This document shows, piece by piece, positions 1-64,000 of a DNA stretch of 64,000 nucleotides. The first letter of the stretch is position 1. Every line of letters begins with the position of its first letter. This DNA comes from Parvivirga hydrogeniphila (GTDB lineage: Bacteria; Actinomycetota; Coriobacteriia; Anaerosomatales; Anaerosomataceae): positions 554,662 through 618,661 of the forward strand of contig NZ_JAMCCO010000001.1 of the NCBI RefSeq assembly GCF_023371205.1, in the 5' to 3' direction. The notes under the pieces are model-generated. The model did no database searches. It saw nothing but the letters and a program-made list of their open reading frames with translations, and was not told the DNA's origin. A program made the position numbers and the translations under genes.

Positions 1-728
1 TCCGCGAGCTTCTCTCCGAGTACGAGTTCCCGGGCGACGAGATCCCGATCATCAAGGGCTCGGCCCTCAAGGCCCTCGAAGGCGACGAGGAGGCCAAGAA
101 GGCGATCTGGGAGCTCATGGACGCGCTCGACAACTACTTCCCGGACCCGGTCCGCGACGTCGACAAGCCGTTCCTCATGGCCGTCGAGGACGTCTTCACC
201 ATCACCGGCCGCGGCACCGTGGCCACCGGCCGCGTGGAGCGCGGCGTGGTCAAGGTCGGCGACGAGGTCGAGATCGTGGGCCTGCACCCCGAGACCCGCA
301 AGACCGTCGTCACCGGCGTGGAGATGTTCCGCAAGCTGCTCGACCAGGCCCAGGCCGGCGACAACATCGGCGTGCTCCTGCGCGGCATCGCCCGCACCGA
401 GATCGAGCGCGGCCAGGTGCTGTGCAAGCCCGGCTCCGTGACCCCGCACACCGAGTTCATGGGCCAGGTCTACGTGCTCACCAAGGAGGAGGGCGGCCGC
501 CACACCCCGTTCTTCGACGGCTACCGTCCGCAGTTCTACTTCCGCACGACCGACGTCACCGGCGTGGTGCACCTGCCCGAGGGCACCGAGATGGTCATGC
601 CGGGCGACAACGTCGAGATCAGAGGCGAGCTCATCGCCCCGATCGCGATGGAGGAGGGCCTGCGCTTCGCCATCCGCGAAGGCGGCCGCACCGTCGGCTC
701 GGGCCGCGTGACGAAGATCCTGAAGTAA
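1..728 (+). CDS. tuf: Elongation factor Tu, C-terminal part (5' end outside window)
   Basis: EF-Tu is the GTPase that delivers aminoacyl-tRNA to the ribosome. The reading frame is open from base 3, so the gene enters the window from upstream; about 241 of roughly 400 residues are visible. The fragment begins just before the G5 motif SAL of the GTPase domain and continues through beta-barrel domains II and III, with typical stretches such as [13 protein letters not shown] and the ending [12 protein letters not shown]. The first ATG in frame, at 117, is internal and not the start. The next gene, rpsJ, begins 24 bases after the stop, the usual junction of the str and S10 operons. The identification is certain; only the N-terminus is missing. 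Confidence 0.98.
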
Positions 729-752
729 CGAGCGTCGACGGAGGGTTGAGAG

Positions 753-1061
753 TTGGCCAACCAGAAGATACGCATCCGGCTGAAGGCGTACGACCACGAG
801 ATCGTGGACCAGTCCACGAAGCTCATCGTCGAGACCGCGCAGAAGACCGGCGCCAAGGTCGCGGGTCCCATCCCGCTGCCGACCGAGCGGAGCCTGTACT
901 GCGTGATCCGTTCGCCGCACGTGAACAAGGACAGCCGCGAGCAGTTCGAGATGAAGACGCACAAGCGCCTCATCGACATCCTCGAGCCGACACCGAAGAC
1001 CGTCGACTCGTTGATGCGGCTGGACTTGCCGGCCGGTGTTCACATCGAGATCAAGCTGTAG
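753..1061 (+). CDS. rpsJ: 30S ribosomal protein S10
   Basis: S10 is a small-subunit head protein that also acts as NusE in transcription antitermination. The product is 102 residues, the normal family length, and starts [16 protein letters not shown] as expected. The start codon is TTG at 753, preceded by GAGGG seven bases upstream; no ATG lies nearby in frame. It is the first gene of the S10 cluster, directly after tuf, and is followed by a roughly 100-base gap carrying a possible hairpin before rplC. The rare TTG start may lower its translation relative to neighbours, which is inference. Confidence 0.97.
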
Positions 1062-1069
1062 CAAGGCGT

Positions 1070-1089
1070 GTCTCCGCGCGTGCGGGGAC
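1070..1089 (+). other. Possible stem-loop in the rpsJ-rplC gap
   Basis: GTCTCCGC and GCGGGGAC form an 8-bp stem (one G-U pair) around a 4-base loop, GCGT. No T-run follows. It could be a processing or attenuation site inside the S10 operon, where ribosomal protein feedback is common, but the sequence alone does not show regulation. Confidence 0.3.
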
Positions 1090-1166
1090 GCGTGTGGCCG
1101 GTCCGCTGGGAAGGCACTGAGCGCCGCAGGGTCCCATGACCGAAGAGACGAGAAGGTGAGTCGAAG

Positions 1167-1793
1167 ATGGCACGAGCGATACTAGGCAGGAAGCTGGGGA
1201 TGACCCAGGTCTGGGGCGAGGGCGACCGCTTGATCCCGGTCACCGTCATCGAGGCCGGTCCGTGCGTGGTCACCCAGGTGCGCACGAAGGACCGTGACGG
1301 GTACGCCGCGATCCAGATCGGCTTCGGCGACGTGAAGGAATCGCGCGTCAACAAGCCGATGGCCGGTCACTTCAAGAAGGCCGGCGTCGCTCCGAAGCGG
1401 CACCTGGCCGAGGTTCGGCTGGACGAGGCCGAGGCCGCGCAGACCAAGGTGGGCGACACGATCACGGTCGAGGCCTTCGAGCCCGGTTCGCGCGTGCACA
1501 TCACGGGTACCAGCAAGGGCAAGGGCTTCCAGGGGGTCATGAAGCGCCACAACTTCCGCGGCGGCCCAGGCGGCCACGGCTCGCACTTCCATCGCGAGCC
1601 GGGTTCGATCGGCCAGTGCGCGAGCCCCTCTCGCGTCCTGAAGGGCCTGGGGCTTCCGGGCCACATGGGCTCTGAGACCGTGACCGTCCGGAACCTCGAA
1701 GTGGTCAAGGTCGACACCGAGCAGAACCTGCTGCTCGTGAAGGGCGCTGTGCCCGGTGGCAAGAACGGCCTGCTGATGATCCGGCTCGCCTAG
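1167..1793 (+). CDS. rplC: 50S ribosomal protein L3
   Basis: L3 is an early-assembly large-subunit protein that reaches the peptidyl-transferase centre. The 208-residue product has the family's standard length and the conserved central loop, with GKGFQGVMKRHNF at about residues 118-130 followed by RGGPGGHGS. The ATG at 1167 has a GAGAAGGTGAG purine tract upstream as ribosome binding site. The order rplC-rplD-rplW-rplB-rpsS-rplV-rpsC-rplP-rpmC-rpsQ that begins here is the classic S10 operon. Confidence 0.98.
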   Translation: MARAILGRKLGMTQVWGEGDRLIPVTVIEAGPCVVTQVRTKDRDGYAAIQIGFGDVKESRVNKPMAGHFKKAGVAPKRHLAEVRLDEAEAAQTKVGDTITVEAFEPGSRVHITGTSKGKGFQGVMKRHNFRGGPGGHGSHFHREPGSIGQCASPSRVLKGLGLPGHMGSETVTVRNLEVVKVDTEQNLLLVKGAVPGGKNGLLMIRLA

Positions 1794-1825
1794 CGCGACG
1801 CGCTGGCTTGTGCGAGGAGTTGATG

Positions 1826-2449
1826 ATGGCAACGATCGAAGTCAAAGACGCGAACGGCAAGAAGGTCGGGACGGCAGACGTCTCCGACGCCGTGTTCGCT
1901 ATCGAGCCGAACACGTTCGCGATGCACCAGGTGGTGCGGAGCCAGCTCGCCGCTCGCCGGCAGGGCACGCACGACACCAAGGGCCGCAGCGAGGTGAGCG
2001 GCGGTGGCCGCAAGCCGTGGCGGCAGAAGGGCACCGGCCGTGCCCGCCAGGGCACCATCCGTGCGCCGCAGTGGAAGGGCGGCGGCGTGGTGTTCGGTCC
2101 GACGCCGCGCAGCTACGCGTTCAAGGTGCCGAACAAGGTCGTGAAGCTGGCGATGCGCAGCGCGCTGTCGGCGAAGCACGCGGAAGGCGTCTTGTACGTC
2201 ATCGAGGGCTTCGGCTTCGCCGAGCCGTCGACCAAGCAGGCCGCTGCGGTGCTCGAGAAACTCGGTATCACAGGCAGGTGCACCGTCGTGGTCGCGAACG
2301 ATGACGTGAACGCGATCCTGTCGCTACGCAACCTGCCGAAGGTCCGGGTCATCACGGCGAGCGAGGCGAACACGTACGACCTGGTCGACAACACTGCGCT
2401 GCTGTTCACGAAGCCGGCGCTCGAGTGGCTCGAAGGAGTGCTGAAGTGA
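1826..2449 (+). CDS. rplD: 50S ribosomal protein L4
   Basis: L4 binds 23S rRNA domain I and lines the exit tunnel; in several bacteria it also represses its own operon. The product is about 207 residues. A start at ATG 1826 is chosen because GAGGAG lies six bases upstream; an ATG at 1823 and a TTG at 1808 are also in frame. The basic tunnel loop, with SGGGRKPWRQKGTGRARQG at about residues 52-70, is well conserved. The stop TGA overlaps the start of rplW, indicating translational coupling. Confidence 0.97.
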   Translation: MATIEVKDANGKKVGTADVSDAVFAIEPNTFAMHQVVRSQLAARRQGTHDTKGRSEVSGGGRKPWRQKGTGRARQGTIRAPQWKGGGVVFGPTPRSYAFKVPNKVVKLAMRSALSAKHAEGVLYVIEGFGFAEPSTKQAAAVLEKLGITGRCTVVVANDDVNAILSLRNLPKVRVITASEANTYDLVDNTALLFTKPALEWLEGVLK

Positions 2450-2736
2450 TGAAGGACGCTCGAAGCCTGATCATACGGCCGATCGTCTCGGAGAAGTCGT
2501 ACGGGATGATGGAGCAGAACCGGTACACCTTCGAGGTGGACAAGCGCGCGAGCAAGCCCGAGATCGCGCGCGCCGTCGAAGAGATCTTCGGCGTGACGGT
2601 GACTGACGTGAACACGATGAACGTCCCGGGTAAGCCGAGGCGCGTGCGCTACAACAAGGGCTACACGCGCTCGTGGAAGAAGGCCGTCGTCACGCTGAAG
2701 GCGGGCGACACGATCGACCTGTTCGGGAACCAGTAG
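2449..2736 (+). CDS. rplW: 50S ribosomal protein L23
   Basis: L23 sits at the polypeptide exit tunnel and docks trigger factor and SRP. Starting at ATG 2449, which shares a base with the rplD stop (TGATG), the product is 95 residues, the normal length, beginning MKDARSLIIRPIVSEKSYG. A GTG at 2446 is a possible alternative. The ribosome binding site GAAGGAG lies within the end of rplD. The family motif IIRPIVSEKS is clear. A 134-base gap to rplB follows and shows no obvious promoter or RNA element. Confidence 0.96.
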   Translation: MKDARSLIIRPIVSEKSYGMMEQNRYTFEVDKRASKPEIARAVEEIFGVTVTDVNTMNVPGKPRRVRYNKGYTRSWKKAVVTLKAGDTIDLFGNQ

Positions 2737-2870
2737 GGTTCCCGCGAGGCACAGACCGGCGCGAGCTCCGGTGATGGAGCCGCCCGGCACCGTGGGAGAG
2801 TCCGGCGTCGAGCCGCAGGCGCAGTCGCGCCGAGTCCCGGCGGCCCGGCAATCGGACGGAAGGAGAGGAC

Positions 2871-3701
2871 ATGGGACTGAAGAAGTACAAGCCGACGTCG
2901 CCTGGGCGGCGCTTCCAGACGGTCTCGGACTTCGCTGACATCACGAAGACCGAGCCGGAGAAGTCGCTGCTCGAGCCGCTGCACAAGAAGGGCGGCCGCA
3001 ACAACAACGGCCGCATCACCACGCGTCACCAGGGCGGCGGCCACAAGCGGCGTTACCGCAAGATCGACTTCAAGCGCGATAAGGACGGCGTGCCCGCCAA
3101 GGTCGCGTCGATCGAGTACGACCCCAACCGCTCTGCACGCATCGCGCTGCTGCACTATGCAGATGGCGAGAAGCGTTACATCCTGGCGCCGCAGAAGCTC
3201 AACGTCGGCGACACCGTGATGTCAGGCCCCGAGGCCGACATCCGGCCTGGGAATGCTCTGCCGCTCGAGAACATCCCCACCGGCACGGTGGTGCACGCGA
3301 TCGAGCTGCAGCCCGGTCGTGGGGCAGCCATCGCTCGCTCGGCGGGCACGAGCGCGCAGCTCATGGCGAAAGAAGGTCCCTTCGCCATCCTAAGGATGCC
3401 GTCTTCGGAGATGCGCATGGTGCCTCTCAAGTGCCGTGCGACCGTCGGCGTGGTCGGGAACGCCGAGCACGAAGGCATCTCGATCGGGAAGGCAGGCCGC
3501 GCTCGGTGGATGGGCATCCGCCCCTCTGTCCGTGGTACGGCGATGAACCCGGTCGACCACCCGCACGGCGGCGGCGAAGGCAAGAACAAGTCGGCCGGCC
3601 GGCACCCGGTCTCGCCGTGGGGTGTGCCGACCAAGGGCCACCGGACGCGCAAGAAGCACAAAGCGTCTGACAAGATGATCATCCGTCGCCGGAAGAAGTA
3701 G
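2871..3701 (+). CDS. rplB: 50S ribosomal protein L2
   Basis: L2 is needed for subunit association and peptidyl transfer. The 276-residue product has the expected length and the diagnostic C-terminal segment [13 protein letters not shown] at residues 222-234, including His230, equivalent to the functionally important histidine of E. coli L2. The ATG at 2871 is preceded by AAGGAGAGGAC. It belongs to the S10 operon, with rpsS starting 19 bases after its stop. Confidence 0.98.
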
Positions 3702-3719
3702 CGCGTAAAGGAGCTTGAA

Positions 3720-3998
3720 GTGAGCAGAAGCCTGAAGAAGGGTCCCTACGTCGAGCCTCGACTCCTCCAGCGCATCCACGCCATGAACGAGGCCGGCGAG
3801 AAGAAGGTCGTCAAGACCTGGTCCCGCGCATCGACCATCTTCCCCGAGATGGTCGGTCACACCATCGCGGTGCACGACGGGCGCAAGCACGTCCCCGTGT
3901 ACATCACGGAGTCGATGGTCGGCCACAAGCTGGGTGAGTTCGCTCCGACCCGCACGTTCCGTGGACACGCTGAGGATCGGAAGAAGGGCCGGCGGTAG
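3720..3998 (+). CDS. rpsS: 30S ribosomal protein S19
   Basis: S19 sits in the small-subunit head with S13 and contacts the B1 bridge. The product is 92 residues, exactly the usual size, starting [11 protein letters not shown]. The start codon is GTG at 3720 with AAAGGAG upstream. Conserved features include [19 protein letters not shown] and the ending [13 protein letters not shown]. It lies between rplB and rplV as in other bacteria. Confidence 0.97.
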
Positions 3999-4068
3999 CC
4001 GGGCGTCGTGAAAAGCCCGGTTCGGCACGCAGGGCGTGCCAGCCGGTCGTCGTCGGAGGTTCAAGCAG

Positions 4069-4410
4069 ATGGAATCGAAAGCAGTAGCGAGATACGTGAG
4101 GGTGAGTCCCCGCAAGGCACGGCTCGTCGTCGACCTCGTGCGCGGCAAGAGCGTGCCCGAGGCGGAGGCCATCCTGAAGTTCAGCGACAGGGCGGTCGCC
4201 GAGGTCGTCGGCAAGGTCGTGCACAGCGCGGCCTCGAACGCCGTGCAACAGCACAAAGTGCGGCCTGAGACCCTGTACGTTGCAGAGGCCTACGTCGACG
4301 AGGGTCCGACCCTGAAGCGCATCCGGCCTCGCGCACGCGGCATGGCGTACCGGATCAACAAGCGGACCAGCCACATCACGGTGGTCGTGAAGCAGCGAGA
4401 GGAGGCCTAG
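4069..4410 (+). CDS. rplV: 50S ribosomal protein L22
   Basis: L22 lines the exit tunnel through its beta-hairpin and takes part in macrolide sensitivity. I start it at ATG 4069 because CGGAGG lies eight bases upstream and this gives 113 residues, the family norm; an in-frame GTG at 4036 would add an unlikely basic leader. Core motifs are [17 protein letters not shown] near residues 9-25 and the hairpin [13 protein letters not shown]. rpsC starts four bases after the stop. Confidence 0.96.
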
Positions 4411-4414
4411 CGCC

Positions 4415-5134
4415 ATGGGGCAGAAGGTCTATCCCATCGGGCTCAGGCTCGGCATCACTGAGGACTGGCGCTCGCGCTGGTTCGAGAGCAAGGGCTACGA
4501 CAAGGCCCTGGCAGAGGACCTCGCCATCAGGAAGTACCTGAACAAGCGTCTTGAGCGTGCCGCGTTGTCGCGGATCGACATCGAGCGCAAGGGCGACAAG
4601 GTCATCGTCAAGCTCTGGACGGCGCGACCCGGCATCGTCATCGGCAAGAAGGGCGCCGAGGTCGACGTGCTGCGCAAGCAGCTCGAGCAGCTCATCGGGC
4701 GCCCCGTCGCGGTCGAGATCGTGGAGATCAAGCGGCCGGAACTCGATGCCACGCTCGTCGCGCAGAGCATCGCCGAGCAGCTCGTCGCTCGCGTGTCGTT
4801 CCGCCGCGCGATGAAGAAGGCAGTGACGGCCGCGATGAAGAGCGGCGCTAAGGGCGTGCGCATCCAGTGCTCGGGTCGGCTTGGTGGCGCTGAGATGGGG
4901 CGCCGTGAATGGTACCGCGAGGGCCGCGTGCCGCTGCACACGCTGCGCGCGAAGATCGACTACGGCCAGGCCGACGCGGTCACGACGTTCGGCGTCATCG
5001 GTGTGAAGGTGTGGATCTACCGCGGTGACTTCATCCGCGACGCGGACGACCCGATCCTGGCGGAGCCTACGGGCGGCCGTCCACGCTCGGAGCGTCCGCG
5101 CGGCCGTCGTCGCGAGGGCGAAGGGAGAGGCTAA
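4415..5134 (+). CDS. rpsC: 30S ribosomal protein S3
   Basis: S3 forms part of the mRNA entry channel. The product is 239 residues with the normal N-terminal region, a KH type 2 domain carrying the GKKG loop at residues 77-80, and the conserved C-terminal S3 domain with the [18 protein letters not shown] block. The tail from about residue 213 is Arg/Gly/Glu-rich and low in complexity, as is common in actinobacterial S3. GAGGAGG within the end of rplV serves as ribosome binding site. rplP follows directly. Confidence 0.98.
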
Positions 5135-5136
5135 GG

Positions 5137-5562
5137 ATGCTGCTTCCCAAGAGAGTCAAGCATAGGAAGGTCCAGCGCGGCAGCATGAAGGGTGCAGCCA
5201 AGGGCGGGACCCAGGTGCACTTCGGCGACTACGGTCTGAAGGCGCTCGAGGCCGCGTGGATCACGAACCGGCAGATCGAGGCCGCTCGTATCGCGATGAC
5301 GCGTTACATGAAGCGTGGCGGGAAGGTCTGGATCAACATCTTCCCGGACAAGCCCGTGACGCAGAAGCCGGCTGAGACTCGTATGGGCTCCGGCAAGGGC
5401 AACCCCGAGAAGTGGGTGGCCGTGGTCAAGCCCGGCAGGGTCATGTTCGAGGTGGCTGGCGTGAGCGAGGAGGTCGCCCGTGAGGCGTTGCGGCTCGCTG
5501 CGCAAAAGCTGCCGATCAAGTGCAAGTTCGTCACACGAGCCGAGTCTGGCGGTGAGGCATAG
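5137..5562 (+). CDS. rplP: 50S ribosomal protein L16
   Basis: L16 organises the A-site tRNA pocket of the large subunit. The product is 141 residues with the family start [15 protein letters not shown] and the loop [11 protein letters not shown] near residues 84-94. The ATG at 5137 is two bases after the rpsC stop, and the gene is followed directly by rpmC, so the three are almost certainly translated in a coupled way. Confidence 0.98.
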
Positions 5563-5775
5563 ATGAAGGCGTCCGAGATCAAGGCGTTGGCCGACCAGGA
5601 GCTCCTGGAGAAGCTGAAGCAGGCCCGCACGGAGCTGTTCAACCTCCGGTTCCGCCTCGCAACGGGCAACCTCGACAACCCCAACGCCATCCGTGCTGTC
5701 AAGAAGGACATCGCACGCCTCCACACCGAGCTGCGCGCCCGCGAGATCGAGGCGTCGCGCAGCCAGGCGTCGTAG
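5563..5775 (+). CDS. rpmC: 50S ribosomal protein L29
   Basis: L29 is a small two-helix protein next to L23 at the exit tunnel. The 70-residue product has the family signature, with TELFNLRFRLATGNLDNPN and the later IRAVKKDIARL, in the expected helical hairpin. The ATG immediately follows the rplP stop codon without any gap. A small acidic and Ser-rich tail is the only minor difference from shorter homologues. Confidence 0.97.
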   Translation: MKASEIKALADQELLEKLKQARTELFNLRFRLATGNLDNPNAIRAVKKDIARLHTELRAREIEASRSQAS

Positions 5776-5795
5776 CGTGCAGGAAGGGATGACGG

Positions 5796-6056
5796 ATGAC
5801 TACCGAGCGTAACCGTCGCAAGGAGCGGCAAGGCGTCGTGGTGTCGATCTCTGGCGACAAGACCTGCGTCGTCATGGTCGAGGACCGGAAGAAGCACCCG
5901 CTCTACGGCAAGATGATCACCCGCAGCAAGAAGCTCCACGTCCACGACGAGGCGAACGAGGCGCAGGTCGGCGACACCGTCCGCGTGATGGAGACCCGGC
6001 CGCTGTCGAAGCTGAAGAGGTGGCGGCTCGTCGAGATCGTGGAGAAGGCCAAGTAG
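5796..6056 (+). CDS. rpsQ: 30S ribosomal protein S17
   Basis: S17 is a primary 16S rRNA binding protein with an OB fold. The 86-residue product shows [10 protein letters not shown] near the start and the motif [22 protein letters not shown]. The ATG at 5796 follows AGGAAGGGATGA. It ends the classic S10 operon; rplN of the spc cluster follows after a 57-base gap with no obvious terminator, so the two operons may be transcribed as one. Confidence 0.97.
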
Positions 6057-6113
6057 CACTGGTCCTCTCAGGCGACACGTCTGACGACCAGGTAGGCTCA
6101 ACGGAGGATAGAG

Positions 6114-6482
6114 ATGATCCAGCAAGAGACACGGCTCAAGGTCGCCGACAACTCTGGCGCTCGCAAGGTCGCGTGCATCAAGGTTCTCGGCGGCACGCGT
6201 CGGCGTTATGCCAGCGTCGGCGACGTGATCGTGTGCGCGGTCAAAGAGGCCATTCCGAACGGCACCGTCAAGAAGGGCGATGTCGTCAAGGCCGTGGTCG
6301 TTCGCACGAAGAAGGAGATCCGCAGGCCGGACGGCAGCTACATCAAGTTCGATGAGAACGCTGCCGTCATCATCGACAACCAGGGCAACCCGCGTGGGAC
6401 GCGCATCTTCGGCCCGGTTGCGCGTGAGCTGCGCGATCGCAAGTTCATGAAGATCGTCTCGCTCGCGCCGGAAGTCCTCTAG
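6114..6482 (+). CDS. rplN: 50S ribosomal protein L14
   Basis: L14 lies at the subunit interface and is the docking site of silencing factor RsfS. The product has 122 residues, the usual size, starting [18 protein letters not shown] and ending [19 protein letters not shown]. The ribosome binding site ACGGAGGATAG precedes the ATG at 6114. It opens the spc cluster, which continues through rplX, rplE, rpsN, rpsH, rplF, rplR, rpsE, rpmD, rplO and secY. Confidence 0.98.
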
Positions 6483-6494
6483 GAGGTGACGTAC

Positions 6495-6818
6495 GTGGCT
6501 AGCTCAATGACTGTCCGCAAGGGCGACAAGGTCCGCGTCATCGCCGGCAAGGACAAGGGCAAGGAAGGCAAGGTGCTGCGCGCGTATCCCGAGAAGCAGC
6601 GCGTGGTCGTCGAGAACGTCCACATGATCAAGAAGGCGACTCGGCCATCGCAGCGCAACCCGCAGGGCGGCATCGTCGAGATGGAAGGCACCATCCACGT
6701 CTCGAACGTGATGCTGGTGTGCCCGAACTGCGGCCAGCCCACCCGCGTCGGTCGGCGCCGCGAGGATGGCGTCCGGATCCGGGTGTGCAAGAAGTGCGGC
6801 AAGGACATCGACAAGTAG
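6495..6818 (+). CDS. rplX: 50S ribosomal protein L24, zinc-ribbon form
   Basis: L24 initiates large-subunit assembly. A GTG at 6495 is preferred because AGGAGGT ends seven bases upstream; the in-frame GTG at 6486 overlaps that site. This gives 107 residues. The KOW-type core [19 protein letters not shown] is followed by a C-terminal four-cysteine ribbon (CPNC then CKKC), a feature of many but not all bacterial L24 proteins and likely to bind zinc. The gene starts 12 bases after rplN. Confidence 0.96.
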
Positions 6819-6880
6819 TCGATCGAGACGAAAGTCCCGTCGGGTCGGAAATCCGCCGGGCGCAGGATCGGAGGAGACAC

Positions 6881-7423
6881 GTGGCACCACGTTTGAAGGA
6901 GCGGTACCTGAACGAGATTGTGCCCGCGCTCAAAGAGCGGCTCGGGTGCGAGAACGTGCATCAGGTGCCACGGCTGGAGAAGGTCGTCGTCAACATGGGC
7001 GTCGGCGCGGCGGTGCAGGATCCCAAGCAGCTCGAGGCCGCGATGCAGGACCTTGCGCTGATCACGGGCCAGAAGCCTGCTGTGACGCGCGCCAAGAAGT
7101 CGATCGCCGGCTTCAAAGTGCGGCAAGGCATGGCGATCGGCGCGAAGGTGACGCTGCGCGGCGACCGCATGTGGGAGTTCGTCGACCGGCTACTGTCGAC
7201 GGCGCTCCCACGGATCCGCGACTTCCGCGGCATCAGCGCGGATGCATTCGACGGTCGCGGCAACTACTCGCTCGGCATCACCGAGCAGCTGATATTCCCC
7301 GAGATCGACTACGACAAGGTCGATCGCATCAGGGGCATGGACATCACGTTCGTCACGAGTGCGAAGACTGACGAGGAAGCCCGGGCCCTGCTCGACGAGC
7401 TCGGATTCCCGTTCAAGCGATAG
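6881..7423 (+). CDS. rplE: 50S ribosomal protein L5
   Basis: L5 binds 5S rRNA and the P-site tRNA elbow. The longer open frame reaching back to 6719 overlaps rplX and is not coding; the GTG at 6881 has GAGGAG four bases upstream and gives 180 residues, the family norm. Motifs include VVVNMGVG at about residues 31-38, the segment [18 protein letters not shown], and [14 protein letters not shown]. Its place after rplX is standard. Confidence 0.97.
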
Positions 7424-7471
7424 ACCAAGCGGAGCCGCTTTCGCGGACCGACCGTTCGAGGAGGTCGAACT

Positions 7472-7657
7472 GTGGCAAAGAAGTCGATGATCGCCAAGGC
7501 GAAGCGCAAGCCGAAGTTCGCGGTGCGCGCAGTGAACCGGTGCGTGCGCTGCGGCCGTCCGCGCGGGTACTTCCGCCAGTTCGGGTTGTGCCGCATCTGC
7601 TTGCGCGAGCTAGCCAGCCGTGGCGAGCTGCCAGGCGTGAAGAAGGCCAGCTGGTAG
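7472..7657 (+). CDS. rpsZ: 30S ribosomal protein S14, zinc-binding type Z
   Basis: S14 is a late-assembling small-subunit head protein. This is the short 61-residue type with two CxxC pairs (CVRCGRP and CRICLREL), so it is the zinc-containing C+ form, not the longer Zn-independent paralogue. The start is GTG at 7472 with GAGGAGGT upstream. It lies between rplE and rpsH, the usual position in Gram-positive spc operons. Confidence 0.97.
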
Positions 7658-7754
7658 GTCGGCCGGCCGTGCGTCGAGGGTCCGAGAGGCGCTGGGGCCA
7701 CGGGCACCAGCGAACCGGCGGACCGTACGAGTCCGAAAACAGGAGGACGAACCG

Positions 7755-8153
7755 ATGAGCATGACAGACCCTATCGCAGACATGCTGACCCGCATCCGGA
7801 ACGCGAACACCGCGTACCAGAGCACGGTCGAGATGCCCTCGTCCAAGAAGCTGGTCGAGATCGCGCGGATCATGAAGGAAGAGGGCTACATCGCGGACTA
7901 CGCGGTGAAGCCTGGCGAGCCGCGTGACGTGCTGCAGATAACGCTCAAGTACGGCCCCAAGAAGCAGCGCGTGATCACCGGCATCCGCCGCATCAGCAAG
8001 CCGGGTCTTCGCGTGTACGCGAAGAAGGACGAGCTGCCTCGCGTGCTGGGCGGTCTCGGCATCGCCGTGATCTCGACCTCGCGGGGCGTCATGACCGACA
8101 AGCAGGCCCGCGCCGCTGGTGTCGGCGGCGAGGTCATCGCCTACATCTGGTGA
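7755..8153 (+). CDS. rpsH: 30S ribosomal protein S8
   Basis: S8 binds the central domain of 16S rRNA and, in E. coli, represses the spc operon. The product is 132 residues, starting [18 protein letters not shown] and with the C-terminal block [20 protein letters not shown]. The upstream AGGAGG gives a good ribosome binding site. The 97-base gap before it carries no convincing promoter. Confidence 0.98.
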
Positions 8154-8182
8154 CCGGACAGGACTGAAAGGAGCGAGGAGCT

Positions 8183-8719
8183 GTGTCTCGTATCGGCAAG
8201 CAGCCCATCCCGGTCCCGTCCGGGGTCGAGGTGGCTATCAACGGCACTGAGGTCACGGTGAAGGGTCCGAAGGGCACGCTCACCCAGACCTTCGACAAGG
8301 ACATGATCATCGAGCTCGAAGATGGCGCGATCGTCGTCAAGCGTCCGAGCGACGAGCGCAGGCATCGCTCGCTGCACGGCCTGACCCGTACGCTCATCGC
8401 GAACATGGTCAAGGGCGTTTCGGAGGGCTTCCAAAAGGAGCTCGAGATCGTGGGCGTCGGCTACCGTGCCGCGCTCAAAGGCTCGGATCTCGATCTCAGC
8501 CTGGGGTTCAGCCATCCGGTGATCGTCACGCCAGAGGAAGGCATCACGTTCGAGGTCCCTGCGCCAACCAAGATCGTGGTGAAGGGCATCGATAAGCAGC
8601 GTGTCGGCCAGGTCGCTGCCGAGATCCGCAAGATCCGTCCGCCGGAGCCGTACAAGGGCAAGGGCGTCCGGTACGCCGGTGAGCAGGTGCGCCGGAAGCT
8701 CGGCAAGGCGGCGAAGTAG
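8183..8719 (+). CDS. rplF: 50S ribosomal protein L6
   Basis: L6 sits near the GTPase-associated centre. The product is 178 residues beginning [15 protein letters not shown], with two similar L6 domains and the signature [13 protein letters not shown] near residue 153. The start is GTG at 8183, with AAAGGAG nine bases upstream. It lies 29 bases downstream of rpsH and upstream of rplR, as expected. Confidence 0.98.
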
Positions 8720-8779
8720 CGACAGGGATCGCGCCGGCGGCGGCCGGTGCGATGGATCGAGGAAGCAGGGTTCAAAGAC

Positions 8780-9148
8780 ATGGACAAGACCAAAGCGAAG
8801 AGGACAGCGCTTGCGAGGCGCCAGCGTCGTGTGCGGGGCAAGGTCTCAGGCACCGCCACGCGTCCACGCCTGCGCATCACCCGCTCGAACGCGAACATCT
8901 ACGCGCAGATCATCGACGACGAGGCGGGTGCGACGCTCGTGTCCGCCTCCACGCTCGATCCGGAGCTGAAGTCGGTGCTCAAGAGCCGGTCGAACATCGA
9001 GGCGGCCAAAGCCGTCGGCGAGCTCGTTGGCCGTCGGGCCGTGGCGAAGGGCATCACGGCGGTCGTCTTCGACCGCGGTGGCCGGCTGTACCACGGCCGT
9101 GTCAAGGCACTTGCAGATGGCGCCCGTGATGCGGGCCTGTCGTTTTAG
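8780..9148 (+). CDS. rplR: 50S ribosomal protein L18
   Basis: L18 carries 5S rRNA into the large subunit together with L5. I start it at ATG 8780, giving 122 residues; the in-frame ATG at 8747 would add eleven non-conserved residues and has no ribosome binding site. Family motifs are [20 protein letters not shown] and the C-terminal [20 protein letters not shown]. Its stop overlaps the AGGAGG that serves rpsE. Confidence 0.96.
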
Positions 9149-9160
9149 GAGGATGCGCTG

Positions 9161-9679
9161 ATGGCTCGCGATCACGAAGCGGCTCCAGTATCGGAGCTTC
9201 AGGAGAAAGTCGTCTACATCAACCGTGTGGCGAAGGTCGTCAAGGGCGGCCGTCGGTTCTCGCTCACGGCGCTCGTCGTCGTCGGCGATGGCAATGGGCG
9301 CGTCGGCGTCGGCATGGGCAAGTCCGCCGAGGTGCCGGTGGCGATCAAGAAGGGTGTCGAGGACGCGAAGAAGAACATGTTCACCTTCCCGCTGTCCGGA
9401 ACCACGATCCCGCACGAGGTGCTGGGCGAGTTCGGAGCCGGCAAGGTGCTGCTGAAGCCAGCAGCGCCCGGTACCGGTGTCATCGCAGGCGGACCGGTGC
9501 GCGCCCTGCTCGAGCTCGGCGGCGTCAAGGACGTGCTGTCCAAGTCGCTCGGCAGCAACAATGCGCTCAACATGGTCAAGGCTGCGGCGGAGGGGCTCAA
9601 GCAGCTCAGCAGCCCCGAGGAGGTCGCGCGCAAGCGCGGCAAGACGGTCGCGGAAGTGTACGGTCTGGAGGTCAAGTGA
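9161..9679 (+). CDS. rpsE: 30S ribosomal protein S5
   Basis: S5 shapes the mRNA entry channel and affects decoding accuracy. The 172-residue product has the S5 double-stranded RNA-binding fold with [14 protein letters not shown] near residues 23-36 and [16 protein letters not shown]. The C-terminal half contains [18 protein letters not shown] lies eight bases before the ATG. The last codon overlaps the start of rpmD (GTGATG), so the two are coupled. Confidence 0.98.
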
Positions 9680-9876
9680 TGGCGAAGGCGACGAAGCCCG
9701 GCACGCTGAAGATCACGCTTGTCAAGAGCATGATCGGCGCGCCGCAGGACCAGAAGGCCACGGTGCGAGCGCTCGGCCTGAAGCGCATGCACCAGACCGT
9801 CGAGCAGCCTGACACACCGGCGATCCGCGGCATGGTCTTCAAAGTCAAGCACCTCGTCAAGGTCGAGGAGCAGTAA
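9679..9876 (+). CDS. rpmD: 50S ribosomal protein L30
   Basis: L30 is a small peripheral large-subunit protein. From ATG 9679, which shares a base with the rpsE stop, it is 65 residues: a short basic leader, then [11 protein letters not shown] and the family core [25 protein letters not shown] at 9676 is a possible alternative. rplO follows after 78 bases that contain only GC-rich short dyads. Confidence 0.95.
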
Positions 9877-9954
9877 CAGAAGCAAGCAACAGTCAGCCGG
9901 CGGCGAGCGGCCGGCGACGGGCGATGCCCGTGCAGCGAACAAAGGAGTGAAGCC

Positions 9955-10397
9955 ATGCAGATCCACGATCTTTTCCCGGCTCCCGGCTCGCGTAAGGATC
10001 GGAAGCGCGTCGGCCGCGGCCATGGAAGCGGCCACGGCGGCCGGTCCGGGCGCGGCGACAAGGGCCAGCTGTCGCGTTCGGGCGGCGGCAAGGGCCCCGG
10101 GTTCGAGGGCGGCCAGAACCCGCTGCACATGCGTCTGCCGAAGCTGCCCGGCTTCAAGAACCGGAACCGCGTGGAGTACGCGGTGGTGAACGTGTCCCGC
10201 CTCGATGCGCTGTACGAGGCCGGCGAGGTCGTCGATGTCGACTCTCTGTTTGCGAAGGGCGTCATCAAGTCGAAGACCGTCCCCGTGAAGGTGCTGGGCG
10301 ACGGTGAGATCACCAAGGCCCTGACTGTCCGCGTCGATAAGGTCTCGGTGCCTGCGAAGGCGAAGATCGAGGCCGCTGGAGGGACGGTCGAGCAGCG

Positions 10398-10401
<4 letters not shown>
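9955..10401 (+). CDS. rplO: 50S ribosomal protein L15
   Basis: L15 is a late-assembly large-subunit protein. The 148-residue product has the glycine- and arginine-rich N-terminal tail typical of the family (RKRVGRGHGSGHGGRSGRG at about residues 16-34) followed by the globular domain. AAAGGAGTG precedes the ATG. Its stop overlaps the GTG of secY, giving translational coupling between a ribosomal protein and the translocon channel, as in most bacteria. Confidence 0.97.
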
Positions 10402-11666
<1,265 letters not shown>

Positions 11667-11681
11667 GAAGGGGTAGGGGAC

Positions 11682-12335
11682 GTGAACCTGATGCTCTTGG
11701 GCGCCCCCGGCGCCGGAAAAGGGACGCAAGCGGCGAAGCTCGTCGAGACGTACCACCTAGCACACATCTCGACCGGCGACATACTGCGCGCAGCGGTCGC
11801 CGCCGGCACGCCGCTCGGCATGACCGCCAAGTCCTACATGGACAAGGGCGAGCTGGTGCCGGACCTCGTCGTCATCGGCCTCGTGAAAGCGCGTCTGCAG
11901 GAGCCTGACACGGCGGCTGGCTTCATCCTCGACGGGTTCCCGCGCACCGTCGCTCAGGCAGATGCGCTCGACAAGGAGCTCGAAGCGCTCGGCAAGCAGC
12001 TCGATGCGGTCATCAGCGTCGAGGTCGACCGCTCGGCATTGATCGATCGCCTGACGGCCCGTCGGACCTGCAAGGCGTGCGGCGCCATCTACAACGTGCT
12101 CGCGCAGCCGGAGACGGCAAGCGGCGTGTGTCCCGCCTGCGGCGGAGAGCTCTTCCAGCGTGACGACGACACCGTCGAGACGGTGACCAATCGCCTCGCA
12201 GTGTACGAGCGCTCGACCGCCCCGCTCATCGATTACTACAGCAAGAAGGGCCTCCTCCGACGCGTTGACGGCAACCGGTCTGTCGAGGACGTGTTCGCGC
12301 AGATCCGCGAGATCGTGGAGAGTGCTGCGCGTTGA
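11682..12335 (+). CDS. adk: Adenylate kinase, zinc-LID form
   Basis: Adenylate kinase interconverts ATP + AMP and two ADP in the cytoplasm. The 217-residue product has the P-loop GAPGAGKGT at residues 7-15, the substrate-binding LDGFPRT block at 83-89, and a long LID with four cysteines (C130, C133, C150, C153) that should bind zinc, as in many Gram-positive enzymes. The GTG start at 11682 follows AAGGGGTAGGGG. Its TGA overlaps the ATG of map. Confidence 0.98.
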   Translation: MNLMLLGAPGAGKGTQAAKLVETYHLAHISTGDILRAAVAAGTPLGMTAKSYMDKGELVPDLVVIGLVKARLQEPDTAAGFILDGFPRTVAQADALDKELEALGKQLDAVISVEVDRSALIDRLTARRTCKACGAIYNVLAQPETASGVCPACGGELFQRDDDTVETVTNRLAVYERSTAPLIDYYSKKGLLRRVDGNRSVEDVFAQIREIVESAAR

Positions 12336-13078
12336 TGCTGCTCAAGTCGCCAGCGGAGATCGAGGTGATGCGTGAGGCAGGGCGCATCACGGCGAGCGCG
12401 TTGCGTGTCGTCGGCGAAGCGGTAGCGCCAGGCGTCACCACTCGACAGCTCGACGAGATCGCGGCGGAGCACATCCGTCGGGAAGGCGGCAAGCCCGCCT
12501 TCCTCGGGTACCACGGCTTTCCCGCAACGCTGTGCGTGTCCGTGAATGACGAGGTCGTTCACGGCATCCCCGGGAAGCGGAGGCTCAAAGAGGGCGACAT
12601 CGTGTCGGTCGACTGCGGAGTGATCGTGGACGGCTTCTACGGCGACGCCGCGATGACCTTCCCTGCAGGGGAGGTCTCGGACGAGGCGCGTCGGCTGATG
12701 GACGTCACGCGGGAGTCCTTGGAGGCCGGCATCGCTCGGTGCCATCCCGGCATGCGGCTGGGCGACATCGGCAGTGCGGTGCAGAGCGTCGTCGAGAACG
12801 CCGGATTCTCGGTGGTGAGGGAGTACGTCGGGCACGGCGTCGGGCGATCGATGCACGAAGAGCCGCAGGTGCCGAACTTCGGGCGAGCAGGCACCGGTCT
12901 GCCTTTGCGCTCAGGCATGGTCATCGCCATCGAGCCGATGGTGAATGCAGGAGGGTACGCGGTCCGCACCCTCGACGACGGGTGGACGGTGGTGACGGCA
13001 GATGGCAGCCTGTCGGCGCACTTCGAGCACACGGTGGCGATAACGGCGGACGGCCCGGTCGTCCTGACATTGGAATAG
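12335..13078 (+). CDS. map: Methionine aminopeptidase, type I
   Basis: Map removes the initiator methionine from nascent proteins. From ATG 12335, overlapping the adk stop, the product is 247 residues. The five metal ligands of the family align as D93, D104, H167, E200 and E231, with H60 and H174 as catalytic-site histidines. It has no N-terminal zinc-finger extension. The in-frame TTG at 12332 is a less likely start. secY-adk-map-infA is a conserved order. Confidence 0.97.
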   Translation: MLLKSPAEIEVMREAGRITASALRVVGEAVAPGVTTRQLDEIAAEHIRREGGKPAFLGYHGFPATLCVSVNDEVVHGIPGKRRLKEGDIVSVDCGVIVDGFYGDAAMTFPAGEVSDEARRLMDVTRESLEAGIARCHPGMRLGDIGSAVQSVVENAGFSVVREYVGHGVGRSMHEEPQVPNFGRAGTGLPLRSGMVIAIEPMVNAGGYAVRTLDDGWTVVTADGSLSAHFEHTVAITADGPVVLTLE

Positions 13079-13096
13079 CAGAAGCAGACATTCGGG

Positions 13097-13126
13097 TGGA
13101 CTGAGCAGGGTGGCGTGGGTTATACT
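13097..13126 (+). promoter_or_regulatory. Promoter upstream of infA
   Basis: TGGACT (13097-13102) and TATACT (13121-13126) are separated by 18 bases, a good fit to a housekeeping sigma-70-type promoter. It lies in the 86-base gap between map and infA and would let infA, rpmJ and the alpha cluster be expressed independently of secY. Confidence 0.6.
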
Positions 13127-13164
13127 CCACGTTTGCGACTTCTCGGCGATGAGGAGAGGATGAG

Positions 13165-13386
13165 TTGGCGAAGCGCGAAGATGCCATAGAGATGGAGGGC
13201 ACGGTCATCGAGCCGCTCCCGAACGCCATGTTCAGGGTAGAGCTCGACAACGGCCACAAGGTCCTCGCGCACATCTCAGGCAAGATGCGCATGCACTACA
13301 TCCGTATCCTCCCGGGGGACAGGGTCGTCGTCGAGCTTTCTCCGTACGACCTGACGCGTGGCAGGATCACCTACCGGTACAAGTGA
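13165..13386 (+). CDS. infA: Translation initiation factor IF-1
   Basis: IF-1 is a small OB-fold factor that occupies the ribosomal A site during initiation. The 73-residue product has family features such as [37 protein letters not shown] and [11 protein letters not shown]. The start codon is TTG at 13165, with GAGGAGAGGATGAG upstream; there is no closer ATG that would fit. The gene lies between map and rpmJ, as usual in Gram-positive bacteria. Confidence 0.97.
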
Positions 13387-13491
13387 CCGTTCTCGGTCCG
13401 GTGCGCGAGACGCCCGGAGCCGTGTAGAAGAAAACACGCACCAGCGGCTGGGTGTGGACATAGAGATGAGCACGTTCCGAAAGGACCATCG

Positions 13492-13605
13492 ATGAAGGTA
13501 CGGCCCTCAGTGAAGCGCATATGCGAGAAGTGCAAGGTCATCAAGCGGCACGGCCGCGTGCTGGTGATCTGCGAGAACCCTCGCCACAAGCAGCGCCAAG
13601 GTTAG
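13492..13605 (+). CDS. rpmJ: 50S ribosomal protein L36, zinc-binding form
   Basis: L36 is the smallest ribosomal protein and stabilises a 23S rRNA junction. Reading from ATG 13492 gives 37 residues, [14 protein letters not shown] and onward to a TAG at 13603-13605. The zinc ligands of the C+ form are visible: C11, C14, C27 and H32. GAAAGGACC lies upstream. Its place between infA and rpsM supports the call. Confidence 0.96.
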
Positions 13606-13618
13606 GTAGGAGGACTAC

Positions 13619-13993
13619 GTGGCACGTATCGAAGGTGTCGACCTCCCGCGCGAGAAGCGCATCGAGATCGCGTTGACCTACATCTACGGCATCGGCCTCA
13701 CGACCAGCCAGAAGATCCTCCGTGAGACCGGCGTCAATCCGGACACCCGCGTCCGGAACCTCACCGAAGAAGAGATCGTCCGGCTTCGCGAGTACATCGA
13801 CCGGAACCTGAAGGTCGAGGGCGACCTGCGCCGCGAGGTCGGGCAGAACATCAAGCGCCTGATGGAGATCGGGTGCTACCGGGGACTGCGGCATCGCAAG
13901 GGCCTTCCCGTGCGCGGCCAGCGGACGCACACCAATGCGCGCACGCGCAAGGGTCCCCGGCGTCAGATCGGTGCGAAGAAGAAGGGCAAGTAG
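13619..13993 (+). CDS. rpsM: 30S ribosomal protein S13
   Basis: S13 is a head protein that contacts P-site tRNA and the large subunit. The product is 124 residues starting [21 protein letters not shown] from a GTG at 13619, with GTAGGAGGA upstream. Motifs include the helix-hairpin-helix region [13 protein letters not shown] and the basic tail with [19 protein letters not shown]-type sequence (here [20 protein letters not shown]). It leads the alpha cluster rpsM-rpsK-rpsD-rpoA-rplQ. Confidence 0.98.
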
Positions 13994-13996
13994 TCC

Positions 13997-14398
13997 ATGG
14001 CGGCCAAGAAGAAGAACGTCAAGGCAAGGCTGAAGCGCAGCGAGCGCAAGAACATCGCTGTCGGCCAGGCCCACATCAAGAGCACGTTCAACAACACGAT
14101 CGTGAGCATCACGGACCCGCAGGGCAACGTGATCGCCTGGCAGTCCGCAGGCACGGTCGGGTTCAAGGGCTCCCGCAAGTCGACCCCGTTCGCCGCGCAG
14201 TTGGCGGCCGAGGCCTGCGCGAAGATCGCGCAGGAGCACGGGATGCGCAAGGTCTCGGTCTTCGTGAAGGGGCCGGGCTCCGGCCGGGAGACCGCGATCC
14301 GCTCGCTGCAGGCCGCAGGGCTCGAGATCGCGAGCATCCAGGACTGCACCCCTGTCCCGCACAACGGATGCCGACCGCGCAAGCGTCGGCGCGTCTGA
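13997..14398 (+). CDS. rpsK: 30S ribosomal protein S11
   Basis: S11 forms part of the platform next to the mRNA exit. The 133-residue product begins with a lysine-rich tail ([13 protein letters not shown]) followed by the family core [20 protein letters not shown] and the C-terminal [15 protein letters not shown]. It starts three bases after the rpsM stop, so translation is probably coupled. Confidence 0.98.
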
Positions 14399-14419
14399 TA
14401 ACCGGAAGGACCACGAGCT

Positions 14420-15046
14420 ATGGCACGTTACTCAGGGGCGGACTGCAGGCTGTGCCGCCGCGAAGGCATCAAGCTCTTCTTGAAGGGCGATCGCTGCTAC
14501 AGCGACAAGTGCGCCATGGAGCGCCGGCCGTACCCGCCGGGCATGGCGGGCAAGAAGCGCCCTCGTGACAGCGAATATCGTCTGCAGCTCCGCGAGAAGC
14601 AGAAGGCGAAGCGCATCTACGGGCTGCTCGAGAAGCAGTTCCGGAACTATTACAAGCTTGCCACGCGGATGCCGGGCATCACGGGCGAGAACCTGCTGCG
14701 TCTGCTCGAGACGCGGCTGGACAACGTCGTGTACCGCCTCGGCTTTGCCGCGTCGCGCGATGAAGCACGGCAGATGGTGCGCCACGGCCACTTCCTCGTC
14801 GATGGCCGCCGGGTCGACATCCCGTCGTACCGGGTAAAGCCCGGCCAGACGATCGCCGTCTCGCCGAAGGCGAAGGACCTGACCGTCATCAAGGCCGCGT
14901 TGATCTCGTCGTCGAAGATGGAGATCCCGGCCTGGCTCGAAGTCGACATGGAGAAGCTCCAGGGCAAGATCCTGTCGCTTCCGTCGCGCGAGCAGATCGA
15001 TGCACCCGTCCGCGAGCAGCTCATCGTCGAGCTGTACTCGAAGTAG
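14420..15046 (+). CDS. rpsD: 30S ribosomal protein S4, zinc-binding form
   Basis: S4 nucleates small-subunit assembly. The product is 208 residues with an N-terminal four-cysteine motif (C9, C12, C26, C31) that likely binds zinc, the family stretch [10 protein letters not shown], and an S4 RNA-binding domain from about residue 97 ([20 protein letters not shown]). The ATG at 14420 follows CCGGAAGGACC. It sits between rpsK and rpoA as in other bacteria. Confidence 0.98.
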
Positions 15047-15077
15047 AGCCTTGATCGAAGCCAAGGAGGCTTAGTCA

Positions 15078-16016
15078 ATGACAGACTTCATGAGGCCCCA
15101 GGTGTCGGTCGACGTCATCGACGAGCGCACCGCTCGTTACGTCGTCGAGCCGCTGGAGCGCGGGTACGGGTACACGCTCGGCAACTCGTTGCGTCGCGTG
15201 CTGCTGTCGTCGCTTCAGGGTGCGGCGGCCACGTCGATCCGCATCGAGGGCGTGCAGCACGAGTTCGCGACGATCGACGGCGTCCGCGAGGACGTCACCG
15301 ACATCGTCCTGAACGTCAAGGGCCTGGTGTTCCGCGCGACCGGCATCGGCGCAGGCGAGGGCGTGGCAACGCTCGACGTCACCGGACCGGCGGCCGTCAC
15401 CGGCGCCGACCTCAAGGTCCCAGCGGAGTTCGAGCTCGTGAATCCCGAGCATCCGATCGCGACGCTTGAGAAGGGCGCTCGCCTCGAGATGAGCGTCCGC
15501 ATCGGCATCGGAAGAGGCTACGTGAGCGCCGACCGCAACAAGCGGGCCGACGATCCCATCGGCGTCATCACCGTCGACTCGCTGTTCAGCCCGGTCGCGA
15601 GGTGCGCGTACGTCGTCGAGAATACGCGTGTCGGTCAGCGCACCGACTACGACAAGCTCATCCTGGAGGTCGAGACGAACGGCGCGGTGGATCCGGCGGA
15701 AGCCGTGGCCAGCGCGGCACGCATCGTCACCGAGCACATGCGCCTGTTCGTCGAACAGGCAGGCGGAGACATGCCGGAGGAGGGCATCTTCTCGTCTGGT
15801 AAGGGCGAGTCCGACAGCAAGCTCGACCTGCCTATCGAGGAGCTCGATCTCTCTATGCGGTCGTACAACTGCCTGAAGCGCCAGGGCGTCAACACAGTCG
15901 GGCAGCTCGTGGCGTGCAGCGAGGCCGACCTCTTGAACATCAGGAACTTCGGCGCGAAGTCCATCGAGGAAGTCAAAGACAAGCTCCAGGCCATCGGTCT
16001 GAGCCTTGCCGACTAG
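15078..16016 (+). CDS. rpoA: DNA-directed RNA polymerase subunit alpha
   Basis: RpoA dimerises to scaffold RNA polymerase and its C-terminal domain contacts UP elements and activators. The product has 312 residues: the N-terminal assembly domain with [19 protein letters not shown] at about residues 29-47, a short linker, and the C-terminal helix-hairpin domain from about residue 250, with [16 protein letters not shown] and [22 protein letters not shown] precedes the ATG at 15078. rplQ follows after 13 bases. Confidence 0.98.
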
Positions 16017-16029
16017 GAGTGACCAGGAC

Positions 16030-16383
16030 ATGAGACACGCGAAGAAGGGGCGGAAGCTCGGCACCGATGCCAGCCACACCGAAGCGATGCTTCGGAGCCT
16101 GGCGATCGCCTTGCTGACGCACGAGCGCATCAAGACCACCGAGACGCGTGCCAAGGAGGTGCGCGAACTCGTCGATAGGATCATCGGGTGGGGCAAGCGT
16201 GGCGATCTGCACGCACGCCGCCTCGCTCTGGCGGAGCTCAAGGACCGTGCGCTGGTGCACAAGGTGTTCGCCGAGATCGCGCCGCGCTACGCGGAGCGCC
16301 CTGGTGGATACACGCGTATCTACCGCATCGGTCCGCGCAAGGGCGACGCTGCGCCCATGGTGATACTCGAGCTCGTCGACTGA
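16030..16383 (+). CDS. rplQ: 50S ribosomal protein L17
   Basis: L17 lies near the exit tunnel on the large subunit. I start it at ATG 16030, 13 bases after the rpoA stop, with TAGGAGTGA as ribosome binding site; the in-frame upstream ATG at 16006 lies inside rpoA. This gives 117 residues starting [20 protein letters not shown] and containing the family motif [13 protein letters not shown]. It is the last ribosomal gene of the alpha cluster. Confidence 0.97.
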
Positions 16384-16422
16384 GGCGCTGAATGGCCCGG
16401 ACCCGCCGGGCATGCACTCGTC

Positions 16423-16454
16423 CCGAGGGTCTCGGCTCGATCCGAGGCCCTCGG
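16423..16454 (+). terminator. Hairpin after the alpha ribosomal cluster
   Basis: CCGAGGGTCTCGG (16423-16435) pairs with CCGAGGCCCTCGG (16442-16454), a 13-bp stem with one wobble pair and a 6-base loop. A smaller GCCCGG/CCGGGC hairpin lies just before it at 16395-16411. There is no T-run, so this may be an attenuating terminator separating rplQ from the transporter genes. Confidence 0.55.
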
Positions 16455-16477
16455 CTGCGTATTCGGCAAGGAGCGAA

Positions 16478-17287
16478 GTGATCGTCTTCGAAGCAGTCTC
16501 GTTCTCGTACCGGGACGATGGCCCGCCGGCCGTCTCGGGTGTCGACGTGAGCATCAGCGAGGGGGAGCGAGTTGCCCTCGTGGGGCCCAACGGGTCCGGC
16601 AAGTCCACGATCGCGCTGCTCAGCAACGGCATCCTTCTCCCGAGCCAGGGCCGAGTGCTGGTGGACGGGCACGACACGGCCGACGAAAGCGCGCTCGACG
16701 TCGTCCGTGCGACGGTCGGGCTGGTGCTGCAGAACCCGGACAACCAGATCGTGGGCGCTACGGTCGAGGAGGACGTCGCGTTCGGTCCCGAGAATCTGGC
16801 GCTGCCCTCGGAGGAGATCCGCCGCAGGGTGGCCGCCGCGATCGAGGCGGTGGGGCTCCAGGGCCTCGAGCGACGCGAGCCGCACACCCTGTCTGAAGGC
16901 CAGAAGCAACGGCTGGCCATCGCGGGGGCGCTCGCGATGCAGCCTTCGTACCTGGTGATGGACGAGCCGACCGCGATGCTGGATCCGGCTGGACGCGAAA
17001 GCGTGCTTGCCGCGATGGAACGCTTCCATCGCCAACGGCGCACCATCGTGCACATCACACACGATGCATCGGAGATCGCGTTGTGCGACCGCGTCATCGG
17101 GCTGCGCGAGGGCAAGGTCGTATACGACGAAGACGCCGAGTCGCTGCTGAAGGACGCTGAGACGATGCAGACCCTCGACGTCCAGCCGTCTCCGGCGCTT
17201 GAGGTGGCGCGCATGCTCGCAGCCGGAGGCGTCGACGTCCCGCTCGAGGCCGACGCGTCGAGGTTGGTGGACGCGCTGTGGGTCTGA
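16478..17287 (+). CDS. ecfA1: Energy-coupling factor transporter ATPase EcfA1
   Basis: This is one of the two ABC ATPases that drive ECF-type uptake of vitamins or trace metals. From GTG 16478, with AAGGAG five bases upstream, the product is 269 residues. It has Walker A GPNGSGKST at 36-44, the Q-loop near Q85, the ECF-type signature LSEGQ at 138-142 and Walker B LVMDEP at 159-164. The longer frame from 16412 crosses the preceding hairpin and is unlikely. It overlaps ecfA2 by ten bases. This rplQ-ecfA1-ecfA2-ecfT-truA order is widespread in Gram-positive bacteria. Confidence 0.95.
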   Translation: MIVFEAVSFSYRDDGPPAVSGVDVSISEGERVALVGPNGSGKSTIALLSNGILLPSQGRVLVDGHDTADESALDVVRATVGLVLQNPDNQIVGATVEEDVAFGPENLALPSEEIRRRVAAAIEAVGLQGLERREPHTLSEGQKQRLAIAGALAMQPSYLVMDEPTAMLDPAGRESVLAAMERFHRQRRTIVHITHDASEIALCDRVIGLREGKVVYDEDAESLLKDAETMQTLDVQPSPALEVARMLAAGGVDVPLEADASRLVDALWV

Positions 17288-18102
17288 GCGCGGCCGACAT
17301 CGCTGTCGCGTACAACCGCGGCACCGTCGCCGAGCAGCGGGCGCTCGACGGCGTGAGCGTGCAGGTGGAACGCGGCGAGGTCGTGCTGGTCGTCGGCGTC
17401 ACCGGAAGCGGGAAGTCGACGTTGCTCAAGGTGCTCGCCGGCCTGCTCGCTCCCGGTGAGGGGTCCGTGACGATCGACGGATCTCCGCTGCCTCACCCAC
17501 CTGCGAGCGCGGTCGGCATCGTCTTCCAGAATCCGGAGCGGCAGCTGTTCGGCGAGACGGTGCTGGAAGATGTCGCGTTCGGGCCGCGCATGCTGGGCGC
17601 TCCTCGACCGCTCGAGGTCGCCGAACGCGCGCTTTCGCGGGTCGGCCTCGACCCGGAGGCGTTCGGGGCGCGCTCTCCGTTCTCTCTTTCCGGTGGCGAA
17701 GCACGGCGGGTCGCCATCGCCGGAGTGCTCGCGCTCGGCGCCGACTATCTCCTGTTCGATGAGCCGACGGTGGGTCTGGACGGCTCCGGGCGTCGTGCGG
17801 TGGTGGACCTGATACGCAGGGAGCGTCAGGAGCACGGCGTCGTGGTGGTCACACACCACCCCGATCCGTTCCTTGCGCTCGCGGACCGCATCGTCGCCCT
17901 CCGTGATGGCAGGGTCGTGTTCTCGGGCAGCGTCGAAGACGTGGTGCGAGCGCCTGGGCGCTACGAAGCGACGGGGCTGCGGTTGCCCGAGCTTCTCTGG
18001 ATCCAGGTCGAAGCGCTCCGGCGCGGCGCTCCCCTGAAAGGCGTCGGCTCGACGCCCGAGGAGGTCGGCAGGCTGCTTCTCGACGCGAGGCGGCGGTCGT
18101 GA
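17278..18102 (+). CDS. ecfA2: Energy-coupling factor transporter ATPase EcfA2
   Basis: This is the second ATPase of the ECF module, expected to pair with EcfA1 and to dock on EcfT. The 274-residue product starts at a GTG overlapping ecfA1. It shows Walker A GVTGSGKST at 40-48, Q-loop near Q84, the LSGGE signature at 137-141 and DEP of Walker B at 161-163. The signature differs between the two ATPases (LSEGQ versus LSGGE), consistent with a functional heterodimer. Its stop overlaps the ATG of ecfT. Confidence 0.94.
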   Translation: MGLSAADIAVAYNRGTVAEQRALDGVSVQVERGEVVLVVGVTGSGKSTLLKVLAGLLAPGEGSVTIDGSPLPHPPASAVGIVFQNPERQLFGETVLEDVAFGPRMLGAPRPLEVAERALSRVGLDPEAFGARSPFSLSGGEARRVAIAGVLALGADYLLFDEPTVGLDGSGRRAVVDLIRRERQEHGVVVVTHHPDPFLALADRIVALRDGRVVFSGSVEDVVRAPGRYEATGLRLPELLWIQVEALRRGAPLKGVGSTPEEVGRLLLDARRRS

Positions 18103-18896
18103 TGCAGGTGCTGAGCATCGGACAGTACGTGCCTGCTGACTCGGTCGTGCACCGTCTCGACCCGCGCACGAAGCTTGGAGCGGTGGCGCTCGTCACCATC
18201 GCGCTGTTCAGCGTGGGCCGCTTCGAGGCGTACCTGGTGCTCGTCGCACTGCTCGCGCTTGCCGTGCGGTCATCAAGGCTTCCTGTGCGCTCCGTCTTGC
18301 GCGGCATCAAGGCGGTGGGGCTCATCCTCGCCATCACGCTCGCCGCTCACGCGCTCCGCTGGGGAAGCGTTCCTGAGGGCGTCTTGCACGCTGGTCCGCT
18401 GTGGCTCGATCCGGCAGGTGCGGTGACGGGCGCCTTCTTCGCTCTGCGGATCGTGCTGCTCGTGGTGGTGACGTCGATGCTCACGCTGACGACGAGCCCC
18501 GTCGCGCTCGCCGACGGCCTCGAACGGCTCATGCGCCCGCTTGCCCTGTTCCAAGTGCCGGTCGGCGACATCGCGATGATGCTGACCATCGCGCTGCGGT
18601 TCATACCGACCACCGCGTACGAGGCGGAGCAGATCATGCTCGCCCAGGCAGCGCGCGGTGCCCGCTTCGACCAGGGCGGACCGATCAAGCGTGCCCGGGC
18701 CCTCGTCCCGGTGCTGGTGCCGCTGTTCGTGAACCTCTTCCGTCGGGCAGACGAGCTTGCGATTGCGATGGAAGCGCGCTGCTACGCGAGCGGCCGACGT
18801 CGGACGCGGATGAACGAGCTTGCGATGCGAGCGGTAGACTGGGCGGTGCTGGGGGCGCTCGTGGCGCTCTGCGCTGGGCTCGCGCTGTGGATGTGA
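18102..18896 (+). CDS. ecfT: Energy-coupling factor transporter transmembrane protein EcfT
   Basis: EcfT is the membrane scaffold that couples the ATPases to substrate-binding S subunits. From ATG 18102 (TGATG overlap with ecfA2) the product is 264 residues with several hydrophobic helices, for example around residues 27-55 and 66-86. The coupling helices carry the family's AARGARF motif near residue 186 and AMEARCY near residue 225, a variant of the usual A-R-G motif. No S subunit is encoded nearby, so the module probably serves S components encoded elsewhere. Confidence 0.93.
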   Translation: MQVLSIGQYVPADSVVHRLDPRTKLGAVALVTIALFSVGRFEAYLVLVALLALAVRSSRLPVRSVLRGIKAVGLILAITLAAHALRWGSVPEGVLHAGPLWLDPAGAVTGAFFALRIVLLVVVTSMLTLTTSPVALADGLERLMRPLALFQVPVGDIAMMLTIALRFIPTTAYEAEQIMLAQAARGARFDQGGPIKRARALVPVLVPLFVNLFRRADELAIAMEARCYASGRRRTRMNELAMRAVDWAVLGALVALCAGLALWM

Positions 18897-18906
18897 GGGA
18901 ATCGCG

Positions 18907-19683
18907 ATGACGGACCGGACGCTCGTGCTGCACGTGTCGTACGACGGCTCAGGCTTCAGCGGCTTCGCGCGGCAGCCCGGCCTTCGGACGGTGCAAGGCG
19001 AGATCGAGCAGGCGCTCAGCGTGATCGTGCGGCGGCCGGTAAAGATCGTCGGAGCCGGGCGCACCGACGCCGGCGTGCACGCGCTCGGGCAGGTGGTGAG
19101 CTTCGCGGAGACAGGATCCGAACCGCCGCTAGACGTGCTCGTCCGCTCCTTGAACGCGCTCACTGGCGAGGATCTCGTCATCCAGTCGGCCACGTACGCA
19201 GAGGCCGGATTCAGCGCCCGACGCTCGGCGCTCGCGCGGGAGTACCGATACCTGCTCGTTCCGGGTCCCGTGCCACCGCTCTTCGTGCGGAAGGTCGCGT
19301 GGTGGGTGAAGCGTCCGCTGGACCTGGACGCCATGCGACACGCTGCGGCGTGCTTGGTGGGCGAGCACGACTTCGCTGCGTTCTGCGCGTCCGAGTCCGT
19401 CGACAAAGGGCCGACGCGACGCCGGATCGACCTGGTGGAGATCGCTCCAGGGCGTGAGATGGGGGAGCATGTCGTCACCGTGCGTGTCGTCGGGAACGCG
19501 TTCTTGCACTCGATGGTGCGGATCATCGTGGGCTCGCTCGTGGAGATCGGTGTCGGCCGGCGGGAGGCGGGGTGGCTGGAAGAGGCGCTTCGCAGCGGCA
19601 AGCGCGAGATGGCCGGGCCCACGGCGCCGCCGCACGGGCTCACGCTGTGGCACGTCACCTACCCCGAGGACTGCTGGCTGTGA
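18907..19683 (+). CDS. truA: tRNA pseudouridine(38-40) synthase TruA
   Basis: TruA isomerises uridines in the tRNA anticodon arm. The 258-residue product has the catalytic motif GAGRTDAGVHA with Asp54 as nucleophile, and N-terminal LHVSYDGSGFSGFARQP. The ATG at 18907 is preceded by GAGGGAATCGCG. Its location between the ECF genes and rplM-rpsI is a well-known Gram-positive arrangement. Confidence 0.97.
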   Translation: MTDRTLVLHVSYDGSGFSGFARQPGLRTVQGEIEQALSVIVRRPVKIVGAGRTDAGVHALGQVVSFAETGSEPPLDVLVRSLNALTGEDLVIQSATYAEAGFSARRSALAREYRYLLVPGPVPPLFVRKVAWWVKRPLDLDAMRHAAACLVGEHDFAAFCASESVDKGPTRRRIDLVEIAPGREMGEHVVTVRVVGNAFLHSMVRIIVGSLVEIGVGRREAGWLEEALRSGKREMAGPTAPPHGLTLWHVTYPEDCWL

Positions 19684-19719
19684 GAGGTGCGCCGATATGG
19701 ATACACCCGGAGGCGTTTG

Positions 19720-19748
19720 TTGACACTCCCGCTGGCGGCGGATAAAGT
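19720..19748 (+). promoter_or_regulatory. Promoter of rplM-rpsI
   Basis: A perfect TTGACA (19720-19725) is followed after exactly 17 bases by TAAAGT (19743-19748). This is the best housekeeping promoter in the window and lies in the 137-base gap between truA and rplM, so L13 and S9 have their own strong transcription start. Confidence 0.8.
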
Positions 19749-19820
19749 GTAAGGGTTCGCTTCATGAGCCCCGTGAAACTTGTGAAGAGGACTGCGCAGT
19801 CGTAGATCGTGGAGGACCAT

Positions 19821-20255
19821 GTGAAGACCTACTACGCCAAGCCGGGCGAGGTCGAGCGCGAGTGGCTCGTCGTCGACGCCACCGACATCCCGCTCGGGCG
19901 GCTCGCCAGCGAAGTCGCCTCGATCCTGAGAGGCAAGCACAAGCCGCAGTACACTCCGCACGTCGACGTCGGCGACTTCGTCATCGTCGTGAACGCGGAC
20001 AAGGTGCGGCTCACCGGCAAGAAGCTGCAGGACAAGCGCGTGTTCCGGCACTCGGGTTTCCCGGGCGGCCTGAAGTCGATGGCGATCGGCGACATGCTCG
20101 CCAAGCGCCCCGAGCGCGTGGTCGAGCGGGCCGTCAAAGGCATGCTCCCGAAGAACACCCTCGGGAGGGCCATGGGCAAGAAGCTCAAGGTGTACGCGGG
20201 GCCGGACCATCCGCATCAGGCGCAGAAGCCGCGGCAGATCACCCTGGAGGTCTAA
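19821..20255 (+). CDS. rplM: 50S ribosomal protein L13
   Basis: L13 is an early-assembly large-subunit protein. I choose the GTG at 19821, giving 144 residues starting [14 protein letters not shown], which matches the family; the GTG at 19809 would add four residues and covers the likely ribosome binding site GGAGGA. Core motifs are [16 protein letters not shown] and the [16 protein letters not shown] block. The C-terminus has [16 protein letters not shown]. rpsI follows three bases after the stop. Confidence 0.95.
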
Positions 20256-20258
20256 CGA

Positions 20259-20657
20259 ATGGCTGAGAACAAGGCAGTCTACTGGGGCACTGGCCGTCGG
20301 AAGACGTCCGTGGCTCGCGTGCGGCTGATGCCGGGCACCGGCCGCATCATCGTGAACGGCAAGGAGTTCGACGACTACTTCGGCCGCAAGACCCTCAAGA
20401 CGTTCGTGCTCCAGCCGTTCAAGGTCACCGAGACGCTCGGTCGCTTCGACGTGGTGGCGAACATCACGGGCGGCGGCGTGAGCGGTCAGGTCGGCGCCCT
20501 TCGGCACGGCATCGCCCGTGCGCTTCTCGAGGCCGGCGACACGTATCGCGGCGAGCTCAAGCGCGCCGGGCTGCTGCGCCGCGACCCGCGCATGGTCGAG
20601 CGCAAGAAGTACGGCCTGAAGAAGGCGCGCAAGCGCCCGCAGTTCTCGAAGCGCTAG
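20259..20657 (+). CDS. rpsI: 30S ribosomal protein S9
   Basis: S9 reaches the P-site tRNA with its basic tail. The product is 132 residues, with [19 protein letters not shown] near the start and the C-terminal [15 protein letters not shown] that contacts the anticodon stem. It forms a two-gene operon with rplM and is followed by a strong hairpin terminator. Confidence 0.98.
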
Positions 20658-20684
20658 AGCTGCGAGGCAGGATGTGCGAACGGC

Positions 20685-20709
20685 CAGGCCCGCCCTCGCG
20701 GCGGGCCTG
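20685..20709 (+). terminator. Terminator after rpsI
   Basis: CAGGCCCGCC and GGCGGGCCTG form a perfect 10-bp stem around the loop CTCGC, followed by TTCGCGTT. The T content after the stem is low, but the position between rpsI and glmM fits an intrinsic terminator. Confidence 0.75.
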
Positions 20710-20738
20710 TTCGCGTTACCGGGATCGAGGAGCTATCG

Positions 20739-22076
20739 ATGGGACGACTGTTCGGGACGGACGGCGTGCGGGGCGTGGCGAATGCCGAGCTGACGCCGGA
20801 GCTCGCGTTCAAGATCGGCGAAGCGGCGAGCAGGTTCCTCGCCAAGAAGGGGTCGGGGACTATCGTGGTCGGCACGGACACCCGGCGGAGCGCCGACATG
20901 CTCGAAGCGGCGGTCGTGGCGGGCATCTGTGCGGGCGGTGCGGATGCGCTCCGGCTCGGCGTGGTGCCGACGCCTGCGGTCGCGTATCTCGCGAGAAGCA
21001 TGGAAGCGGACGGCGGCGTCGTCATCTCGGCATCGCACAACCCGGCAGAGTACAACGGCATCAAGCTCTTCGATCGCGACGGGTTCAAGCTTCCCGACGA
21101 GATCGAAGACGAGATCGAAGAGTTCCTCGTCGCCGAGCGGCCGGCTGCCGACCGACCAGTCGGCGCGCGCGTCGGGCGCGCCTACGCCGTCCCGGACGCT
21201 CAGGCCCGCTACGTCTCGCACGCCATCGACACGATCGGCGGCGATCTCGTCGGGCTCACTATCGCAGTGGACTGCGGGCACGGCGCCGCGTCGTTCACCA
21301 CAGTCAAAGCGCTGCGCGACCTCGGCGCCATTGTGCACGCGGTGAACTGCGACTCGACCGGGCTCGACATCAACGCTGGGTGCGGCTCGACGCACATGGA
21401 CGTCATCAGCGACCTGGTGCGTGCACACGAGGTCGACTTCGGGATCGCGCACGACGGCGATGCGGATCGGGTGCTCGCGGTCGACGGGAGCGGGGCCGTG
21501 GTCGACGGAGACCAGATCATGGCCATCGCCGCAGTCCACATGAAGCAGCAGGGCCGGCTCGCGGGAGACCTGCTCGTTGCAACGGTCATGAGCAACCTTG
21601 GGCTCGAGGTCGCGATGCGCGAGCACGGCATCGCCGTGCTCAAGACCAAGGTCGGCGACCGCTACGTGATCGACCAGATGCGTGCGAGCGGAGCCGTGCT
21701 CGGCGGCGAGCAGTCAGGCCACATCATCTTCATGGAGCACACCACGACAGGCGACGGTCTCATCACCGCGCTGCAGCTCGCGTCCATCGTCAAGTCCACC
21801 GACACGCCGCTTTCTGAGCTGCGGACCGTCATGCGACGGTACCCGCAGGTTCTCCTGAACGTGCCGGTCGCGGACAAGGCGCTGCTCGCGAGCAGCACCG
21901 CCGTGCACGATGCGGTGCACGATGCGGAGCGCCGTCTCGGGGAACACGGTCGCGTGCTCGTGCGTCCGTCGGGCACCGAGCCGCTCGTCCGCGTCATGGT
22001 GGAGGCGGCCGAGGAGCAGGTGGCACGCGAGATCGCTGCGTCGATCGCCGAGGTGGTCCGTACCGAGCTCGGCTGA
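20739..22076 (+). CDS. glmM: Phosphoglucosamine mutase
   Basis: GlmM converts glucosamine-6-phosphate to glucosamine-1-phosphate for UDP-GlcNAc and peptidoglycan synthesis. The 445-residue product has the family start LFGTDGVRGVAN, the phosphorylated serine loop ISASHNP with S99, the metal-binding DGDADR loop near residue 242 and the phosphate-binding RPSGTEPLVRVM near the end. The ATG at 20739 follows GAGGAGC. glmS, the preceding pathway step, is encoded next but from its own promoter. Confidence 0.97.
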   Translation: MGRLFGTDGVRGVANAELTPELAFKIGEAASRFLAKKGSGTIVVGTDTRRSADMLEAAVVAGICAGGADALRLGVVPTPAVAYLARSMEADGGVVISASHNPAEYNGIKLFDRDGFKLPDEIEDEIEEFLVAERPAADRPVGARVGRAYAVPDAQARYVSHAIDTIGGDLVGLTIAVDCGHGAASFTTVKALRDLGAIVHAVNCDSTGLDINAGCGSTHMDVISDLVRAHEVDFGIAHDGDADRVLAVDGSGAVVDGDQIMAIAAVHMKQQGRLAGDLLVATVMSNLGLEVAMREHGIAVLKTKVGDRYVIDQMRASGAVLGGEQSGHIIFMEHTTTGDGLITALQLASIVKSTDTPLSELRTVMRRYPQVLLNVPVADKALLASSTAVHDAVHDAERRLGEHGRVLVRPSGTEPLVRVMVEAAEEQVAREIAASIAEVVRTELG

Positions 22077-22113
22077 GCGTCGCCGATCCGTCACGCGGGC
22101 GTCAGACGGCCGC

Positions 22114-22122
22114 TGGTATAAT
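22114..22122 (+). promoter_or_regulatory. Extended -10 promoter of glmS
   Basis: TGGTATAAT contains a perfect -10 hexamer (22117-22122) with an upstream TGn extension, which can compensate for the lack of a recognisable -35. Transcription would start near 22129, leaving a leader of about 65 bases, too short for a glmS ribozyme. Confidence 0.7.
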
Positions 22123-22193
22123 CCTCGCGTGCTCTCGCACCCCTCTGCACCCGGTCCGGCCGCGCGCCGGCTCTCATCGAGGAAGGATCGCTG

Positions 22194-24020
<1,827 letters not shown>

Positions 24021-24022
24021 AC

Positions 24023-24517
24023 GTGGCCGCCGACGCCCCTTCCATCAGCGGACTCGGCGTGGACATCGTCGAGATCGAGCGCATGCGTCGGGCCCTCGAA
24101 CGCCATCCGAGGATGCGCGAGCGCTTGTTCTCGGAAGAGGAGCGCGCGTACTGCGATTCGCGAGCACGGCCGGAGATCCACTACGCCATGCGGTTCGCGG
24201 CAAAAGAGGCCGTCCTCAAGGCGCTCGGCATGGGCTTCTCGGGGGGCATACGCTTCACCGACGTCGAGGTCGTCCGTGACGAACGGGGGCGGCCCGTTCC
24301 TCGCCTGTCCGGCCGGGCCGAAGAGATCGCGCGCGAAGCCGGCGTCGTCGAGATGCACCTGTCGCTGAGCTACACGCACCTGAACGCAGTCGCTTCGGCG
24401 GTCGCCGTCACCGAGCGCATGCGGCCGCAGCCAGAACCGCGGGCCGCCACCAGCGCGGAGCGGCTGGAGGAGGCGTTCAAAGAAGCGCGCACCGTCCTTG
24501 ACGACATCGAAGGCTGA
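24023..24517 (+). CDS. acpS: Holo-[acyl-carrier-protein] synthase
   Basis: AcpS transfers phosphopantetheine from CoA to acyl carrier protein. From GTG 24023, with GGAG five bases upstream, the product is 164 residues; a GTG at 24017 overlapping the glmS stop is an alternative. The magnesium-binding GVDIVEIERM (Asp14) and FAAKEAVLKALG motifs are clear. Residues beyond about 128 form a Pro/Glu/Ala-rich C-terminal extension not found in the usual 120-residue enzyme. nnr follows, the common acpS-nnr pairing. Confidence 0.94.
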   Translation: MAADAPSISGLGVDIVEIERMRRALERHPRMRERLFSEEERAYCDSRARPEIHYAMRFAAKEAVLKALGMGFSGGIRFTDVEVVRDERGRPVPRLSGRAEEIAREAGVVEMHLSLSYTHLNAVASAVAVTERMRPQPEPRAATSAERLEEAFKEARTVLDDIEG

Positions 24518-24560
24518 CGAGCACGATGGTGCGGACGCCCTTCGCCTGAGAGGGGGCTAC

Positions 24561-26099
24561 GTGCGTCCAGTTCTCTTCTCGCACGGCATCCGAGAGGCCG
24601 AGGCCGAGACGGAGGCTTCGAGCGCCGTCACGCTCGCCGATCTCATGGAGCGGGCCGGCGAGGCCGTCGCGGCTGCCGCTCTCGAGATCGCGCCTGCCGG
24701 CCGCGTGCTCGTCGTGTGCGGCGGCGGAAACAACGGCGGCGACGGCTGGGCGGCGGCGCGGCTCCTGTGCGAGCGTGGTCGGGACGTACGGGTCGTGAGC
24801 CTCGTCGATCCGGCCGCGCTTCCCGAGCCCGCCCAGTCGGCCGCGGCCCGCGCGCAGCAGGCCGGCGTGGCCTGGATCGCATCGAGCGAGGCGGCCGCCG
24901 TCCGCGAGCACGCTCGCGACGCTGCGCTTGTCGTGGACGCGGTGCTCGGCATCGGCCTTCGTGGCCCGGTCCGGGACGGAGTCGCAGAGGTCCTGCACGA
25001 GATGGCTGCGGCCTCCCGGCCGGTGCTGGCCGTCGACGTGCCCTCTGGCATCGATGCGGACACTGGGGCCTTGCTCGGTCCTGTGCCTCGCGCCGTCATC
25101 ACCGTGACGTTCATCGCCCTCAAGCCGGGGCTGCTCATCTACCCGGCGGCGGCCTACGCGGGCGAGGTGCGCGTCGCCGACATCGGGGTGCCGGTGAGCG
25201 CACGGCGTCCACCGCGCGTCGAGGTGTGGGAGGCGGCCGAATACGCTGCGCTCTTGCCCGTGCCTGCTCCAGACGCGCACAAGGGCGACCGCGGCAGCGT
25301 GCTTATCGTGGCCGGGTCTCGCCTGTATGCGGGAGCGGCCGTTCTTGCCGCGTCGGGTGCGATGCGGATGGGCGCGGGATACGTATTCGCGGCGGTGCCG
25401 GCGTCTGTGGTGCCCGTGGTGCAGTCTGCGCTGCCGCACGTGATCGCGGTCGGTCTCGCCGAGACTGACGAAGGCGCACTGAGCGAGCAGGCCGCCGAGC
25501 ACGTTCTGCGGCTCGCGCGTGACGTCGATGCGGTCGTGATGGGCCCGGGCCTGACGGCGCACGCCTCGGTCGCGGCCGCAGCGCGGTCCATCGTGTCCGG
25601 TGTCGAGTGTCCCCTCGTGCTTGACGCTGACGCGCTGAACGTGCTCGGGCCTGACGGGCTCAGTGCCGCGACAGCGCGCCGGGCTCCCACGGTCCTGACG
25701 CCGCACCCGGGCGAGCTCGCGCGGTTGCTGGGGATCTCGCCGTCCGAGGTCCAGACAGACCGCATCTCGTCGGCGCTGCGGGCGTCGGCACCTCGCTGCG
25801 CGTGTGTGTTGAAAGGCGCTCGGACGGTCGTCGCGTGCGCCGATCGCGCTCTCATCACGATGGCCGGGAATCCCGGCATGGCGACCGCAGGCATGGGCGA
25901 CGTGCTGGCGGGGATGACGGGCACGCTGCTCGCCCAGGGCCTCGAGCCGCTGGAGGCGGCCGCGCTTGCGGCGTACCTTCACGCGCGGGCAGGGGATCGG
26001 GCGGCTGACGAGCTGACGGAGGTCTGCCTTACCTCCAAGGACCTCCCGGCATACCTTCCGGCAGCGGTGCGCGAGCTTCTCGGTCACCGCCACCCGTGA
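24561..26099 (+). CDS. nnr: Bifunctional NAD(P)H-hydrate epimerase / dehydratase
   Basis: This enzyme repairs hydrated NADH and NADPH: the N-terminal YjeF domain epimerises them and the C-terminal carbohydrate-kinase-like domain dehydrates the S form. Using the GTG at 24561, preceded by GAGGGGG, the product is 512 residues. The epimerase motif GGGNNGGDG lies at 54-62. The dehydratase has the block DADALNVLG and the catalytic segment NPGMATAGMGD ending at Asp447. An ATG at 24498 overlapping acpS is possible but lacks conservation. Confidence 0.95.
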   Translation: MRPVLFSHGIREAEAETEASSAVTLADLMERAGEAVAAAALEIAPAGRVLVVCGGGNNGGDGWAAARLLCERGRDVRVVSLVDPAALPEPAQSAAARAQQAGVAWIASSEAAAVREHARDAALVVDAVLGIGLRGPVRDGVAEVLHEMAAASRPVLAVDVPSGIDADTGALLGPVPRAVITVTFIALKPGLLIYPAAAYAGEVRVADIGVPVSARRPPRVEVWEAAEYAALLPVPAPDAHKGDRGSVLIVAGSRLYAGAAVLAASGAMRMGAGYVFAAVPASVVPVVQSALPHVIAVGLAETDEGALSEQAAEHVLRLARDVDAVVMGPGLTAHASVAAAARSIVSGVECPLVLDADALNVLGPDGLSAATARRAPTVLTPHPGELARLLGISPSEVQTDRISSALRASAPRCACVLKGARTVVACADRALITMAGNPGMATAGMGDVLAGMTGTLLAQGLEPLEAAALAAYLHARAGDRAADELTEVCLTSKDLPAYLPAAVRELLGHRHP

Positions 26100-26110
26100 C
26101 GCCTGTCGGG

Positions 26111-26116
26111 TAGAAT
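26111..26116 (+). promoter_or_regulatory. Possible -10 element of the CBS-alr unit
   Basis: TAGAAT lies 38 bases before the CBS-protein ATG in the 55-base gap after nnr. No convincing -35 is visible. The same hexamer appears upstream of the nitroreductase and guaB3 genes. Confidence 0.4.
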
Positions 26117-26154
26117 CTCCTCGGGACGTGCGGACAGACCGAGCGGAGGCGACG

Positions 26155-26613
26155 ATGGGCAAGACGGCGCGAGACATCATGACGCCGGATCCGGTGACCG
26201 TTACCGAGGACATGCCGGTACGCGACGCGGCCAGGCTCATGGCGGAGCGTCGTGTCGGCGCTCTGCCAGTGCTGCGCGACGGCGCGCTCGTCGGCATCGT
26301 CACCGAAGGCGACCTCATCATGCAAGACGTCAAGGTCCAGTTCCCCACGTACATCCACCTCCTCGACGGATTCATCATGTATCCTCCTGCGGCGGCTCGG
26401 TTCGAGACCGAACTGAAGAAAGCCGTCGGCGCGACGGTGGGCGACGTGATGACGAGGAAGCCGGTGACGGTGAACGCCGACGCCCCGATAGAAGACGTCG
26501 CCACGCTCTTGGTCGACAAAGACGTGAGCCGCCTTCCGGTCATGGACGGAGACAGGCTTGTCGGCATCGTCAGCAAGTCCGACATCGTGCGGTCCTTGGC
26601 GTCGGAGGAGTAG
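26155..26613 (+). CDS. Tandem CBS-domain protein
   Basis: The 152-residue cytoplasmic protein consists of two CBS domains, residues about 4-60 and 94-152, which together form a Bateman module that typically binds adenine nucleotides. Visible repeats are ARDIMTPDPVTV and GDVMTRKPVTV, each followed by a variant of LPVxxDGxLVGIV. Start ATG 26155 has GCGGAGG five bases upstream; an upstream ATG at 26128 adds nine unlikely residues. It starts seven bases before alr, so it may regulate or sense something related to cell-wall metabolism, but no partner is evident. Confidence 0.9.
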   Translation: MGKTARDIMTPDPVTVTEDMPVRDAARLMAERRVGALPVLRDGALVGIVTEGDLIMQDVKVQFPTYIHLLDGFIMYPPAAARFETELKKAVGATVGDVMTRKPVTVNADAPIEDVATLLVDKDVSRLPVMDGDRLVGIVSKSDIVRSLASEE

Positions 26614-26619
26614 GCCGCG

Positions 26620-27744
26620 ATGTCGAATCGCCGGTGGGCCTGGGCGGAGATCGATACACGCGCTGTCACGGACAACGTCAGGACGCTCAAGGGTCTCGCC
26701 GGCCCGGGCGTGCTGTTCATGGCCGTCGTCAAGGCAGACGGCTACGGACACGGAGCGGTCGATGTGGCGCGGGCCGCGCTTGCAGGCGGCGCGGACAGGC
26801 TCGGGGTCGCCACGCTGGACGAGGCGATCGCGCTTCGTGACGCTGGCTTCGAGGTCCCGATACACTTGCTGAGCGAGGCGCCTCCCGACGCGGCCGCAGA
26901 CGTCGTTGCAGCGCGCGCCGTTCCCACGGTCTGCACCAAGGAGTACGCCATTGCGCTGAGCAGGGCCGCGACAAGCGCCGGTGCGACCATCCGGTACCAC
27001 GTCAAGATCGATACGGGGATGAACCGCATCGGCGTGCGGGCAGAGGAAGCGGCCGATTTCGCACTGTGGCTCAAGGCCTTGCCGGGCATGGAGATGGAAG
27101 GCGCGTTCACGCACTTCGCGACCGCGGACGTCCATGGCGACTGGGAGTTCGAGCGCCAGGTCGAGCGCATGGGCCGGGCGCTCGGCCGTATGCGGACCGA
27201 GGGGCTGAGGCCGTCCATCGTGCACGCAGCGAACAGCGCCGCGACGGTCCTGCGACCCGAAACGCGCTTCGACATGGTGCGCTGCGGCATCGCCATCTAC
27301 GGTCTGCACCCAGCGCCGTCGACGTACGGGCGCGTGGAGCTCGTTCCGGCGATGCGAGTGGTCGCACGGGTGTCGTTCGTCAAGCGGATCGGTCTCGGCG
27401 AAGGCGTCTCGTACGGCTTCACGTATCACGCGAACGGCCCGACGACGGTGGCGACGCTGCCCCTCGGGTATGCAGACGGCGTTCCTCGGCTCGCCTCGAA
27501 CAGCATGGAGGTGCTCATCGGCGGCAGGCGGTGCCGGCAGATCGGCCGGGTCTGCATGGATCAGCTTATGGTGGAGGTCCCCGAGGGCATGCGCGTCGAG
27601 GTCGGCGACGAGGCCGTCATCGTCGGCTCGCAGGGCAAGGAACGCATCGTCATGGAGGAGCTTGCCGAGCACGCGTCCACCATCAACTACGAGATCGCCT
27701 GCGCCTTCGGCCGACGGCTGGAACGTCGCGTCATCTCGTTCTGA
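26620..27744 (+). CDS. alr: Alanine racemase
   Basis: Alr is a PLP enzyme that makes D-alanine for peptidoglycan. The 374-residue product has the PLP-lysine motif AVVKADGYGHG with Lys38, and the catalytic tyrosine in GVSYGFTYH (Tyr265). The PLP phosphate-binding and C-terminal beta domains are of normal length. ATG 26620 lies seven bases after the CBS gene. A hairpin and the ATPase operon follow. Confidence 0.97.
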   Translation: MSNRRWAWAEIDTRAVTDNVRTLKGLAGPGVLFMAVVKADGYGHGAVDVARAALAGGADRLGVATLDEAIALRDAGFEVPIHLLSEAPPDAAADVVAARAVPTVCTKEYAIALSRAATSAGATIRYHVKIDTGMNRIGVRAEEAADFALWLKALPGMEMEGAFTHFATADVHGDWEFERQVERMGRALGRMRTEGLRPSIVHAANSAATVLRPETRFDMVRCGIAIYGLHPAPSTYGRVELVPAMRVVARVSFVKRIGLGEGVSYGFTYHANGPTTVATLPLGYADGVPRLASNSMEVLIGGRRCRQIGRVCMDQLMVEVPEGMRVEVGDEAVIVGSQGKERIVMEELAEHASTINYEIACAFGRRLERRVISF

Positions 27745-27753
27745 AACCCTCTC

Positions 27754-27789
27754 GTTTCTTGCAGGAAAGGCGCGAACGCGCGCCGAAAT
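27754..27789 (+). repeat. Non-coding block similar to one upstream of groES
   Basis: This 36-base stretch begins GTTTCTTGC and ends GAAAT, with the same total length and the same ends as 41243-41278 upstream of groES. Its first part, TTTCTTGCAGGAAA, is nearly palindromic. It contains the hairpin GGCGCG-AACG-CGCGCC at 27769-27784. It may be a shared regulatory site for the ATPase and chaperonin operons. Confidence 0.35.
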
Positions 27790-27873
27790 GCGCAACAGCG
27801 GCAGCTTCTGCGTGTCGCAGTCGTGCGGAGCGACCTGCACGTGCGGGTCGCGGGCGGCGTGAGGAGCGGATCT

Positions 27874-28242
27874 GTGGACGAGAAGGTTCTCGAAGAGATC
27901 AGGTTCCAGCAAGAAGTCGTCGACAAGGACACCGAGTCGCCCCTGTACCTCATCCGGCAAAAGGAGCTGGAGATCTCCGGCCGTGTGCTCGCAGCGCGGA
28001 GCCAGGCCGAGAAGACCGTCGCAGACGCGCGCAAGAAGGCGCAGGCCATCCTCCGGGACGCTGAGGCGGAAGCGGATCGCCAGGTGAAGCGGCACACCGA
28101 AGAAGTCCTGGCGGCCGCGGAACGGGAGGCAGCCGAGATCCGGGCAAGCATCCCGGAGCAGACCGCAGCGCTCAAGGCGAAGCTGGAGCCGAAGATCGAT
28201 GAGGCGGTGGAGTTCGTCGTCAGAGCAGTCACGAGCGTCTGA
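27874..28242 (+). CDS. A/V-type ATPase peripheral stalk subunit (G/H-like)
   Basis: The product, 122 residues from GTG 27874 (GAGGAG seven bases upstream), is an almost uninterrupted charged, alanine-rich coiled coil in its central part (ARSQAEKTVADARKKAQ). This is the pattern of subunit G/H, which pairs with subunit E to form the peripheral stalk. The first 25 residues form a non-helical leader. A longer frame from 27823 lacks a suitable start signal. It begins the nine-gene ATPase operon. The family assignment rests on size, composition and context more than on strict motifs. Confidence 0.8.
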   Translation: MDEKVLEEIRFQQEVVDKDTESPLYLIRQKELEISGRVLAARSQAEKTVADARKKAQAILRDAEAEADRQVKRHTEEVLAAAEREAAEIRASIPEQTAALKAKLEPKIDEAVEFVVRAVTSV

Positions 28243-28288
28243 CGTCGGATAGTACGGCCACACCCGAGAATCGGGGGAGGGTTCGAGC

Positions 28289-30256
28289 ATGCTGGTTCCA
28301 ATGGCAAAGGTCGAAGTGATAGGTCCCAAGAACCTGTTCTTCGACGTCCTCAGCCTGCTCCACGAAGAAGGAACCCTGCACATCGAGGACCTGTCGAAGA
28401 AGATCCAGACCGGCGAGGTGCCGCTGCGGCCTATGGAGGTGGTCGCGGAGCAGGAACACGAGAAGCAGCGCATGGAGGACCTGCTGCTGCGCCTCCGCTC
28501 GATCCTCAAGGCGCTGCACCTGCCCGCAGAGGAGATCGACCCGGCCGAGCGCGATAAGATGTACGTCGAGCTCTGGAGCAAGGACAGCAAAGACCTGGCG
28601 CGCGAGGTCGCCGAGGTCATCGAGCAAGTCGAGGAGCGGACGGCGAACCTCGCTCAGACGCAGGCCTCCATGGAGGCGGAGCTGGCGCTGCTCGCTCGGT
28701 ACGAACCGATCCTGCAGAAGATCCAGCCGCTGGCGAAGCAGATCGTCACGACGGGCACCTACGATTCTGTCGCTCTCCTCGTGGAGCGGCGCTACAAGGC
28801 CGCTCTCGAAGACCTGAAGCGCGAGCTCGACAAGATCACGGACTCGCAGTGCGAGATCGTGTCCACAGATGTCGACGAAGACACGACGGCGGTCATCGTC
28901 GTCTTCCCGAAGCGGGCGTCAGAAGCGGTGCACAAGTTCCTGGCGATGGAGAACGTCAATCAGGTGCGTTTGCCGTCCGAGTTCCAGGACATGCCGTTCG
29001 ACGTGGCGTACGACCGGTTGCGCGAGCGCCGGGCCCTGCTGCCGAAACAACTCGAAGAGGTGCGCGAGGGCCTGAGCGAGATGTCGCGCAAGTGGTACAC
29101 GCGCCTCATCACCATCCGTGACGTTCTCACTGACAAGATCGATGAGCTCGCTGCGGTGCCGAAGTTCGGCCAGACGGAATTCGCGTTCGTCATCACCGGA
29201 TGGATCCCGGTTGACAAGCTCAAGGACCTCGAGCGGTCCATCATGGATCACTTCGGTTCCGACGTGATCGTGGAGCAGCTCGAGATCGACGAGCACGAGT
29301 ACGAAGAGACGCCGGTCGCACAGCGCAACCCCAAGTGGGCCGCACCGTTCGAGCCGCTCATGGGCTACCTGATGGGAGGCAAGCCCCAGTACGGTACGAT
29401 CGACCCGACGATCGTGTTCGCGCTGAGCTATCCGCTCATCTTCGGTATGATCGTCGGCGACATCGGCTACGGTGCGATCATGCTGGCGATCATCCTGTGG
29501 ATGCGGTTCAAGTTCAAGGACAACGCCGGCGTCCAGCTGGCGACGAGCATCCTCGGGCCGGCAGCCACGAGCGCGACGCTCTTCGGCTTCTTCTACGGCG
29601 AGTTCTTCGGCGGGACGCTGTGGGAGGCCGGGGCAATCATACCTATAAAGATCTTCGGATTCACGCTGCCGTACAACCGCGAGCACGACATCATGCCGCT
29701 GATCGGCATGGCGCTTGGGCTCGGCGTCCTGCAGATCCTCTTCGGACTCATCTTGGGCGTCGTGAACGCCGTCAAGACGAAGCATATGAAGCACGCGTAT
29801 GTGAAAGGTGGCCTAGTAGGCTTCATTCTCGGGGCCATCGTGCTGGTCGTAGCGGGGATGCTGCTTTCCCCCGAGCTCAAGCCAGCGGCTCAGATGATGG
29901 GGGCGCTGATCATGCTGGCGGGCGTGTTCACGGCTCTCGCCTTCGGCAGCATCATGGGCTTCGTCGAGGCTCTCGAAGCGGTGTCGAATATCGCCAGCTA
30001 CATCCGTATCATGGCGGTGGGGCTCTCGGACGCCATCTTCGCCAGCGCGATCAACAAGCTGGGCGAATCCATGCCGCTTCCCGTCACCATCGTCGTGCTC
30101 GTGCTCATGCACGGGCTGCATCTCATCCTGGCGGCGTTCACGCCGACCATCCACGCTTTGCGTCTCAACTTCCTCGAGTTCTTCGGGAAGTTCTACGAGG
30201 CGACCAAGAACGAGTACAAGCCGTTCCAGAAAACCGGAGGTGAGAAGAGCGCATGA
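28289..30256 (+). CDS. atpI: A/V-type ATPase subunit I (stator a-type)
   Basis: Subunit I is the membrane stator that carries ions past the rotor ring. The 655-residue product has a large soluble N-terminal half (about 1-360) with coiled-coil arms, then a C-terminal half of about seven to eight membrane helices starting near YPLIFGMIVGDIGYG. The helix with ALEAVSNIASYIRIMAVGLS near residue 560-580 includes the conserved arginine that faces the K-ring glutamate. GGGGGAGG precedes the ATG. Its last codons overlap the start of subunit K. Confidence 0.95.
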   Translation: MLVPMAKVEVIGPKNLFFDVLSLLHEEGTLHIEDLSKKIQTGEVPLRPMEVVAEQEHEKQRMEDLLLRLRSILKALHLPAEEIDPAERDKMYVELWSKDSKDLAREVAEVIEQVEERTANLAQTQASMEAELALLARYEPILQKIQPLAKQIVTTGTYDSVALLVERRYKAALEDLKRELDKITDSQCEIVSTDVDEDTTAVIVVFPKRASEAVHKFLAMENVNQVRLPSEFQDMPFDVAYDRLRERRALLPKQLEEVREGLSEMSRKWYTRLITIRDVLTDKIDELAAVPKFGQTEFAFVITGWIPVDKLKDLERSIMDHFGSDVIVEQLEIDEHEYEETPVAQRNPKWAAPFEPLMGYLMGGKPQYGTIDPTIVFALSYPLIFGMIVGDIGYGAIMLAIILWMRFKFKDNAGVQLATSILGPAATSATLFGFFYGEFFGGTLWEAGAIIPIKIFGFTLPYNREHDIMPLIGMALGLGVLQILFGLILGVVNAVKTKHMKHAYVKGGLVGFILGAIVLVVAGMLLSPELKPAAQMMGALIMLAGVFTALAFGSIMGFVEALEAVSNIASYIRIMAVGLSDAIFASAINKLGESMPLPVTIVVLVLMHGLHLILAAFTPTIHALRLNFLEFFGKFYEATKNEYKPFQKTGGEKSA

Positions 30257-30582
30257 TCAAGAACAGGCTCGCAAAGTGGGTGTTTGGCAGCGCGTTCGTC
30301 GGTACCGTGGTGGTTCCTGCCATCGCGCTGGCGGCCGAAGGGGAGGCCCCCGCCGCTGCAGCAGAGGATCCGAAGGTCGGAATCGCGAAAGCGGCTGCGG
30401 CCGCGGTCGCGATGAGCGTCTCTGCATTCAGCGCTGCGTACGCACAGGCGCGGATCGGCTCGGCGGGCGCTGGCACGCTCGCAGAGCGTCCCGAGGTGGG
30501 CACGAACATCATCGTCCTGCAGGCCCTTCCTGAGATCATCGTCCTGCTCGGATTCGTCATCGCGTTCATGGTGATGCAGTAG
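30253..30582 (+). CDS. atpK: A/V-type ATPase subunit K (c-ring proteolipid)
   Basis: This is the rotor ring protein, 109 residues. Its first 30 residues form a hydrophobic leader ending in VVPAIALAAEG, which may be a signal peptide or an extra helix. Two membrane helices follow, joined by the loop ARIGSAGAGTLAERPE. The ion-binding glutamate is Glu94 in LQALPEIIVLLG. Only one hairpin is encoded, so this is an 8-kDa type rotor subunit. The residue after Glu94 is Ile where sodium-binding rings usually have Ser or Thr, hinting at proton coupling (inference). Confidence 0.92.
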   Translation: MIKNRLAKWVFGSAFVGTVVVPAIALAAEGEAPAAAAEDPKVGIAKAAAAAVAMSVSAFSAAYAQARIGSAGAGTLAERPEVGTNIIVLQALPEIIVLLGFVIAFMVMQ

Positions 30583-30639
30583 GCAGGTGCGGTGGTCTAA
30601 CGCTCACGTTCAAGACACGACGCAACGGAAGGGACCGGC

Positions 30640-31218
30640 ATGGCGATAGAGGACATCTTCCGAGCACTCGAGGAGCAGGCCGACAGCGAGTGCCGGGACA
30701 TCCTGAACGCCGCTGACATCCAGGCCGCGTCGATCGTCGAGGAGGCGCGCGCTGAGGCTGAACGCATCAAGCAGCGCAAGCTCGAAGCGGTCGAAGAGGC
30801 GCTGCGTGCTCGCGCCGGGAAGATCGTGAATGACGCTCGGCTCGATGCCAAGCGCGCGCTCGCCCAAGTGCGCGAGCAGCTGGTGAACCAGGTGTTCGAC
30901 GCGGCCGCTGCGCGACTGGCATCGATGCGCGGCGATTCTGCGTACGAACGCGTGTTCCGCGGCCTTGCCGAGGAGGCTCTGGCCGGTGCCGACGGTTCCT
31001 GCGTCGTGACGGTGGCTCCGGCAGATGTCGCGCTTGCGAGGAAAGTCCTCGCTGACTTCGGTGTAAGCGGCGAGGTAGAGGCCGACGATGCCATCACAGG
31101 CGGCCTGGTCGTCTCGCTTCATGGGGGGCGAGTGGTCCGCAGGAACACGTTCGATTCCCGGCTTCAGAAGGTGCGGACGGCAGCGGAGGCAGCGGTTGCG
31201 GAGATCCTGACGCGATGA
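30640..31218 (+). CDS. atpE: A/V-type ATPase subunit E
   Basis: Subunit E pairs with G/H in the peripheral stalk linking the catalytic head to subunit I. The 192-residue product has an N-terminal charged coiled coil (about 1-85) and a globular C-terminal domain ending with GGLVVSLHGGRVVRRNTFDSR, the conserved family signature. The ATG at 30640 is preceded by GGAAGGGACC. It sits 57 bases after subunit K and overlaps the start of subunit C by four bases (ATGA). Confidence 0.93.
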   Translation: MAIEDIFRALEEQADSECRDILNAADIQAASIVEEARAEAERIKQRKLEAVEEALRARAGKIVNDARLDAKRALAQVREQLVNQVFDAAAARLASMRGDSAYERVFRGLAEEALAGADGSCVVTVAPADVALARKVLADFGVSGEVEADDAITGGLVVSLHGGRVVRRNTFDSRLQKVRTAAEAAVAEILTR

Positions 31219-32306
31219 CTACGACGGCAAGGGCCCAGCGGCCTCGTCCAACCGGCAAGGATTACGGATACACCAATGCCCGCGTCCGTGGCATGCGGTC
31301 ACGGCTGCTCAAGAGGTCGTTTCTCGAGGATCTCATGCGGTCGCCCGATCTCGACGCGGTGATCCGCAAGCTCATGGAGACCGAGTACGCTGCAGACCTG
31401 GAAGAACGGCTGTTGCAGGGCCGGACCGCGAACCAGGTCGACCTGGCTCTGCGCGATAACATGGTCCGCTCGTACCGCAAGGTCTACGACCTCGCAAACG
31501 ACGAGGGGCGCGAGATCCTGATCGCTCTTCTTGGACGCTGGGACCTCTTCAACGTGAAGACGGTGGTTCGCGGCAAGCACCACTCGTTGTCGACAGAAGA
31601 GATCCTGGACAGCGTGATGCCGGTAGGGCAGATGTCTCGCGTGGATCTCGAAGAGTTGGCTCGACAGGAGTCGGTGAAGGCGGTGGCTGACACGCTGGCT
31701 ACGTGGCGGCTGCCCTTCGCGGAGCCGCTGAATGCAGTCATGCCACAGTACGTGGAGACGCACAACCTGGCGCTGCTCGAGCTCGCACTGGACCGGTACT
31801 ACACCGAGTGGGCGACCAAGCGTCTGCAAGGGCGCGGTGTCAACAAGGAGCTCGTGAAGCGGTTCATCGGGGCGCAGGTTGACACGATCAACCTCGTCAC
31901 TGCCATCCGGCTCCTGTACGCGGACCTGGGCGAACAAGACCCGATGTCCTTCTTCCTGCCCGGCGGCACTGTCGTGGGCGAAGCGCTCTTCCAGGACCTC
32001 GTGTCGAAGTCGGATGTGGACGAGATCTACGAACGGCTGAAATACACGCCATACGGCCGCGCCGTCGAGGCGGTGGCGATCAAGTACGTGGAGACGGGCT
32101 CCGTGGCGGTCTTCGAGCGCGCGCTCGAAGATTACCTGACCAAGCAGGCGTTCACGATGGGGCGCGGCGATCCGCTCGGCGCCGGGGTCATGGTGAGCTA
32201 TCTGTGGATGAAGGCGAACGAAGTCACGAACCTGCGCATCATCGTCAAGGGCGTCTCGGTCGGCATGCCTGTCGACCGCATGGAGGAGGAGCTCATCGTT
32301 GTATAA
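31215..32306 (+). CDS. atpC: A/V-type ATPase subunit C (rotor adaptor)
   Basis: Subunit C (d in eukaryotic naming) is the socket that couples the central rotor to the membrane ring. The product is 363 residues, mostly helical, with a start motif YGYTNARVRGMRSRLL and later LITAIRLLYADL-like sequence (INLVTAIRLLYAD), both typical. It overlaps subunit E at its start and subunit F at its end. A long antisense frame covers it but is not coding. Confidence 0.93.
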   Translation: MTTTARAQRPRPTGKDYGYTNARVRGMRSRLLKRSFLEDLMRSPDLDAVIRKLMETEYAADLEERLLQGRTANQVDLALRDNMVRSYRKVYDLANDEGREILIALLGRWDLFNVKTVVRGKHHSLSTEEILDSVMPVGQMSRVDLEELARQESVKAVADTLATWRLPFAEPLNAVMPQYVETHNLALLELALDRYYTEWATKRLQGRGVNKELVKRFIGAQVDTINLVTAIRLLYADLGEQDPMSFFLPGGTVVGEALFQDLVSKSDVDEIYERLKYTPYGRAVEAVAIKYVETGSVAVFERALEDYLTKQAFTMGRGDPLGAGVMVSYLWMKANEVTNLRIIVKGVSVGMPVDRMEEELIVV

Positions 32307-32631
32307 GCTCGTCGTCCTGACAGATAGCGATACTGGCGATGGCTTCCGTCTCGCGGGGGTCGACGTGGTCACGGTCGACTCGCCTGACGAGGCGCGCCGC
32401 CGGTTGAACGATCTGATCGACGATGACTCCAGCGGCATCATCGCCGTCAACGAGGAGTACATGTCGCAGATCGACGAGCGGACGCAGCAGAAGATCAACT
32501 CGACGTATCGGCCGATCGTCATCTCGCTGCCGATACGCGAGAAGCTGGTTTCGGAGGAAGACCACAGGGCGTATCTGTCACGCCTGATCCGACGGGCGAT
32601 CGGATTCGACATCACACTGAGGCGAGGCTGA
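32299..32631 (+). CDS. atpF: A/V-type ATPase subunit F
   Basis: Subunit F attaches to the central rotor shaft and has a CheY-like fold. The 110-residue product begins [19 protein letters not shown] and contains [11 protein letters not shown] near residue 48-58, typical for the family. The start is TTG at 32299, inside the end of subunit C, and its TGA overlaps the ATG of subunit A. Confidence 0.93.
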
Positions 32632-34385
32632 TGATTGTCGGAACACTGAGCAAGATCACCGGCCCGGTCGTCATCGCGCAGGGCATGACCGGTGTGAAGA
32701 TGTACGACGTGGTGCGCGTCGGCGAGGCCGGCCTCATGGGCGAGGTCATCCGTCTGGAAGGCGACCTCGCGACCGTCCAGGTGTACGAGGACACGTCCGG
32801 TCTGCGCGTGGGCGAGCCGGTGGAGTCCACGGAAGGCCCGCTTATGCTCGAGCTGGGGCCAGGGCTGCTGTCGTCGATCTACGACGGCATCCAGCGGCCG
32901 CTGCCGGTCATTGCTGCGCAGACGGGAAGCGACTTCATTGCGAGAGGCACCGTGGTGTCTCCACTCGACAGGGAGCGGCCGTGGGACTTCACGCCGGCTG
33001 TCGAGGTAGGTCAAGAGGTCGTCGCGGGCGACGTGCTCGGAACGACGCCGGAAAGCCCGACGGTCACGCACAAGGTCATGGTGCCGCCGGGTCTTCGCGG
33101 GCGTGTGACGAAGGTCGTGCCGGAAGGCCAGTACACCATCGACCAGGTGGTGGCGGTGCTGGACGACCGCTACGAGATCACGATGACACAGAAGTGGCCG
33201 GTCCGCACCGGACGGCCGTACCAGCGGAAACTCGATCCGACGACGCCGTTCTTGACGGGCATGCGGATCCTCGACACGTTCTTCCCGATCGCGCTTGGCG
33301 GCAATGCCATCATCCCGGGCGGTTTCGGCACGGGAAAGACCGTCACGCAGCAGTCGCTCGCGAAGTGGGCGGACGTGGACATCATCGTGTATGTCGGGTG
33401 CGGCGAGCGCGGCAACGAGATGACCGAGGTCCTCAAGGAGTTCCCCGAACTGGAGGACCCGCGCACCGGCTCGAAGCTGATGGATCGCACCATCCTCGTG
33501 GCGAACACCTCGAACATGCCGGTGGCGGCTCGTGAGGCCTCCATCTACACGGGCGTCACCCTGGCCGAGTACTACCGTGACATGGGCTACAACGTCGCGA
33601 TGATGGCGGACTCCACGTCGCGATGGGGCGAGGCGCTGCGCGAGGTCTCGGGTCGGCTCGAGGAGATGCCGGGCGAGGAAGGCTACCCGGCGTACCTCGC
33701 CACCCGACTTGCGGCGTTCTACGAGCGCTCCGGACGCGTGATGGCTCTCGGCAGCGACGAACGTGTGGGTTCGGTGACGATGGTCGGTGCGGTCTCCCCT
33801 CCGGGCGGCGACATGTCCGAGCCGATGACGCAGAACTCGCTGCGCGTGACCGGCGCCTTCTGGGCGCTCGACACCTCGCTCGCGCACAGGCGGCACTTCC
33901 CTGCGATCTCGTGGACGAAGTCCTACACGCTGTTCCTCGGCCAGGTGCGCCCGTGGTTCGAGGAGAACGTCGCTGACGACTGGGCAGAGGTGCGCGAGCG
34001 TGCCATGTTCCTGCTTCAGAAAGAGACCGAGCTCCAGGAGATCGTGCAGCTCGTCGGCCCCGATGCGTTGCCGGAGACGGAGAAGATCATCCTCGAGGTC
34101 GCGCGGATGCTGCGCGAAGACTTCCTGCAGCAGTTCGCGTTCGATGCGGTGGACGCGTACTGCCCCCCGAAGAAGGCGTACTGGCTGCTCAAGGTCATCC
34201 TGGCCTTCTACGACGCGGCGACGCAAGCGATGTCCCGCGGCGTGTCCCTGCGCCAGGTGCTCCAGCTTCCCATACGCGACGAGATCGCCGGCCTGAAGAC
34301 GACGCCGCACGACGAGGCTATCGCTCGCATGCAGGAGATGGTGACGCAGGTCGCCGACGACATCGCCGGAATCGAGGTGCTGTAG
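32631..34385 (+). CDS. atpA: A/V-type ATPase catalytic subunit A
   Basis: Subunit A hydrolyses or makes ATP in the A3B3 head. The 584-residue product has the P-loop GGFGTGKT at residues 230-237, preceded by the non-homologous insert that distinguishes subunit A from F-type beta (roughly 110-190), and family blocks [19 protein letters not shown] and [15 protein letters not shown]-like sequence (here [10 protein letters not shown]). It starts on the last base of subunit F and ends directly before subunit B. The presence of catalytic and regulatory residues indicates an active enzyme. Confidence 0.97.
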
Positions 34386-35816
34386 ATGGCTCGCGAATCG
34401 CTGATGGAGCGCTCGCTGCTGACGGTCGAGTACCAAACCGTCAACTACGTCACCGGCCCGCTCATCTTCGTCGAGAACGTCCACGGCGTCTCGTACAACG
34501 AGATGGTCGCCATCGTTTTGCCTGACGGCAGCGAGCGATCGGGGCAGGTCCTTGAAGTCTCGGGCGACACCGCCGTCATCCAGGTCTTCGAAGGAACGCA
34601 AGGCATCGACGTCGACACCACTCGCGTTCGCTTCCTTGAGGAGGTCGCGAAGGTCGGCGTGTCCGTCGATATGCTCGGGCGCATCTTGAATGGCGCAGGC
34701 AAGCCTATCGACGGTGGGGCGCCGATCATCCCTGAGAAACGCCTGGAGATCACCGGGTCGCCGATCAACCCGTTCATGCGCGAGCAGCCGGCCGACTTCA
34801 TCGAGACCGGCATCTCAGCGATTGACGGCTTGAACACGCTCGTCCGCGGGCAGAAGCTGCCGATCTTCTCAGGCTCCGGTCTGCCAGCCAACGAGCTCGC
34901 CGCGCAGATCATCAGGCAGGCGCGTGTCGTGTCCGGCGAGCAGTTCGCCATCGTCTTCGGTGCGATGGGTATCACGCACCGCGAAGCCGCGTACTTCATG
35001 CAGCAGTTCGAGACCACCGGCGCGCTCGAGCGCGTGGTCTTCTTCTTGAACCTGGCAGACGATCCGACGGTCGAGCGGTTGCTGACGCCGCGTGCCGCGC
35101 TCACTGTGGCCGAGTACCTCGCATTCGAGAAGGACATGCAGGTGCTCGTCGTCCTGTCCGACATGACGAACTACTGCGAGGCGCTTCGCGAGGTCTCGAC
35201 CGCGCGCGAGGAGGTTCCCGGTCGCCGTGGCTACCCGGGCTACATGTACACGGACCTCTCGACCATCTATGAGCGCGCCGGCCGCATCAAGGGCCGCAGG
35301 GGATCGGTCACGCAGCTGCCGATCCTGTCGATGCCGGACGACGACATCACGCACCCGATACCGGACCTCACCGGTTACATCACGGAAGGCCAGATCGTGC
35401 TCTCGCGGCACCTGCACCGTCGTGGCGTGTATCCGCCGATCGACGTGCTGCCATGCCTATCGCGGCTCATGAACCTCGGCATCGGCGAGGGCAAGACGCG
35501 CGAAGACCATCGCGCCGTCGCGAACCAGCTGTACGCAGCGTACGCGCAAGGCCGCGACCTGCGCAGGCTCGTTGCGATCGTCGGCGAAGAGGCGCTCTCG
35601 GACACCGACCGGCGCTACCTGCACTTCGCCGACGAGTTCGAGAAGCACATCATCGGGCAGGGCCAGGTGGGGCGGAGCATCGAGGAGACGCTCGGCATCG
35701 GATGGGAGCTTCTGAGCGAGCTTCCGATGAGCGAGCTCAAGCGAGTCCGCGACTTCATCGACAAGTACCACCCGAAGGCCAAGGAGTCGTCTGCTCGCGA
35801 GCTTGGCGATATCTAA
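34386..35816 (+). CDS. atpB: A/V-type ATPase regulatory subunit B
   Basis: Subunit B alternates with A in the head and forms the non-catalytic nucleotide interface. The 476-residue product lacks a canonical P-loop, having [14 protein letters not shown] instead at about residues 160-173, as expected. Other family features are [22 protein letters not shown] and [23 protein letters not shown]-type sequence around residue 270-290. ATG 34386 follows directly after the subunit A stop. ATGs at 34404 and later are less likely. Confidence 0.96.
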
Positions 35817-35846
35817 GCGCGTTTCTGCCGGGAAGGGAGGTGCGTT

Positions 35847-36494
35847 GTGGAGGAAGTCAGGCCGACTCGTTCGGAGCTTCTGGAGCGGAAGCAGCAGATC
35901 ACGCTTGCTGAGCAGGGCATGGATCTGCTCAAGCAGAAGCGAGACGCGCTGCTCATCGAGTTCATGTCGGTCATGGACGAGACGCTTCGGCTCTCGAGCG
36001 ACCTTCAGCGCACCACCTCGGAGGCGCAGTACAGCCTGGCCATCGCCAAGTCGGTGGACGGCGTCGTGAGCGTGCGTTCGGCATCGTTCGCGACGAAGGG
36101 GTCTGTGACCATCGACATGACGGGCACGAAGATCATGGGCGTGTCGGTCCCGGTGGTCACGAAAGGCGAGAGCCCGCTCCGCTCGCCGTTCACTCGCGGG
36201 TACGCCATCACGGGCGTCTCGTCACGCATCGACGAGACTGCCGACAAGTTCGAGCGCATCTTGGACGTCATCATCGAGTACGCCGACATCGAGACGCGGT
36301 TGAAGCGTCTTGGTGAAGAGATCCAGAAGACGAACCGCCGCGTGAATGCGCTCGAACAGGTGACGATTCCCGCGCTCAAAGAGCAGGTGAGCTACATCCG
36401 CCAAACGCTTGACGAGCGTTCGCGCGAGGACCTGTTCCGTCTGAAGAAAGTGAAGAAGAAGATCGAGCGCAGAGAAGCGGCCAAGCGAGGGTAG
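35847..36494 (+). CDS. atpD: A/V-type ATPase subunit D (central shaft)
   Basis: Subunit D forms the coiled-coil rotor shaft inside the A3B3 head. The 215-residue product starts with PTRSELLERKQQITLAEQGMDLLKQKR-type sequence (residues 5-31), which is the family hallmark, and ends in a basic helix. The GTG at 35847 has GGGAGG upstream. It is the last gene of the operon and is followed by a strong dyad. Confidence 0.95.
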   Translation: MEEVRPTRSELLERKQQITLAEQGMDLLKQKRDALLIEFMSVMDETLRLSSDLQRTTSEAQYSLAIAKSVDGVVSVRSASFATKGSVTIDMTGTKIMGVSVPVVTKGESPLRSPFTRGYAITGVSSRIDETADKFERILDVIIEYADIETRLKRLGEEIQKTNRRVNALEQVTIPALKEQVSYIRQTLDERSREDLFRLKKVKKKIERREAAKRG

Positions 36495-36520
36495 GCCACG
36501 GCAGAGCGCTCGTTCATCTC

Positions 36521-36566
36521 GTGGGGTGCTGCCGTCGTCACCGGGGGGTCCGTGGCGGCACCCCAC
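36521..36566. terminator. Dyad between convergent atpD and a minus-strand gene
   Basis: GTGGGGTGCTGCC (36521-36533) pairs with GGCGGCACCCCAC (36554-36566), a 13-bp stem with one wobble pair and a 20-base loop. It lies downstream of atpD on the plus strand and downstream of the minus-strand gene at 36724-37068, so it may terminate in both directions. No T-run is present on either side. Confidence 0.5.
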
Positions 36567-36723
36567 AGGCATCTAGGGCCCGGGCCGACTCTGCTTGACG
36601 GTGGTCGTCGGGCATTCAGGTCAGCCACAACCGTCTACGGGGCGCGTATGGCGAAGCCCCTCAAAGGCGAGTTCGGGGTGCGCGCGGACGGACCGTGAGG
36701 TGCGCGCGAGACGCGTGCGCGGA

Positions 36724-37068
36724 TCACGCGCTGCGTGCGCGGATGACGTCTCCGACCCGTTCGAGCGTCTCGACCGTGTTGTGCGGAGACTCCCGGAGCT
36801 GGCGCGCCATCGCGAGGATGGCCCGTACGTCTTCGGGTGTGAGTGCGCTGAAATGGAGGTCCTCCCAGTCGGCCCGCTTCTCGAACGCCCAGAGCTCCCC
36901 GAAGATCCACGACAGATCATCGAGGTCCGTGTTCGTCAGCATCGCCCAATGATGCTTCAGCCCCTGCCGCAGCCGCTCCATGGCACGCTCGACGGCCTTC
37001 GCCTTGCGGACTTGGAACGCGCGAAGCCCGATGTCCTCGTCGTTCAGCTCTGGGCGATTGGCGTCCAT
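36724..37068 (-). CDS. Uncharacterised protein, minus-strand orphan
   Basis: A 114-residue protein that I do not recognise. It has no signal peptide or membrane segment and is rich in charged residues and Trp (HHWAML, DDLSWIFGELWAFEKRADWED). Predicted mostly helical, with a basic first third (FQVRKAKAVERAMERLRQ). The start is supported by a perfect AGGAGGT six bases before the ATG at 37068. It is the only convincing minus-strand gene between the window start and phoR and lies between the ATPase operon and a nitroreductase, divergent from the latter. It could be a small cytoplasmic regulator, but the sequence alone gives no function. Confidence 0.75.
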   Translation of the reverse strand: MDANRPELNDEDIGLRAFQVRKAKAVERAMERLRQGLKHHWAMLTNTDLDDLSWIFGELWAFEKRADWEDLHFSALTPEDVRAILAMARQLRESPHNTVETLERVGDVIRARSA

Positions 37069-37139
37069 TTCGCACCTCCTGTGCCTATATTCTGCGAAGA
37101 TGAGGCCGCATCCTGCAAAGGCGGCGGGTGCTTCCGCGG

Positions 37140-37168
37140 TTGTATGCGCTGCAGCGCGTCTCTAGAAT
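37140..37168 (+). promoter_or_regulatory. Promoter of the nitroreductase-tsa gene group
   Basis: TTGTAT (37140-37145) and TAGAAT (37163-37168) are separated by 17 bases. The -10 end lies 41 bases before the nitroreductase ATG. The genes from here to tsaD are closely spaced and may form one transcript. Confidence 0.6.
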
Positions 37169-37209
37169 GGACGCGACCGTCCCGGTCTCGTCTCACGAAA
37201 GGTCCAGGC

Positions 37210-37725
37210 ATGGAGTTCTCCGAAGTCGTTGCGCAAAGAAGAAGCGTCCGCCACTTCAACACGAAGCTCAACGTCAGCGAAGAGGACGTCAGGGCGCTTC
37301 TCGAGGCGGCGGTCTTGGCGCCGAGCGCAGGCAACATCCAGCCGTGGCGTTTCGTGGTCGTGCGTTCTGCCGAGGCGAGGAAGCGGCTGCAAGAAGCGCT
37401 GCACCAGCCGTGGGCAGCCGCGGCGCCGGTCGTGATCGTCGTGTGCGTGGATCCGCGCCCGTGCGCTGCGCGCTACGGCGAGCGAGGCGAGTACCTGTAC
37501 TCGATACAAGACACCGCAGCCGCGACGGAGAACATCCTGCTCGCCGCTGTCGATCGGGGGCTGGCCTCGTGCTGGATCGGTGCGTTCGACGAGAAGGCGG
37601 TGGCAGCCGCCATCGGCGTTCAGGCTCCGATCGCTCCGGTCGCGGTGCTTCCGATCGGGTACTCGGCCGAATCCGCGCGCCGGCCGTCGCGTCGGCCGCT
37701 CGACGAGGTCACGACGTGGATCTGA
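37210..37725 (+). CDS. Nitroreductase family flavoprotein
   Basis: The product is 171 residues, within the short end of the nitroreductase (FMN-dependent NAD(P)H oxidoreductase) family. It shows the FMN-binding RRSVRHF at residues 10-16, the PSAGNIQPW segment at 38-46, and a glycine-rich C-terminal part (PIGYSAE). Substrate cannot be told; family members reduce nitro compounds, quinones or flavins. ATG 37210 has GAAAGG upstream; the much longer open frame from 36595 runs through non-coding DNA. It is the first gene of a possible operon with udg and the tsa genes. Confidence 0.88.
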   Translation: MEFSEVVAQRRSVRHFNTKLNVSEEDVRALLEAAVLAPSAGNIQPWRFVVVRSAEARKRLQEALHQPWAAAAPVVIVVCVDPRPCAARYGERGEYLYSIQDTAAATENILLAAVDRGLASCWIGAFDEKAVAAAIGVQAPIAPVAVLPIGYSAESARRPSRRPLDEVTTWI

Positions 37726-37744
37726 CGGACCGACGCGGGGGCCT

Positions 37745-38428
37745 ATGAGCGAGACTCCGGACAGAGAACGGCCGGTGTGCGAAAGCCTTGAGGAGCTGCG
37801 CGGTCTCATCGGTGATTGCCAGCGCTGCCAGCTTGCTCGCACGAGGACGAACCTCGTGTTCGGAGTCGGGGATCCGCGGGCTCGCCTGATGTTCATCGGC
37901 GAGGCGCCTGGGCGGAACGAGGACCTGCAAGGCGAGCCGTTCGTCGGCGCTGCAGGCAAGCTCCTCGACGAGCTACTCGCGAGCATCGGACTCGCGCGCT
38001 CCGAGGTGTACATCGCCAACGTGCTCAAGTGCCGCCCTCCGGGCAATCGAGACCCGCTCCCAGAAGAGATGGAGCAGTGCACGCCGTTCCTCGAAGAGCA
38101 GGTGCGTCTGATCGATCCCGAGGTCATCGCGACGCTCGGGAACTTCGCGACACGCCACGTCTTGAAGACGCAGGCGGGGATCACGCGCTTGCGGGGGCGG
38201 CTGTTCCGTGTGGATGGACGCAAGGTGGTTCCGATCTACCACCCGGCCGCGGCGCTGTACGACCGCACGAAGCAAGACGTGCTGTACGCCGACTTCCAGC
38301 GGCTGAAGGCGGTGCTGGACTCGTTCGATGAGACGGGGCGCGCTGCTCAGCAGCCGTCCGAAGACAGCGGGCACACGCCCGGCGACGCCGCGGGCGAAAC
38401 CGGCGTCGAGCAGCCGACGTTGTTCTAG
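37745..38428 (+). CDS. Uracil-DNA glycosylase, family 4
   Basis: Family 4 UDGs remove uracil from DNA and carry a [4Fe-4S] cluster. The 227-residue product has the four cluster cysteines C25, C28, C96 and C112, motif A GEAPG at 52-56 and motif B HPAA at 166-169. The KRRIH insertion that marks UdgX is absent. The last 30 residues are a low-complexity tail ending QPTLF, which resembles a PCNA/beta-clamp-type short peptide (inference). ATG 37745 lies 20 bases after the nitroreductase stop. Confidence 0.93.
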   Translation: MSETPDRERPVCESLEELRGLIGDCQRCQLARTRTNLVFGVGDPRARLMFIGEAPGRNEDLQGEPFVGAAGKLLDELLASIGLARSEVYIANVLKCRPPGNRDPLPEEMEQCTPFLEEQVRLIDPEVIATLGNFATRHVLKTQAGITRLRGRLFRVDGRKVVPIYHPAAALYDRTKQDVLYADFQRLKAVLDSFDETGRAAQQPSEDSGHTPGDAAGETGVEQPTLF

Positions 38429-38436
38429 GAGCCCAG

Positions 38437-38919
38437 ATGGCCGGCGTTCTCATCACGCGCTCACCCGACGAGACGGTGCGAGCGGGCGAGATGCTCGCGG
38501 GAGTCCTTGGATCCGGCGATGTCGTGGCTCTCACGGGGGACCTGGGAGCCGGCAAGACGCACCTCGTGCAAGGCGTCGCTCGCGGGCTGGGCGTCGACGA
38601 GCCGGTGTCGAGCCCGACCTTCAACATCCTCGTGGTGCATCCGGGGCGTCTTCCCCTCTACCACTTCGACCTGTACCGTTTGGAGCGAGCGGAGGAGCTT
38701 GACGACATCGGGTTCGCGGAGATGCTCGAAGCGGGAGGCGTCTCGCTCATCGAGTGGGGCGACAAGTTCCCCGAGGAACTGCCGCGCGACCACCTGGTGG
38801 TGTCGATACTGGTGCGCGACGGCAACGAGCGCGCTATCGAGGTAGCGCCGCGCGGTCCTCGCAGCGCATCGGTCGCGGAGCGGTGGCTTCGCGCGTGTGA
38901 GGAGGCGGGGCTGCGGTGA
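38437..38919 (+). CDS. tsaE: tRNA threonylcarbamoyladenosine biosynthesis ATPase TsaE
   Basis: TsaE is the ATPase that helps TsaB-TsaD make the t6A37 modification. The 160-residue product has P-loop GDLGAGKT at residues 34-41, the motif SSPTFNILxxH-type (SSPTFNIL) near residue 58-65, and LIEWGDKFPE near the C-terminal half. It overlaps tsaB by four bases. Its location with tsaB and tsaD is the usual cluster. Confidence 0.95.
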   Translation: MAGVLITRSPDETVRAGEMLAGVLGSGDVVALTGDLGAGKTHLVQGVARGLGVDEPVSSPTFNILVVHPGRLPLYHFDLYRLERAEELDDIGFAEMLEAGGVSLIEWGDKFPEELPRDHLVVSILVRDGNERAIEVAPRGPRSASVAERWLRACEEAGLR

Positions 38920-39731
38920 GGGCGTTCGTCGCGCTCGATACGGCGACTGAGCAGGTGGCGGTCGGGGTCGGCGACGTGGACGATCCGAGCGCAGTGCTGG
39001 CGGAGCGGTCGTTCGCGGCCCCGAGGGCGGCGAACGAGGTCCTTCTGCTCACCGTCGAGGGACTGCTTGCGGAGGCCGGCCTGCGCGCCACTGACGTCGC
39101 AGCCGTCGCGTGCGGCCGTGGCCCGGGCTCGTTCACGGGCGTGCGGATCGCCGTGGCGACCGCCAAAGGCATGGCGCACGGGCTTGGAGTGCCGCTCGTC
39201 GGCTTCGGGACGTCTGACGCGATCGCTCAGCGGGCATCAAGGCCAGGAATCGTCGGCGTCGTCACCGACGCGATGCGCGGGGAGGTGTACCCCGCGCTGT
39301 TCGAGGTGGGCCACGACGGGCGGGTCGCGCGTCTGACGCCTGACCGGGTCGCCACGCCCGATGAGGTCGCGCGCGGGTGGGCGGCCCGTGGCGAGAGGAT
39401 GCTCGTCACCGGCACTGGGCTTGCGAAGCACCGGGAGGTGTTCGAGCGCGTCCTCGGCGATGCAGCCGAGTTCGCGGACGAGCGGACCTGGGTCCCCGAC
39501 GGTGCCTCGCTGGTACGCGCGGCGTGGTCGAGCGACGGTGACGGGGCCCTTCGGGCGGTCGTGGGACTGTCGAGTGGTGCGGCCTACGCAGCGGCGCACC
39601 CGGCCGTTCTTCTGCCGGTCTACACGCGGCTTTCGGATGCCGAGGAGGCAGAGCGCCGGCGGGCCGCCGCGTCCCGCGAGCCGGGTTCCACGGGCGTTGC
39701 GGGGCCGCTCGAAGGCGGTGAGGCGTCGTGA
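38916..39731 (+). CDS. tsaB: tRNA threonylcarbamoyladenosine biosynthesis protein TsaB
   Basis: TsaB is the inactive TsaD-like partner that dimerises with TsaD. The 271-residue product starts at a GTG overlapping tsaE. It contains LALDTATEQVAVG-like sequence at the start (FVALDTATEQVAVG) and CGRGPGSFTGVRIAVATAKG in the core. The C-terminal ~30 residues are Ala/Arg/Glu-rich and low in complexity. Its last codon overlaps the GTG of the rimI-tsaD gene. Confidence 0.94.
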   Translation: MRAFVALDTATEQVAVGVGDVDDPSAVLAERSFAAPRAANEVLLLTVEGLLAEAGLRATDVAAVACGRGPGSFTGVRIAVATAKGMAHGLGVPLVGFGTSDAIAQRASRPGIVGVVTDAMRGEVYPALFEVGHDGRVARLTPDRVATPDEVARGWAARGERMLVTGTGLAKHREVFERVLGDAAEFADERTWVPDGASLVRAAWSSDGDGALRAVVGLSSGAAYAAAHPAVLLPVYTRLSDAEEAERRRAAASREPGSTGVAGPLEGGEAS

Positions 39732-41227
39732 GGATCCGGCCCATGCAGCACGGCGATCTGGACGCTGTGACGCGTATCGAGCGTGCGAGCTTCCCGGCTC
39801 CGTGGAGCGAGGCGCAGTTCCGCGACGAGATCGAACGGCAGGACCGCTCGTGGGTGGTCGCGGAGGACGACGGAGCGCTCGTCGGTTTCGGCGGAGTCAT
39901 GGTGGTCGACGCCGATGCGCACGTGATGGACCTGGCCGTCGACCCTGGCTACCGGCGTCGGGGCGTCGGACGAGCCGTGCTCTGGGCGCTCGCCGAACGC
40001 GCGCTCGCGCTCGGTGCGGCCCGGATGACGCTTGAAGTCGCCGAGAGCAACCGCGCAGCGCTCGACCTGTATCTGAGCTGCGGGTTCGACGTGGCTGGAC
40101 GGCGGGTCGCGTACTACCCGGAGACGGGCGACGACGCCCTCGTGCTATGGTCGAGGCCGATCAGGTCGCATATCGCGGCAATGCGGGCGGCACGCGAGGG
40201 CTCAGACGTCGTGCTCGCCATCGAGAGCTCGTGCGATGAGACGGCGACGGCCGTCATGCGAGGAGGGCGGGAGCTGCTGTCGAGCGTGGTCGCGAGCCAG
40301 GTGGACTTCCACGCGCGGTTCGGCGGCGTGGTGCCAGAGATCGCGTCGCGCAAGCACACCGAGGCGATCGTCGGCGTCGTCGACGAGGCGTTGGAGCGTG
40401 CCGGCGTTGGCTTCGAGGAGCTCGACGCGATCGCCGTGACGCAGGGGCCGGGGCTGGTCGGAGCGCTCGTCGTCGGCGTGGCGTACGCGAAGGGTCTGGC
40501 ATTCGTGCGGGGTCTGCCGCTCATCGGCGTCAACCATCTCGAGGGACACCTGTACGCCGCGCGGCTCCACGACCCGACGCTCGAGCCGCCGTTCGTGGCG
40601 CTCGTCGTGTCGGGCGGGCACACGATGCTCGTGCACGTCCCCGAATGGGGCAGGCACGAGGTTCTCGGCAGGACGCTCGACGATGCCGCTGGCGAGGCGT
40701 TCGACAAGGTGGCGAAGCTGCTCGGTCTCGGCTATCCGGGCGGACCGGTGATCTCGCGGTTGGCGGCGCAGGGAGACCCGAGGGCGATCGCGTTCCCGCG
40801 CGCGATGTTGAAGAGCGGCAATCTGGACGTGTCGCTCTCGGGGCTGAAGACGGCCGTCTTGCAGTACGTGCAACGGGAGCGTGCCGCGGGCCGCGAGCTG
40901 AACCTGCCGGACATCGCTGCGTCGTTCCAGGCCGCCGTGATCGACGTGCAGGTCGCCAAGACGCTTGCTGCGGCGAGCGAGCGCGATGTCCAGTCGGTGG
41001 TGCTCGCCGGGGGCGTGGCGGCGAACGCGGCGCTACGTGAGGCGCTTGCGCACGCGCTCGGCGAACGCGGGATGCGTCTCGTCGTGCCGCCGATGTCGCT
41101 GTGCACCGACAACGCGGCGATGATCGCGGCGGTTGCCCACGATGAGATCGCCCGGGGCCGGTTCCTCGGTCTGAGCGCGGACGCCTCGGCGGTGCTGCAC
41201 CTGCGAGGTGCGAGCACCAACATCTGA
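39728..41227 (+). CDS. tsaD: RimI-TsaD fusion: N-acetyltransferase plus t6A transferase
   Basis: One continuous 499-residue frame joins two activities. Residues 1-145 are a GNAT acetyltransferase like RimI, which acetylates ribosomal protein S18; the acetyl-CoA loop RRRGVGRA is at 76-83 and the NRAALDLYLSCGF segment at 108-120. Residues 160-499 are TsaD, which transfers threonylcarbamoyl to A37 of tRNA, with AIESSCDETATAV at 164-176, metal ligands in NHLEGH (H270, H274) and D461 in CTDNAAM. No stop separates the parts; an internal ATG at residue 152 could still yield free TsaD. The GTG start overlaps the tsaB stop. Confidence 0.93.
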   Translation: MRIRPMQHGDLDAVTRIERASFPAPWSEAQFRDEIERQDRSWVVAEDDGALVGFGGVMVVDADAHVMDLAVDPGYRRRGVGRAVLWALAERALALGAARMTLEVAESNRAALDLYLSCGFDVAGRRVAYYPETGDDALVLWSRPIRSHIAAMRAAREGSDVVLAIESSCDETATAVMRGGRELLSSVVASQVDFHARFGGVVPEIASRKHTEAIVGVVDEALERAGVGFEELDAIAVTQGPGLVGALVVGVAYAKGLAFVRGLPLIGVNHLEGHLYAARLHDPTLEPPFVALVVSGGHTMLVHVPEWGRHEVLGRTLDDAAGEAFDKVAKLLGLGYPGGPVISRLAAQGDPRAIAFPRAMLKSGNLDVSLSGLKTAVLQYVQRERAAGRELNLPDIAASFQAAVIDVQVAKTLAAASERDVQSVVLAGGVAANAALREALAHALGERGMRLVVPPMSLCTDNAAMIAAVAHDEIARGRFLGLSADASAVLHLRGASTNI

Positions 41228-41242
41228 GCACAGAACGCTCAA

Positions 41243-41278
41243 GTTTCTTGCTAGAAGGCGCAAAAACCCGCTTGAAAT
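41243..41278 (+). repeat. Non-coding block similar to one upstream of the ATPase operon
   Basis: This 36-base stretch starts GTTTCTTGC and ends GAAAT, matching 27754-27789 in its ends, length and several central positions. It overlaps the possible -35 (TTGAAA) of groES. It may be a shared operator or upstream element. Confidence 0.35.
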
Positions 41279-41301
41279 CGGTGCGGCCTGGGTACTATCA
41301 T
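41272..41301 (+). promoter_or_regulatory. Promoter of groESL
   Basis: TTGAAA (41272-41277) and TATCAT (41296-41301) are 18 bases apart; an overlapping TACTAT at 41293-41298 is an alternative -10. The promoter sits just upstream of the CIRCE operator, so HrcA binding would block early transcription. Confidence 0.6.
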
Positions 41302-41310
41302 GCGTCGGTG

Positions 41311-41337
41311 TTAGCACTCGCGTCTTGCGAGTGCTAG
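41311..41337 (+). promoter_or_regulatory. CIRCE operator (HrcA binding site)
   Basis: TTAGCACTC, nine bases, then GAGTGCTAG: this matches the CIRCE consensus at 17 of 18 arm positions. HrcA represses groESL through this element in many Gram-positive bacteria. hrcA itself is not in the window. Confidence 0.95.
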
Positions 41338-41424
41338 CAGTCTGGAAGAACAGCTGCTTGTGCTGCTTGACGGCTCAAGCGGCGGAATGCAGGTCCGTCT
41401 GAGGAGAAGACAGGAGGGCAGAGC

Positions 41425-41718
41425 ATGAAACTGAAGCCGCTGTTCGACAACATCGTCGTCAAGCCGGCGAAGGCCGAGGAGCAGACCAAGTCCGGCCTCA
41501 TCATCCCCGACACCGCCCAGGAGAAGCCGAAGCAGGGCGAGGTCATCGCCGTGGGCGACGGCCGCTGGGACGACGAGGGCGAGAAGCGTGTTCCCATGGA
41601 TGTCAAGGTCGGCGACAAGGTCATCTACAAGGAGTGGGGCAAGACCTCGGTCAAGATCGACGGCGAGGAGTACTTCATCATGTCGCAGGGCGACGTCCTC
41701 GCGATCATCGAACAGTAA
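41425..41718 (+). CDS. groES: Co-chaperonin GroES
   Basis: GroES caps the GroEL cage. The product is 97 residues, normal length, starting [19 protein letters not shown], with the mobile loop [15 protein letters not shown] at residues 22-36 and [11 protein letters not shown] at the end. CAGGAGGGC precedes the ATG. It is followed by groEL after a 42-base gap and both are controlled by the CIRCE element. Confidence 0.98.
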
Positions 41719-41760
41719 GCATCGTCTGTCAGGAACGTGTGAAGGAGGGAGTCCGTCTAG

Positions 41761-43380
<1,620 letters not shown>

Positions 43381-43402
43381 GCGCCTGGACCCTTCAGCGG
43401 TC

Positions 43403-43434
43403 GAGGCCCCGAGGGCATGCGCCTTCGGGGCCTC
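43403..43434 (+). terminator. Terminator after groEL
   Basis: GAGGCCCCGAGGGC pairs with GCCTTCGGGGCCTC in a 14-bp stem with one mismatch and loop ATGC. It lies 23 bases after the groEL stop and separates the chaperonin operon from the exported-protein cluster. Confidence 0.8.
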
Positions 43435-43457
43435 GTGCCGTTCGAAATCGTGAAACT

Positions 43458-43486
43458 TTGACGAGGTTCTGATCGGAACATGTGCT
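43458..43486 (+). promoter_or_regulatory. Possible promoter with a dyad operator for the exported-protein cluster
   Basis: TTGACG (43458-43463) could be a -35; 17 bases later TGTGCT (43481-43486) is a weak -10. The spacer holds GTTCTGATCGGAAC (43466-43479), a near-perfect dyad with GTTC and GAAC arms six bases apart, a likely repressor site. The remaining bases up to 43570 show nothing clear. Confidence 0.4.
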
Positions 43487-43581
43487 GCTCATGGGGGACC
43501 GTCCAAGACGCTCAGGGGTGATCGTTCGGGGAGGGGACGCGCTCGCGCAGCAGGAAGCAGGGGTTCACCGGAGGGGGCGTG

Positions 43582-44124
43582 ATGCGTACGCGTGTCATTT
43601 GCGCGGTCTTGCTCGCGGCAATGATGTTGGTGACACCAGCGGTTGTCGCAGCAAAGACTGCCAGGAACTACTGCAACGATTGGTCGGACATCGGGGGCGG
43701 CGCGATGTGGCCGGTGGCCGAGAACGCCGACGACTTCCAGATCCAGAAGGGCTATGCGGTCGTCAATGGTCGGTATGACTCGTGTTCTGCGAACTACAAC
43801 ATCGCTGCTCTCACTGGGGACACGCCGTGCTCGATGGCCATCTGGATGGGCTGCTACACCCTGAACGACCCGGGAAGCGCTGGAGACAGCCTGCCGTGGG
43901 CGTGCTGCTACGCGGGGGTCGACCATTCGATGGGCTTCTCGAAGAGCATCACCATGGGCAGCTGGGCCGGTCACTACTCGTACGGGTACTGGCGGTCGCT
44001 CACAAACGGCAACTACACGAACAAGGCGATGGATGACGGGGAGGCCTATGTGCGGTCGAAGCACCTCGGCCTGGCAGGCGGCTACGACTCGCACGGGTAC
44101 GTCGGGCTGAACATGAAGATTTAG
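43582..44124 (+). CDS. Secreted cysteine-rich protein of unknown function
   Basis: I do not recognise the family. The 180-residue product has a clear Sec signal peptide, with basic MRTR, a hydrophobic stretch to residue 20 and a likely cleavage after VVAA (residue 24). The mature part has six cysteines (31, 68, 83, 91, 108, 109), an even number that could form three disulfides, and is rich in aromatic residues, Gly and Asn (HYSYGYWRSLTNGNYTN). It is likely extracellular. ATG 43582 follows GGAGGGGG; a GTG at 43579 is also possible. It leads a three-gene group with a PepSY-like protein and a lipoprotein. Confidence 0.75.
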   Translation: MRTRVICAVLLAAMMLVTPAVVAAKTARNYCNDWSDIGGGAMWPVAENADDFQIQKGYAVVNGRYDSCSANYNIAALTGDTPCSMAIWMGCYTLNDPGSAGDSLPWACCYAGVDHSMGFSKSITMGSWAGHYSYGYWRSLTNGNYTNKAMDDGEAYVRSKHLGLAGGYDSHGYVGLNMKI

Positions 44125-44133
44125 GGGGCTTCG

Positions 44134-44928
44134 ATGAAGAGGGTGTTGCTGAGCGCGTGCCTGCTCGTATCGAGCGTCACGGCCGTTCTAGGCGCGCGGC
44201 TGGCGTTGGCCGAGGCCTTGAGCTCCGCTGAGCGCATCGGCTCGGAAGCGATGCGACTCACGGGTGCTCGATCTGTCCGGCTCCGCCCGGTTGCCGACGG
44301 TGTGTTCTCGGGCGTCGATGGCTTGAGCGAATGGGTCGATGCCCTCACCGGCGAGGAGTATGGCTGGAGTCGGAACGGCCAGTACATCTTCCGCTATGCC
44401 GACCCGCGGGCGTACGCTCCCCCGGTAGGTTCAAGCGATATCGGAGAGAGCCGGGCGAAAGCGATAGCGGCGGCGTGGGCGAACCGGGCCTACGCGGGCG
44501 GGTCGCTGGCAGGCATGGCAGTGAGCTGCACGTGCAAGGAAGAGGGGACCGATCCGGTGACGGCGGAATACCTCGTCGAGTACCGGCGGTACGCGGGCAC
44601 GGTACGAACGTGCGACCACATCGCGATCCGTGTGAACGGGTCTTCGGGTGCGGTGATGAGCGTCGAGCAGGACTACGACGTCATTTCAGTCGGTCTCTCT
44701 CCACAGGTCGGCAGCGATGAGGCACGATCGATCGCCGCGCGCGAGCTGGGAGTCCCCGTCGAGTGCTGCACGGCATACAACTTGGAGGTCGTGAAGAGCC
44801 TGCAGGGGGTGCAGCACCTGGTGTGGGTGGTGCAGGCCCGTACCGGTGACGAGGAGGTCGGGGGTGAAGGCGTCGAGGTCGTCGACGCGCACTCGGGAAA
44901 GGCGCTGGACAGTGGCAAGAGCTGGTAG
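44134..44928 (+). CDS. Exported protein with two PepSY-like units
   Basis: The 264-residue product has an N-terminal signal peptide with cleavage probably after LALA (residue 26). Two segments, about residues 105-185 and 190-264, each run from an AR/AK-rich helix to a beta pattern ending in a turn like NGSSGAVMSV or VDAHSGKALD, which is the usual PepSY layout. PepSY domains often inhibit peptidases or sit in cell-envelope proteins. No peptidase is seen here. Several cysteines (SCTC, TC, CC) in the mature part could form disulfides. It starts nine bases after the preceding secreted protein, so they are probably co-transcribed. The domain call is from pattern only. Confidence 0.65.
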   Translation: MKRVLLSACLLVSSVTAVLGARLALAEALSSAERIGSEAMRLTGARSVRLRPVADGVFSGVDGLSEWVDALTGEEYGWSRNGQYIFRYADPRAYAPPVGSSDIGESRAKAIAAAWANRAYAGGSLAGMAVSCTCKEEGTDPVTAEYLVEYRRYAGTVRTCDHIAIRVNGSSGAVMSVEQDYDVISVGLSPQVGSDEARSIAARELGVPVECCTAYNLEVVKSLQGVQHLVWVVQARTGDEEVGGEGVEVVDAHSGKALDSGKSW

Positions 44929-45406
44929 GACGGCGCTGGCGCTGGTTTCGTGCGTTCTGCTCGTCGCCTGTGTTTCGTGCAGTCGGACAGAACTCGAGCG
45001 GCGCATCAAGAGCGTGCACGGTGACAGGATCGACACGTACCGCGTCTTGAAATCACCGGAGGGCGATCCGCGTCTGCAGGTGGCGCTGGTGCTGCGTGGC
45101 GAGCAGAGGCCGTCCATGGCGCAGATGTGCGCGATCCTGGCGACGGCGGCCCGAGAGTCGCAGGATGGGACTGTCGCTGTCAGCTACGCGGTGACTCGCC
45201 GGGACGGGACATCGGACACGATCATGATGAGCTGGTGTGCGGACACCGGCGATCTCATCCTGTGGGAGGGGCGCGCCCCTGGGCCGAAAGGAGAAGGCCT
45301 GTCGACAGAATTCCCCGTGTCGTATGCACGAGATGTGACTCTCGAACAGATCGAGTCGGCATCAAAAGGAGCATCGCTGGAGATGGATGCTTGGCTGACG
45401 GAATGA
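44912..45406 (+). CDS. Putative lipoprotein of unknown function
   Basis: Starting at GTG 44912, which overlaps the previous gene by 17 bases, the product is 164 residues. It begins with a basic segment and a hydrophobic stretch that ends in the lipobox LVAC, so it is likely to be anchored to the outer face of the membrane. The rest shows two short parts with no motif I know (VHGDRIDTYRVLK and EFPVSYARDVTLEQ). It may interact with the two exported proteins encoded just upstream. The longer frame from 44846 is an out-of-frame extension within the PepSY gene. Confidence 0.65.
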   Translation: MARAGRTALALVSCVLLVACVSCSRTELERRIKSVHGDRIDTYRVLKSPEGDPRLQVALVLRGEQRPSMAQMCAILATAARESQDGTVAVSYAVTRRDGTSDTIMMSWCADTGDLILWEGRAPGPKGEGLSTEFPVSYARDVTLEQIESASKGASLEMDAWLTE

Positions 45407-45430
45407 TCTGGCCCGCTCGACGGCGAGCAA

Positions 45431-45460
45431 GCATGAGGCCCCGCCCCCGGGGCCTCATGC
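45431..45460 (+). terminator. Terminator after the exported-protein cluster
   Basis: GCATGAGGCCCCG and CGGGGCCTCATGC form a perfect 13-bp stem around loop CCCC. It lies 24 bases after the lipoprotein stop and closes the three-gene group. Confidence 0.85.
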
Positions 45461-45473
45461 CGTCTCAGTGCGC

Positions 45474-45479
45474 TATCAT
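45474..45479 (+). promoter_or_regulatory. Possible -10 of the deca-cysteine gene
   Basis: TATCAT lies 26 bases before the GTG at 45506. No -35 can be named because the upstream bases belong to the terminator hairpin. Confidence 0.3.
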
Positions 45480-45505
45480 TCGGCAGGAAGAAGGGAGGCC
45501 ATGCG

Positions 45506-45853
45506 GTGAAGCGTCAATTCTTGGCCGAGTGGCACCGGCTGAAGATCGAGCACACGCACGACCGTGATCAGCACAACAACTACGGGTGCTTCAACGTCGA
45601 GGCGTGCCGCAACTGCAACTACGTGTACAACTCGCGTGCGGCGATAAGCTGCCACAACTGCGACAGCGTCATCGAGTGCGTCCAGTGCGTCGACTGTCGG
45701 GACTGCGCGTACTGCGTCGGCTTGAACGGAGCGCGGTTCCACATCCTGAACCGGGAGTACTCCGAGCAGGAGTACTACGAGAAGCTGCACGAGCTGGGCA
45801 TCGACTGGAATGTGCAGGCCTTCGACCCGCTCGATCCGTACGCCTCCCTCTAG
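45506..45853 (+). CDS. Small protein with ten cysteines in CxxC repeats
   Basis: The 115-residue product is not exported. Its cysteines are at 28, 34, 37, 49, 52, 58, 61, 64, 67 and 70; the last five recur every three residues (ECVQCVDCRDCAYC), which suggests a small repeat fold or a metal-binding scaffold. A short segment after it, FHILNREYSEQEYYEKL, resembles a motif that I recall from zinc-ribbon proteins of uncultivated bacteria, but I cannot name the family. The GTG at 45506 has GGGAGG upstream. It stands alone between a terminator and ychF. Confidence 0.8.
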   Translation: MKRQFLAEWHRLKIEHTHDRDQHNNYGCFNVEACRNCNYVYNSRAAISCHNCDSVIECVQCVDCRDCAYCVGLNGARFHILNREYSEQEYYEKLHELGIDWNVQAFDPLDPYASL

Positions 45854-45877
45854 GACCGCCAGCCCCAGGAGGATCGC

Positions 45878-46942
45878 GTGTCGCTTTCCATCGGTATCGT
45901 CGGGCTTCCCAACGTCGGGAAGTCGACGCTGTTCACCGCGCTCACGCGCAAGCAGGTCGACGCAGCGAACTACCCGTTCGCCACGATCGACCCCAACGTC
46001 GGTATCGTGCCGGTCCCGGACCGCAGGCTCGACCGTCTTGCCGAGATCGTGAGGCCCGAGCGCGTCGTGCCTGCGACGGTCGAGTTCTGGGACATCGCCG
46101 GCCTGGTTCGCGGCGCAAGCGAGGGCGAGGGCCTCGGCAACCAGTTCCTGGCGAACATCCGCGAGACCGATGCGATCGTCGAGGTCGTGCGGTTCTTCTC
46201 CGACCCGAACGTCGTGCATGTGGCCGGCGTCGTGGACCCTCTCTCGGACGTCGAGACCATCCGTACCGAGCTCGTGCTCGCGGATCTCGGGACGGTCGAG
46301 CGAGCGCTTCCACGCATCGAGAAGGACGCGAAGCGCGACGCAGCGCATGCGGCGAAGCTCGCGACCGTGAAGCGCGTGTACGAGCACCTTTCGCAGGGTC
46401 ACCGTGCGCGCACGATGGCGATGACGGACGACGAGCGCGAGCACTTGCGGGACCTGCACCTGCTCACGATGAAGCCGATGCTGTACGTGGCGAATGTGGA
46501 CGAAGCGCAGCTGGGTGAAGCTCTGCCTGAGGTCGATGGGCTCATGCCGATCCCTATCTGCGCGAAGATCGAGGCCGAGATGGCAGAGCTCGAGCCGGAC
46601 GAGCTCGCGGAGTTCCTTGCCATGGAGGGCCTGGAGGAGCCCGGGCTGAACGCTCTCATCCGCGAAGCGTACCGTCTGCTGGGGCTCATCAGCTTCTTCA
46701 CCGCAGGTCCGAAAGAGGTGCGTGCCTGGACTGTGAGGGACGGAGCGAAGGCGCCGGAGGCCGCCGGGGTCATCCATTCCGACTTCGAGCGCGGATTCAT
46801 CAAGGCCGAGGTGATCTCGTTCGCTGACTACGACGAGCTCGGCTCTGAAGCCGCCGTCCGTGCCGCGGGCAAGCTGCGGATGGAGGGGAAGGACTACGTC
46901 GTGCAGGACGGCGACGTGATGCACTTCCGATTCAACGTGTGA
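45878..46942 (+). CDS. ychF: Redox-regulated ATPase / GTP-binding protein YchF
   Basis: YchF is a conserved Obg-family ATPase that binds ribosomes and takes part in stress responses. The 354-residue product has the P-loop GLPNVGKST at residues 9-17, a central helical insertion and a C-terminal TGS domain with GPKEVRAWTV and the ending YVVQDGDVMHFRFNV. The GTG at 45878 has AGGAGG five bases upstream. Confidence 0.97.
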   Translation: MSLSIGIVGLPNVGKSTLFTALTRKQVDAANYPFATIDPNVGIVPVPDRRLDRLAEIVRPERVVPATVEFWDIAGLVRGASEGEGLGNQFLANIRETDAIVEVVRFFSDPNVVHVAGVVDPLSDVETIRTELVLADLGTVERALPRIEKDAKRDAAHAAKLATVKRVYEHLSQGHRARTMAMTDDEREHLRDLHLLTMKPMLYVANVDEAQLGEALPEVDGLMPIPICAKIEAEMAELEPDELAEFLAMEGLEEPGLNALIREAYRLLGLISFFTAGPKEVRAWTVRDGAKAPEAAGVIHSDFERGFIKAEVISFADYDELGSEAAVRAAGKLRMEGKDYVVQDGDVMHFRFNV

Positions 46943-46959
46943 GGAAATCCGTCAAGACC

Positions 46960-46990
46960 TTCGCCGGAGGTGTTCCGTCGGGCCGGCGAA
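46960..46990 (+). terminator. Weak hairpin after ychF
   Basis: TTCGCCGG (46960-46967) pairs with CCGGCGAA (46983-46990), an 8-bp perfect stem with a 15-base loop. It sits 18 bases after the ychF stop and overlaps the possible promoter of guaB3. Confidence 0.45.
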
Positions 46991-46995
46991 ACCCC

Positions 46996-47001
46996 TAGAA
47001 T
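46996..47001 (+). promoter_or_regulatory. Possible -10 of the guaB3-guaA unit
   Basis: TAGAAT lies in the 197-base gap between ychF and guaB3. The leader from here to the ATG, about 130 bases, shows no riboswitch I recognise. Confidence 0.4.
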
Positions 47002-47139
47002 ACACAGAACCGAGGACCCCGGCCGTTCGCCGGGCATCGTGGACCAGATCGCAGTCGCTTCTCGGGCGTCACGGTCTGGTCCTTGTCGCATATCGGGTCG
47101 TTGTCAGGGAACTGTGTCGATAGAGGAGGCGCCGCCAGC

Positions 47140-48312
47140 ATGGAGCTCGAGATCGGACGGGGCAAGACCGCACGCCGCGCGTACGGGTTCGACGACATCG
47201 CCATCGTGCCGTCGCGCAGGACGCGCGACCCGCGCGACGTGGACATCCACTGGGAGTTCTCGTTCCGGGGCAAGACCTACAGCTTCGAGCTGCCGGTGCT
47301 CGCCTCTGCGATGGACGGCGTCGTGGATCCCGCGTTCGCCATCGAGATGGGCAAGCTCGGCGGGCTCGCAGTGCTGAACCTCGAAGGCATCCAGACCCGG
47401 TACGAGGACCCTGCGCCGCAGCTCGACGCGATCGCGTCGTTCGCGAAGGAAGAGGCCACGGCGCGCATGCAGGAGATCTACCAGGAGCCCGTGAAGCCCG
47501 AGCTCATCACGGAGCGCATCAAGCAGATCAAGGCAGGCGGCGTGCTGGCGGCAGCGTCGCTTACGCCACAGAACGTCGAGCGCTACATTCCGTACGCTCT
47601 TGATGGCGGCCTCGACATCCTCGTCATCCAAGGCACGGTCGTGAGCGCTGAGCACGTCTCCTCGTACGACAAACCGCTCGACTTGAACGCGTTCGTCCGC
47701 GACGTCGGCATTCCGTGCATCATCGGAGGCTGCTGCTCGTACCAGGGCGCACTGCATCTGATGCGCACGGGAGCGGTCGGCGTGCTCGTGGGCGTCGGCC
47801 CCGGCCATGCGTGCACGTCCCGGCGCGTGCTCGGCATCGGCGTCCCGCAAGCGACGGCGATCGCCGATGCGGCTGCGGCACGGCTGCGCCACATCGACGA
47901 GACCGGCCAGTACTGTCACGTCATCGCAGACGGCGGTATGCGCACCGGTGGCGACGTCGCGAAGGCGATCGCGTGCGGCGCGGACGCGGTGATGATCGGC
48001 TCGCCGCTCGCCTCCGCCGAAGAGGCGCCCGGCCGTGGCTACCACTGGGGCATGGCGACCTTCCATCCGGACCTTCCGCGCGGCGCGCGCGTGTACGCGG
48101 GTCGGAAAGGAACGCTCAAGCAGATCCTCGCCGGTCCGGCGCACGAGAACGACGGCACGCTCAACCTGTTCGGCGCGCTCAGGACGTCGATGGCGACGTG
48201 CGGCTACGAGAACCTGAAGTCGTTCCAGAAGGCGGAGGTCATGATCGCGCCTGCGCTGCAGACCGAGGGCAAGGTCTTGCAGCAGGCGCAAGGCGTCGGC
48301 ATGGGCAGGTAG
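47140..48312 (+). CDS. guaB3: GuaB3 family IMP dehydrogenase-related protein
   Basis: GuaB3 proteins are a mainly actinobacterial IMP dehydrogenase/GMP reductase subfamily. The ATG at 47140 with GAGGAGG ten bases upstream gives 390 residues; the frame is open back to 47083. The barrel has SAMDGVVDPAFAIEMGKLGG at about residues 56-75 and the catalytic-loop GPGHACTSR with Cys225. The CBS-containing insertion of full GuaB is absent. The gene lies 12 bases upstream of guaA, supporting a role in guanine nucleotide metabolism; whether it makes XMP or has a GMP reductase-like role cannot be read from the sequence. Confidence 0.9.
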   Translation: MELEIGRGKTARRAYGFDDIAIVPSRRTRDPRDVDIHWEFSFRGKTYSFELPVLASAMDGVVDPAFAIEMGKLGGLAVLNLEGIQTRYEDPAPQLDAIASFAKEEATARMQEIYQEPVKPELITERIKQIKAGGVLAAASLTPQNVERYIPYALDGGLDILVIQGTVVSAEHVSSYDKPLDLNAFVRDVGIPCIIGGCCSYQGALHLMRTGAVGVLVGVGPGHACTSRRVLGIGVPQATAIADAAAARLRHIDETGQYCHVIADGGMRTGGDVAKAIACGADAVMIGSPLASAEEAPGRGYHWGMATFHPDLPRGARVYAGRKGTLKQILAGPAHENDGTLNLFGALRTSMATCGYENLKSFQKAEVMIAPALQTEGKVLQQAQGVGMGR

Positions 48313-48324
48313 GCGGCCGGCCGG

Positions 48325-49872
48325 ATGACGGATCACGTGTCGCAGCCAACCGTCCTCGTCTTCGACTTCGGTGCGCAGTACGCGCAGCTCATCGCGCGAC
48401 GCGTTCGTGAGGCGCGCGTATTCAGCGAGATCGTGCCGTTCGACATCAGCGCCGAGGAAGTGAAGCGGCGCAAACCTGCCGCGATCATCTTGTCGGGCGG
48501 CCCGGCGAGCGTGTACGCGGAAGGCGCGCCGCACATGGACAGGCGGGTACTCGAGCTCGGCGTCCCTGTGCTCGGGTTCTGCTACGGCATCCAGGAGATG
48601 GCCACGCAGCTCGGCGGCACGGTCCCGCGCACGGACGTCGGCGAGTACGGTTTCGCGGAGCTGCGCGTGACTGCCCCGGACAGTCCGCTGTTCGAGGGCG
48701 TCCCCGAGGTCTCGCAGTGCTGGATGAGCCACCGGGACAGCGTGGGCGAACTGCCGCCCGGCTTCCGCGCGACTGCGAGCACGGCGGTCACGCCGGTGGC
48801 GGCCATGGAGGACCCGGATCGTCGGTTGTACGCGACGCAGTTCCATCCCGAGGTCGCGCACACAGAGCACGGACAGCGCATCATCCGCAACTTCCTGTAC
48901 GAGATCGCTGGCATCCCGCCGACGTGGACGATGGTGAACATCATCGAAGAGTCGGTGGAGCGCGTCCGTGAGCAGGTCGGCTCAGACCGCGTGATCTGCG
49001 GGCTTTCTGGCGGCGTGGACTCGAGCGTGGTGGCAGCGCTTGTGCATCGCGCGATCGGCGACCAGCTGACGTGCGTGTTCGTCGACCACGGGCTTCTTCG
49101 TCACAACGAGGCGGACCAGGTCGTCCGCACGTTCCGCGACGCGTTCCGCGTCAACCTCGTGCACGTGGACGCTTCCGAGCGCTTCCTGTCGCTGCTCAAA
49201 GGCGTCACCGACCCAGAGCAGAAGCGGCGCATCATCGGCGAGGAGTTCTGGAAGGTCTTCTTCGAGGAAGCGCAGAAGCTCGAGGGCGTGAAGTGGCTGG
49301 CGCAAGGGACGCTGTATCCGGACGTCATCGAGTCCGGCAGCAAGACGGCGGCGAAGATCAAGAGCCACCACAACCTCATCCCGTTCCCTGAGGGCGTGCA
49401 CTTCGAGCTCATCGAGCCGTTGAAGTGGCTGTTCAAAGACGAAGTCCGAGCTGTCGGCACCGAGCTGGGCCTGCCGGACGAGATCGTGCATCGGCAGCCG
49501 TTCCCCGGTCCGGGGCTGGCCGTGCGCATCATCGGCGAGGTCACGCGTGAGAAGCTGGATCTCTTGCGCAGGGCCGACGCGATCGTGCGCGAGGAGATCG
49601 ACGCGTGGGACCGCGACAGGCAGGTCTGGCAGTACTTCGCGGTGCTTCCGGACATCCGGAGCGTCGGCGTCATGGGCGACGAGCGGACATACGGGCATCC
49701 GATCATCGTGCGGGCGGTGGCCTCTGCTGACGCGATGACAGCGGACTGGGCTCGCCTGCCGCACGATCTGCTGGCACGCATCTCGAACCGGATCGTGAAC
49801 GAGGTCGAGGGCATCAACCGCGTCGCCTACGACATCACCAGCAAGCCGCCCGGCACGATCGAGTGGGAGTAG
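48325..49872 (+). CDS. guaA: GMP synthase (glutamine-hydrolysing)
   Basis: GuaA aminates XMP to GMP. The 515-residue product combines a class I glutamine amidotransferase (nucleophile Cys86 in GFCYGIQ and the FHPEVAHTE triad segment), an ATP pyrophosphatase domain with SGGVDS at 228-233, and a C-terminal dimerisation domain ending with PPGTIEWE. It lies downstream of guaB3 with a 12-base gap. A nested inverted repeat overlaps the stop. Confidence 0.98.
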
Positions 49873-49919
49873 CGAGCGGGCCGCGTAACTCGCATCTGAG
49901 GTTACTTACGTCGCTCGCT
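49871..49919 (+). repeat. Nested inverted repeat at the end of guaA
   Basis: AGCGAGCG (49871-49878) pairs with CGCTCGCT (49912-49919) and, six bases inside on both sides, GTAAC (49885-49889) pairs with GTTAC (49901-49905). It could terminate guaA transcription or mark the break point of the pseudogene downstream. Confidence 0.45.
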
Positions 49920-50948
49920 ACTGTCTGAGGCGGTCGCTGCGCTGGACGTGGAAACGACTCGGGGTCTTGTCGCACGACCTTTCGCGAACTGGGACGACGC
50001 GCTGGATTCTCTGGCGGCCGCAGCGCGCTTTGAGCCGTTGCTCCTCGTGCCGGATGAATTCCCCGAGATCAAGGCGACGGCTCCGGACATCGAAGGAATA
50101 CTGCGGGCGTTCCTCGACAGGGCCCGCGGCATGACGAGACTCAAGGTCCTGCTATGCGGGTCGGCGGGGTGCCGATGTATCTCTCATGGTGGGACCAGTC
50201 TGCTTCTGTCCGCGACAACATCGAGCGCTTGTTCTGCACCCCGGGAGCACCTCTGCTGACAGAAGGGCAGCTGCTGCTTGCAACAGAAGGGGATGCGAGC
50301 GGCCTTGCCGGCATCGCGCTGAAGGCGATCGCAGCGGGGCGTACGCGTCATCAAGAGATCGCCGATGCCGTCGGAACCGAGCCGTCACGGCTGTTGGCTC
50401 GGCTCGTGCAGCTACGGCTCGTCGAACAGGTAGTGCCAGTGACCGAGAATCCTGCGCGCACCCGGAGGAAGCGGTATCGGATCGCCGACAACTACCTGGC
50501 GTTCTGGCTGAAGTACGTTGAGAGATACCGCTCGCAGATCGAGCGGGGGCTCGGGGCCCCGGTTGCTGCGCTCCTCGAGTCGAGCCTGGACGACGCGATG
50601 GGCGCACCGTGGGAGGAGGCCTTCCGCTGACATCTCGTCCGGATGATCGCAAACGGCGAGCTTCCGCGTGACATCGTCGCCCTCGGTCCATGGTGGAACG
50701 AGGCCAGCTCCGTGGAGATCGACGCGGTGGGGCTTTCGGGACGGCCTGGAACGGCCGTCCTGCTCGGCGAGGCCAAGTGGCGCAAGAAGGTTGATGCCTC
50801 GGCTCTGGTGTGGGAGCTTCGCGAGAGGTCAAAGGCGTTGCCGAGCGTCGCTGAGTCGCCGGTCTACGCAGTGTGCGCTCGGGAACGGCTCGACAACGTC
50901 CCGAATGGGGCCGTCCCGATCACCGCCGCTGAGGTATTCGGCGTATGA
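49900..50948 (+). pseudogene. Decayed DUF234-type AAA ATPase
   Basis: Three pieces of one gene remain. From about 49900 a frame encodes a fragment with the Walker B-like segment [11 protein letters not shown] and a later LLCGSAG, but the P-loop part is missing. At about 50150 the frame shifts, and from 50154 the homology resumes with [11 protein letters not shown] and [16 protein letters not shown], typical of DUF234 ATPases. A TGA at 50628-50630 interrupts FR-HLVRM; the same frame then continues to 50948 with GPWWNEASSVEIDAVGL and GEAKW, the end of such proteins with its nuclease-like core. Intact members are near 450 residues. Function is almost certainly lost. Confidence 0.8.
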
Positions 50949-51021
50949 GTCGCTGACGGAGCCGAAGGCCCTGAGTGCGGCTCCGGAGCTCGTCCACCTG
51001 TTTCCCGACGTGCTCCCCGGG

Positions 51022-51027
51022 TACAAT
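51022..51027 (+). promoter_or_regulatory. Possible -10 of the aroQ-aroF unit
   Basis: TACAAT lies 50 bases before the chorismate mutase ATG, just downstream of the pseudogene. A -35 is not clear. Confidence 0.4.
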
Positions 51028-51077
51028 ACTCGCACGCCGTGCTGGCCCGTGAGGCGGCCGACCCGAAGGAGCGCAGC

Positions 51078-51362
51078 ATGTCAGATGACCTCTCCGCAGA
51101 GGCGCAGGCGAGGATCGCCGAGCTCAGGCAGCGCATCGACGAGATCGATTGCAGGATCGTGCAGCTCCTGAACGAGCGGGCGCGCCTGGCGCTCGAGATC
51201 AGGCACCTCAAGCCGCAGGTGCATTGGGGTCTCTACGATCCGAAGCGCGAGGAGGAGATCTTCGCGAACCTCGCGCGGTGCAACGCAGGCCCGCTCTACG
51301 CCGAGAACCTGCGGGAGATCTACGAGGCGATCCTGCACGTGATGAAGGAGCTGAGAGACTGA
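51078..51362 (+). CDS. Chorismate mutase, AroQ type
   Basis: The enzyme turns chorismate into prephenate for Phe and Tyr synthesis. From ATG 51078 with GAAGGAGC upstream the product is 94 residues with a helical AroQ pattern: IAELRQRIDEIDCRIVQLLNERA-type sequence (about residues 11-33), in which the conserved Arg and Asp residues are visible, and a C-terminal helix. Its TGA overlaps the ATG of the DAHP synthase gene, so the two are coupled. Confidence 0.9.
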   Translation: MSDDLSAEAQARIAELRQRIDEIDCRIVQLLNERARLALEIRHLKPQVHWGLYDPKREEEIFANLARCNAGPLYAENLREIYEAILHVMKELRD

Positions 51363-52159
51363 TGGCTCCAGACGCCGCACGTGCCGCTGACGCAGTTGTG
51401 CGCGATGGCGCGGTGACGATCATCGCAGGACCCTGCTCAGTGGAAAGCCGCGAGCAGATGCTTCAGGTCGCGTCCGTGCTCGCCGAGCTCGGCGTCCGCG
51501 TGATGCGAGGCGGGGCGTACAAGCCCAGGACCTCCCCGTTCTCGTTCCAGGGCCTCGAAGAGAAGGGTCTGGAACTCCTGCGCGAGGCCGCCGACGCGTA
51601 CGGGCTCATGGTCGTCACAGAGGTCGTCGACTCAGCGCATGTCGAACTCGTTGATGCGTACGCCGACATCTTGCAGGTCGGCACGCGCAACATGGCCAAC
51701 TACAGCCTTCTGAAGAAGATCGGCGCGGTGACGGCGGAGTCGCGCAAGCCGGTCGTGTTCAAGCGCGGCATGGCGGCGACCATCGAGGAGTGGCTGCAGG
51801 CGAGCAACTACATCACGATGCTCGGCAACGACAACGTGATCCTCTGCGAGCGCGGTATCCGCACGTTCGAGACCGCGACCCGCTTCACGCTCGACATCAG
51901 CGCGGTCCCCGTCGTGAAGAAGCTATCGCTGCTGCCGATCATCGTCGACGTGTCGCACCCGACAGGCCAGGCGGACCTGGTGCCGGCGTGCGCGCGGGCG
52001 GCCGTGGCAGTCGGTGCTGACGGCGTCATGGTGGAGGTGCACCCGAACCCGCGCGAGGCCCTGTGCGACGGGCCGCAGTCGCTCGATCTTGCAGGATTAC
52101 GGAACCTTTACGCCGAACTAGAGCCTGTGGCACGTGCAATCGGTCGGACACTCGCGTAG
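51362..52159 (+). CDS. aroF: 3-deoxy-7-phosphoheptulonate synthase (AroF-type, KdsA-like)
   Basis: This enzyme condenses PEP and erythrose-4-phosphate, the first shikimate step. The 265-residue product has the DAHP/KDO8P synthase core: AGPCSVES at 22-29, GGAYKPRTSPFSFQG at 50-64, GTRNMANYSLLK and the HPTGQ-type end segment (VDVSHPTGQ). It lacks the roughly 70-residue N-terminal regulatory domain of some homologues; the separate chorismate mutase directly upstream may instead act on it as an allosteric partner (known in other species; inference here). ATG 51362 overlaps the preceding stop. Confidence 0.94.
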   Translation: MAPDAARAADAVVRDGAVTIIAGPCSVESREQMLQVASVLAELGVRVMRGGAYKPRTSPFSFQGLEEKGLELLREAADAYGLMVVTEVVDSAHVELVDAYADILQVGTRNMANYSLLKKIGAVTAESRKPVVFKRGMAATIEEWLQASNYITMLGNDNVILCERGIRTFETATRFTLDISAVPVVKKLSLLPIIVDVSHPTGQADLVPACARAAVAVGADGVMVEVHPNPREALCDGPQSLDLAGLRNLYAELEPVARAIGRTLA

Positions 52160-52205
52160 CGCGCTCGCAACGACCCCCTCGCGATACGACCGGAGATCAA
52201 GGCTC

Positions 52206-52412
52206 GTGACGGAGCGCCAGGCAGGCAGGATATGTCCGCATTGCGGCTCGGTGGGCGAGGAGCGCCTCGGGTACTGCGACGAGTGCGGTCTTCCCGTGTG
52301 CATCAAGTGCGGCAACGTGCACTACGTGCGGGGCGAGCGCACGGTGCTGCACGACGAGTGCCTGAAGGAGAACCCGGGCGCGCACTTCAGCATGATCAAG
52401 TTCGTCAAGTGA
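52206..52412 (+). CDS. Small zinc-ribbon protein
   Basis: From GTG 52206 the product is 68 residues with three CxxC pairs (CPHC, CDEC, CIKC) and a later HDEC, enough ligands for two zinc sites. A short C-terminal tail (GAHFSMIKFVK) follows. AAGG lies a few bases upstream. I know no function; small ribbon proteins often bind nucleic acid or a protein partner. It lies 46 bases after aroF and just before pcrA. Confidence 0.7.
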   Translation: MTERQAGRICPHCGSVGEERLGYCDECGLPVCIKCGNVHYVRGERTVLHDECLKENPGAHFSMIKFVK

Positions 52413-52440
52413 AGCCATAGCGACCCGTTCGCGCATCGGG

Positions 52441-52446
52441 TACACT
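52441..52446 (+). promoter_or_regulatory. -10 element of pcrA, nearly leaderless
   Basis: TACACT ends nine bases before the pcrA ATG at 52456. Transcription from it would start about three bases before the ATG, giving an almost leaderless mRNA; no ribosome binding site is visible. Confidence 0.45.
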
Positions 52447-52455
52447 GAGCGCCCT

Positions 52456-54702
52456 ATGAGCAACCTCCTCGACGGACTCAACCCTGCCCAGCGCGACGCT
52501 GTGACCACCACCGAAGGCCCGCTTCTGGTGCTGGCCGGCGCCGGCTCGGGCAAGACGCGCGTGCTCACGCATCGCGTCGCGTACCTCGTGCGGGAGCGCG
52601 GCGTGTCGCCGGCGGAGATTCTGGCGATCACCTTCACCAACAAGGCCGCGAACGAGATGCGGGAGCGGCTCGAACGCCTCATCGGTCCTGCGGTGCGCGG
52701 CATGTGGGTTATGACGTTCCACGCCTTCTGCGTGCGCTTGCTGCGCGCGGAAGCCTATCGGTTGGGGATGTCGCGGCAGTTCACGATCTACGACGAGGAC
52801 GACACACGGCGGATGCTCGCGACCGTGGCGGCCGACCTCGATCTCGACCCGAAGCGCTACTCGCCGAAGATGCTGGCCTCGCGGATCTCGACGCTGAAAA
52901 ACGAGCTCGCCTTGCCGGACGCGGCGGCCGAACGCGCGGTCCTGCCGCCGGAGAAGGTGACCGCGAAGGCGTACGCCGCGTACCAGGCGCGCCTGATGCA
53001 CGCGAACGCGATGGACTTCGACGACCTGCTCGTGAACGCGTGGCTCGTGCTGTCGCAGCACGACGACGCCCGTGCGTTCTACCAGCGGCGGTTCCGCTAC
53101 ATCCTCGTGGACGAGTACCAAGACACGAACCACGCGCAGTACGAGATCGTCAACCTGCTCGCCGCCGGCCACCGCAATCTCATGGTGGTCGGAGACGATG
53201 ACCAGTCGATCTACTCCTGGCGCGGTGCGGACATCCGCAACATCCTCGATTTCGAGAAGGACTACCCCGAGGCGACCGTCATCCGTCTCGAGCAGAACTA
53301 CCGCTCGACCCAGACGATCCTCGCGGCCGCGAACGCGGTGGTCGCGAACAATCTCGGCCGCAAGCCCAAGACGCTGTGGACGGCGAACGTCGGCGGGGAG
53401 GCCATCGTCCGCTACGTCGCCCAGGACGAGCGCGACGAGGCGCGGTTCGTCGCGGAGGAGATCGAGCGGCTTCGCGCGAGCGAGTCGCGGGCGTACGCCG
53501 ACTTCGCCGTCTTCTACCGGACGAACGCACAGTCCCGCGTCATCGAAGACGTGTTCTTGCGAGCCGGCGTCCCATACCGCCTGGTGGGCGGCACCCGGTT
53601 CTTCGACAGGGCCGAGATCCGCGACGTGATGGCGTGGCTGAAGGCGGTCGTGAACCCCTCCGACGTGCAGTCGTACAAGCGGCTGATGGGCGGGTGGCCT
53701 GGCGTCGGGAAGACCACCATCGACGCCGTGGAGGCCCGTGCGCTCGCAACGGGCATACCGATCGGCGATGCGGTCCGAAGCGCGGTGGACGACGGGTGGG
53801 TAGGCGGAGCGGCGCGCAATCGCCTCGGCGAGCTGCGCAAGGCGCTGGAGGCGGCCGACGCTGCCGCGCGCGCCGAAGGCCCGCTCCGCGAGCGCGTCGA
53901 GGCCATCGTGGCGGCCGCGGGCATCGTCTCGCGGTTTCTGGCCGAAGGCACCGACGAGGCGAAGGGCCGGGTCGAGAACGTCGCTGAGCTGCTCGGCGTC
54001 GTCGAGGAGTACGACGCGGTGCACGAGGAGCCCGAGGCGCGGACGCTCGAGGCGTTCCTCGAGTGGGCGGCGCTCCGCACCGACCTCGACCAGCTTGCAG
54101 AAGGCGACGATGCGGCGACGCTCATGACGCTCCACACGGCCAAGGGGCTCGAGTTCCCCGTGGTGTTCCTTGTCGGGCTGGAAGACGGCATCTTCCCTCA
54201 CGCGAACTCGATGTACGACCCCCAGCGGCTCGAGGAGGAGCGCCGGCTGATGTACGTCGGCGTCACGCGTGCCCGTGAGCGCCTGTACATCACGCACGCG
54301 CACACGCGCTCGCTGTACGGCAGCGACCAGTGGAACCCGCCGAGCCGGTTCATCACGGAGATCCCCGAGGAGTACGTGAGCACCAAAGGCGTCGGCTCGT
54401 CCGGCTTCGGAACCTCTGCGCCGGGCCGTGGCAGAGGCGACCGCGGGGGCTCGCTCCGCTGGGCGTCTTCTTCCGCTCAGTCGGGCGATACCGGCGGGCG
54501 CGTGTTCGGGGCCGGGCAGCAGCGTCGCCCGCGCGAGCGCGAGACGCTGGTGCTCGCGCCTGGCGATCGCGTCGAGCACAAGACGTTCGGGAAGGGCACG
54601 GTGCGTGAAGTGAAAGGTGACGCCGTGGTCGTCGAATTCGCGGGCCTCGGGACGAAGAAGCTGCTTCTGGGGTACGCTCCTCTTCGGAAGATCGACGGGT
54701 GA
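52456..54702 (+). CDS. pcrA: ATP-dependent DNA helicase UvrD/PcrA
   Basis: PcrA/UvrD is a 3'-5' superfamily 1A helicase used in repair and in removal of RecA from DNA. The 748-residue product has the Q motif LNPAQRDAV, Walker A AGAGSGKTR at 27-35, Walker B VDEYQDTN, motif III GDDDQSIYSWRGA, and motifs V-VI (LHTAKGLEFP and VGVTRARERLY). The C-terminal segment from about 640 is a Gly/Arg-rich linker followed by a PcrA-type RNA-polymerase binding domain (DRVEHKTFGKGTV). The ATG at 52456 has no ribosome binding site, see the -10 entry. Confidence 0.97.
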   Translation: MSNLLDGLNPAQRDAVTTTEGPLLVLAGAGSGKTRVLTHRVAYLVRERGVSPAEILAITFTNKAANEMRERLERLIGPAVRGMWVMTFHAFCVRLLRAEAYRLGMSRQFTIYDEDDTRRMLATVAADLDLDPKRYSPKMLASRISTLKNELALPDAAAERAVLPPEKVTAKAYAAYQARLMHANAMDFDDLLVNAWLVLSQHDDARAFYQRRFRYILVDEYQDTNHAQYEIVNLLAAGHRNLMVVGDDDQSIYSWRGADIRNILDFEKDYPEATVIRLEQNYRSTQTILAAANAVVANNLGRKPKTLWTANVGGEAIVRYVAQDERDEARFVAEEIERLRASESRAYADFAVFYRTNAQSRVIEDVFLRAGVPYRLVGGTRFFDRAEIRDVMAWLKAVVNPSDVQSYKRLMGGWPGVGKTTIDAVEARALATGIPIGDAVRSAVDDGWVGGAARNRLGELRKALEAADAAARAEGPLRERVEAIVAAAGIVSRFLAEGTDEAKGRVENVAELLGVVEEYDAVHEEPEARTLEAFLEWAALRTDLDQLAEGDDAATLMTLHTAKGLEFPVVFLVGLEDGIFPHANSMYDPQRLEEERRLMYVGVTRARERLYITHAHTRSLYGSDQWNPPSRFITEIPEEYVSTKGVGSSGFGTSAPGRGRGDRGGSLRWASSSAQSGDTGGRVFGAGQQRRPRERETLVLAPGDRVEHKTFGKGTVREVKGDAVVVEFAGLGTKKLLLGYAPLRKIDG

Positions 54703-54725
54703 AGCAGGCAGACAGGAGGCGTCGA

Positions 54726-56351
54726 GTGGGCCCCATCCTCGTATTCGGCCATCGCAACCCAGACAACGACTCGATCTGCTCCGCGGTGGCGTACGCGCAC
54801 CTGAAGAACAGGACCGACTCCGACAACGTCTACGTGCCCGTGCGGCTCGGTGCGGTGCCGCCGGAGACCGCGTGGGTCTTCGAGCGGTTCGGGATCGACG
54901 TGCCGGAGGAGATCTTGCACGTCAAGACGCGGGTGCGCGACGTCATGACCGAACAGCCCGTGGCCGTCGGACGCGACGCGACAGTGCTCGAGGCGGGCCG
55001 TTTGATGCGCGAACACGGCGTCCGGGCGTTGCCGGTGGTGCGTGACGGCGTGGTGGAGGGCATCGTGAGCGCCACGACGCTCGCGGAGCGCTACGTCCAG
55101 GAGACGAGCGTTCGAGGTTTCGCGGACAGCCCGGTTCGGCTCGGGAGCCTCGCTCAGGTGCTCGACGGCACGGTCGTCGCGGGCGAGCCGGACGCGTTCG
55201 TGAGCGGCGACGTGCTGGTCGGTGCGATGGAGCCCGACACGATGCGCCGCTACCTCAAGCCGGGCGACGTGCTGATCGTCGGCGACAGGAAGCGCACGCA
55301 GCCGATGGCCCTCGAGGCAGGCGTGGCGTGCCTCGTCGTGACCGGCGGGGAGACCCCCGAGCCCGAGGTGCTTGCGCTCGCTCGGGAGCGCGGAGCATCC
55401 GTGGTCGTCACGCCGCACGACTCGTTCGCGGCCGCTCGCCTGACGGACCTTGCGCGGCCCGTGCACACCGTGCTCGACTCGACCGTGCCGTTGGTGGGTC
55501 CTGAGGACCTCGTGGAGGAGATCGCCGAGGACATGCTCGCCTCGCCGCACCGCGAGGCCGTCGTCGTCGACCACGATGGTGGGCTGCTCGGCGTCGTGAC
55601 GAGGACCGACCTCGTTCGCGGCCGCCGTCGCCGCGTCGTGCTGGTGGACCACAACGAACGGGCGCAGTCCGCGCCCGGGATCGAGCAAGCGCAGGTCGTG
55701 GAAATCATCGATCACCACCGCATCGGTGACGTGCAGACGAGCCAGCCGGCGCTGTTCGTGAACCTGCCCGTCGGAGCCACTGCGACGATCGTCGCGGCCC
55801 GGTATCGGGAGCTCGGTGTGGAGGTGCCTGCGCCGATCGCCGGCGTCCTGCTCGCCGCCATCCTTACGGACACCGTCCTTCTGAAGTCGCCGACGACCAC
55901 GTCGCACGACGTCGCGGCGGCAGAAGAGCTTGCTGCACGCATCGGCGTGACGCCGGTGGAGTTCGGTCTAGAGATGTTCGATGCGCGCTCACGCGCCGAA
56001 GACGACGACGTGGAGCGGGCGGTGACCCGCGACCTGAAGGAGTACCGCGTCGGCGATGCCGTGGTGGCGATCGGGCAGGTCGAGACGGTCGACGCAGCGA
56101 AGGCGATCGAGCGCTTCGGCGACGTGCGCGCAGCACTCGAAGCGCTGCGGCAGGCCCGGTCGTACGACCTGCTCGTCTTCATGGTGACAGACGTGCTCAA
56201 GGAGGGCAGCGTGCTGTGCGCGGTCGGCAAGACGCGCATGCTCGAACGGGCGCTCGGTGCGCAGCTCGTCGATGGCCAGGTATGGGCGGACGGGATGCTG
56301 TCCCGAAAGAAGCAGCTCGCACCGCTGCTCATCGAGGCGACGGCACGGTGA
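54726..56351 (+). CDS. ppaC: CBS/DRTGG-regulated manganese inorganic pyrophosphatase (family II)
   Basis: Family II pyrophosphatase hydrolyses PPi and drives biosynthesis. From GTG 54726, with AGGAGG six bases upstream, the product is 541 residues. Mn ligands are H9, D13 and D15 in GHRNPDND, D308 and the DHH motif at 329-331. Between residues 65 and 300 lie a CBS domain, a DRTGG domain and a second CBS domain, the layout of nucleotide-regulated CBS-PPases. A C-terminal SRKKQ supplies substrate-binding lysines. A GTG at 54699 overlapping pcrA is a less likely start. Confidence 0.94.
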   Translation: MGPILVFGHRNPDNDSICSAVAYAHLKNRTDSDNVYVPVRLGAVPPETAWVFERFGIDVPEEILHVKTRVRDVMTEQPVAVGRDATVLEAGRLMREHGVRALPVVRDGVVEGIVSATTLAERYVQETSVRGFADSPVRLGSLAQVLDGTVVAGEPDAFVSGDVLVGAMEPDTMRRYLKPGDVLIVGDRKRTQPMALEAGVACLVVTGGETPEPEVLALARERGASVVVTPHDSFAAARLTDLARPVHTVLDSTVPLVGPEDLVEEIAEDMLASPHREAVVVDHDGGLLGVVTRTDLVRGRRRRVVLVDHNERAQSAPGIEQAQVVEIIDHHRIGDVQTSQPALFVNLPVGATATIVAARYRELGVEVPAPIAGVLLAAILTDTVLLKSPTTTSHDVAAAEELAARIGVTPVEFGLEMFDARSRAEDDDVERAVTRDLKEYRVGDAVVAIGQVETVDAAKAIERFGDVRAALEALRQARSYDLLVFMVTDVLKEGSVLCAVGKTRMLERALGAQLVDGQVWADGMLSRKKQLAPLLIEATAR

Positions 56352-56357
56352 GCGAGC

Positions 56358-57059
56358 GTGGAGGCGACGAGCTCAAGCAGCAGCCGTCGCATCCGGGCGC
56401 TCGTGACGGCTGCTGGGGCGAACGCGGCTCTGTTCGCAGCGACTGCGGTCGTCGTGATGCTCGTGCCAGGGGTCTGGGGCCTCGACCGGGCTGTGACCGG
56501 AATCGCAGCGGAATCCCGTTCCCCGGCACTCGATCTGCTCGCGCGGGCGCTTGCGACGATCGGCGACACTGCGGGAACCAGCGCCATCACGCTCTTGGCA
56601 GGGCTTGTGCTCGCTGCGTCCCGCCGACTGCGCGGGGCGGTGTTCGTGGTCGCGACGGTCGCGTCGGGCGCCTTGGCGAGCACTGTGCTCAAGACGGTCT
56701 TCGAGCGCCCGCGGCCTGATGGCGCGTACCTTGTGTCCGTGCCCGCGAGCGCAAGCTTCCCTTCTGGCCACGTGGTTGCAGCTGTATGCCTGGCGGGAGC
56801 GCTCACAGCGCTCCTGCTGGCCGCTCCTTCCACCTCGAGGCGCGTCAAGGCGATCGCTCTGACCGCCTCAGCGGTCTGGGTCGTGACGATGGCTGCATCT
56901 CGCGTGTACCTGGGCGTGCACTACGCGAGCGACGTCATCGGTGGAGCGCTGCTGGGGGCAGCGGTCGTGTGCGCCTCGGCGGCGGTATGCGTTGCGTGGG
57001 ACTTCGGCCGGCGCGACAGCCAGGCGGGCCGCGTCACGCCTCCGGCAGGGCGAGCGTGA
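56358..57059 (+). CDS. PAP2-family membrane phosphatase
   Basis: The 233-residue product has about five membrane helices and the three PAP2 motifs: KTVFERPRP at 112-120, PSGH at 135-138 and SRVYLGVHYASD at 181-192. Members remove phosphate from undecaprenyl pyrophosphate, phosphatidic acid or other lipids; which one is used here is unknown. The GTG at 56358 lies six bases after the ppaC stop. The gene ends tail to tail with phoR and overlaps it by 26 bases. Confidence 0.9.
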   Translation: MEATSSSSSRRIRALVTAAGANAALFAATAVVVMLVPGVWGLDRAVTGIAAESRSPALDLLARALATIGDTAGTSAITLLAGLVLAASRRLRGAVFVVATVASGALASTVLKTVFERPRPDGAYLVSVPASASFPSGHVVAAVCLAGALTALLLAAPSTSRRVKAIALTASAVWVVTMAASRVYLGVHYASDVIGGALLGAAVVCASAAVCVAWDFGRRDSQAGRVTPPAGRA

Positions 57060-58791
57060 CCGTCGTTCCGCGGTCGACCTCTGAGGCGATCGACGCCGTT
57101 CCGCCGCAGCGCTCCATTGCGTGCTTGACGAGCGAAAGACCAAGGCCGGTTCCGCCGCTATGCCTCGACCGCGCCGCGTCGACTCGGTAGAAGCGTTCGA
57201 AGACGCGCGGAAGGTGCTCTGCGGGTATCCCGACGCCCGTGTCCGTGACCTCGATGATGACGCGTTCATCGCGGCGGGCAAGCAGGACTGTGACGGAACC
57301 TTGGTCGGTGTAGGCGATCGCGTTCGCGAGGACGTTGTCGAGGGCGATCGCAAGGTCGGGCGGGTCACACGCCGCGTACACGTCGTGGCCCTGCACCGCG
57401 GAGTCGTCGAGCTGGAGCGCGAGGCCCTTCACTTCTGCGGCGCGCCGGTGTGCGGAAAGGGCGAGATCGACGGCCGCCCTAACGTCGGTGGGGCCTGCTG
57501 CAAACTGCGTGCCTTCGAGGCGTGAGAGGTCGAGCAGATCGCCGACGAGCGATCGCAGCCGTTCCGCCTCCTCGTGGATGCTCTGAAGGAACGCGAGCGT
57601 CTGCTCGACGTCCCCGTCGCGGGCGGCAGCAGAGGCCGACTCCGCGAGCAGCAGGATTCCGGTGGCCGGCGTTTTGAGCTCGTGAGACGCGTTGGCGACG
57701 AAGTCTCTCCGCATCGCGTCGAGCCGCGCGCTGTGCGTGATGTCAGAGACGATCACGAGGTGCGCGGGGCGTGCGTCGTGGGCATGCAGGGGGACCGATC
57801 GCACCCGGAACGACTGCTGCAGCGGGGTCGGGCCGACGACCGAGTCGGCAGGAGAGTCCGACACGACCGCTTCGCGCACTGCGGCACGCAGGGTCTCAGG
57901 GCCGGCGAGCGAGGCGGTCGGTCTTCCGGCCAGCGGCTTGCCCGACGAGGCGCCGAACAGCCTGGCAGCGGCGCTGTTGCACGCCACGACGACGTCGGAC
58001 TCCACGAGCAGGACCGCATCGTCCAGGCCGTCTATGACTTCCTGCAGTCGTGTCCGCTCCGTCTCGAGCTGCGCGATCCTGGTTCGCAGCTGGTCGCGCA
58101 GGAACGCCAGCGAATCGGCGAGCGGTGCGAGCGCGCCGCGAGTCGGCTCCAGAGGCGCGGAGAGGTCGCCGGCCGCCATGGCCTGCGCGGCCCGCGCGAG
58201 CCGTTCGACCGGATCCGCGAAGGTGCGGATGAGGCGCCACCCCGCAAGGAGCGTCGTGGCAAGAGCGAGCGCAAGCAGCAGGACTCCAGCGGTGTGCGCC
58301 GCGCGAGCCGAGTCTCGGACGCGCGCCAGCGACTCGGCCGCCCGGATGACGACGGGCGCGCCGCCGATCGACGCGGGGACCGCGACGTACAGGTAGTCGA
58401 CGCCAAGCGTCCGGGAGCGGCGCGTCGCGACCCCGACGCCGCCGCCCATCGCCTGTGCGACTTCCGGTCGGCTCGCGTGGTTCTCCATGCTGGCGGGATC
58501 GGCTCGCGAGTCGGCGAGGACGGTGCCGTCGCGCGCGATGACGGTGAGCCGCACGGACGATTCGCGCCCGAAGCGCTCCGTGCTGGCCTGCAGGGCGTTC
58601 GGGTCGCTCGTTTCACCGAGCGCCGCCGCGGCGAGCCGAGCGGCCGTCTCGAGCCCCGCTTGCTGCTGGTGGCCGAGCGCGTCCGTGAGCGGTCCGTACA
58701 GCACGTACAGCCACACTGCCGCGAGAATGGTGATGCTGGCCGCGATCCCGGCAAGCATCTGCACGCGGTATGACGAGAACGCGGCCCGCAT
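57034..58791 (-). CDS. phoR: Phosphate-type sensor histidine kinase PhoR
   Basis: The 585-residue membrane kinase has a first helix at about residues 11-32, an extracytoplasmic region (33-165), a second helix (166-188), HAMP (190-245), a PAS-like domain (about 246-355) and a histidine kinase core. The phosphorylated residue is His370 in NASHELKTP, with N-box DNVLANAIAY, G1 DTGVGIP and G2 GGTGLGLS. It lies one base after phoB and opposite the pst operon. The size of the sensor domain is unusual for the short-loop E. coli PhoR, but many Gram-positive PhoR proteins have it. Confidence 0.92.
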   Translation of the reverse strand: MRAAFSSYRVQMLAGIAASITILAAVWLYVLYGPLTDALGHQQQAGLETAARLAAAALGETSDPNALQASTERFGRESSVRLTVIARDGTVLADSRADPASMENHASRPEVAQAMGGGVGVATRRSRTLGVDYLYVAVPASIGGAPVVIRAAESLARVRDSARAAHTAGVLLLALALATTLLAGWRLIRTFADPVERLARAAQAMAAGDLSAPLEPTRGALAPLADSLAFLRDQLRTRIAQLETERTRLQEVIDGLDDAVLLVESDVVVACNSAAARLFGASSGKPLAGRPTASLAGPETLRAAVREAVVSDSPADSVVGPTPLQQSFRVRSVPLHAHDARPAHLVIVSDITHSARLDAMRRDFVANASHELKTPATGILLLAESASAAARDGDVEQTLAFLQSIHEEAERLRSLVGDLLDLSRLEGTQFAAGPTDVRAAVDLALSAHRRAAEVKGLALQLDDSAVQGHDVYAACDPPDLAIALDNVLANAIAYTDQGSVTVLLARRDERVIIEVTDTGVGIPAEHLPRVFERFYRVDAARSRHSGGTGLGLSLVKHAMERCGGTASIASEVDRGTTVTLALPEA

Positions 58792-58792
58792 C

Positions 58793-59506
58793 TCAGGCCC
58801 GCTCTGCGGTGCTGGGCTTGGGCCGAGGCTCGAAGCGATAGCCGACGCCGTGGACCGTGTGTATGTACGTGTAGCCCGACGGTTCCTCGATCGCTTGTCG
58901 CAGGCGTCGGATGTGCACGTCGATGGTCCGCGAAGACGAGACGAACCCGTAACCCCACACCTCGCGCGCGAGCCGTTCGCGCGACATAAGCGCTCCCGGG
59001 TTGGACGCGAGCGCGACGAGCAGCTGGAACTCTTTGAGCCTGAGCTTCGCGGGCGTGCCGTCCACGGTCACGACGAGGTCGTTCGGCTTGATCTTGAGGT
59101 CACCGACCTCGATGGTCTGCGGGTTCTCGAGCACCTGCCGCTCACGGACCCTCCTGAGATTCGCCCTGATGCGTGCGAGGAGCTCGTCCATCGAGAACGG
59201 CTTCGTGACGTAGTCGTCGGCACCGGCGTCGAGGCCGCGGATCTTGTCGCGTGGCTGGTCGAGCGCGGTGACCATGATGATCGCCACGTCGTTGTCGGTC
59301 TTGCGGACCTGTTCGGCGAAGCGGTAGCCGTCCAGGCCCGGGAGCATGAGGTCGAGCACGATGAGGTCGGGATGCTTCTTGAGGGCGAGCGAAAGCCCTC
59401 GATTGCCGTCTTCTGCCGTGAGCGCGTCGAACCCGGCGCGCTTGAGCGCGTACTCGACGGTGGTTCTGATGATGGGGTCATCTTCAACGATGAGAATCAG
59501 CGACAC
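58793..59506 (-). CDS. phoB: Phosphate-type response regulator PhoB/PhoP
   Basis: OmpR-family transcription factor of 237 residues. The receiver domain has D9/D10, phosphoacceptor D52, T80 and K102; the winged helix from about 130 has the pattern LRLKEFQLLVALASNPG and SSRTIDVHIRRLR. The minus-strand GTG start at 59506 is preceded by AAGGAGG seven bases away. It precedes phoR in the same operon and diverges from pstS, so it likely controls the pst genes. Confidence 0.94.
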   Translation of the reverse strand: MSLILIVEDDPIIRTTVEYALKRAGFDALTAEDGNRGLSLALKKHPDLIVLDLMLPGLDGYRFAEQVRKTDNDVAIIMVTALDQPRDKIRGLDAGADDYVTKPFSMDELLARIRANLRRVRERQVLENPQTIEVGDLKIKPNDLVVTVDGTPAKLRLKEFQLLVALASNPGALMSRERLAREVWGYGFVSSSRTIDVHIRRLRQAIEEPSGYTYIHTVHGVGYRFEPRPKPSTAERA

Positions 59507-59581
59507 GTCGTAGCCTCCTTCACGGGCGCACCCCGATTGTCGCAGTCAGTTACCGGAGTGAGGTACTCGTGCAACAACCAT

Positions 59582-59616
59582 TTAACACTCATGTGCCACT
59601 TCTTACACCCGTGTAA
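59582..59616. promoter_or_regulatory. Likely PhoB/PhoP binding region in the phoB-pstS gap
   Basis: TTAACA (59582-59587), similar to Bacillus PhoP half sites, is followed by TTACAC-CC-GTGTAA (59603-59616), a perfect 6-bp inverted repeat with a 2-base centre. The pstS -10 may be TAGCCT at 59640-59645. The 194-base gap holds no coding frame. Confidence 0.5.
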
Positions 59617-59700
59617 CCATCCGGCCCTCGCTGTCGGGCTAGCCTGAGTGCAGGCCGGCTAGGAGGCCGGGGGCATCCCGTTGCATGGAGGAGTTGATCA

Positions 59701-60576
59701 GTGGCGATGAAGAAGGCAGCAGTATTGGGTCTCGCACTCGTGCTTGCCGCATCCGTAGGACTGGCGGGCTGCGGGCAGAAGCAGGAGACGACCAGCGAGC
59801 CTACCACGCCGGAGGAGCCGGCACTGTCCGGGACCATCAACATCCAGGGCTCAGACACGATGGTGAACCTTGCCACCGCGTGGGCCGAGAAGTTCATGGA
59901 TGAGAACCCCGGCGTCGAGGTCTCGGTGCAGGGCGGCGGCTCTGGTACGGGCATCGCGGCGCTCATCAATGGCACCGTGGACTTCGCGAACGCGTCACGT
60001 GGGATGAAAGACGAAGAGATCGCGGAAGCCCAGAGCAAGGGCATCGACCCGGTCGAGCACAAGGTGGCCATCGATGGCATCGCCGTCATCGTGAACTCCG
60101 CCAACCCTGTCGAGGGCCTGACCATCGACCAGCTCGGCAAGATCTTCCGTGGCGAGATCACCAACTGGAAGGACGTCGGCGGTCCAGACAAGCCCATCGT
60201 GCTCCTGTCGCGCGACAGCTCGTCGGGCACGTACGAGTACTTCAAGGAGGAAGTCGTCGGCAAGGACAAGGAGTACGCCAAGTCTGCGAAACTCCTGCCG
60301 TCGAGCCAGGCGATCGTCGACGAGGTCAAGGCCAATGACGCTGGCATCGGCTACGTCGGTCTTGGCTACGTGAGCGATGATATGAAGGTGCTCGCTATCG
60401 ACGGTGTCAAGGCGTCGATCGAGACCGCGAAGGACGGCAGCTACCCGATCTCTCGGTACCTGTACATGTACAGCAACGGCGAGGCCACGGACCTTCTGAA
60501 GGCGTATCTGGATTGGATCCTCGGGCCCGAGGGACAGGCGCTCGTTGCCGACGAGGGATTCGTTCCGCTGCAGTAA
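59701..60576 (+). CDS. pstS: Phosphate ABC transporter substrate-binding lipoprotein
   Basis: PstS captures phosphate outside the membrane. The 291-residue product has a lipoprotein signal with lipobox LAGC and Cys24, then the PstS core with GSDTMVNLATAWAEKF near residue 43 and the phosphate-binding SRDSSSGTYEYF near 170. The GTG at 59701 follows GGAGGAG. It is the first gene of pstSCAB; pstC follows four bases after the stop. Confidence 0.95.
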   Translation: MAMKKAAVLGLALVLAASVGLAGCGQKQETTSEPTTPEEPALSGTINIQGSDTMVNLATAWAEKFMDENPGVEVSVQGGGSGTGIAALINGTVDFANASRGMKDEEIAEAQSKGIDPVEHKVAIDGIAVIVNSANPVEGLTIDQLGKIFRGEITNWKDVGGPDKPIVLLSRDSSSGTYEYFKEEVVGKDKEYAKSAKLLPSSQAIVDEVKANDAGIGYVGLGYVSDDMKVLAIDGVKASIETAKDGSYPISRYLYMYSNGEATDLLKAYLDWILGPEGQALVADEGFVPLQ

Positions 60577-60580
60577 CCAG

Positions 60581-61510
60581 ATGAAAGACCCTATCCGTTC
60601 ATCGAGGGCGCGGTCGAACGGCCGCACGGCGATCAGCCGTGCGGCCGAGACCTTCGCCACAGGATTCATCACCGCGTCAGGCTGGCTCGCGCTCTTCGTG
60701 CTCGCTGCAATCGCAGCGTTCCTGGTCTTCAACTCGGTCAAAGCACTGCGCGAAGTAGGCCTTGTCAGGATCTTGACCGGCACCGACTGGTATCCGACCT
60801 CGAACCCGGGCAAGTTCGGCTCCTTGCCGTTGATAGCTGGTTCCATCCTGGTCACCGGCGTTGCCCTTGTCACGAGCGTTCCTATCGGACTGGCCGCAGC
60901 GGTGTACTTGAGCGAGTTCGGCGGCCGTCGACTGAAAGAGATGGCGAAGGCCGTCATCGAGTTCATGGCCGCCATCCCGTCCGTGGTCTACGGGCTCGTG
61001 GGCGTGGCGCTGGTCGTGCCTGGGGTCAAGCAAGCGTTCGACCTGGACAGCGGCCTGACGGCCCTATCTGGCGGGATCGTCCTCGGTATCATGGCGCTTC
61101 CTACGATTGTCTCGATATCAGAAGATGCGCTGCGCGCGGTCCCGTCGTCTTTGCGGCACGCCTCGCTCGCTCTCGGCAACACGCGATGGCAGACGACGTA
61201 CAAGGTGACGATCCCTGCAGCGAGCTCAGGCATCTTCGCTGCGGTGATGCTGGGCGTCGGCAGGGCGATCGGCGAGACCATGGCCGTGCTGATGCTCACG
61301 GGCAACGCTGCGGTGATGCCGAAGGGCGTCCTCGAGTCTGTCAGGACCATGACGGGTACGATCGCCGCTGAGATGGGTGAGGTCGTCCAGGGCGGCACGC
61401 ACTATTCGGTGCTGTTCGTCGTGGGATTGGTGCTGTTCACAGTGGCCTTCTCGATCAACCTGGGAGCCGACATCGTGCTCGACAAGCAGCGGAAGCGGTG
61501 GGGCGCATGA
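60581..61510 (+). CDS. pstC: Phosphate ABC transporter permease PstC
   Basis: PstC is one of the two phosphate permease subunits. From ATG 60581 the product is 309 residues, with six membrane helices and the coupling-loop pattern SLALGNTRWQT and GETMAVLMLTG typical of the family. The upstream ATG-type frame from 60545 runs back into pstS and is unlikely. Its TGA overlaps the ATG of pstA. Confidence 0.94.
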   Translation: MKDPIRSSRARSNGRTAISRAAETFATGFITASGWLALFVLAAIAAFLVFNSVKALREVGLVRILTGTDWYPTSNPGKFGSLPLIAGSILVTGVALVTSVPIGLAAAVYLSEFGGRRLKEMAKAVIEFMAAIPSVVYGLVGVALVVPGVKQAFDLDSGLTALSGGIVLGIMALPTIVSISEDALRAVPSSLRHASLALGNTRWQTTYKVTIPAASSGIFAAVMLGVGRAIGETMAVLMLTGNAAVMPKGVLESVRTMTGTIAAEMGEVVQGGTHYSVLFVVGLVLFTVAFSINLGADIVLDKQRKRWGA

Positions 61511-62370
61511 TGCTCACGCGAAGCAAGCGCGCCCGCATCGCAGAAGCGGTCGTCCGGGTGATCCTCGGCGCCGCGGCGGCGCTCGTGGTGGGTGCCGCAC
61601 TGTTCCTCGTGCTGTACATCGTATGGAGGGGCCTGCCTGGTCTGAGCTGGGAGTTCCTCACCGAGGCGCCGAAGAACCGGGGACGCGAAGGAGGCATCTA
61701 CCCTGCGCTCATCGGTACGTTGTACGTGGTGCTCGGCACCGCCGCGTTCGCCGTTCCGTTGGGTGTGCTCGGGGGCGTGTACCTTGCTGAGTACGCACCG
61801 AAGAAGACGAGCACGCGCATGATCCGCCTTGCGGTCGCGAACATGGCAGGCGTGCCGTCTATCGTCTACGGTCTGTTCGGACTGGCGGCGTTCGTGCTCG
61901 CGGCGGGTTTCGGCCGCTCTGTCATCGCGGCCTCGCTCACGCTGACATGTATGACGCTGCCTGTGGTCATCACCGCGACCGAGGAGGCCCTGCGGCAGGT
62001 GCCCATGGACCTTCGGCACGCGGCCCTGGCGCTCGGCGCCAGCAAGATCCGGACGGTGCTCACGGTCGCGCTGCCTGCTGCAGCCCCCGGCATCGTCACC
62101 GGCGTCGTGCTCGGGCTGGCTCGTGCTGCAGGCGAGACGGCGCCGATCCTGTTCACTGGGGCGGTCTTCCAGATGCGGAGGTTGCCGGACGGGCCGGGTT
62201 CTCAGTTCATGGCTCTTCCGTACCACATATATACGCAGGTCACATCAGTTCCGAATTGGAACCGGGACCTGGTCTGGGGCACGGCGCTCGTGCTGGTGCT
62301 GAGCGTGAGCGCCGTGAGCGCGCTGGCGGCCATCTGGCGTTCGGCGAGAAGGAGGAGGATCTCGTGGTGA
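61507..62370 (+). CDS. pstA: Phosphate ABC transporter permease PstA
   Basis: PstA is the partner of PstC. From ATG 61507, overlapping the pstC stop (ATGA), the product is 287 residues with six membrane helices, the loop [14 protein letters not shown] and [11 protein letters not shown] near residue 210. An ATG at 61510 is an alternative start. The pstB start lies inside its last codons. Confidence 0.94.
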
Positions 62371-63236
62371 CCGACGTACGTTCTGCGGTGATGACGGCGG
62401 TCACCGCCGCGGACAGTGCAGCGAGCGAGGCGCATGGCGTCTTGAGCGAGGCAGTCCCACGAGGCAAGGGGGCCTTCGATCTCGCCTCGGTCTCGGTCGC
62501 GTACGGCTCGGAAATCGTCATCGAAGACGTCACGATGAGCATTCCCTCTCAGTCCGTCACAGCCCTCATCGGTCCTTCCGGCTGCGGCAAGTCGACCTTG
62601 CTCCGGTGTTTGAACCGGATGAATGATGAACTTGGCAACGTTCGCGTAAGCGGCACTATCGCGCTTGATGGGCTGGATATCATGGCGCGCAGCGTCGACC
62701 CAGTGGAGCTGCGCATGCGTGTCGGGCAGGTGTTCCAGCGACCGAACCCGTTCCCGATGAGCATCTACGACAACGTTGCGTACGGGCCGCGTACGCAGGG
62801 GATCCGCAAGCGCGAGGACCTCGATGCGATCGTCGAGGACTCGCTCAGGCGCGCTGCGCTCTGGGAGGAGGTCAAAGGCTCGCTCAAGAAGCACGCCTTC
62901 GATCTCTCAGGGGGTCAGCAGCAGCGGCTGTGCATCGCGCGTGCGCTCGCGACAAGGCCCGAGGTGCTTCTCATGGACGAGCCCGCGTCCGCGCTCGACC
63001 CGATCTCGACGCAGCAGATCGAGGACACGATCGACGAGCTCAAGCAGACAGTGACGATTGTGATCGTCACGCACAACATGCAGCAGGCAGCGAGGATCTC
63101 CGACCAGACGGCCTTCATGCTGCGTGAGCGACTCGATGAGCCGGCGCACCTCATCGAAGTCGGAGAGACACGCAAGATGTTCACGAATCCTGACGACCCG
63201 CGGACCGAGGCGTACATCACCGGTCGTTTCGGCTAG
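62364..63236 (+). CDS. pstB: Phosphate ABC transporter ATPase PstB
   Basis: PstB powers phosphate uptake. From GTG 62364, with GGAGGA six bases upstream, the product is 290 residues; the first 35 form an Ala/Ser-rich extension not seen in shorter homologues, and an internal ATG at residue 10 is possible. Walker A GPSGCGKS is at 70-77, the signature LSGGQ at 181-185, Walker B VLLMDEP at 201-207. The end ITGRFG is the typical PstB C-terminus. phoU does not follow. Confidence 0.96.
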
Positions 63237-63278
63237 ATCGTGGGCTTCAGCCGTTCGGAAACCCTCCAGAAAAAGAGG

Positions 63279-63308
63279 ACGAGGCCCGTTGGGGGGGACG
63301 GGCCTCGT
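63279..63308 (+). terminator. Terminator after pstB
   Basis: ACGAGGCCCGT and ACGGGCCTCGT form a perfect 11-bp stem around a loop of a T and seven Gs. It lies 42 bases after the pstB stop and marks the end of the pst operon. Confidence 0.8.
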
Positions 63309-63462
63309 TCAGGTGAGCGGCGTTCCCCGCGTCCGAGGGGGGAGGGAAGATGCGGGTCGCCCTGCTCGTCACGTACTATAGCAATATCCGTGCCACTATG
63401 CAAGCGATTGGGAAGAAGATTCATATCGGGTGTGTCCTGATGCCGGACTGCAAGGAGGGGGC

Positions 63463-64000
63463 GTGGAGAGGACGACGCTTCCGTGGAGCTCGCGCCGGGT
63501 TTGCCGCGTAGCGCTGGGCACCTGGTCGATGGGTGGCTGGATGTGGGGTGGCGCGGACGAGCGTGCTGCTCGTGCGACGATCGAGCGCGCGCTCGAGATG
63601 GGGATCGACGTCATCGATACGGCTCCGGTCTACGGGTTCGGGCTTTCGGAGCGCATGGTAGGCGAAGAGATCGAGGCCCTCGGCGTTCGCGATCGCGTCA
63701 CGATCGCGACGAAGTGCGGCCTTGTCTGGGACGAGCGACAGGAGCCGTGGCGGGACTCGTCGCCTGCAAGCATCCGCCGAGAGGTCGAATCGTCGCTTGA
63801 GCGACTGAAGACGGACCGGATCGATCTCTACCAGGTTCACTGGCCGGACGAGCGCACGCCGTTCGAGGAGACCGCCGCCGCGCTCCAGCAGCTTCTCGAC
63901 GAGGGGCTCGTGCGGGCGGTCGGCGTGTGCAACTACTCGGGCGAGCAGATGGAGCGCTTCGTGCAGGGCGGGCGGCTCGACGCCACGCAGTTCCGCTACA
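63463..64000 (+). CDS. Aldo/keto reductase, N-terminal part (runs off window)
   Basis: From GTG 63463, with AAGGAGGGGG upstream, 179 residues are visible before the window ends. The frame begins VERTTLPWSSRRVCRVALGTW and has the AKR features IDVIDTAPVYGFG (catalytic Asp and Tyr), ATKCGL, the VHWPDERTP segment and AVGVCNYSGEQM. The NADPH-dependent substrate is unknown. The gene follows the pst terminator. The 63309-63462 gap has a TACTAT at 63374-63379 that could be a -10. Confidence 0.9.
   Translation, partial: MERTTLPWSSRRVCRVALGTWSMGGWMWGGADERAARATIERALEMGIDVIDTAPVYGFGLSERMVGEEIEALGVRDRVTIATKCGLVWDERQEPWRDSSPASIRREVESSLERLKTDRIDLYQVHWPDERTPFEETAAALQQLLDEGLVRAVGVCNYSGEQMERFVQGGRLDATQFRY

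Follow-up and report, generated by a model that had tools for sequence, protein, structure and literature searches.

Restraint of secreted metallopeptidases is a known role of PepSY propeptides. According to a published account, YpeB and SleB are encoded in one operon, and the N-terminal domain of YpeB inhibits SleB in vitro (PMC6660665). Peptidases of clan CD, as described in two papers, have a dyad of His and Cys at the ends of two strands, with Gly adjacent to the His (PMC4357240, PMC12445089). Searches of open papers gave no listing that describes a clan CD peptidase partnered by a PepSY protein.

The window analyzed here is a stretch of 64,000 nucleotides from Parvivirga hydrogeniphila. 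Three open reading frames, here called P1, P2, and P3, lie in a row with a short gap or overlap (Table 1), as the initial annotation had described. They could represent a secreted C25-like peptidase, a YpeB-type PepSY guardian, and a lipoprotein, together forming an accessory cassette whose enzyme is in decay or a pseudoenzyme in this organism. We consider this composite reading to be evenly balanced between right and wrong.

Table 1. Positions in the window of the three genes, their flanking hairpins, and sites inside the genes.
Feature	Position	Strand	Basis or remark
P1	43582..44124	+	180 aa; ATG start, GGAGG upstream
P2	44134..44928	+	264 aa; start 9 bases past the end of P1
P3	44912..45406	+	Likely GTG start at 44912, overlapping the 3' end of P2; no family assigned
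Predicted groEL terminator hairpin, left border of the cassette	43403..43434	+	Folding; comparison with G003
Hairpin 3' of P3, likely end of the trio transcript	45431..45460	+	Folding; comparison with L001
Site in P1 at which about 61 residues are absent relative to G005, including the predicted catalytic His strand	43777..43788 (approximate)	+	Alignment with L001 at the protein and DNA levels
Codon of the predicted nucleophile Cys91 of P1, kept (GCYT motif)	43852..43854	+	Alignment of homologues
PepSY unit at the C-terminus of P2 (approximately residues 188-262), modelled better than the rest	44695..44919	+	VIA

Both hairpins fold well. The region 43395-43450 reaches -42.7 kcal/mol (z -7.8 against shuffles), and the region 45420-45475 reaches -32.1 kcal/mol (z -4.3 against shuffles). 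A T-run is absent from both, and neither was listed by the terminator scan. In G003, a genome of the same genus without the trio, groEL has a like hairpin after it; a Cys-rich gene lies about 106 bases further downstream, with ychF next to it. Because of this hairpin in a trio-less genome, the upstream hairpin is assigned to groEL as its own terminator and not to the cluster. The strong folding claimed in the initial annotation is confirmed for both hairpins, but the framing of the cluster by the first one is not. On the other side, L001, which shares its contig with G005 (a member of the same genus), has no comparable hairpin within the 75 bases preceding the next gene.

The genes groEL and the Cys-rich gene adjoin in all four trio-less genomes read at this site (G003, G089, G007, and G013). 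Since they are neighbors in these genomes, the trio is interpreted as an accessory insertion within a conserved neighborhood, between groEL and the Cys-rich gene. The latter (45506-45853) encodes a small protein with CxxC repeats, located between groEL and ychF. It is 94% identical in G005 and is found in five of the eight genomes searched. With no Pfam or NCBIfam match, it is a conserved gene without a name. Elsewhere in the window, at 49948-50948, overlapping open reading frames in different frames together resemble a broken ATPase, putatively of the DUF234 type; this may be a pseudogene.

P1 has a signal-peptide-like N-terminus followed by exactly six cysteines, both of which had been noticed before, and is predicted to be secreted. 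A view of cysteines or disulfides as its key feature is not supported: only two of the cysteines are invariant in an alignment of four sequences. Orthologues of P1 are found in G005, G125, and G111. P1 and its relatives have no naming match in Pfam, NCBIfam, or PADLOC. The family scans of P1, P2, P3, and their relatives returned a PepSY match for the G055 relative, two PepSY matches below threshold, sub-threshold DUF4901 matches, and Big_2/SH3_3 domains in a long protein of G020; all other matches were weak. Sequence searches of PDB yielded nothing convincing.

In the full-length relatives of P1, a hydrophobic stretch leads to His-Gly. At a distance of 47-65 residues, a second hydrophobic stretch leads to [Gly/Ala]-Cys-x-Thr, after which a helix-like stretch and then a Gly-rich strand follow. 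The Cys after a hydrophobic stretch, preceded by Gly or Ala, is seen in all seven P1 homologues including the window. His-Gly after a hydrophobic stretch is seen in five of the seven; it is His-Ala in G005, and the His is deleted in the window. At the level of the primary sequence, this arrangement corresponds to the signature of clan CD (caspase/gingipain). As a control, a loose form of the pattern was fitted by 11 of 756 open reading frames of at least 150 residues at the loci examined. Eight of these rows belong to the P1 family (five distinct proteins), and the other three are unrelated, their His not being preceded by a hydrophobic stretch.

A profile of six P1 homologues, from which the window was excluded owing to its deletion, was compared by hhalign with Peptidase_C25 (PF01364) proteins from the phylum. 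The score is 29.8 (P 0.0027), with Cys aligned on Cys, and in global mode His-Gly is also aligned on His-Gly. None of 200 column shuffles scored as high (maximum 20.1), and reversed C25 scored 13.3. For comparison, C25 scored 23.3 against C11, both being accepted clan members. When G055 or G020 was left out, the score was 20.5 or 20.3, respectively, and the trio members of G005, G125, and G111 alone gave 22.2. The cut-off of PF01364 was reached by no P1 homologue, and the genome search found no PF01364 match in G000. The AlphaFold model of P1 from G005, based on two sequences, has a pLDDT of 33.5 and is unusable for judging a caspase-haemoglobinase fold. Based on the profiles, P1 appears to be C25-like and not a C25 member, and the homology is fairly well supported.

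The resemblance to Peptidase_C25 consists of the His-Gly and the Cys after hydrophobic strands, and of the Cys, helix, and Gly-rich strand being in register. P1 differs from C25 in its smaller size, in extra segments between the His and the Cys, in the lack of a Pfam match, and in its location beside a PepSY gene, while the window copy has no His. Clostripain C11 (PF03415) shares the order HG...[GA]C with P1. It was rejected as a relative, with no significant profile similarity (P 0.39-0.78).

It is rather unlikely that P1 is something other than a peptidase. HG and GC would then be structural motifs of an unrelated secreted family, and P2 would be a general PepSY chaperone or sensor. This would be in line with the lack of a curated family match, with a similarity to C25 that is modest and partly reliant on divergent members, and with the missing of an intact His-Gly in two members of the genus, G005 and the window. 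However, a hydrophobic stretch with HG and a hydrophobic stretch with [GA]C recur at similar spacing in five divergent homologues, and the Cys and the next Gly-rich strand are in register with C25. We keep to the C25-like peptidase as the preferred reading of P1, with proteolysis as its predicted activity.

With P1 alone as a query, matches were obtained in three of the 396 genomes of the class. The P1 profile matched four of the 69 genomes of the order: the window, G005, G125, and G111. All four share the order P1-P2-P3. A check of co-occurrence had been suggested in the initial annotation, with the prospect that the genes might not stay together in relatives. This prospect failed because the genes of the trio do co-occur in relatives, where they are kept as a unit. 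The cassette of G005 is located at the same groEL site, and that of G111 is located after ychF. The trio is absent from G003 and G089, which belong to the same genus as the window. Pairwise dN/dS against G005 is 0.18 for P1, 0.22 for P2, and 0.48 for P3. Because the order is kept in four genomes and because of these ratios, the conservation of the trio is judged to exceed chance. The ratio of P1 over the aligned codons indicates that P1 was constrained for much of its history.

A broad P1 profile matched 16 of the 396 class genomes at E<=0.05. Seven genomes at E<1e-9 were kept, and nine at E 0.003-0.045 were dropped as being at the chance level for 396. Three of the dropped genomes (G299, G178, and G062) were inspected, and the profile matched in parts only. 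The surface protein encoded by G020 (L058:2-2587; at least 862 aa) carries bacterial Ig-like domains, SH3 domains and, at its C-terminus, a P1-like domain of the clan CD type. It was rejected as a P1-P2 pair, as the gene downstream has no P2 match. Three P1 homologues used as tblastn queries had no match in plasmids, and one had none in phages; viral_contigs also gave no match.

The P2 profile matched nine of the 69 genomes of the order: the four trio genomes, G063 (with P1), G079, G127, G083, and G135. No P1 was found by the P1 profile in the fetched stretches of the last four. The P1 of G063 is divergent and lies beside a P2 relative. Used as a query, it led to the P1 of G055, where the gene immediately downstream is once more a PepSY gene; this P2 had been missed by the order-wide P2 search. 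The genes downstream of P1 match the P2 profile in both G055 (P 2.9e-5) and G063 (P 4.5e-5), and reach P 4.9e-10 when aligned together. A P2-type gene thus adjoins P1 in six out of six P1 loci of the order, four as trios and two as pairs (G063 and G055). The P3 search matched eight of the 69 order genomes; the trio genomes and G079 are counted, and three further weak matches (E 0.001-0.009) were left out of the count. The orthologues of P3 are in G005, G125, and G111. Near polA in G079, a P2 relative is accompanied by two tandem P3-like lipoproteins and no P1 (L035:231-1052 and L036:2-1289). As in G079, the PepSY and lipoprotein genes can apparently persist without the peptidase-like gene.

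P2 of the window has no Pfam match. Its orthologue P0007 has a sub-threshold match to PepSY (PF03413) at 19.7 bits against a cut-off of 24, and the P2 relative of G055 is a clear match at 41.6 bits. The P2 model, based on two sequences, has a pLDDT of 62.7. Among solved structures, Foldseek gave a single match at E<=0.001, the YpeB C-terminal domain (5boi, E 1.5e-4). The top VIA matches are CD1622 (4exr; Z 9.5), YpmB (2gu3; Z 8.2), and YpeB (Z 7.7), and the matched region is residues 187-261 for 4exr and YpmB. Propeptide-bearing fungalysin (Z 6.7) and vibriolysin (Z 5.6) were also found by VIA. Judged from the model, P2 is probably an exported PepSY protein, and this homology is well supported. 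The two putative PepSY units of P2 show no significant similarity when compared with each other. P3 is a small lipoprotein with a lipobox-like LVAC, in agreement with the initial annotation. The statement there that no family could be named still applies to P3 but no longer to P2, which is assigned to PepSY, or to P1, which is C25-like by profile.

P1 of the window shows 69% identity to that of G005 over the aligned residues, and it is 61 residues shorter (180 vs. 241). The missing segment contains the His strand, and the frame remains open. Because about 61 residues including the predicted catalytic His have been lost, P1 of the window is probably inactive. It is most likely a decaying enzyme or a pseudoenzyme. 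The P1 gene of G055 contains an in-frame stop, and that of G063 contains a frame change near its start; these changes could stem from decay or, as the genomes are drafts, from sequencing errors.

The whole trio of the window might be mainly a decaying remnant, with P1 being pseudogene-like after the deletion and with P2 and P3 persisting temporarily or for another purpose. Such a state could be read from the deletion with the catalytic His, from the disrupted P1 genes of G055 and G063, from the trio-less genomes G003 and G089 of the same genus, and from G079, where P2 and P3 occur without P1. On the other hand, all three frames are open, and P1 has a low dN/dS and is better conserved than P2 and P3, although constraint before the deletion could explain this. 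We regard a mere remnant as unlikely, and prefer a cassette in which the enzyme has decayed or become a pseudoenzyme.

It had also been suggested that P1 is an exported cargo with immunity or anchoring partners. As a contact-dependent or secreted antibacterial toxin, P1 would suit the patchy distribution in the class (3/396), the fast divergence of the trio relative to its neighbors, and the encoding of exported proteins in one unit. However, PADLOC matched no toxin or defence family, and relatives of P2 and P3 exist without P1. The immunity role in particular is weakened by the P2 and P3 relatives of G079, which have no adjacent P1. A toxin is very unlikely in our judgment. The other part of the suggestion, an exported actor with a PepSY protein as an inhibitor-type partner, fits the clan CD-like relatives of P1 and the modelled likeness of P2 to YpeB.

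P2 resembles YpeB in its predicted PepSY fold and in that its gene adjoins the gene of a secreted hydrolase, if P1 is indeed one. P2 differs from YpeB in being shorter and in having no counterpart of the tested N-terminal domain of YpeB. SleB is a cortex-lytic enzyme, whereas the partner of P2 is a putative cysteine peptidase; neither P1 nor its relatives matched a Pfam family of SleB-type cortex hydrolases. The PepSY propeptides of M4/M36 metallopeptidases (vibriolysin and fungalysin) are similar to P2 in the modelled fold. Unlike them, P2 is a separate protein, and its partner is again a putative cysteine peptidase. By analogy, the best-supported view is that the trio would resemble the SleB-YpeB pair or a metallopeptidase with its PepSY propeptide in action, and is a member of neither.

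In this reading, P1 of the intact relatives would cut proteins outside the cell by its His/Cys dyad. P2 would bind P1, maintaining its fold and holding it inactive until its activity is required. P2 may thereby be a trans-acting guardian of P1, comparable to YpeB for SleB. P3 would probably work with P2 at the membrane. The enzyme step was most likely lost in the organism of the window. A more specific proposal is an undescribed system of two or three genes. In it, a small secreted cysteine peptidase of the caspase/gingipain type would have its own dedicated guardian in a free-standing PepSY protein that is YpeB-like and exported, and the loss of the dyad would have led to a pseudoenzyme in one genus. 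We offer it only tentatively, as somewhat doubtful.

If true, the principle of restraint by PepSY would extend from metallopeptidases to caspase-type peptidases, another catalytic class. A function would also be suggested for a family without a name in the libraries searched. The broken copy in the window could then serve as a natural experiment on the partners' dependence on enzyme activity.
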